Shown here piece after piece: positions 1-27,220 of a stretch of DNA of 27,220 bases (position 1 is the first letter of the stretch; every line of letters begins with the position of its first letter). Made by a program: the position numbers and the translations under genes. Source of the DNA: a virus; the IMG/VR virus record IMGVR_UViG_3300025889_000782, positions 1-27,220 of that record; one strand, given 5' to 3'. The notes beneath the pieces were generated by a model, which saw only the letters and a list, made by a program, of their open reading frames with translations, was not told where the DNA came from and made no database searches.

Positions 1-34
1 AACTACAGTCAAGCTAATAGAAAGGATAGGGATT

Positions 35-328
35 ATGGACGATAAAATTGCAGAGCTTACGGGTCAAATAGCCAACTCATTTGCCCAACAACTTGATAGA
101 CACATAGAGCAATTCTTAAAAAAGAACCTCATCCCCTTTGACGGTGATATTGCCAAGACCAACCAAGAGCTAGAAGCCAAAGGCATGAGACTTATCCGAG
201 AAGATGAACCATTTGACGGCTTCGGAGACAGAAAAAGTACCTATATGCTTGTAAAGATTATAGATAGTACCAGCGTTACAGTAAAAGCGCCTGTGATAGC
301 CACTCCCCCAATAAAAGGAAAGGATTAG
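35..328 (+). CDS. Hypothetical small protein (97 aa)
   Basis: I do not recognise this family. The protein is a soluble-looking 97 residues with no membrane segment and no cysteine. Its first third is amphipathic and could be helical (IANSFAQQLDRHIEQFLKK), followed by acidic and glycine-containing stretches and a proline-rich end. The start is chosen because GAAAGGATAGGG lies just upstream of the ATG. This reading frame stays open to the left window edge, so an upstream start outside the window cannot be fully excluded. It is the first of a run of small genes before the lysis genes and the terminator at 3719-3749. Confidence 0.6.
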   Translation: MDDKIAELTGQIANSFAQQLDRHIEQFLKKNLIPFDGDIAKTNQELEAKGMRLIREDEPFDGFGDRKSTYMLVKIIDSTSVTVKAPVIATPPIKGKD

Positions 329-331
329 CAT

Positions 332-412
332 ATGAGCAAGAAAATAATAAAACCAGAGAAAGTAAATATAGGTGGGAATTGTCGCATCTGTAACGAACCG
401 AGTAGGCAATGA
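332..412 (+). CDS. Tiny CxxC peptide (26 aa)
   Basis: A 26-codon frame begins 3 nt after the previous stop. The upstream AAAGGA also overlaps the end of that gene, so translational coupling is likely. It carries one CRIC (CxxC) pair near its C-terminus, which hints at metal binding but is too short to assign. Residues KPEKVNIGG are shared with the C-terminus of the protein at 1842-2072, where the DNA is 26/28 identical. Its stop overlaps the next start as ATGA. Confidence 0.4.
   Translation: MSKKIIKPEKVNIGGNCRICNEPSRQ
349..376 (+). repeat. 28-bp imperfect repeat, copy 1 (other copy 2018-2045)
   Basis: The 28-bp tract matches 2018-2045 at 26 positions and is in the same reading frame in both places, encoding KPEKVNIGG. 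In copy 2 the AGGTGGG end serves as the ribosome binding site of the next gene (ATG at 2050). Copy 1 has no ATG at that spacing. Confidence 0.75.
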
Positions 413-543
413 TATTCTATCTAGCACTTATATTAACCGTAGTAATAGTTAGCTTGTTTTTCTTGGGTAAACCGTTATGTTACCGAGAAAAGATGGGCTA
501 CAAATGTCAAGGACGAGTTTGTAAAGGCAATGAGCCACATTAA
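409..543 (+). CDS. Small single-pass membrane protein with Cys-rich tail (44 aa)
   Basis: The start overlaps the preceding stop as ATGA. Residues 2-20 form one strongly hydrophobic segment (FYLALILTVVIVSLFFLG). A basic tail follows with cysteines at about positions 24, 33 and 38. I see a membrane-anchored micro-protein of unknown role. The overlap suggests coupled expression with its neighbours. The family is not recognised. Confidence 0.45.
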   Translation: MIFYLALILTVVIVSLFFLGKPLCYREKMGYKCQGRVCKGNEPH

Positions 544-559
544 ATTAAAGGAGAAGAAT

Positions 560-886
560 ATGACAAAACAAGAAACAATCACGTTAAATGGAAAAACGTA
601 TATCGAGGTAGACCCGAATGCCAAAGTCATTAAGCCAGCTATAAAAACTGATCACGTTATTATAATCGCTCAAAGAGGATGGATATTTGAAGGTTACAGA
701 AACAAAGCAGTAAAAGATAATATTCAATTGCTGAATGCCAATGTTGTCCGTAAGTGGTCGAACGGTCGTGGAATTGGAGGGTTAACTAAAGAGGACTATA
801 AGTCTGAATATACACTTGATTCTGTAGGTACTATCACGTTTCCAAATGAAGCAATAATTGCCCAGCTTGATATTAATGAGTGGTAA
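560..886 (+). CDS. Hypothetical protein (108 aa)
   Basis: I chose the ATG at 560 because AAAGGAGAAG precedes it at good spacing. An in-frame ATG at 530 lies inside the previous gene and lacks such a site. The protein starts MTKQETITLNGKTYIEV, which resembles the short beta-hairpin openings of many small phage proteins. It has no membrane segment and no cysteine. The segment RKWSNGRGIGGLTKEDY is basic and glycine-rich. The function is not recognised. The stop is 2 nt before the start of the Gly/Tyr repeat gene. Confidence 0.65.
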   Translation: MTKQETITLNGKTYIEVDPNAKVIKPAIKTDHVIIIAQRGWIFEGYRNKAVKDNIQLLNANVVRKWSNGRGIGGLTKEDYKSEYTLDSVGTITFPNEAIIAQLDINEW

Positions 887-888
887 GT

Positions 889-1146
889 ATGAGTTACAAC
901 AGAAATGTAGATACAGCTGATGAGGTGCTCCCTGTTGAGCTAAAAAATTATGGCAATGGCTATGGCAATGGCTATGGCAATGGCGATGGCTATGGCAATG
1001 GCAATGGCAATGGCTATGGCTATGGCGATGGCTATGGCAATGGCTATGGCAATGGCGATGGCAATGGCAATGTCTATGGCTATGGCGATGGCTATGGCGA
1101 TGGCTATGGCTATGGCGATGGCTATGGCGATGGCTATGGCTACTAA
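889..1146 (+). CDS. Low-complexity Gly-[Tyr/Asn/Asp] repeat protein (85 aa)
   Basis: The unique head is MSYNRNVDTADEVLPVELKN. After it the protein alternates Tyr, Asn or Asp with Gly for 32 dipeptide units (15 Y, 10 N, 7 D by hand count) and ends in Tyr. One unit has Val in place of Gly (GTC near 1070). I prefer this frame for three reasons: the ATG lies 2 nt after the previous stop, suggesting coupling; there is a non-repetitive head; and no unit is CAT (His), although every other base occurs at that position. The other frames read Met-Ala or Trp-rich repeats without a clear head. GTG at 880 is an alternative start. I recall similar Gly-Tyr-Asp/Ser low-complexity small proteins in other phages, but cannot name a function. 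Confidence 0.55.
   Translation: MSYNRNVDTADEVLPVELKNYGNGYGNGYGNGDGYGNGNGNGYGYGDGYGNGYGNGDGNGNVYGYGDGYGDGYGYGDGYGDGYGY
952..1140 (+). repeat. GGC-NAT trinucleotide/hexanucleotide array
   Basis: The tract is built of GGC alternating with TAT, AAT or GAT, with every Gly codon being GGC. One copy has GTC. Higher-order units such as TATGGCAATGGC and TATGGCGATGGC recur, and the 3' part is dominated by Tyr/Asp units. Uniform GGC usage suggests expansion by slippage or unequal exchange. Confidence 0.95.
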
Positions 1147-1220
1147 TAAAATGCTTACTTGCAAGCAGAAAAGATTGATGAGAATAACTAACCATAAAAA
1201 TTACTATTAAGGAGGTAAAA

Positions 1221-1229
1221 ATGGCATAA
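1221..1229 (+). other. Two-codon open frame (ATG GCA TAA) behind a perfect Shine-Dalgarno
   Basis: AAGGAGG at 1209-1215 is the best ribosome binding site in the small-gene region. It sits 5 nt before an ATG, but translation would stop after two codons. The surrounding 1147-1304 interval holds no other convincing gene. It may be a decayed gene start: removing one base near 1227 would open about 15 codons. It could also be a regulatory start-stop element. Confidence 0.4.
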
Positions 1230-1304
1230 ACTAGTACAGGTGGTAAGAAATGAGGTATTAGTATCATAAGTGGTAACAAAGCTAGAGGGATTAAGGAGCA
1301 GTAA

Positions 1305-1439
1305 ATGAAAAGCATAAAATGCATACTAGGATTTCATCTGTGGTCACTATACAGAGGCTACAAAGGTGAACCTCACCAATCAGCATATTGTGAGAGGTGC
1401 GGGATTAAATATAAAGAACTAATAAGAAAGATGGGGTGA
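1305..1439 (+). CDS. Small CxxC protein, DUF1660-like (44 aa)
   Basis: The start follows TTAAGGAGCAGTAA, a good ribosome binding site. The sequence opens MKSIKCILGFHLWSLYRG and has AYCERCGIKYK further on: a Cys/His pair near the N-terminus and a CxxCG knuckle. This matches the layout of the short phage/prophage proteins of family DUF1660 (Cys, GH, then CxRCG) and suggests a single zinc-binding site. The molecular role of that family is unknown. The assignment rests on the motif pattern only. Confidence 0.5.
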   Translation: MKSIKCILGFHLWSLYRGYKGEPHQSAYCERCGIKYKELIRKMG

Positions 1440-1442
1440 AAT

Positions 1443-1838
1443 ATGAAAGCTCAAATAATAAGACTTCCAATAAGAATGACATTATTCAATTCAAATGATG
1501 AAATAGTACAAAAGTACTCAGGCACTAAAAAATCGCAAGCAATAGCCAAATTACTTAATGTTTCACGCACAGAATGGAATTATGGGGTCTGTCGTGTGTG
1601 GTATAACAAGCAAGAAGACTATTGGAATGAATTTCGGTTCACGGAACCTAGTCAATTAAAAGAAAACCTTACTATTGATACTGAGTGGGCTATGATTGAG
1701 GCTTTTTATAAAGACGGAACACTAGATAAGTGTTATTTAGGCAAGAAGAAAGTTGTGTTGTCTGAAAAAAAGAAACAAGAATTACGAACTCATATGAAAG
1801 CGATGAGAGCTAAATTAATGAAAGGAAAGAGAGGGTAA
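1443..1838 (+). CDS. Hypothetical basic protein (131 aa)
   Basis: The family is not recognised. The N-terminal part contains SQAIAKLLNVSRTEWNYG, which could be a short helix-turn-helix-like or WGR-like segment. A mixed alpha/beta region with many aromatics follows (about 50-100). The last 35 residues are strongly basic (KKKVVLSEKKKQELRTHMKA), consistent with nucleic-acid contact. It starts 3 nt after the previous stop with only GGGGTG upstream, so coupled initiation is likely. A DNA-binding accessory role is an inference only. Confidence 0.55.
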   Translation: MKAQIIRLPIRMTLFNSNDEIVQKYSGTKKSQAIAKLLNVSRTEWNYGVCRVWYNKQEDYWNEFRFTEPSQLKENLTIDTEWAMIEAFYKDGTLDKCYLGKKKVVLSEKKKQELRTHMKAMRAKLMKGKRG

Positions 1839-1841
1839 AAA

Positions 1842-2072
1842 ATGCAAACAGTAGAAGGAGCGAAAAAAGCAGTTAAAACAATACTAAAAAAGAACCCAAA
1901 TCACTTTGTAGAAGTTGGCAGGCTTGGAGGACTAAAGAAAGTACCAAAAGGCTTTGCAATGAATAAGGAGCTTGCCTCAAGAATGGGCAGGCTTGGAGGA
2001 GCTAAATCAAAAAGAACAAAACCAGAAAAGGTAAATATAGGTGGGTACAATGCGAGCTACGAAGATCTATGA
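1842..2072 (+). CDS. KGG-like repeat protein with two GRLGG motifs (76 aa)
   Basis: Two copies of a G-R-L-G-G motif are visible: VEVGRLGGLKKVPKGFA and ASRMGRLGGAKSKR. The arrangement (NPxHF before the first, KGFA after it) matches the KGG or stress-induced Gly-rich repeat family seen in bacteria and many phages, whose function is poorly defined. The protein is small, basic and without membrane segments. AGAGAGGG lies before the ATG. The last residues KPEKVNIGG repeat those of the 26-aa peptide at 332-412. The end overlaps the next start. Confidence 0.6.
   Translation: MQTVEGAKKAVKTILKKNPNHFVEVGRLGGLKKVPKGFAMNKELASRMGRLGGAKSKRTKPEKVNIGGYNASYEDL
2018..2045 (+). repeat. 28-bp imperfect repeat, copy 2 (other copy 349-376)
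   Basis: Matches 349-376 at 26 of 28 bases, in the same frame. Here the distal AGGTGGG lies a few bases before the ATG at 2050, so the copy doubles as protein-coding sequence and ribosome binding site. Confidence 0.75.
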
Positions 2073-2181
2073 GATAGTAATGCAACTATTCTGGTTGCTA
2101 ATATGGGCATTTACGATATTTACAATTTGGTCGATATTGTTTGATCACTCCAAAATACTAGCTAAAATACTCGTGAGGTAA
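2050..2181 (+). CDS. Small single-pass membrane protein (43 aa)
   Basis: The frame overlaps the end of the previous gene and has AGGTGGG just upstream. One long aromatic-rich hydrophobic segment spans about residues 9-31 (IVMQLFWLLIWAFTIFTIW), with basic residues on both sides. It may act in the membrane close to lysis genes or in superinfection control, but nothing in the sequence decides this. The family is not recognised. Confidence 0.45.
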   Translation: MRATKIYEIVMQLFWLLIWAFTIFTIWSILFDHSKILAKILVR

Positions 2182-2185
2182 CCTA

Positions 2186-2329
2186 ATGGACGAAGAGACA
2201 ATGGCAGATATCGAGATACTAAAGAACCTATACCGGCGCAACAAAGATAAACAAGTAAAAGAAGCGATCAACAGGCTAATACTAGCAATCGTAGTCATGT
2301 CACACCATACCGACGACTTCAATATATAA
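2186..2329 (+). CDS. Hypothetical helical micro-protein (47 aa)
   Basis: GAGGTAACCTA precedes the ATG, a good ribosome binding site. The protein is charged and probably one or two helices (DIEILKNLYRRNKDKQVKEA), followed by a short hydrophobic stretch LILAIVVMSHH. The family is not recognised. It starts 4 nt after the preceding gene. Confidence 0.5.
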   Translation: MDEETMADIEILKNLYRRNKDKQVKEAINRLILAIVVMSHHTDDFNI

Positions 2330-2337
2330 AAAAGTAC

Positions 2338-2366
2338 TTGCATTTTGCTAATGCTTATGCTAATAT
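2338..2366 (+). promoter_or_regulatory. Promoter before the lysis genes (extended -10)
   Basis: TTGCAT at 2338-2343, a 17-bp spacer and TAATAT at 2361-2366, preceded by TATGC (extended -10 TGC). It lies in the gap between the gene ending at 2329 and the holin candidate at 2395. The TATG[G/C]TA core is shared with the elements at 3751, 6379, 17064 and 24104. Confidence 0.55.
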
Positions 2367-2375
2367 GGAAGTGTC

Positions 2376-2391
2376 ATTAAACGAAAGGAAC
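2376..2391 (+). repeat. 16-bp ribosome-binding-site cassette, copy 1 (other copy 3320-3335)
   Basis: ATTAAACGAAAGGAAC occurs identically just before the start codons at 2395 and 3340. It contains the AAAGGA Shine-Dalgarno core. Confidence 0.8.
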
Positions 2392-2394
2392 GAC

Positions 2395-2616
2395 ATGACA
2401 AAACAAACTAAAACAACTAAAGAGGTTAAGACTCCTAAAAAGTCTAAGAACATAAAGCAGGGTATAATGGGTATCATGCAACTCATCGTAGTTGCAAGTA
2501 TCGCCTACAGCTCAGCAGTAATAGTAATAGGTACAGATGGCTATGTGGCAAAAGCACTCATCGTACCGCAAGCACTATGGGCAGTATGCACATTGATTCG
2601 ACATTTTACTAAATAA
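2395..2616 (+). CDS. Holin candidate, two membrane helices (73 aa)
   Basis: The first 22 residues are highly basic and Lys/Thr-rich. Two hydrophobic segments follow, about 24-46 (MGIMQLIVVASIAYSSAVIV) and 51-68 (VAKALIVPQALWAVCTLI), with a short basic end. Size, two helices and position directly before a lysozyme-like gene fit a class II-type holin, which permeabilises the inner membrane at lysis. No family motif confirms this, so the call rests on topology and context. The ATG at 2395 is chosen for the AAAGGA site. A longer start at 2338 would lie inside the promoter and is rejected. Confidence 0.5.
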   Translation: MTKQTKTTKEVKTPKKSKNIKQGIMGIMQLIVVASIAYSSAVIVIGTDGYVAKALIVPQALWAVCTLIRHFTK

Positions 2617-2618
2617 AT

Positions 2619-2667
2619 AGGAGACAGCTGGACTGGAGAACTACCAACCCCTGCGAAGTCCACCGTT
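2619..2667 (+). promoter_or_regulatory. Possible hairpin-bridged ribosome binding site of the lysozyme gene
   Basis: AGGAG at 2619-2623 is 44 nt from the ATG at 2668. TGGACT (2629-2634) can pair with AGTCCA (2657-2662), leaving 5 nt on each side. The folded spacing would then be about 10 nt. No other Shine-Dalgarno lies at normal distance. Confidence 0.35.
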
Positions 2668-3309
2668 ATGCGTAACTTAATTAAAATCTTTGGTGCAGTA
2701 ATCCTAATCGGGTTCATCTACATCGGAGTAAGTAATATAAGAATGAGCAACAATAAACTAAAGTTCAAAGAGATAGAACTAAAAAGTCAAGAAGTAAAGC
2801 TAAAACAACTTGACGAACGCTATCAGGAAGTGCTTGACAAAAAAGCCAACACTGAAGCCGAGAAGCAAGAGCAACAGAAGAAGATAGAAGAACTAGAAAA
2901 AGAAAAGCGCAAGCTACAAGAGGATTTATCCGCCAAACTGAATAAACAGCAAGCAGATAAAGAAAAACTCGCTAGAGCGGCCGAGAAAGCGTCAGGAACG
3001 CAAACAGTAAGTGCACTAGCTAGCGGTTGTGATAATGTGAGACAAATAATGGCAAACAAAGGGTTTGTCGGAGCAGAACTTAACGCGGCGGTTGAATTAG
3101 CCAGACTTGAATCAGGCTGTTCGAGCTCAGCAGTTAATAGAAGCTCGAATGCCTGCAACATATATCAAGAATACAGGTGCGGAAAATGGGGCGGACTACA
3201 CAATACTGACGCTCACATCAATGGAGCAATCGGGTACATGCAAGCCTCATATGGTAGCTGGCAAAATGCACTAAATAAATGGCACGCTAGAAGCCCTCAT
3301 TGGTGGTAG
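2668..3309 (+). CDS. Membrane-anchored lysozyme/transglycosylase-like protein (213 aa)
   Basis: Residues 7-23 form a Gly/Ala-containing hydrophobic segment after a short basic start: an anchor or signal-arrest-release type helix. Residues about 28-108 are a charged Lys/Glu/Gln coiled coil. The C-terminal 90 residues look like a phage lysozyme-like or lytic transglycosylase domain: LARLESGCSSSAVNRSSNAC with E148 as the expected catalytic Glu, a YQ pair replacing the usual GLxQ, then an INGAIGYMQASYGSWQNAL segment and a Trp-rich end typical of this family. It would cut the glycan of peptidoglycan. The holin candidate directly upstream supports a lysis role. Alternatively the anchor and stalk could mark a cell-surface wall hydrolase. 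The ribosome binding site is unusual (see 2619-2667). Confidence 0.7.
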   Translation: MRNLIKIFGAVILIGFIYIGVSNIRMSNNKLKFKEIELKSQEVKLKQLDERYQEVLDKKANTEAEKQEQQKKIEELEKEKRKLQEDLSAKLNKQQADKEKLARAAEKASGTQTVSALASGCDNVRQIMANKGFVGAELNAAVELARLESGCSSSAVNRSSNACNIYQEYRCGKWGGLHNTDAHINGAIGYMQASYGSWQNALNKWHARSPHWW

Positions 3310-3319
3310 GAATTTAACA

Positions 3320-3335
3320 ATTAAACGAAAGGAAC
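3320..3335 (+). repeat. 16-bp ribosome-binding-site cassette, copy 2 (other copy 2376-2391)
   Basis: Identical ATTAAACGAAAGGAAC directly before the ATG at 3340, containing the AAAGGA core. Confidence 0.8.
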
Positions 3336-3339
3336 AATC

Positions 3340-3573
3340 ATGCTAATACAAGACATAACACCAGCAAAAGACACGTTAGATAAAGCGATAGCTGAAAGTC
3401 AATATTTTATTGAAAGTCTTAAAGACTGGCGGAGCAAGAAAATTGAGGTGCAAGAACCGCTAGTAGTGAACAAACGATCAGGGTGCTACTTCATAGGTTA
3501 TAACCTAAAACATACCGATAGTTGTACCTGCAACGAAGAATACGACAGACAAATCGATAGGGAGCAATCGTGA
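3340..3573 (+). CDS. Hypothetical protein with CTC motif (77 aa)
   Basis: The start has a strong AAAGGA site. The N-terminal half looks helical (DTLDKAIAESQYFIESLKDW). The C-terminal half contains GCYFIGYNLKHTDSCTCNEE, with three cysteines and a His that might bind metal or form a disulfide. The family is not recognised. Its stop overlaps the next start as GTGA. Confidence 0.55.
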   Translation: MLIQDITPAKDTLDKAIAESQYFIESLKDWRSKKIEVQEPLVVNKRSGCYFIGYNLKHTDSCTCNEEYDRQIDREQS

Positions 3574-3695
3574 TCGACGAAATGTACACCGACATGCTCA
3601 ACTACTTTGCTTACATAGATCCATATAATGTAATGAGCTACCATTGGAAGTGGAACAGGTGGGTAAGGAGTGGAAAAACAGCTAGGGCAGAGTGA
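3570..3695 (+). CDS. Hypothetical aromatic-rich micro-protein (41 aa)
   Basis: A GTG start overlaps the previous stop (GTGA), with GGGAG 6 nt upstream. The sequence is rich in Tyr and Trp (NYFAYIDPYNV, YHWKWNRWVRSGKTA). The family is not recognised. It is the last gene before the terminator at 3719. Confidence 0.4.
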   Translation: MIDEMYTDMLNYFAYIDPYNVMSYHWKWNRWVRSGKTARAE

Positions 3696-3718
3696 GGTCT
3701 GTCAGGCAGGTGTTTACG

Positions 3719-3749
3719 AAGAGCCATCAATAACGATGGCTCTTTTGTT
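3719..3749 (+). terminator. Strong Rho-independent terminator
   Basis: A perfect 10-bp stem (AAGAGCCATC, 3719-3728, with GATGGCTCTT, 3735-3744) encloses the loop AATAAC, and the 3' arm merges into TTTTGTT. It closes the small-gene and lysis section just before the next promoter. On the minus strand no T-run follows, so it acts for + strand transcripts. Confidence 0.9.
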
Positions 3750-3750
3750 A

Positions 3751-3759
3751 TGGTATAAT
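3751..3759 (+). promoter_or_regulatory. Extended -10 promoter of the packaging section
   Basis: TGGTATAAT is an extended -10 (TG-N-TATAAT, -10 box at 3754-3759) directly behind the terminator. No convincing -35 lies 16-18 bp upstream, as is usual for extended -10 promoters. The same TATGGTATAAT recurs at 6377-6387. Confidence 0.7.
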
Positions 3760-3825
3760 ATAAACATGACGAGGGTCGAGCAGTACGATTGGACTAAATT
3801 ACAGCCACCGCAGAGGAATATAATT

Positions 3826-4041
3826 ATGTCTGCTGGGAGTATTAGAAAAAGACCGATATCTAATAGTGAAATAGAATACCAAGAGTACCTAATAACTGTA
3901 AAAGACAACAAACAGAATACCACCCACAAACTACACCAATGGGCCAAAACCCAAGAAGATGCCGAAGTGAAACTCCTAAGATACCTAAAAAAAGCCCTAA
4001 AACATGATAAGTTAGAAGTTATGAAAGGTAAGAGACAGTGA
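3826..4041 (+). CDS. Hypothetical basic protein (71 aa; possibly 91 aa)
   Basis: I place the start at 3826 because AGAGGA lies 8 nt upstream. An in-frame ATG at 3766 would sit exactly where transcription from the -10 box should begin and would give a leaderless 91-aa form starting MTRVEQYDWTK. The protein is Lys-rich with a probable C-terminal helix (DAEVKLLRYLKKALKHDK). The family is not recognised. The stop overlaps the next start as GTGA. Confidence 0.5.
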   Translation: MSAGSIRKRPISNSEIEYQEYLITVKDNKQNTTHKLHQWAKTQEDAEVKLLRYLKKALKHDKLEVMKGKRQ

Positions 4042-4130
4042 CGGAGCTAAACCAAGACTCATACATAACGATAGGACTAATGACAACACTAGCAACTATA
4101 AGCTTAATCATAATGGTAATACTAATATGA
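4038..4130 (+). CDS. Tiny single-pass membrane peptide (30 aa)
   Basis: A GTG start overlaps the previous stop (GTGA) and the stop overlaps the next start (ATGA), so the gene fits exactly into a coupled chain. After ten polar residues it is one hydrophobic helix (IGLMTTLATISLIIMVILI). Function unknown. Confidence 0.35.
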   Translation: MTELNQDSYITIGLMTTLATISLIIMVILI

Positions 4131-4501
4131 CAGATAAACCAACGACCACAAGGCAAGCCAAAGACCAAAGTAAGAACAACAACCCAACAGGTATTGGAGG
4201 GTTCAGGTATAATCCTCAGAACCGTAGCAATGGCAAATGGAATAAAAACGATAGCTACACATACCAGTTAAATATGATGGATCGGCTAACTGTCAAGGAG
4301 TTCAAGGAGTGGATCAATAAGCACCCCGAAGAAATAAGAACAATGGCCCAAGAAAAAGCATACAACGCCCAAATAAAAGCTAGAAAAGACTTAGCATACC
4401 TAAAAGAGGTTACAGACCGTACAGAGGGTAGAGCACCACAAACTATTGACCAGAACAACACCGGCGAATTAACAATAAGGATTAAAAGTTTTGAAGAATA
4501 G
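4127..4501 (+). CDS. Terminase small subunit candidate (124 aa)
   Basis: This gene sits directly before the large terminase, the usual place of the small subunit, which binds packaging-site DNA. The N-terminal 40 residues are polar and disordered, with GGFRYNPQNRSNGKWNKNDS resembling the GxQxGNxxN openings of DUF5681-like and other TerS-type proteins. Residues about 50-105 look helical. ARKDLAYLKEVTDRTEGRAPQ is the strongest clue: phage TerS-like proteins often end in ...ALKEITDRxEGKP. It starts by ATGA overlap with the previous gene. I infer the role from this motif and the position. Confidence 0.65.
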   Translation: MTDKPTTTRQAKDQSKNNNPTGIGGFRYNPQNRSNGKWNKNDSYTYQLNMMDRLTVKEFKEWINKHPEEIRTMAQEKAYNAQIKARKDLAYLKEVTDRTEGRAPQTIDQNNTGELTIRIKSFEE

Positions 4502-4511
4502 GTGGTAACAG

Positions 4512-5810
4512 TTGGAAACAGTACTACCACATCACTTTGAGCCAAGAATCTATCAGAGAGGCTTTTGGAATGCGGCTGATAAGTTACTCCGAATAGTAAC
4601 AGTATGGCCTCGCCGTCACGGCAAGGACAAGACGATGTACAACAAGCTAATAGAAAAAGCCATCAGGCGTAAGGGCAACTATTTCTACATCTTCCCTGAA
4701 TACAATCAGGGTAAAAAAGCCCTCTGGACGAATATAGACAAAAACGGGTTCAGGACGATTGACCACGCTCCCAAAGATATTGTGCGACGCACCAATAATA
4801 CTGAAATGCTGATAGAGCTAGTCAACGGCTCAACAATTCAAATAGTCGGCGCAAGTAGTATAGACAGGGTAGTAGGCTCAAACCCAGCCGGTGTAGTCTT
4901 TAGTGAATACTCACTAATTGATCCGATGGTCTGGGGCTATGTGCTACCAATACTAGCCGAGAATAAAGGCTTTGCATGGTTTAACTTTACGCCCAGAGGT
5001 GCTAACCACGCTAAAAGGCTATTAGAACAGGCCAGAGACAACCCTGATTGGTACGCACAACACCTAAACGCTGAAGATTGCGGTGTATTTAGTAGTCAAG
5101 AACTTGTCAAGATACGAGACGAATACTTTGAGCTGTACGGTGACTATCATCTGTTTGAACAAGAATTTATGACCAGCTTTGACGCGCCAGTAATGGGAGC
5201 ATATTATGCCACTCACCTAAAACGAGCCAGAGACGAGAACCGCATAACATCAGTGCCATACGACAGCGCTGTACCCGTTCATACTGCGTGGGATCTGGGT
5301 ATTGGTGACGCAACTGCCATTTGGTTTTATCAGACAATCGGTAAAGAGATACACATTATAGACTACTACGAGAACAATAATGAGGGGATAGCCCACTATG
5401 CGAATATATTAAACAGTAAAGGCTACTTTTATGGCCGACACTACTTTCCGCACGATGGTAAAGCTAAAGAATTAGGCACTGGCAAAACTAGACAAGAGGT
5501 GGCCAGAGAATATGGGATAAACGCACATATATTACCAGTACAATCAGTAGAAGACGGAATAGAGGCGGTACGAAACCTAATTGGCAAATGCTGGTTTGAT
5601 GAAAAGAAATGTGAAAGGGGTCTAGATGCACTGATCAATTACTCTAAGGACTTTGATGAGGAGCGGAAAATATACCGCAACCGACCACGACACGACTGGT
5701 CTAGTCACGGTTCCGATGCCTTCCGCTATTTAGCTATGGGCTACAAAGAGAATTACGATACACCCCATAGAACAAGACCTAAACCAAAGAAAGCGAGGTT
5801 CCATGTATGA
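4512..5810 (+). CDS. terL: Terminase large subunit
   Basis: The ATPase and nuclease of the DNA packaging motor. Residues 33-41 (PRRHGKDKT) are a phage-type Walker A. GVVFSE (127-132) is the Walker B with E132 as catalytic carboxylate, and FTPRG (159-163) is the coupling motif. The C-terminal RNase H-like nuclease shows D261 in TAWDLGIGD, D315 in YFPHDG and D402 in SHGSDAFRYL, the expected metal ligands. At 432 aa it is a compact but complete TerL. The start is a TTG with AGGTGG 6 nt upstream; no ATG is better placed. The stop overlaps the next start (ATGTATGA). Confidence 0.95.
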   Translation: METVLPHHFEPRIYQRGFWNAADKLLRIVTVWPRRHGKDKTMYNKLIEKAIRRKGNYFYIFPEYNQGKKALWTNIDKNGFRTIDHAPKDIVRRTNNTEMLIELVNGSTIQIVGASSIDRVVGSNPAGVVFSEYSLIDPMVWGYVLPILAENKGFAWFNFTPRGANHAKRLLEQARDNPDWYAQHLNAEDCGVFSSQELVKIRDEYFELYGDYHLFEQEFMTSFDAPVMGAYYATHLKRARDENRITSVPYDSAVPVHTAWDLGIGDATAIWFYQTIGKEIHIIDYYENNNEGIAHYANILNSKGYFYGRHYFPHDGKAKELGTGKTRQEVAREYGINAHILPVQSVEDGIEAVRNLIGKCWFDEKKCERGLDALINYSKDFDEERKIYRNRPRHDWSSHGSDAFRYLAMGYKENYDTPHRTRPKPKKARFHV

Positions 5811-6082
5811 AGACAGACTACAAAACAGTTGACGCAACTAACCTAACCGAAAAAGGATTAGAACTGGTGAAAGAAATCAGCAAACTATGCGAGGCGAAGA
5901 TAAATAGAGCGCCGATATGGACGCAAGAGGCTATACCGTCGACACTAAAAATAACAAGTGATCAGTTCAAACAATTCTCAAAACTACAAGCCGAACCAGC
6001 CGGAAAGCCAACCGGCAAAGAGCTATTCAAAACAGCCAACGGATTCATGCTAGAAATAAAGGTGGTAGATGATGGACGATAA
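5807..6082 (+). CDS. Hypothetical protein (91 aa)
   Basis: The start overlaps the terL stop. The protein is mixed helix and strand: TEKGLELVKEISKLCEAKIN, then a Pro/Gly/Lys linker AGKPTGKE, then a short beta-like end. No domain is recognised. Its place between terminase and portal suggests an accessory packaging or regulatory role, as an inference. Confidence 0.6.
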   Translation: MKTDYKTVDATNLTEKGLELVKEISKLCEAKINRAPIWTQEAIPSTLKITSDQFKQFSKLQAEPAGKPTGKELFKTANGFMLEIKVVDDGR

Positions 6083-6386
6083 ACAACAGCCAGAATATGG
6101 GACAGTGAACCAAGAAATATTAAACGAAGACGGGACAGTTATCAATACAGAAACAGGTTTTTTTAACAATATTATTAACAAAAGAAAAGTGTCAATCCGA
6201 AAAGATATAATGACCACCGAAGCAAACTGGCTAAAAGACTTACTGGCGAACCTATCACCAATGAAAGGAGATAGCCCCAGCGTAACGATAGTAATCAAAA
6301 AAGATAAGTATAACAAGCCATATCTGCTACAAATAACATGGATAAGCGAGAACTATCACAAGAGAATTACTAAAGATATGGTATAA
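6069..6386 (+). CDS. Hypothetical protein (105 aa)
   Basis: ATG at 6069 or 6072 follows AAAGGTGG; both fit. The protein has an acidic opening and a C-terminal half predicted to be beta-rich (SVTIVIKKDKYNKPYLLQITW). It overlaps the previous gene by 14 nt in another frame. Its stop codon lies inside the -10 box of the next promoter. The family is not recognised. Confidence 0.6.
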   Translation: MMDDKQQPEYGTVNQEILNEDGTVINTETGFFNNIINKRKVSIRKDIMTTEANWLKDLLANLSPMKGDSPSVTIVIKKDKYNKPYLLQITWISENYHKRITKDMV

Positions 6387-6387
6387 T
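6379..6387 (+). promoter_or_regulatory. Extended -10 promoter before the portal gene
   Basis: TGGTATAAT (-10 box 6382-6387) is identical to the core at 3751-3759. It overlaps the preceding stop codon and leaves a leader of about 50 nt before the portal start. No clear -35 is seen. Confidence 0.65.
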
Positions 6388-6444
6388 ATCACCATAACGG
6401 TAGACACGTCATCACTAACATCTGCCAGTAAGAGGTAACAGCCA

Positions 6445-8364
6445 GTGCGACAATACATCACAGACATCAGCGAGCTACACAATCTATACAAGCAGAGCAA
6501 ACAAGAATCAGATATATGGCGAGAAGGCTACCACGAGTTTGAACGACTAGCCGATAATGATTTAATAGATGACCTCGACCCGAACCTACCAGAGGTCAAT
6601 GACGGTACACTAAGTGCCTCACTTTATAAACTACCAAAACGAATAGTTAGTAACGAACTAACAGGTACAGCCAAATCACTAGACCGAGATGAGTCGTGGA
6701 TCAGCGACTTCGCCACAATTCATTGGCAGAACACGATAATTCCTAACGCCAACTCTCAAGCACCATTTATTCGTAAATGGAAAGACGCTGTAAGAAAATC
6801 GGCTATTTACGGATCAGTGCCAATAATCACGCTATTCGTAGAGAGAGGCGACTATATTGGCTCAGACTTTATAATCGCCCAACCCCAAGATGTCCGGCTA
6901 GAACCAGGCAAAGTATCTGATTACGACAGCAACATTATCTTCTGGGATGTTTATTACACCAAGCAACAAGTGCGAGAGATGTTAGAAATAGCCAAGAAGC
7001 ACAAGAACACCGAAGGTAAGGACGCTTACGATAACTGGCACAAAGATGTGCTAAAACAAGCCCTTGAAGATAACGCACAAGACGAAAGGGACAACGACCA
7101 AGACCACCGAAGGCGCAATGAAAACGGCACTAAACAACAGGGTATAAAGTTCTGTATCATCTTCCAACGGGGCGTAAATGCACCCTTTTATATGTATTAT
7201 CCGAGAGCTCAGAAGAATGTCCGTGAATGGACTAACCAAGATCCGACAGGCGATATGCCAGTCCACCTCCTCTATTGCTACCAAGACTTTGTGAACCCTT
7301 ACGGCACGGGCATTGTTAAACTAGCAGGCGGTACTCAGAACGCCCTAGATTACTTTAGACAAGCCGATATACTAGCTACCCAACTAGGACTCCGACCACC
7401 AGTCTCAATTGCTGGTGACACTGACGGTCTAGATCTAGATTCAATTGTTTATGAACAAGATGCACAATGGTTAGTTGGCCAAGCTCAGATACGCCGAGAA
7501 GAACTAAGTAACCAGATTTACTCGCAACTACCTAACCGAATAAGTATGTACAAAATATCACTTAACCAGATGATACCGACTGGTGACACCTCTATTTCGG
7601 CAGGTTCTGGCGACACTAACTATAGCAAGACACCCACAGGGGTTAAGTTTCAACAACAGAACCTTTCTATTGACGATGAGGACTTTAAGGACAACCTATA
7701 TCTAACCTACGAAGCAGTTGCTAAGAGTATGATAAACATTCAATTCGCCAATATGCAGGGGACTGATTTAGTTAAGCTATCTGATGACGAACGCCAGCTA
7801 CTAGTACAGGGTGGTATGGATTGGCCGGTTGATGAAAACGGCGAACTAATAGATTCTAACGAATTAGAGGTGTTGTGGGATGAAGTAAGATCAACCTTTG
7901 ACTTTACGATTGACGCCGATTTAGACAAGGCTAAGGATGACGAGCAACGCCTTGAATCACTGCTAAAGATAGTTGAACTAAGAGCTAGTGACCCAACCCT
8001 AGAACAATCACTAATGCAAGCTGGAAAACGGCTAAACTTAGGCGAATTATTTAGCTCAATCATCCAGCTAACCTCTGATAACGACAAGATACTCCAAGAC
8101 ATTACCCCAGAAGACCAACAACAGCTAGAAATGCAACAACAGGCGCCAGAACAGGCAGAAGTGCCAATCGAGTCCGAAAACGCCCCACAACAACCCCAAA
8201 ATAGCCCAGACGAACTACAAATACTAGACGAGATAATGAAGCAATACCAAGTACCAGAGAATGTAGCCAGAGCGATGCGCGAGGGCGAACTAATGGGACT
8301 AGATGATGAGGGAATAGCCAACATAAAAGATATGCTAATGAATGACGGAGCGACCCAACAATGA
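6445..8364 (+). CDS. Portal protein
   Basis: The dodecameric ring at the capsid vertex through which DNA is packaged and ejected. The call rests on place (after terminase, before scaffold and capsid), length (639 aa) and internal features: AIYGSVPIITLFVERG early on, NPYGTGIVKLAGGTQNALDY in the middle, repeated DxxD and NQM segments typical of portal cores, and a Gln/Pro-rich C-terminal tail from about residue 550. I see the general pattern of podovirus-type portals rather than one named family. The start is GTG with AAGAGG 9 nt upstream. The stop overlaps the next start as ATGA. Confidence 0.8.
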   Translation: MRQYITDISELHNLYKQSKQESDIWREGYHEFERLADNDLIDDLDPNLPEVNDGTLSASLYKLPKRIVSNELTGTAKSLDRDESWISDFATIHWQNTIIPNANSQAPFIRKWKDAVRKSAIYGSVPIITLFVERGDYIGSDFIIAQPQDVRLEPGKVSDYDSNIIFWDVYYTKQQVREMLEIAKKHKNTEGKDAYDNWHKDVLKQALEDNAQDERDNDQDHRRRNENGTKQQGIKFCIIFQRGVNAPFYMYYPRAQKNVREWTNQDPTGDMPVHLLYCYQDFVNPYGTGIVKLAGGTQNALDYFRQADILATQLGLRPPVSIAGDTDGLDLDSIVYEQDAQWLVGQAQIRREELSNQIYSQLPNRISMYKISLNQMIPTGDTSISAGSGDTNYSKTPTGVKFQQQNLSIDDEDFKDNLYLTYEAVAKSMINIQFANMQGTDLVKLSDDERQLLVQGGMDWPVDENGELIDSNELEVLWDEVRSTFDFTIDADLDKAKDDEQRLESLLKIVELRASDPTLEQSLMQAGKRLNLGELFSSIIQLTSDNDKILQDITPEDQQQLEMQQQAPEQAEVPIESENAPQQPQNSPDELQILDEIMKQYQVPENVARAMREGELMGLDDEGIANIKDMLMNDGATQQ

Positions 8365-8690
8365 CAAACGATCAAATACTATACAGTGGGCAAACATCAG
8401 TCAGCTTCGCCAAGACACGCAAACAGATAGAGAACGAAGACAAACTAGAAAAGCAAAGCAAGATACTGCCAGTGGCCAAAATACTTGACGACAAAATTAA
8501 ACACCACCGTGAAGTAATTGCCGGTGAACTAGGTAACCTAATCCATATGGAAATGCGAGAAGAAGATGTCAAAGCAACAATAATGGGGTTAAGACTGGCC
8601 GATCAGCGAATGGTACTGCTCCAAAACGATTTAAGAGCAATTGTTAAGGCTAAGCCACTACCAAGAAAGAGGACTAAAGATGAACAGTGA
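8361..8690 (+). CDS. Hypothetical helical protein (109 aa)
   Basis: The ATGA overlap couples it to the portal gene. The protein is charged and mostly helical (KQIENEDKLEKQSKILPVAK, then DVKATIMGLRLADQRMVLL), with a basic end. Small helical proteins of unknown role commonly follow portal genes. No motif is recognised. Confidence 0.6.
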   Translation: MTNDQILYSGQTSVSFAKTRKQIENEDKLEKQSKILPVAKILDDKIKHHREVIAGELGNLIHMEMREEDVKATIMGLRLADQRMVLLQNDLRAIVKAKPLPRKRTKDEQ

Positions 8691-8925
8691 AGAATACACA
8701 CCATACACCAAACAAGCTCAAGAAACAGAGGTAAAAGCTCAACAATCTGAAATGACCTACGAAGAAGTAGTTAACTTAATGAACAAGCAATCTGAATACA
8801 GTCTAGAACTTGATAATCTAAAGCCACAACAGCACAACTGGGTCGATAGAGGCTTAATAATGACATGTGAGGGGAGCAATCATGCTTATCACGAATCATA
8901 TAAACGTCAGGTAAAATATAGCTAG
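8680..8925 (+). CDS. Small conserved-looking phage protein, WVDRG...CEG motif (81 aa)
   Basis: ATG 8680 is preceded by AAGAGGACTAAAG and overlaps the end of the previous gene. A longer TTG start at 8641 is less likely. The C-terminal part reads NWVDRGLIMTCEGSNHAYHES. I recall a similar W-[VI]-[DE]-RG ... CEGxxHxxH pattern in small phage head-region proteins, suggesting a metal or structural knuckle, but the function is unknown. Its stop codon lies at the base of the hairpin 8924-8974. Confidence 0.55.
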   Translation: MNSEEYTPYTKQAQETEVKAQQSEMTYEEVVNLMNKQSEYSLELDNLKPQQHNWVDRGLIMTCEGSNHAYHESYKRQVKYS

Positions 8926-8974
8926 GGTATAGCGTCGGGGCTGCCTAAAATAGACGACTCCGACGGTGTACCCT
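8924..8974 (+). other. Long RNA hairpin before the scaffold gene
   Basis: Bases 8924-8940 pair with 8958-8974 over 17 positions, with two G-U pairs and one G-G mismatch, enclosing a 17-nt loop. No T-run follows, so it is not a standard terminator. It starts at the stop codon of the preceding gene and lies about 75 nt before the scaffold start. It could be a processing site (for example for RNase III), an mRNA stability element or a pause site. Confidence 0.6.
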
Positions 8975-9049
8975 CCAACACCAGACTCATCTACTTAATA
9001 GATAGCAGTAACGCCAACTGTAAAATGGCAGAAATAGAAAGGAGAGACT

Positions 9050-9877
9050 ATGGCAGATGAACAATCTACCACCGACACGACTGTTGCCGATACCGGTGCA
9101 GAAACTGTCGACACATCAACAACTGACGAAACTCCAGACACAGATGTTGAACTAGAAGATATTGAAGTATCGCTAGACGACGATGAAACAGAAGAGTCTG
9201 ACGAATCAGAAGAAACGCCCAAAAGCGAAGAAACTGAAACCAAAGAACAATCAGAAGCTGATGACACAGAGGAAACGGAAGCAGAGCCAGAGGAATCTGA
9301 CAACGCCGAAGAAGAATCTGAAGCTGACCGCAAAGCTCGTAATCAGGAGTACGCCCAAAAGCGAATTGCTGAACGACAAGACCGCGAGAAGCAAAAGGAA
9401 ATAGCCCAAGCGAAAGAAGATGTTCGCATTGAGCAGTACCTTAAAGAAGCCGAAGGAGACGAATCGGAATTAACCTTGCGTAAAGCAGAAGTTGAACGAT
9501 TACTACTCCAACGCGAAAAAGTTGCAATGAACGAAGAAAAGTTGCACATAGGTATAGACAGAGCAATTAGTGAGATTGATTTATTCAGGACTGGTTCGCC
9601 AGAAGTGAAGCAAGAGCTAGTTAATGCTGTTGATGACTTTGTAGCAATGTATGTAGATACCGACAATGACGGTAACCCAATCCAAGTTCGTGGCGACATA
9701 ACCGCATTTTTACTAAAAAAAGCTGACTCTATTCGGAGGATTCAAGGAGTTGGTGTAAGGCAAGCAGTCAAAGATAAACAGGCCGTAAGGTCAAAAACGA
9801 TGACTGTGCCAACCCGAGCGCCCAAAGAAGACAAGGTTGACAAAGACCTAGCCGACTTTGATAGCGTCTGGGACTAA
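9050..9877 (+). CDS. Scaffolding protein
   Basis: It assists capsid assembly and normally leaves the procapsid. Residues 1-95 are extremely rich in Asp, Glu, Ser and Thr. From about 95 to 170 it is a charged coiled coil (RKARNQEYAQKRIAERQDRE), followed by a more globular region and a short end DKDLADFDSVWD that could contact the capsid protein. The acidic disordered head, coiled coil and place between portal and capsid genes are typical of phage scaffolds. AGAAAGGAGAG precedes the ATG. Confidence 0.8.
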   Translation: MADEQSTTDTTVADTGAETVDTSTTDETPDTDVELEDIEVSLDDDETEESDESEETPKSEETETKEQSEADDTEETEAEPEESDNAEEESEADRKARNQEYAQKRIAERQDREKQKEIAQAKEDVRIEQYLKEAEGDESELTLRKAEVERLLLQREKVAMNEEKLHIGIDRAISEIDLFRTGSPEVKQELVNAVDDFVAMYVDTDNDGNPIQVRGDITAFLLKKADSIRRIQGVGVRQAVKDKQAVRSKTMTVPTRAPKEDKVDKDLADFDSVWD

Positions 9878-9924
9878 CACTAAATATCAACCGATAGAGC
9901 AGATAATAAGAAAGGAAACTAGAA

Positions 9925-10761
9925 ATGGCACAGAATTTAGCAACTAAATTTAGTTCCAAAGTATCTGAACGCCTACACAGCGAGTCAATTGTTGGTAAAG
10001 TTACTAACAAAAACTACGACTGGGTTGGTGTAGATACTGTAAAAGTCTACTCTGTCGATAATATGACAATGAACGACTACCAAAGAGGCGGTGCGAACCG
10101 TTACGGTAACCCGACTGAAATCGGTACAACCATCCAAACATGGCAATTAGCAGAAGACCGCTCATTTAGCGGTACAGTTGACGCTCTAAACAGCGCACAA
10201 AGCCAGAATGTAACCAAGCCTGGTTCAATCCTAGCGCGACAAGTTCGCGAAGTAATTGTTCCAGAAGTAAACACTTATGTATTAGCAGTAATCAACACAG
10301 CAGGTGCAGCAGCAGACCGTGACGACATCACTAGTGATGCAGCCACATCATTAAGCAATGCCTGGACTGACTTTTTGTCGATACAAGCAGATATAACTAA
10401 CAAACTAGGTAAAACCACTGGCCGTGTAGCTGTAATGACACCAGACTACTACAACTTCCTAAAGCAATCAGGATATGTACTAGCTAGTGACAGTGCTTAC
10501 AAAGACCGTAAATCAGGTTCACTAGGTACAGTTGACGGCTGCGAAATCGTAATACACACCAGTGCCGAAATGCCACAGTATGTTAACTTAATCATCACTC
10601 ACCCTGATGTAACTACATTTGCTGATGTTCTAACTGACTATGTAACTCACAAGAACGCACCAGGTGTAAACGGTTGGTTGATTGAAGGCCGACACGCATA
10701 CGATGCGTTTGTGGATTCAAATAAGGTTAATCAAATCGGTATCCACCGCACACAGGCGTAA
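9925..10761 (+). CDS. Major capsid protein (HK97-fold type)
   Basis: The main shell protein, 278 aa. The segments NYDWVGVDTVKVYSVDNMTMNDY, RYGNPTEIGTTIQ, LAEDRSFSGTVDALNSAQS and ARQVREVIVPEVNTYVLAVI follow the order and wording seen in small HK97-fold capsid proteins of tailed phages (N-arm, E-loop region with DRSF, then the spine helix). The C-terminal half has VMTPDYYNFL and a beta-rich end. There is no long N-terminal delta domain, which agrees with the separate scaffold gene. AGAAAGGAAAC is a strong ribosome binding site. Leu codons are 8 CTA, 5 TTA and 2 TTG. Confidence 0.9.
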   Translation: MAQNLATKFSSKVSERLHSESIVGKVTNKNYDWVGVDTVKVYSVDNMTMNDYQRGGANRYGNPTEIGTTIQTWQLAEDRSFSGTVDALNSAQSQNVTKPGSILARQVREVIVPEVNTYVLAVINTAGAAADRDDITSDAATSLSNAWTDFLSIQADITNKLGKTTGRVAVMTPDYYNFLKQSGYVLASDSAYKDRKSGSLGTVDGCEIVIHTSAEMPQYVNLIITHPDVTTFADVLTDYVTHKNAPGVNGWLIEGRHAYDAFVDSNKVNQIGIHRTQA

Positions 10762-10767
10762 GGTTAA

Positions 10768-10823
10768 CTAGAACTTTAACAATCTATTTGATATAGGGTC
10801 AAGTTATAGGTAAGTCGTTCTAG
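10768..10823 (+). other. Inverted repeat between capsid gene and next gene
   Basis: CTAGAAC (10768-10774) is complementary to GTTCTAG (10817-10823) across 42 nt. The 3' arm touches the AGAAAGG ribosome binding site of the next gene, so folding could affect its translation. Confidence 0.4.
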
Positions 10824-10832
10824 AAAGGTAAT

Positions 10833-11141
10833 ATGTACGATATAAACCCAAAACTAGAACTAAAAGTAAACAAACAAATAAGTGAGCTGGACTTGGTAAA
10901 GGCAAGAGCAGAAATGCGAACCAAGCGCCGTATCGCCGAGCAGATTGAGAAAAATCAGCTTGAAGCCCTTGAACAACAAGTTGCCAAGCGAAACAGCGAC
11001 GCCAGGAACAACATAGAAGTTGTTGCCGCCAGTCCAGCCATTGAACCACAGTACACCGCAAAACAGACCGCTAACGGAACAACTCAGTACCGCAAAGACG
11101 GCAAGCTAATTAGCAAAGCGGAGTACGAACAAGCTAACTAA
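10833..11141 (+). CDS. Hypothetical coiled-coil protein of the head section (102 aa)
   Basis: The ATG follows TAGAAAGGTAAT. The N-terminal two thirds is a basic coiled coil (LVKARAEMRTKRRIAEQIEK). The end is more ordered, with YRKDGKLISKAEYEQAN resembling short C-terminal tags found in phage head proteins. The place between capsid and decoration-like genes suggests a minor head or assembly protein. The family is not recognised. Confidence 0.6.
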   Translation: MYDINPKLELKVNKQISELDLVKARAEMRTKRRIAEQIEKNQLEALEQQVAKRNSDARNNIEVVAASPAIEPQYTAKQTANGTTQYRKDGKLISKAEYEQAN

Positions 11142-11158
11142 AAGAAAGGAAAACAACA

Positions 11159-11533
11159 ATGGCAGAAATTAACTTAGCTGCATTTGGCTACCAGAACAGC
11201 GTAACCGTAACAGGTGACACAACAGCCTCTCTTACCGCTCACAGTGGTAAAGTGCTAAATGTCGCTGGATCAGCAACAATTGCTCTACCACCAGTAGGCA
11301 CAATGCACCGTTACACAATTCGTGTTGGTGCAGAGGGCAAGACTATTGCTATCAGCCCTAACGCCAGCGACCTAATCGCAGGTGCAGGTGCGGCTAACTC
11401 TGGTGCAGGTGCAGATAACAAAGATGTTATCTTTACTAACCAACCAGTTGGAAGCTACATCACGCTTGCATATGGTGACGCTAACGGATGGACAATCGTA
11501 GCCTCATCTGGCACAATCACATTTGAAGCCTAA
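11159..11533 (+). CDS. Decoration/head-fibre-like beta protein (124 aa)
   Basis: The protein is almost wholly beta-predicted, rich in Ala, Gly, Thr and Val, with no Cys. It reads like a small beta-sandwich: GKVLNVAGSATIALPPVG, YTIRVGAEGKTIAISPNAS, then SYITLAYGDANGWTIVASSG. Many phages carry such proteins next to the capsid gene, where they bind the shell surface or form short fibres. AAGAAAGGAAAAC gives strong initiation. A structural role is inferred from fold impression and place. Confidence 0.6.
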   Translation: MAEINLAAFGYQNSVTVTGDTTASLTAHSGKVLNVAGSATIALPPVGTMHRYTIRVGAEGKTIAISPNASDLIAGAGAANSGAGADNKDVIFTNQPVGSYITLAYGDANGWTIVASSGTITFEA

Positions 11534-11543
11534 CAAAACTAAA

Positions 11544-11608
11544 GCCTGTTCATACGCCAGCGATAGCGTAGCCACCAAACCAGAACGCTAAGGCAAAAAC
11601 GAACAGGC
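11544..11608 (+). other. Nested stem-loop in the gap between two head genes
   Basis: An outer perfect 8-bp stem (GCCTGTTC, 11544-11551, with GAACAGGC, 11601-11608) encloses GCC/GGC (11556-11558 with 11592-11594) and TAGCGT/ACGCTA (11564-11569 with 11585-11590). All pairs are nested and collinear, so one elongated hairpin can form. There is no terminal T-run, and the ribosome binding site GAGAAAGG follows at once. Confidence 0.65.
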
Positions 11609-11631
11609 AACCCCGAGAGAAAGGAATATTT

Positions 11632-11898
11632 ATGCGAGAAGCATACGAATACAAGTACATCAGCACTGCAACAACTACCCAAGTAAAAACTGGAACAGGT
11701 GTACTGCATGCTATTGTAGTTAGTGGTACATTGGCTGGTGCAATCTCAGTCATAGACAACACTACAGGTTCAACCATTAACATCGGTACGCTAAAAGCTT
11801 CTGCTCCTGCAGGCACATACACATTTGATGTAGCCTTTACGACAGGACTTCGCATCATCACCGCTGGTGCAGATGCAATAACCGTAGTCTACCGCTAA
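11632..11898 (+). CDS. Small beta-rich virion protein (88 aa)
   Basis: The sequence VKTGTGVLHAIVVSGTLAGAISVIDN, then SAPAGTYTFDVAFTTGLRIITAG and AITVVYR, matches a widespread short phage protein pattern (single beta-sandwich, ...GVLHGIVVN...YxxDVxFxxGLxIxTxG...). I recognise the pattern but not a proven function. It is usually found among head or tail genes. GAGAAAGGAATATTT precedes the ATG. The stop is followed at once by a GC-rich hairpin. Confidence 0.65.
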   Translation: MREAYEYKYISTATTTQVKTGTGVLHAIVVSGTLAGAISVIDNTTGSTINIGTLKASAPAGTYTFDVAFTTGLRIITAGADAITVVYR

Positions 11899-11916
11899 AG
11901 CCCCTTGGGGTGGCTT
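11898..11916 (+). other. GC-rich stem-loop after the beta-rich virion gene
   Basis: AAGCC pairs with GGCTT, with a further CC/GG step past one bulged T, loop TTGG. No T-run follows. It may weaken read-through or protect the upstream mRNA. The next gene (ATG 11937) has no visible Shine-Dalgarno behind it. Confidence 0.4.
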
Positions 11917-11936
11917 AGTAGCCCCATATACTCACT

Positions 11937-12860
11937 ATGAATCTACAACCATTACAAGACATCAGAGATAAGAACGAAGCTAAAGCCGACCAACAGCGAC
12001 GGCATAGTGAATTGTTGCTTGAGGAAAATAAGACGCAAGAGATTATTGTTAAGTCATTTGACAACCTTGTGAAGTACCTAAACGGCTCAATCACCAAGAC
12101 CGAAGTTATTAACCAACTAGACACAATTCATACGCCTGATGTTAAATACATCATAGATGCCCTAAACAGCCTACATAGCACCCTTAAAACACACGAGAAC
12201 ACCGACCTAACAGAACTAACAGCGGTGCTAAAACAAGTGCTAGACGAAACTAAGCAGATACCAAAAGCACTACCAGCCGAAGTAACAATCCCAGAACCAA
12301 AAGACTATAAAGACCAATTTACTAGCCTAGAGAACGCTATTAAAAGCGTGGAGAAGGTGGTTAAAGCTCAGAAGCTAATTGCCGAAGCGCCGATAGTCAA
12401 TGTGCCGGAAACTACTGTCAATGTTGAAAAGCCTGACCTAAAACCATTACAAAAGAGTATTACCGAAGTAGTCAACGCTGTAAACGGCGTAGTTATACCC
12501 GAGTTATCCACAACCGAGCTAGAGAAGTTAATCAAGAAGTCTAACAAACTACTCAACGACTTACTAGACAAACCAGTTAGCTCAGGTGGCGGTGGAGGTG
12601 GCAGGGCTACACCATACGAAACTAGCACTGGTGCACCACACTTCGTGGTAGTTGAAGCGGACGGATCAATACCAGTAACTGTAAAGAACAGCCTAACCCC
12701 AAATGTTGACTTTGACTATATAGATATTCAGCAGACCTCCGCAACTGTTGAGACCTATGTCTATAAGCAAGGTGGAGTATCGGGTACAACCGTTCAGACT
12801 ATCACCGTAACATATACCGATTCAACCAAGAACGATTTAGATAAGGTGGAATACTCGTGA
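11937..12860 (+). CDS. Coiled-coil virion/fibre protein (307 aa)
   Basis: Residues 1-100 are coiled coil (RDKNEAKADQQRRHSELLLE). The middle is Pro/Val/Glu-rich with repeated helices (VPETTVNVEKPDLKPLQKSI). A six-Gly linker lies at about 217-222. The last 75 residues form a small beta domain (ATVETYVYKQGGVSGTTVQT, VTYTDSTKNDLDKVEYS) of a kind common at the end of phage structural proteins. A trimeric fibre or neck-fibre role is plausible. No Shine-Dalgarno is visible before the ATG, which is odd. The stop overlaps the next start as GTGA. Confidence 0.55.
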   Translation: MNLQPLQDIRDKNEAKADQQRRHSELLLEENKTQEIIVKSFDNLVKYLNGSITKTEVINQLDTIHTPDVKYIIDALNSLHSTLKTHENTDLTELTAVLKQVLDETKQIPKALPAEVTIPEPKDYKDQFTSLENAIKSVEKVVKAQKLIAEAPIVNVPETTVNVEKPDLKPLQKSITEVVNAVNGVVIPELSTTELEKLIKKSNKLLNDLLDKPVSSGGGGGGRATPYETSTGAPHFVVVEADGSIPVTVKNSLTPNVDFDYIDIQQTSATVETYVYKQGGVSGTTVQTITVTYTDSTKNDLDKVEYS

Positions 12861-13432
12861 TTAAGCTGAACCCATTTACAGGCAAGCTAGATATAACTGG
12901 TGGTGGAGGCATAACTTTCACCTCTGACACTAAAGCCAACATCTTAGCTACCACCCCAACAACAGGCACCTACGCTATCTCAACTGATACTGATGAGCTA
13001 TTCTTTTATGACGGTACTAATTGGAAAGTCCACCCCATAAAAGTATCCACCGAACTAGCCAACCCTGACGCTGGTTACACTCAAGACTCCAACAAGCGTG
13101 GTTATGGCGATGATTATATCTACGGTAAAAAACTGTACGCTACGGGTATTGGTGACTTTACTGACACGCCTTTTGAGGGGGCAATCAAAGTAGACCAAGA
13201 CTTTACCCCTGCTAAATACCAAATATACCTACGAGGCAAATGGAACACATTGTTCTATGACCTAACTATGGAGAATGGCGATTTTGAACATGTGCCACAA
13301 ACCTATTCCATAGATGTGAGAAGCGGTAACAGCAATACCACAGGGCTAAACGGTCAGCCGATTATTCGTGAATATAAAGTAGACGCTGGGGCATATCCTA
13401 GAGAAGTAATAATAGACGGAGGAGTATTATGA
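12857..13432 (+). CDS. Virion structural / fibre-associated protein (191 aa)
   Basis: The GTG start overlaps the previous stop and follows AAGGTGG. The opening MIKLNPFTGKLDITGGGGI and the segment YAISTDTDELFFYDGTNWKVHP are typical of phage fibre and tail-associated proteins (virion-binding head followed by a YDGTxWK unit). The remainder is beta-rich and not recognised. It is one of a run of surface-protein genes ending at 17051. Confidence 0.55.
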   Translation: MIKLNPFTGKLDITGGGGITFTSDTKANILATTPTTGTYAISTDTDELFFYDGTNWKVHPIKVSTELANPDAGYTQDSNKRGYGDDYIYGKKLYATGIGDFTDTPFEGAIKVDQDFTPAKYQIYLRGKWNTLFYDLTMENGDFEHVPQTYSIDVRSGNSNTTGLNGQPIIREYKVDAGAYPREVIIDGGVL

Positions 13433-13632
13433 AAACAATTACATTAACCATACCAATAACTAAAGAGTCAGTAGCTTTTATTCAAAAAGCTCTAGGCGAG
13501 GCTCAAGCTTTAGGCTTCCCCGTCGAGGAATATACCAAGCAAATAGAGCTGGCGAGCGTGGAGTTTGAGATAGCTGACAAAGAGGCTGAATTAGTCGAAT
13601 TAAATAAACTAAAAACCGAGCTAGGTAAGTAA
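13429..13632 (+). CDS. Small coiled-coil protein (67 aa)
   Basis: ATGA overlap with the previous stop, with GGAGG upstream. The first strand KTITLTIPITKESV leads into a charged helix rich in Glu (EFEIADKEAELVELNKLK). It could be an assembly chaperone or a structural spacer within the fibre operon. The family is not recognised. Confidence 0.5.
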   Translation: MKTITLTIPITKESVAFIQKALGEAQALGFPVEEYTKQIELASVEFEIADKEAELVELNKLKTELGK

Positions 13633-13633
13633 T

Positions 13634-14560
13634 ATGGCAAGTTATTACGTTAGTTGGGACACTGGGAACGATGGTAACGCTGGTACATCGGCTGGGTCTC
13701 CATTCAAAACAGTCGATAAGGGCTTATCTGTTCTTGCCACCAGCGACACGTTATATATTGCCGCTTCAACCACCGCTTATACCTGGACAAACAGGACCAT
13801 CCCCGCAGGCGTGTCAATTATCGGTAGTGTTAAGCCTAACCCTGTAAACGGAAGCTATGTCAAGATTAGTGCTGCTGGGGCTAGTGTATATTGGTATTTT
13901 TTAGGTAGTTACACCTTGCAAAACCTTTGGCTAGATAATGTTATTAACACTGCCTACACTGGAATAATTTATCTCAACCGAAGTGCAACAGGGGTAATTG
14001 TTGCTAATTATACTGACTGTATTATATCTAATTTGGCTGGTGCGTCCTCAACGGCTGGGCGTGGTGGGATATTGAATGGCGGTGGTGCGGTTTCCTCTTA
14101 TACCGCAACATCAATTACTTTCAATATAACCAATTGTCTATTCAAAAACATAGAGTCTTATAACTCTGCTAGCGCAGGGTGTCTGTTCGTACAAAATCCA
14201 GGTACGGCGTTTACTTTTAATCTCAATGGTTGTACATGGTATCAGGGTACACCAACTAGGTATGCATTAGACGCTATAGTCGGTGATTACGCTTCCAACT
14301 TGTCCACCGTTAACATAAAGAACATGGCTATCGTTAATAATTCAGGGCAAAACCTCACTATTCATGGTGCATATGGTGCAGCTGACATGAACGCATGGTA
14401 TCCATACAACATTGACGGTTCAACCTACACCAATATCACTACTACCAACGGTACAATAACTAACTCAACTAACGCTGACGCTCAATTCATCGACCCTGCT
14501 TCCAATGACTTTCGTCTCAAACCAACTTCACCTGCTATAGACCGAGGTGTAATAATCTAA
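13634..14560 (+). CDS. Right-handed beta-helix spike-like protein (308 aa)
   Basis: The N-terminus YYVSWDTGNDGNAGTSAGSP followed by FKTVDKGLSVLATSDTLYI is the hallmark opening of DUF1565/pectate-lyase-like parallel beta-helix proteins. Repeated N-x-x-N-C/N-L-F segments (FNITNCLFKN, FNLNGCTWYQ, VNIKNMAIVNN) are consistent with helix rungs. NDFRLKPTSPAIDRG is the usual C-terminal cap of this family. In phages such proteins form tailspikes or adhesins that bind or cleave surface polysaccharide. No catalytic residues can be assigned. The stop and the next start share TAATG. Confidence 0.7.
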   Translation: MASYYVSWDTGNDGNAGTSAGSPFKTVDKGLSVLATSDTLYIAASTTAYTWTNRTIPAGVSIIGSVKPNPVNGSYVKISAAGASVYWYFLGSYTLQNLWLDNVINTAYTGIIYLNRSATGVIVANYTDCIISNLAGASSTAGRGGILNGGGAVSSYTATSITFNITNCLFKNIESYNSASAGCLFVQNPGTAFTFNLNGCTWYQGTPTRYALDAIVGDYASNLSTVNIKNMAIVNNSGQNLTIHGAYGAADMNAWYPYNIDGSTYTNITTTNGTITNSTNADAQFIDPASNDFRLKPTSPAIDRGVII

Positions 14561-14871
14561 TGGCACTACTCAACAACACCACTTTTAGCTTGAAGTTTTT
14601 ACGAGGTTTGGCCAATAAGCTAACACTCAACGAAAACAACTACCACGAAGTAAGCGAACCTTACTATGCAACCGACAGCCAGCAATTCTACATACATGAC
14701 GGTACAAGCTTCAAACACCAAGGATTAAAACGAACCTCTACTACTACTGACCCTACTACTACTGAATACCCTAATGATAAAGACGCTGGTATTCACAAGA
14801 ACACCACCAGCAGTAATGTATTCTTAGCTTACAATGACGGTGGCACAATTAAAAAGGTACAATTGACTTAG
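14560..14871 (+). CDS. Fibre/adhesin N-terminal-domain-like protein (103 aa)
   Basis: LTLNENNYHEVSEPYYATDS followed by QQFYIHDGT resembles the virion-binding head domain found in Mtd-like and other receptor-binding proteins (...GEPxYxTDTxxLYIGDG...). Here it stands alone as a short protein with a Thr-rich linker and a small beta end, rather than at the head of a long fibre. It probably forms part of a multi-subunit fibre. Start by TAATG overlap with the spike gene. Confidence 0.6.
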   Translation: MALLNNTTFSLKFLRGLANKLTLNENNYHEVSEPYYATDSQQFYIHDGTSFKHQGLKRTSTTTDPTTTEYPNDKDAGIHKNTTSSNVFLAYNDGGTIKKVQLT

Positions 14872-14895
14872 ATATAATAGATAAAGGAGGCTAAA

Positions 14896-15240
14896 ATGAA
14901 ATTAAAGATAAACAGAGGTACAACTTACACAATAACTTACAATCACAAGGTAGATGGGGTAGCCACAACATTAGTAGGGGCAACAGTCCGCTTCACCTTA
15001 AAATCGGTAGAGTGGGACACTGACGCAAACGACAACACAGCCTTAGTTGTAAAGAATATAACAAACGGTAATTCAAGTGGTGAGGCAACAATCACCTTAA
15101 CGCCAACTGATACCTACCAAACACCAGGCAAATACTACTATGATATAAAGGTTGATGTGAATAGTAATGGCGTAACTATCTATAAAGTTGACAGTGGAAC
15201 AGTAACTATCAGTGGTTCGCCAACAAATAGGGTAGCCTAA
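14896..15240 (+). CDS. BppU-like Ig-fold baseplate/fibre protein (114 aa)
   Basis: The sequence [19 protein letters not shown], then [26 protein letters not shown] and [11 protein letters not shown], is the classic single Ig-like domain annotated as BppU N-terminal or related in phages. Such domains attach receptor-binding proteins to the tail. AAAGGAGG lies before the ATG. The stop overlaps the next start (TAATG), so it is coupled to the collagen-like fibre gene, which may be its partner. Confidence 0.65.
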
Positions 15241-16319
15241 TGTCAGACATAACAATTAATGGGGATATTCGGACTGTCACCGCTACGGGTTCAACCACGC
15301 CAGCTGTTTCTGTAACATCTAGCGTTAGTAATGGTCAGAATATACAAGGCTCATTAACTACTGGTGGTGCAGGACCACAAGGACCACAAGGACCACAAGG
15401 ACCAACTGGACCAACAGGTGCAGGCACCACAGGCGCTACTGGTGCTACTGGTGCTCAAGGACCAACAGGGGTTCAAGGTGCAACAGGGGCAGGTGCTACA
15501 GGAGCACAAGGTGCAACAGGCGTAAAAGGCGACACAGGTAATACTGGAGCAACAGGAGCACAAGGCAATACAGGACCACAAGGACCAACAGGACCTACTG
15601 GAAGTGCAGGCTCACAAGGTGCCACTGGAGCAACAGGTGCAGGAACAACAGGTGCTACAGGGGCAACAGGTCAGGGCGTTCCAGCAGGTGGCACAACTGG
15701 ACAAGCCTTAACAAAGAATAGTGCGACTAATTATGATACAGGCTGGTCTACGATAGACTTAAACTCAAGGGTGGCTAAAGCTGGCGACACAATGTCAGGT
15801 TCATTAGGAGTAACTATTTCAGGCTCAAGTACAGATGTGCCGATTACAGCTAAAGTAGACACAAGTGGAGCAACAGGTAATGCGATATTCGCAAGAAATG
15901 ACACCAACTATGCGCATAGTGGAGACTTAATAAGAGGTAAGTTCTATAACGGTACCGACTCAGGTTCAGTAGTAAAGCTTGAGAACGCTGGAACTGGCAA
16001 TTATATTACTGGAGATAGCGTATTCTCAATAGCCAAGAACGGCAATATATCTACAACTGGTAATGTGTCTGTTGCTGATGAGGCTTATGGAGCTGGCTGG
16101 AATAGCTCAACTCAAGTGCCAACCAAGAACGCTATCTACGACAAAATAGAGACAGTAGGGACGGCAAGCGCAATCTCATCGGCTGGAGGTTTAATCTTTG
16201 TAAACCACGGCGGTACAGCAGGCACATCAAGACCTAGTGTATCTGGTGCAGTAATATGGATAGGTACAGTTGAACCTACCAATGCAAGCAATGGTGATAT
16301 CTGGATAGACCAATCGTAG
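15240..16319 (+). CDS. Collagen-like tail fibre protein (359 aa)
   Basis: Residues 45-146 are Gly-X-Y repeats ([15 protein letters not shown]), with three breaks at GAG steps. They should fold as a collagen triple helix and make the protein a trimer. Residues 147-165 ([20 protein letters not shown]) are the common phage linker after such a stalk. The rest is beta-rich and includes [20 protein letters not shown] and [19 protein letters not shown], both frequent at phage fibre ends. It is likely a host-binding fibre. The Y position is mainly Thr or Gln. Confidence 0.8.
15372..15677 (+). repeat. Collagen-type coding repeats
   Basis: Tandem Gly-X-Y codons inside the fibre gene, beginning with near-perfect 9-bp copies of GGACCACAA. 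Such tracts can change length by slippage. Confidence 0.9.
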
Positions 16320-16328
16320 GGCTAAAAA

Positions 16329-17051
16329 ATGGCAATAAGCTTAGTACAACAATCAAAATCACAAACTAATAGCTCAAGCACAACCGCTAGTTATGGAACA
16401 AGCCCAACATCAGGCAATATACTAATTGCTATCGGCTATACGAACGGCACAACAAGCGCACTAAACATATCAGGTTTCACTAGCCATGAGGTTGGCTATT
16501 CAGGGACAGGGCAATCAATAGGTGTCTTTTATAAGGTCTCTGACGGCACTGAAAGTTCAATAACACTAAATGGCAATACAATCTGTAGACTACACATTAC
16601 AGAATGGTCAGGGCTAGCCAATCCTATCGCTACTGATGGACAAAATAGCAACACCGTAAACTCCGTAAAATCTATTAATACCAACTCAATCAGCACGACT
16701 AATGCAGATGACTTAATTATAACTGCTGCGGCTAACTCAATAGGTTCATCAGGTACAAGGAACTGGTCAAATAGTTTTAATACATTAGCAGACGACGCTT
16801 CCTCACCAAGGTTACTGTCTGGTTATCTTATAGCAACAGCTACTGGCTCATACGATTCAACCGCCCAACTCCATACATCTAATAGTAATAGTGGTGCACT
16901 GATTATAGCCTTTAAGCAATCCTCTTCGTCACCGGTTAGAACAAAATCTAAAATCAGCGGAACTTTTAGCTCTAAACCAATAAAAGTAAAGACTAGCGGT
17001 ACATTTACAACCAAGACGACTAAAGTTAAAACCAGCGGAACGTTCATATAA
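16329..17051 (+). CDS. Beta-sandwich virion protein with C-terminal SGTF repeats (240 aa)
   Basis: Residues 1-195 look like one jelly-roll or lectin-like domain (SGNILIAIGYTNGTTSALNI, GVFYKVSDGTESSITL, HITEWSGLANPIATDG, then GALIIAFKQ), a pattern seen in phage and bacterial surface proteins. The last 40 residues hold three copies of a K-x-K-x-SGTF unit (KISGTFSSKPIKVKTSGTFT, then KVKTSGTFI). The repeats may be an attachment or multimerisation tail. It ends the surface-protein run; the next promoter starts 13 nt later. Confidence 0.6.
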   Translation: MAISLVQQSKSQTNSSSTTASYGTSPTSGNILIAIGYTNGTTSALNISGFTSHEVGYSGTGQSIGVFYKVSDGTESSITLNGNTICRLHITEWSGLANPIATDGQNSNTVNSVKSINTNSISTTNADDLIITAAANSIGSSGTRNWSNSFNTLADDASSPRLLSGYLIATATGSYDSTAQLHTSNSNSGALIIAFKQSSSSPVRTKSKISGTFSSKPIKVKTSGTFTTKTTKVKTSGTFI

Positions 17052-17063
17052 GAATACTTGATA

Positions 17064-17072
17064 TGGTACAAT
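17064..17072 (+). promoter_or_regulatory. Extended -10 promoter before the internal protein genes
   Basis: TGGTACAAT (-10 box TACAAT, 17067-17072), preceded by TATGG as in the promoters at 3751 and 6379. It lies just after the stop of the surface-protein run. The expected start point near 17079 gives a leader of about 145 nt. Confidence 0.6.
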
Positions 17073-17078
17073 AGTGGC

Positions 17079-17187
17079 ATAAGGATGAACGGCGTAGATC
17101 CAACCCCTTTAGGAAAAGCTATCTAGCACCCCTTATCAATCGTGATAACGCAAATAAGGCAATAAAGAACAACTATTGTCTTTTTTG
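17079..17187 (+). ncRNA. Structured leader or small RNA candidate
   Basis: The stretch runs from the expected transcription start to a T-run. It contains a 13-codon frame (17085-17126, MNGVDPTPLGKAI) with AAGG immediately before the ATG. After it, TTATCA (17133-17138) can pair with TGATAA (17143-17148), or CCTTAT (17131-17136) with ATAAGG (17154-17159); the two folds exclude each other. The terminator-like stem 17158-17180 ends it. I see no tRNA T-arm or anticodon arm. Either an attenuator leader or a free small RNA fits. Confidence 0.4.
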
Positions 17188-17190
17188 TTT
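17158..17190 (+). terminator. Weak intrinsic terminator or attenuator
   Basis: A 7-bp AT-rich stem (17158-17164 with 17174-17180, one G-U pair) with a 9-nt loop is followed by TTTTTTGTTT. The stem is weak, so partial read-through into the next gene is likely. GTCTTTT (17178-17184) and AAAAGAC (17193-17199) form a competing inverted repeat. Confidence 0.5.
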
Positions 17191-17222
17191 ACAAAAGACA
17201 CGAACAATAAAAGGAGAATATT

Positions 17223-18290
17223 ATGCAATTACCTTGGGGCTTTAGCCCAGTAAACACAATTAAACAAATCGGCAGCCAACTTAACCCAACAGGAGGTGTT
17301 GCCGATTATGATGTATTTAGTGAGAAAAAATTTGCCTATGGCTCACCACAAGAAGATGGCAGTAATGACGCCAACAGGATAGCACAAGCTCAAAATCAGC
17401 CACAATCCTCAATAAAAAACACCAGAATAAACAATGGCGAAGGTTCCTCTTCACGCCGTTCTTCCGCCCCTGCCTACGATCCAGCCGACCTGGCGTGGAT
17501 AGACAGCCAAATAGCCAACACACAAGGCCAGTATGGGCTTATTGACGACGCTTTGAATAGAGGACGCCAAGACTTACAAAACAGCTACCAAGGGGCTATA
17601 AATGACGCTAACAAGCAACGAGAACGAGCACTAGAGGGCTATCAGATTCAACGAGATACAACTGAACGCGGCAAGACTAACGCGCTTAACCGAGTTGATG
17701 ACAATGCCAGGCAACTATTAAACAGCCTACGCCAGAGGATTGCTCAAGCAGGTGGTGCTAACTCCAGTGCTTACCTACAGACAGCTCCAGATATGGTTGC
17801 CCAGCAATCAGGCTCAAGCCGTAACGATGTAATGGAAGACTACGGGACAAACTTTATGAACTTAGCCAGGGCTGAGAGATATGCCGAAGATGATTACAAA
17901 GACTTACTAGGAGATGTAAGCCGTGATCGTGACACCCGTTTACGCGACCTTCAGGTTGGTATAGATCAACAAAAACAAGGATTAGATAGCGAACTTGCCA
18001 GAATGCAAGCTCAAAGAGTCGAAGCAATGGGTGGAAACTCCACAGCTATAAGAAATGCGATGCAACCATACTTAGACCAAAGAAACAATCGTGAGAACGC
18101 CATAAGAGACATTTACAACCGTTACAGCACAGTTACTGCACCACGAGAGCTAGATGTTCAAAAGGTCAACTTGCGCGACTATATGATTGACAGAGCTAAC
18201 CAACAAGCTAACGAACAAGCCGGTACACAGAACGACCCAACCGCATACTACCGACCACGACCACAAGATGACGAAGAAAAACTAGTTTAA
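17223..18290 (+). CDS. Internal virion / ejection protein candidate, coiled coil (355 aa)
   Basis: The N-terminus is Pro/Gly-containing (LPWGFSPVNTIKQIGSQLNP), then a polar Ser/Asn/Gln linker to about 80. From 85 to about 330 it is Gln/Arg/Asp-rich coiled coil with few hydrophobics (LIDDALNRGRQDLQNSYQGA, RDTRLRDLQVGIDQQKQGL). Composition and its place next to a giant multidomain protein resemble the internal core proteins of podoviruses that are ejected with DNA. AAAAGGAGAATATT is a good ribosome binding site. No enzymatic motif is visible. Confidence 0.6.
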   Translation: MQLPWGFSPVNTIKQIGSQLNPTGGVADYDVFSEKKFAYGSPQEDGSNDANRIAQAQNQPQSSIKNTRINNGEGSSSRRSSAPAYDPADLAWIDSQIANTQGQYGLIDDALNRGRQDLQNSYQGAINDANKQRERALEGYQIQRDTTERGKTNALNRVDDNARQLLNSLRQRIAQAGGANSSAYLQTAPDMVAQQSGSSRNDVMEDYGTNFMNLARAERYAEDDYKDLLGDVSRDRDTRLRDLQVGIDQQKQGLDSELARMQAQRVEAMGGNSTAIRNAMQPYLDQRNNRENAIRDIYNRYSTVTAPRELDVQKVNLRDYMIDRANQQANEQAGTQNDPTAYYRPRPQDDEEKLV

Positions 18291-18305
18291 GAGAGGGGGC
18301 TGACA

Positions 18306-21300
18306 ATGGCATGGCTCAATAAACAATGGAGCAAACTTGATTTTTGGGATAAAGAAGAAAACGAACGCCAAAAACAACAGTTTGCTAAACCAACACCTCA
18401 GACCAAACCAGCAGTACCTCAATCAGTAGAGCTGGGTATTAAGAATGCCAAGTTTGGTGTATTAGCTAACAACCCCCAAAGACAGAAGAGCTTTCTAAAC
18501 GACCTAACAACTACTCAAACCATAGCTAATCCAAACCTAACTAACGCTAGAAAACTTATTAGCAACATAAACAACGGCGCAACGGACATAATGGGCTTAA
18601 ACCGTCAAAAGCTAGACCAGAACCTAGAGAAAGTCCATGAAGACCGTTTACGACAAGCTCAACAATCCGCTATAGCCGACCGACTAGCAGGAAGAATTAC
18701 CGGCCAGCAAGCTTTTGGTAGAACATTAGCAAATGCTCAAGCTCCAGCCCCCAAGTTTAGTGATACTCTAACACCAAGCAACAAGCTAGGCCAAGCTGGT
18801 ATGGGTGTAATAAATACCGCTTCTAGTAAGCAGGTAGCCCCAGTAGTCCTAGGAATACGCAGGTCAGCAATTGGCACAGGTGAGGGGTTATCTGGACTAT
18901 ATGACCTAGCAACACCAGGCAAAGGAACTAACCGGTTTGGCAAGAGCCTAATTGGCGCTGGCGCTAGAACCGACCAAGCTGTTAAACAAGGCGGTTACAA
19001 CAATCTAGCCTACAAGGGTGCTCAAGCTGGCACAGATCTAGCTACTTTTGCGGCTGGAGGAACACCATTCACAAAAGGCGTAGGTAAAATAACAACAGCA
19101 GTCGGCAAAAAAGCACCAACTATCGTAGGGGCCGTCTCAAAAGGTGCAGACGCACTAGCAGACACTGGCAAGCTCGGTAAAGCAGTTGTTGCTGGTGGAA
19201 AATATATAGCACGACCAGATGTTCTATCTGATGTAATAAGCGACGCGGCCATGAATGCAGGGTTACGCTCAAACAGGGGCGGCGATATAAACGCAGGCAC
19301 CATAGCAACAGACGTTGGTATGAGTGTTGGAATGGGTGGAGCTTTAGGTCTAACCACTCATGGCGCAGGAGCACTAATTAAGAAAGCGACGAACGGAATT
19401 GAGAACGGTAGCAGACTTATAAATAGAGCTAAATCAGAGGTAGCTACTGGTCTAAATACTCTAGTAAGCGGCAAGAACAAGTACTCAGGCGTGACTAGGC
19501 TTGTATCTACATCGCCCGATACTAACCGAATGATTGTATCGCCAGAGGACGCAGGTAGAGTTATAAAAGAAAACCTAGGTGAGATAGGCGAGAGAATTGC
19601 TGGTGGTGCAAGAAGATTGAAGAATGATGAGGGTGGGTTTATAGCTGGACCACTAGCAGGCGACTTTAGTGAATTCAAAAAGGCTGGAAAAGTATTTGAC
19701 GGCCCAGACGGCAAGCCACGCTTTGAGGTGAGTGATGAGAATATGAGAATCAAGAACCCAGAGGGTAAGACTTTGGGTGAATTGATTGATCACCCGGAGC
19801 TGTTTAGGAATTATCCGGAGTTGGAGAATACGAATGTGAAGTTCGACGCTGGCCGAGGAGAGGATGCGTATGTGTCTAATGGTATATTGCACCTAAAACG
19901 CGACAGCACAGAGGACACGATAACCCATGAAATACAGCACCTCATCCAGGATAATGAGGGATTTGCTGGAGGTGGTGCAGTAAGCGATTTTAGAAATAAA
20001 CAGCCAGCATCCAACAGAGGTAAACTATTAAAAACCACCAGAACTACATACAGTAATGAGATATACAGGGAGCTGCTTGATAAGGGTCTAGAACCTCCTA
20101 TAAATAGGGCGTTGATGAAAGACTCTAGATTCGCAGGAATGCCCGATTCATTCTTCTTCAACCTAGAGAATAATAAGGCACGAGCTATGGCACAGAGGTT
20201 TACGCCAGAAAAGCTAGGCGAATATGATGATTTTGTCAGGAAATACCCGACGGCTAAGGAACAGTACAATAATCTAGCCGGCGAAGCCGAAGCCCGAGCA
20301 GTCGAGACTCGTCGCAAGATGACTGATGCAGAGAGGTATGTGAGTGGTATAAACCCTGCACCTGAAAAATCATTACCAGATATGAAAAATGAGTTTGATG
20401 GTTTATTGCAAAAGATTAGAAGCCGAACTGCTACAGATGCAGATAGTCAAAGGTACTCAATACTTAAAGACAGAATAGCAGTAGCAGATGGTAAAAAAGG
20501 CGCACCAAATCCTGAACGATGGGTAGCTGATAAGCCTATAAAATTACCTGACGTAGTTTACAGAGGAACAAGCAAGGATAGTGGCAGTGGGTTTGCTATG
20601 TTTGGTGGTGGTAAATATACAGCCGCGAGTAAGGCAGAAGCAGCAAAACACGGCACTGTTCAAACTCTAGGTAAAGAGTCACTGCCTAGTAACCCGTTAC
20701 AGTTTAAGACTACTCAGGACTTCTCACAGTGGGAATATGAGATGGCTCGAAAACTAGGCGTTAATAAAAATGAGCTTTATGATACCAACAAAGGTGCTGA
20801 AACACTTATAAATGCTATTGGTCACGACGGAGTTACGATTGGTACGGGTAAAGACCTAATCGCAGTTAAGTTTTCACCTGAGACAATATCAGAATATAAG
20901 CCTCGCTCCACCTTCTACGACTCCCTAGACGTACCCAAAAAAGACTTGATAGTGCGAGAGGGTGGTGGTAAGGCGATGAGTGTTGAGAAGCCTACCGGCC
21001 TCAAAGCCGAAGCAAAAGCACCGAAAGTACCTCGTGGCAACATTGAAGAAGCGGTGATAAAAGGGGAAAATATGCCACTAGAAATTGCTCCAGCTAAGAG
21101 CATTGGGCAGTTACAGGCGACCAGCAGACTACCTAAAGACAAGAAATTGCGTGAATTAGAATTAGATCAACTTGGAGCAACAAAGATAACGCCAAACAAG
21201 CCATCGCAAAAGATGACAGAAGCCGAGTTTAATTCCTTGCTAGATACTGCCGAAGCCCAAAACCCGAACCTAAAGACTAAAAAGGCAGTTGAGATTGCTA

Positions 21301-24095
21301 CCAAGCCAAAGCGTGAACAACAGTTAAAAGCCGTGATGGAAGGTGACCTAGAAACATCAAATAAACTACGCCAAGAGATAGCCGAAGTTAAAGACGGTAC
21401 ACTAAAATCTGCACCAGATATGAACAAAGTCTTTGATAATGAAGACTTAGGAAAGGTTGAACTAAAAGATATTAAAGGCCGAGCTAATAAACAGACTAAA
21501 CAGAAGTTTATGACTAGGGCTAATGAATATTTGGGTGAAAAACAGGCCGGTAGATTTCGCGCAACAGATAGTGCCAGAACATTCAACGAACAATTTGGCG
21601 ATCTTACAGACGCTCAAAAACTACAAGTAATAGAGGGAGCAGATAATCCAGAATTACGAACAACCGACAACAGAGTCAATCAAGCAATTGACTCGCTACA
21701 CAAAGAATACGACACCGCTTACCGCTACTACACTAAAGACAAGAACATAAACATGGGTTACCAATCTAGTTACTATCCACGAATGTACAAGAACCCAGCG
21801 ACAGGTGAGGCAATTGATAGTGCAACCTTCCAGCTGTTACAAAAAGCCAGCTCCAGACAAAAGGGGCGTACTGCTGACCAAATAGCTACTGATTTTCTAA
21901 TTACCAAAGACCCAGCCGAGGCCTTACAGAAGTACCACGCTAGTCTAGAAAGTGCAGCTGCTGGTAAGAAATTCTTACAAGACCTACAAAAAGACGGTTT
22001 AGTAATGCAATCCACCGAACCAGTACGAGGTATGCAGCCGATAGTTGCTGAAGGTATGCAAGATGCAGGTACAATCTACTATGCCAAACCAGAAGTCGCC
22101 AAGTCATTAAATAAGATGTTTGGTAACCAAGAAGCATCTGGACTATTTGAAAACTTAATGGAAAAGGGGGCTGGACTAAATAGTTTTGTTCAATCATTCG
22201 TGCTATCTGGTGGTGTGCCAAATACACCACTAAATGCCTTTGGAGTAATGCAAGTAATGAAGCATACAATGGCAGGTCACCCGATCCAAGCAGCAAAAGC
22301 TTTCCACAAGGGTATGAGCAGAGGTGGTGCTGATAAGTTCTTTAGGGCTAACAGCGATGCAATGCAACAACTAGCGAAACAAGGCTATACCATACGAGTC
22401 GACTACGACCCAGCTTATAAGTCTGGCAGTAAGCGGATTGCCGAAGCTTTTAAGGATTCTAAGGCAAAAGGTCTAAACGAGGGTTGGGATCAATTCACTA
22501 ACGACGCTACCTTTAAGCGATTCATGCCAGCTATGGAAGTACTACACTTTAAAGGAGTGAGAGACGGCTTAATTAAAAGAGGTGTACCACAAGAACAAGC
22601 CATAAAACAAGCCGCTGACGCTACCGGTAACTTCTTTGGTAAAACTAAAGTAGCAACCGAAGCTACTAGAAGTAAGGTTGGTTCTGACGCCGCTGGTGCA
22701 TTTTTGTTTGCACCTCGCTTTAGGGAGTCAATGATAAACTTCTGGGGCAGAAATATTAAAGCCTTGAACCCTAAGAATATCGGCAAAGTAGAATACCGAG
22801 ATAACCAAAAGTTCCTAGTAGCAGCTGCCATTACTTACGCCACAATGGAAGGGCTAAACAAATCACTAACAGGTGAGTGGATGCACGATAATCCCGACGG
22901 TAAGAAGGACAAGTTACTAATACCGGCCGACAAACTAAAAGCCGTTGGTATAGATACCAAAGGTAAAGATATAGGCATACCATTCCTACCAAGTATTGCC
23001 ACTGTACCTAGAAATGCTGTATCTGGAATTTACAACCTTGCGACTGGCAACACTAAAGAAGCTGGAAAAAACTTACAGAGCTTCTTGTCAATGCCAGTAA
23101 AAACTGCCAATGAGCTATTAACAAACGAAAATTACTTTGGCAGACAGATAGTTGATGAAGACGCTACCACTCCTGAAAAACTCAGTCAAGCAGCCTCGCA
23201 CATTGTGAGCAGCAATATGCAACCGTGGATTCGAGAAGGCTTAAATATGGCTGGCCAAAAGCTACCCGAAGGAACTAAAAAAGCACTTGGCATAAAACAG
23301 AAGTCTGGCGTTGAAACAGCTTCTAACGCCCTGGAATTGCCGTTTAGATTCTATGACCCTAACTACTACAAAAAGGGTGATGAGTACATCAACAGGCAAG
23401 GTAAAGACGCTAGTGTTAAACGAGATGGCAAGTATGTAAAGGTGAGCGATCTACCACTAGGTCAACGCTTTCAAGAATCACTAAAAAATCTAGGTAAGTC
23501 TGACGATAGCGACTATGTTAAACGAAATGTAGCCGAGATAGACAGTGAGATGAATAAGATATATCAGAAGTATGGACTAACGCCAGCCAAGACAACGACC
23601 GCTGTTGCTGGAAAATGGGCAGAATACGATAACAGGCTCAAAGACGGTAAGATTAGCCCATTAAAACAACCAGCCGAAGAAAGAAAGCTACTTAGAGATA
23701 CCTATAAGCTCCAAGCTCAAGGAGCTACTAGAGACTTCCTAAGCGTATCTAGCGACAATGATATGAGACAAGCAATCAAAGACGGCCTAGTAGATAAAAA
23801 GACCTTAGAATCGGCCATAGAACTAGACAACTTCTTAGTTGCAAACGGACTACAAACATCACCAACAATCGGTAAGAAACTACGGTCAGAACTTGGCTAC
23901 AGTACACCAGGCGGTAAAAAGGTCGACAAGAAATCGGTTGCAAGGGGTAGAGGCAACAAAAAGATAATTGACGATATGATAAAAGCAATGCTAGCTAGCT
24001 CAGAGGGCAAATCAAAACTAAACAAGAACCTAAGAACACTAATAGAAGGCCTGTCTAAAAAAGAATATGCTAAGGCCAAGAAGGTAACTATATGA
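18306..24095 (+). CDS. Giant multidomain (polyvalent-type) internal virion protein with HExxH and ART-like domains (1929 aa)
   Basis: The N-terminal 360 residues contain Gly/Ala-rich, weakly hydrophobic stretches (IGTGEGLSGLYDLATPG, AGTIATDVGMSVGMGGALG) typical of large ejected phage proteins. At about 480-670 lies a metallopeptidase-like unit: LGELIDHPELFRNYPEL, then H541-E-I-Q-H545 (HExxH) and GEAEAR (659-664), whose Glu may be the third zinc ligand. At about 748-885, VVYRGTS, FGGGKYTAASKAEAAKHG, HDGVTI and DLIAVKFSPETISEY follow the order of ADP-ribosyltransferase-like domains of phage polyvalent proteins. A Lys-rich linker and long helical regions follow. It is probably ejected early to process host proteins. 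GAGAGGGGG precedes the ATG. Confidence 0.75.
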   Translation: MAWLNKQWSKLDFWDKEENERQKQQFAKPTPQTKPAVPQSVELGIKNAKFGVLANNPQRQKSFLNDLTTTQTIANPNLTNARKLISNINNGATDIMGLNRQKLDQNLEKVHEDRLRQAQQSAIADRLAGRITGQQAFGRTLANAQAPAPKFSDTLTPSNKLGQAGMGVINTASSKQVAPVVLGIRRSAIGTGEGLSGLYDLATPGKGTNRFGKSLIGAGARTDQAVKQGGYNNLAYKGAQAGTDLATFAAGGTPFTKGVGKITTAVGKKAPTIVGAVSKGADALADTGKLGKAVVAGGKYIARPDVLSDVISDAAMNAGLRSNRGGDINAGTIATDVGMSVGMGGALGLTTHGAGALIKKATNGIENGSRLINRAKSEVATGLNTLVSGKNKYSGVTRLVSTSPDTNRMIVSPEDAGRVIKENLGEIGERIAGGARRLKNDEGGFIAGPLAGDFSEFKKAGKVFDGPDGKPRFEVSDENMRIKNPEGKTLGELIDHPELFRNYPELENTNVKFDAGRGEDAYVSNGILHLKRDSTEDTITHEIQHLIQDNEGFAGGGAVSDFRNKQPASNRGKLLKTTRTTYSNEIYRELLDKGLEPPINRALMKDSRFAGMPDSFFFNLENNKARAMAQRFTPEKLGEYDDFVRKYPTAKEQYNNLAGEAEARAVETRRKMTDAERYVSGINPAPEKSLPDMKNEFDGLLQKIRSRTATDADSQRYSILKDRIAVADGKKGAPNPERWVADKPIKLPDVVYRGTSKDSGSGFAMFGGGKYTAASKAEAAKHGTVQTLGKESLPSNPLQFKTTQDFSQWEYEMARKLGVNKNELYDTNKGAETLINAIGHDGVTIGTGKDLIAVKFSPETISEYKPRSTFYDSLDVPKKDLIVREGGGKAMSVEKPTGLKAEAKAPKVPRGNIEEAVIKGENMPLEIAPAKSIGQLQATSRLPKDKKLRELELDQLGATKITPNKPSQKMTEAEFNSLLDTAEAQNPNLKTKKAVEIATKPKREQQLKAVMEGDLETSNKLRQEIAEVKDGTLKSAPDMNKVFDNEDLGKVELKDIKGRANKQTKQKFMTRANEYLGEKQAGRFRATDSARTFNEQFGDLTDAQKLQVIEGADNPELRTTDNRVNQAIDSLHKEYDTAYRYYTKDKNINMGYQSSYYPRMYKNPATGEAIDSATFQLLQKASSRQKGRTADQIATDFLITKDPAEALQKYHASLESAAAGKKFLQDLQKDGLVMQSTEPVRGMQPIVAEGMQDAGTIYYAKPEVAKSLNKMFGNQEASGLFENLMEKGAGLNSFVQSFVLSGGVPNTPLNAFGVMQVMKHTMAGHPIQAAKAFHKGMSRGGADKFFRANSDAMQQLAKQGYTIRVDYDPAYKSGSKRIAEAFKDSKAKGLNEGWDQFTNDATFKRFMPAMEVLHFKGVRDGLIKRGVPQEQAIKQAADATGNFFGKTKVATEATRSKVGSDAAGAFLFAPRFRESMINFWGRNIKALNPKNIGKVEYRDNQKFLVAAAITYATMEGLNKSLTGEWMHDNPDGKKDKLLIPADKLKAVGIDTKGKDIGIPFLPSIATVPRNAVSGIYNLATGNTKEAGKNLQSFLSMPVKTANELLTNENYFGRQIVDEDATTPEKLSQAASHIVSSNMQPWIREGLNMAGQKLPEGTKKALGIKQKSGVETASNALELPFRFYDPNYYKKGDEYINRQGKDASVKRDGKYVKVSDLPLGQRFQESLKNLGKSDDSDYVKRNVAEIDSEMNKIYQKYGLTPAKTTTAVAGKWAEYDNRLKDGKISPLKQPAEERKLLRDTYKLQAQGATRDFLSVSSDNDMRQAIKDGLVDKKTLESAIELDNFLVANGLQTSPTIGKKLRSELGYSTPGGKKVDKKSVARGRGNKKIIDDMIKAMLASSEGKSKLNKNLRTLIEGLSKKEYAKAKKVTI

Positions 24096-24103
24096 GAACT
24101 ATA

Positions 24104-24112
24104 TGCTATAAT
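24104..24112 (+). promoter_or_regulatory. Extended -10 promoter before the adaptor genes
   Basis: TGCTATAAT (-10 box 24107-24112) begins 8 bp after the giant gene's stop. It shares the TATG[G/C]TA core with the other promoters. No -35 is evident. Confidence 0.65.
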
Positions 24113-24114
24113 CT

Positions 24115-24134
24115 AATATATAGACAGATATATT
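24115..24134 (+). promoter_or_regulatory. Inverted repeat over the start point (operator candidate)
   Basis: AATATAT (24115-24121), spacer AGACAG, ATATATT (24128-24134): perfect 7-bp arms covering the expected transcription start. It could be a repressor site or a 5'-end hairpin protecting the mRNA. Confidence 0.4.
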
Positions 24135-24174
24135 GCGTCGGCAAACTGTCAACAAATAGGAGCGAAAACGCACT

Positions 24175-24852
24175 ATGACATTAACAGACGCAATTACAAG
24201 GCTCAACTACATCTTACGAGGTACAGACGATGACGCCCCAAATAGTGGAACTGACGAATATACCTACTGGCTAGATACCCTCAACCGCAAGAAAAACGAG
24301 CTTTACTATGACACGACTAACACTTGGCGAACGGCATATAGTATTGAATCACTAGGCTCAGTTACCGCTAGTGCCACGCCGGCCTACGACCTACCAACCA
24401 ACTTTCTATCACCAGCTAGTAACCCTTACATAATTACCGCAGACAGTAACCGTGTTGACCAAGTATTATCTACACCTCAAGCTCAAAACCCGAACATACG
24501 CACCTTTTATATAGCTGGCCAGAACCCACAAGTACTGTATTGTACCACCGAGATTAAGGCTACCGAGAATATTGTAGGCGGAACTTTATACCTACCCGGC
24601 TATTACTTGCCAGATGATTTAACTACTGGGGCAGATGAACTACTGGTACCAAACCCCGATTGGTTGGTTATGGCCACAGCTAGTGAGATTGCTTTTAACG
24701 ACATAGTTTATGAAGATAAGAGTGCAGATATAAACGCCAAAGCTAACGCTCTGTATCAAGCAATGGTAGCTAATAACCGCCGAGCCGTATTCAACCAACC
24801 AACTACCATTACATACAACGGTTATCGCATAAGTCAGAACCACAAGAGGTAG
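24175..24852 (+). CDS. Head-tail adaptor / tail-tube-A-like protein (225 aa)
   Basis: The first half, LTDAITRLNYILRGTDDDAP with YTYWLDTLNRKKNELYYDTT, is helical and resembles neck adaptor proteins that dock under the portal in short- and long-tailed phages. The second half is beta-rich with LYLPGYYLPDDLTTGADELL, and a C-terminal helical segment has EIAFNDIVYEDKSADINAKA. The next gene looks like a P22 gp10-type stabilisation protein, which supports a neck position. AGGAG is 12 nt from the ATG, with a small GCG-AAAA-CGC hairpin between them. Confidence 0.6.
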   Translation: MTLTDAITRLNYILRGTDDDAPNSGTDEYTYWLDTLNRKKNELYYDTTNTWRTAYSIESLGSVTASATPAYDLPTNFLSPASNPYIITADSNRVDQVLSTPQAQNPNIRTFYIAGQNPQVLYCTTEIKATENIVGGTLYLPGYYLPDDLTTGADELLVPNPDWLVMATASEIAFNDIVYEDKSADINAKANALYQAMVANNRRAVFNQPTTITYNGYRISQNHKR

Positions 24853-24857
24853 TAGCC

Positions 24858-26855
24858 GTGCCATATAAGACAACTACCAAACGAAATAGGCGAAAAGCTA
24901 GGCGAGATATAAATATCCACCAGAACAGCTTTAATAAAGGCTATATCTCAACCATAGACAACTCACGCCGACCATTAGAATCATTAAGCGATATGACTAA
25001 TATGGAAATAGTCCAGGACTATATTGGCCGTCCTAGACCACCGCTAATTCCTTATGGAACGCAACCGACACTACCGATAACTGGCCGCATGATTGCTAGA
25101 TATGGCGGATCACGCAAAATATACTGGATGATGGATGATTCAGGTACAGGCAAGATATACAAGCAAACCGATGGTGGTGCATTTAGCGTGCTATCTGACG
25201 CCGATAATTCATACGACGAAACCGTCTGGACAATGGGTGTACAGGCTAACAGCAAACTTTATCTATTTAACGGCTCAGACAAATTAAGCTATATAAACCT
25301 AGCAACTGACGCCATTGAGAAATATGCCGCTCTAGCTACACCGGGTGCACCAACCGCAACTTATTCTGGTGGAGTAGGGGCACAAACCCATTACTACAAG
25401 ATTACTGCTAATAATAGCGTTGGCGAATCAGCCGCCGGTGTTTCAGGTAATGACAATGCCGCCAAACAGCGAGATAATTGGGTAAGCGGCACGGACTATA
25501 TCTCACTATCTTGGTCAGCAGTAGCAGGTGCAACTAGCTATACGATTTATTACTCAGGCGATAATCTAACCTTTAATCAACTTTATACGACTACTTCAAC
25601 CAGTTGGGTAGACTACGGCACAACGCCGATAAATGTTTATAAAACCGCCCCTGCCGGTAACTCAACCGATGGACCAGTATTTAACTGGATGTATGTAGAT
25701 TCTCGTAATTCGCAAGTTTACGGAATCACCAGTGACAACAAACTATACTATTCTGCCTCAGGTACAGAAGCTAATACTTCAGCCGACTTTTCGCCATATA
25801 ACGGCGGAGGTTGGGTTGGCATCGATATAGGCGGTGACACCCAACTGAACTATGTTGACGGCTTTAGAAATGGTAAAGGCGACCCAGTCATAACAGTCAG
25901 CGCCAGAGGATCAGCAGGTCTTGGTAAGCTGTTTCATCTGAGTTTTGAAACAATTACATCTGGTAACAGCTCCATAACATTTCCTAACGTTTACGAGGCT
26001 AACGGCCAAGCTGGAACTTACGCACCACGAGCCACCATTAAAGAACGAGACAGCCTATGGTATCCAACTGGTGAAACCTTTAAGGCAACTGGCACTTCTC
26101 AGAACATTGTCAACATATTAACCACCAATACGATTGCTCAAGTAATAGAGCCCGATCTGAACAACATCAGTCTAGCTAATCTACACAAGGCGGTAGGTGT
26201 AGCTTACCGAGACAGACTGTATTTTGCCTTACCAGTAGGTTCTACCGAAAACAATGAGATTTGGTACTGCGACATAGCTCGTAAGAACCTTTGGGTACTG
26301 CGTTGGCCAATAGCCGCTAAAGACCTCTGGCTATATGAAGACAATGACGGGGTAACCCATTTCTGCGCCCTAGTTGGTAACCGAATACTAGAGTTCACAA
26401 GAGCAGGCTCTCAACCTCACCAAGACGACGGTACAGCGTGGCGTTCACGCATCGGCTTCAGCTCGCTAGTTTGGGATGAAGACGGCATAAATCTAGGCTC
26501 AATTAGGAATATGTACTTTAAGCTACTATTTCCTAAAGGCACAGTAACAGCCAATGCAACAGGGCTATCTAGAAAGGGAGTTACTACCGCAGTAGGCTCA
26601 GACGAATACACCTATATAGTTACCGAGACGGCTTACGATGAGTGGTTTTACGACGAGTTTGAATATGACGACGATCCAGGACCAGTAGATTCCTATGGCA
26701 AAAGCGTGGCAGTACTGAGAATTAGACCAAAAGGGCTATTAAACCAGCTAGACTGGGATGTTACCGCCGATACCGCTGGGAGTGATTACTTTCTAAGTGC
26801 AGTCAACAGCCGTGGATGGTCCATTGACCAATTAACAATAAAGACAGGAGGATAA
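24858..26855 (+). CDS. Tail stabilisation / tubular protein, beta-propeller-like, with Fn3-like insert (665 aa)
   Basis: The N-terminus is basic and then reads NSFNKGYISTIDNSRRPLES and MTNMEIVQDYIGRPRPP, a pattern common in podovirus stabilisation proteins (P22 gp10 type) that seal the tail below the adaptor. Repeated blade-like segments follow (KIYWMMDDSGTGKIYKQTDG, KLYLFNGSDKLSYIN, RDRLYFALPVGSTENNEIWY, NLWVLRWPIAAKDLWLY). Residues about 158-260 are a fibronectin-III-like domain (TPGAPTATYSGG, THYYKITANNSVGES, ATSYTIYYSGDN), a possible carbohydrate-contact module. GTG start with AGAGG 8 nt upstream. Confidence 0.75.
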   Translation: MPYKTTTKRNRRKARRDINIHQNSFNKGYISTIDNSRRPLESLSDMTNMEIVQDYIGRPRPPLIPYGTQPTLPITGRMIARYGGSRKIYWMMDDSGTGKIYKQTDGGAFSVLSDADNSYDETVWTMGVQANSKLYLFNGSDKLSYINLATDAIEKYAALATPGAPTATYSGGVGAQTHYYKITANNSVGESAAGVSGNDNAAKQRDNWVSGTDYISLSWSAVAGATSYTIYYSGDNLTFNQLYTTTSTSWVDYGTTPINVYKTAPAGNSTDGPVFNWMYVDSRNSQVYGITSDNKLYYSASGTEANTSADFSPYNGGGWVGIDIGGDTQLNYVDGFRNGKGDPVITVSARGSAGLGKLFHLSFETITSGNSSITFPNVYEANGQAGTYAPRATIKERDSLWYPTGETFKATGTSQNIVNILTTNTIAQVIEPDLNNISLANLHKAVGVAYRDRLYFALPVGSTENNEIWYCDIARKNLWVLRWPIAAKDLWLYEDNDGVTHFCALVGNRILEFTRAGSQPHQDDGTAWRSRIGFSSLVWDEDGINLGSIRNMYFKLLFPKGTVTANATGLSRKGVTTAVGSDEYTYIVTETAYDEWFYDEFEYDDDPGPVDSYGKSVAVLRIRPKGLLNQLDWDVTADTAGSDYFLSAVNSRGWSIDQLTIKTGG

Positions 26856-26859
26856 ACGA

Positions 26860-27220
26860 ATGGCAGCAAATGCGAACGACATGTTTCAAAAAGTATCGCG
26901 ATCAACCGCGACTACACTAAGCGCACCAGGCTATACAATCGGTGCAACATCAATAAATGTAGCCAGCACATCAAACTGGCCAGCCGATACAGGTATAACC
27001 TTTGGCATAGACGAAGTAGATGGCAACGGCAACAGAATTGCCGGAACATACAACATATTTAGAGGCACGGTAGGTAGTGCCACTCAACTAGCTAACTTAA
27101 CTTATGTAGGCGGTGACGCTAACCGAAACTACTCAGCAGGGGCGACAACTAGGGTATATATCTTAGTATCATACGCCCGAGAGAATAGGTTGGTTGATGG
27201 CCTGCTCGTCTCTCACAACC
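26860..27220 (+). CDS. Tail/fibre protein, N-terminal part (cut by window end)
   Basis: AGGAGGATAAACGA precedes the ATG. The 120 visible residues read ANDMFQKVSRSTATTLSAPG, then TSINVASTSNWPADTGITFGID and ARENRLVDGLLVSHN. This wording is very common in phage tail proteins: a virion-attachment head with a WPTDTGxxFxID turn and a WNxLVDGLLVxHN end, normally followed by a fibre. The frame remains open at 27220, so the protein continues beyond the window. Confidence 0.75.
   Translation, partial: MAANANDMFQKVSRSTATTLSAPGYTIGATSINVASTSNWPADTGITFGIDEVDGNGNRIAGTYNIFRGTVGSATQLANLTYVGGDANRNYSAGATTRVYILVSYARENRLVDGLLVSHN

What the first reader, a model, noticed from the sequence alone, without database searches (positions are those of the whole stretch)
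18306..24095. 1929-residue phage protein combining an HExxH metallopeptidase unit with an ADP-ribosyltransferase-like domain
Seen: H541-EIQ-H545, GEAEAR at 659-664, YRGTS at 752-756, FGGGKYTAASKAEAAKHG and an IAVKF..ETI end, in that order, inside one very long gene among virion genes. Known: large phage polyvalent proteins carry such peptidase and ART domains and are thought to be delivered with the DNA. Inferred: the protein is ejected and modifies or cleaves host targets early in infection. The ART-like part has Arg where many relatives have His (YHGT), so its activity class is open.
Basis: partly seen in the sequence, partly recalled or inferred. Interest (0 to 1): 0.72.

Follow-up and report, generated by a model that had tools for sequence, protein, structure and literature searches.

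The report
Modular phage polyvalent ejection protein
This phage gene makes a giant protein, probably carried in the virus particle and injected into the bacterium, that holds a zinc-protease-like domain with an ADP-ribosyltransferase-like domain inserted into it; this is a known type of protein, but its middle appears to be swapped wholesale between closely related phages.

Summary
The 1929-aa ORF and every named motif sit at the stated residues. Residues 461-690 belong to the LPD23-linked HExxH metallopeptidase family of phage polyvalent proteins. Residues 746-865 are an ART domain: a profile of its family hits PARP and cholix ARTs, and its predicted fold best matches AcrIF11 and MbcT. Peptidase plus ART in one large phage protein is a published theme (Iyer 2017), so the core claim is a new member of a known kind.

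(1) The ART is nested in the peptidase, between the GExEAR helix and the family's conserved C-terminal tail (DVPxxDLIVR..G.GKAMS). Relative L012 has an ART-PolyVal at the same point; L020 has the empty site. (2) The gene is a mosaic hot spot. Phage L003 is about 91% identical in flanking DNA, yet shares only aa 1-66, a 101-bp seam starting at the GGGKAMS motif, and aa 1699-1929. Ten syntenic phages conserve the neighbours but not this protein.

Ejection, zinc binding and catalysis are inferred. Host unknown.

The parts
18306..24095 (+). 1929-aa polyvalent, probable ejection protein
   Evidence: syntenic homologues
18306..18503 (+). conserved N-terminal segment, aa 1-66 (DFWDKEEN), shared with L003
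   Evidence: sharp identity break near 18503
18504..20960 (+). variable block A, aa 67-885: Gly/Ala-rich part, peptidase, ART
   Evidence: no homology to L003 in nearly all of this span
19686..20375 (+). LPD23-like segment plus HExxH metallopeptidase core, aa 461-690
19926..19940 (+). HEIQH presumed zinc-binding motif, aa 541-545
20280..20297 (+). GEAEAR, aa 659-664, presumed third zinc ligand (E660 or E662)
   Evidence: lies on a predicted helix
20337..20906 (+). insertion of about 190 aa (aa 678-867) splitting the peptidase domain from its tail
   Evidence: alignment A4; tail spacing 28 residues in most relatives versus 216 here; empty site in L020
20541..20900 (+). ADP-ribosyltransferase-like domain, aa 746-865 (R753, Y771, D841)
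20907..20981 (+). C-terminal tail of the peptidase family, STFYDSLDVPKKDLIVREGGGKAMS, aa 868-892
20961..21061 (+). 101-bp seam (aa 886-919) 93% identical to L003 between non-homologous blocks
21062..23399 (+). variable block B, aa 920-1698; aa 1590-1698 weakly like the LPD38-bearing part of L003
23400..24092 (+). conserved C-terminal segment, aa 1699-1929
   Evidence: 88% DNA identity to L003; protein homologues in L004, L093, L100, L007
17223..18290 (+). upstream coiled-coil-like virion gene, syntenic partner
24175..24852 (+). SU10-type adaptor
   Evidence: PF24175
24858..26855 (+). 665-aa conserved tail protein, synteny anchor

Best explanation
The gene encodes a polyvalent ejection protein of a short-tailed phage. 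The conserved ends (aa 1-66 and 1699-1929) probably carry the virion-specific functions such as packaging and partner contacts. The exchangeable middle carries cargo. In this allele the cargo is a zincin-like metallopeptidase with an ART domain inserted between its GExEAR helix and its conserved C-terminal tail. After or during ejection the ART probably ADP-ribosylates a host target, while the peptidase either cuts the polypeptide to release modules or cuts a host protein. Shown by computation: domain identities, nesting, gene context, mosaic exchange. Inferred: packaging, ejection, zinc binding, catalysis, targets.
For: Peptidase homology to phage AF gp16, which follows annotated internal virion proteins and a structural lysozyme. 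Homologues carry LPD23 and DUF6782 metallopeptidase Pfam matches. AF2 core pLDDT above 90, with strands, then the HExxH helix and later the GExEAR helix; best BFVD matches are LPD-bearing phage proteins, E down to 1.3e-8. ART: significant alignment to L004 (0 of 1000 shuffles as good) and, globally, to L012 (0 of 1000); L012 domain matches PF18760 ART-PolyVal, E 1.8e-6; a profile built without the window and its two closest relatives gives 16 bits at this place versus 4.4 for the best shuffle; family profile hits PARP10/14/15 and cholix ARTs; AF2 pLDDT 76 with top Foldseek hits 6kyf (prob 0.94) and MbcT 6fkg (0.69). Nesting. Exchange. Published precedent: PMC5512222, PMC9503650.
Against: No direct evidence of packaging; no model coordinates to test zinc geometry; no PDB fold match for the peptidase. 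ART Foldseek E-values (0.02 and above) are not individually significant, and local alignment to L012 without flanks is no better than shuffles. The strand-1 His, needed together with Tyr in AcrIF11 (H20A/Y46A double mutant, PMC12421852), is Arg here. Only one assembly covers the ART and the 20961 seam; L002 confirms the window only up to 20343.
Confidence: 0.62

Rival explanations
1. The peptidase is a maturation or autoprocessing enzyme acting inside the virion or on the polyprotein, and the ART-like fold is inactive or structural; no host protein is modified.
For: Processing of polyvalent proteins by their own metallopeptidases is a leading hypothesis and P1 DdrB is packaged in processed form (PMC5512222). 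The ART has His replaced by Arg.
Against: Tyr771 and Asp841 are kept; Arg at the strand-1 position recurs in 5 of 28 ART rows, so it looks like a natural subtype rather than decay. The close relative L003 lacks the peptidase, which argues against an essential maturation role.
Confidence: 0.25
2. The protein is mainly a structural or channel-forming internal virion protein whose middle drifts neutrally; the enzyme-like domains are incidental passengers.
For: Gene position next to the adaptor; the conserved parts are the ends; several alleles have no recognisable Pfam domain.
Against: The HExxH and surrounding residues are conserved in distant phages; replacement occurs in discrete blocks with sharp edges rather than by drift; several alleles carry ART-like segments.
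Confidence: 0.1
3. The mosaic picture is partly an assembly artefact: window or L003 is a chimera at the shared seams.
For: The seams are short stretches of high identity, where assemblers can switch; each joint is covered by a single contig.
Against: Reading frames stay open through all joints; the peptidase tail continues correctly after the ART; L012 independently has an ART at the same point and L020 shows the empty site; eight other syntenic phages are equally divergent in this gene.
Confidence: 0.06

Closest known systems
Polyvalent proteins of phages with zincin-like MPTase and LPD23 (Iyer et al. 2017, PMC5512222)
   Same: Very large multidomain phage protein; HExxH metallopeptidase behind an LPD23-type segment; ART in the same polypeptide; encoded among virion genes.
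   Different: Here the ART interrupts the peptidase domain before its tail; in the other ORFs held with both domains the ART lies outside the peptidase match, L012 excepted.
ART-PolyVal (PF18760), Tox-ART-HYD2 clade
   Same: Order of motifs Y-x-G-T, Y-x-T/A, G-x-D-G-V and predicted fold; positional equivalent L012 matches PF18760.
   Different: Arg753 instead of His; the window domain alone does not reach Pfam detection.
AcrIF11 (PDB 6KYF), ART anti-CRISPR
   Same: Best Foldseek match of the ART model (prob 0.94); the catalytic Asp of AcrIF11 lies after the helical region, as does Asp841.
   Different: Free-standing small protein with the H, Y, D set; about 18% identity; no evidence that this ART targets CRISPR.
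Pseudomonas phage AF gp16
   Same: 2213-aa protein in the internal virion protein cluster with LPD22, LPD23 and the same metallopeptidase.
   Different: No ART insertion in the peptidase; no detectable similarity outside it.
Phage T4 Alt
   Same: Model for a head-packaged, injected ART.
   Different: Different ART family, not a polyvalent protein; packaging is demonstrated for Alt, not here.

Membership tests
Zincin-like MPTase of polyvalent proteins | HExxH on a helix after a three-stranded sheet | tested here: met
   H541-H545; AF2 strands then HExxH helix, pLDDT above 90
Zincin-like MPTase of polyvalent proteins | Glu ligand on a second C-terminal helix | tested here: met
   E660/E662 in GEAEAR on a predicted helix; row selection used this motif
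Zincin-like MPTase of polyvalent proteins | bound zinc and peptidase activity | not testable with these tools
   no coordinates or assay available
LPD23 (PF18838) | Pfam profile match | tested here: inconclusive
   Window itself has no hit; two of the four aligned homologues match, AF gp16 strongly; L012 and L017 weakly, below the curated cut-off
ART-PolyVal / ART superfamily | Pfam PF18760 match | tested here: not met
   No match for the window domain; positional homologue L012 matches at E 1.8e-6, just below the curated cut-off
ART-PolyVal / ART superfamily | ART fold | tested here: met
   AF2 strand order and top Foldseek hits AcrIF11 and MbcT, E-values modest; family profile hits PARP and cholix
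ART-PolyVal / ART superfamily | His (strand 1), Tyr (strand 2), Asp (strand 5) triad | tested here: not met
   Arg753, Tyr771, Asp841: two of three kept; the Asp assignment rests on predicted strands
Polyvalent ejection protein | several unrelated domains in one large ORF among virion genes | tested here: met
Polyvalent ejection protein | packaged in the virion and delivered with DNA | not testable with these tools
   needs virion proteomics

The most novel reading that the evidence does not exclude
This phage lineage keeps a cargo-exchange slot in its ejection protein: fixed end segments and short conserved seams (one being the end motif of the peptidase tail) flank blocks that recombine as units, much as polymorphic toxins swap warheads. 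Nesting the ART inside the peptidase couples the two, so that cleavage near the peptidase tail frees or activates the ART after delivery.
Probability: 0.2. Interest if true: 0.65.

Novelty: new variant of a known kind. Interest (0 to 1): 0.46.

Why it matters
Polyvalent ejection proteins are thought to be first-strike tools of phages, but most are known only as isolated giant sequences. A locus with near-identical neighbours and swapped middles gives a natural experiment: which parts are needed for delivery and which are cargo can be read from the seams. The nested ART with an empty-site relative suggests a testable link between proteolysis and ART release.

Tried and rejected
Host search: two genome-contig scans, with the 665-aa tail protein and with the peptidase, found no relative; TerL resembles proteobacterial and other phages, MCP resembles Streptococcus and Geobacillus phages, so no host is claimed. 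Direct Pfam, PHROG, NCBIfam and PDB sequence searches of the window protein were negative. The first AF2 model failed on the ART (pLDDT mostly 30-65) because the alignment had almost no ART rows there; a separate ART alignment gave a usable model. I first took the catalytic acid to be at position 857 (FDP in relatives, Ser here); the predicted strand order and the AcrIF11 comparison place it at Asp841, so I dropped the claim of a doubly degenerate site. No 19-residue window of mean hydropathy above 1.2 was found, so no transmembrane claim is made. Pattern scans for close relatives of the ART alone found only loci already held. L017 has a further insert at the ART site whose identity I did not test.

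Full report
Observation. The ORF at 18306-24095 (+) encodes 1929 aa without interruption. The window is a virus record of 27,220 bases. The gene stands in a one-strand virion cluster with TerL, a portal-like protein, MCP and a collagen-like fibre upstream and an SU10-type adaptor plus a 665-aa tail protein downstream, which fits a short-tailed phage.

Peptidase. The whole protein has no significant Pfam, PHROG, NCBIfam or PDB sequence hit, but tblastn against phage records finds the HExxH region in Pseudomonas phage AF gp16 and in two uncultured phages. AF gp16 is 2213 aa, directly follows annotated internal virion proteins and a structural lysozyme, and carries LPD22 and LPD23. A profile-style scan of IMG/VR gives at least 419 relatives; members match LPD23 and the DUF6782 putative metallopeptidase family. 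In 56 aligned sequences, residues outside the selection motifs (Q548, E551, G556, Y654, R669) are invariant. The AF2 model has pLDDT above 90 over the core, with strands, then the HExxH helix, and later a helix bearing GEAEAR, matching the description of polyvalent MPTases in PMC5512222. Foldseek found no PDB match, but its best viral matches are LPD-bearing proteins.

ART. Residues 746-865 align end to end with the L012 domain that matches PF18760 (E 1.8e-6; alignment A5) and significantly with a segment of L004 (0 of 1000 shuffles as good). A profile built without the window, L004 or L012 gives 16 bits here against at most 4.4 in 200 shuffles, though only E 0.2 for the whole protein; with those relatives included it scores 28.8 bits. 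The family profile hits PARP10, PARP14, PARP15 and cholix ART domains in the PDB (best E 0.0099). AF2 on a 28-row alignment gives mean pLDDT 76 and a strand order fitting an ART; the top Foldseek hits are 6kyf (AcrIF11, an ART anti-CRISPR; PMC12421852) and the MbcT toxin 6fkg; that MbcT is an ART-like NAD+ phosphorylase is my own knowledge (its name appears with that term in the papers). Positions: R753 ends strand 1, where 21 of 28 rows have His and 5 have Arg; Y771 lies on strand 2; D841 directly precedes strand 5. PMC5512222 defines this ART clade by His, Tyr and Asp in strands 1, 2 and 5, so two of three are kept. Arg at this place is also found in L004, L063 and L084, and by eye in L003 and L093.

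Nesting. Most relatives run from GExEAR through MTxxERR..PP to a tail DVPxxDxIVR, which starts 28 residues after GExEAR. In the window this distance is 216 residues, and the peptidase profile matches 461-904 around the ART at 749-861. L012 has an ART at the same point, L017 a different insert, and L020 none...MTDGARQTKPFYDSLDVKKEDLNIRDGKGMAMS. Among 33 ORFs held with both domains (some redundant), only the window and L012 (held twice) have the ART clearly inside the peptidase match. So co-occurrence is common; the nested order is rare.

Mosaic exchange. L003 is a close relative: 97% identity in the tail protein and about 91% DNA identity in most flanking genes. In the big gene, identity stops sharply near 18503, reappears for 101 bp at 20961-21061 (93%), and resumes at 23400. 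The island starts at codon 886, the GGGKAMS end of the peptidase tail, although L003 has no HExxH. L003 carries instead a weak ART-like segment (PF18760 E 0.043) and a strong LPD38 match (E 1.2e-26). Across ten phages with the same order of coiled-coil gene, big gene, adaptor and tail protein, tail proteins are 52-97% identical over nearly full length while the big proteins share 0 to 64% of their length by BLASTP. L020 shares its first ~110 residues with L096 and L099, its peptidase with the window, and its C-terminal part with L099 and L095. This pattern points to block exchange, with the caution that each joint rests on one contig; L002 confirms the window at 99.8% only as far as 20343.

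Mechanism. Best reading: a head-packaged, ejected polyvalent protein with constant ends and swappable cargo. Published theory offers two roles for the peptidase, self-processing and action after injection (PMC5512222); T4 Alt is the model for an injected ART (PMC5512222, PMC9503650). The nested order suggests that cutting near the tail could separate modules, but nothing here shows cutting. The variation resembles that of host-contact genes such as the fibres, which also differ between the window and L003; this favours a host-directed cargo over a purely structural role.

Novelty. The domain pair and protein class are known. The nested ART with an empty-site relative, and the clean exchange of the middle between close relatives, I did not find in the papers searched; that is a limited search. 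I rate it a new variant of a known kind.

Noticed in passing
949-1142: Hexanucleotide tandem array (TATGGC, about 32 copies) near the left end; its reverse strand makes a probably spurious His/Ser/Arg-rich ORF at 782-1324.
   Followed up: no
15240-16319: Collagen-like fibre gene; the L003 version is 895 aa and continues into sequence absent here, so fibres are another variable gene of this lineage.
   Followed up: partly
L012:5011-10847: In L012 the big protein is split into two overlapping ORFs, the second one starting near a G.G.AMS seam.
   Followed up: partly
9925-10761: Major capsid protein is closest to Streptococcus and Geobacillus phage capsids (about 40%), whereas TerL resembles mostly proteobacterial phage terminases; mixed ancestry and unknown host.
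   Followed up: partly
2668-3309: Possible lytic enzyme: coiled coil plus a C-terminal part similar to Streptomyces phage hypothetical proteins; the L003 counterpart matches the SLT transglycosylase domain.
   Followed up: partly
L017:4483-7473: A different insert (VYSSKPLG...FVTPSEMFASEYAGG...) occupies the ART site of the same peptidase in L017; identity untested.
   Followed up: no
L093:4750-4959: YRGAP...GDFITTN...GEEYIYRP segment in the syntenic gene of L093 looks like a different ART class; judged by eye only.
   Followed up: no
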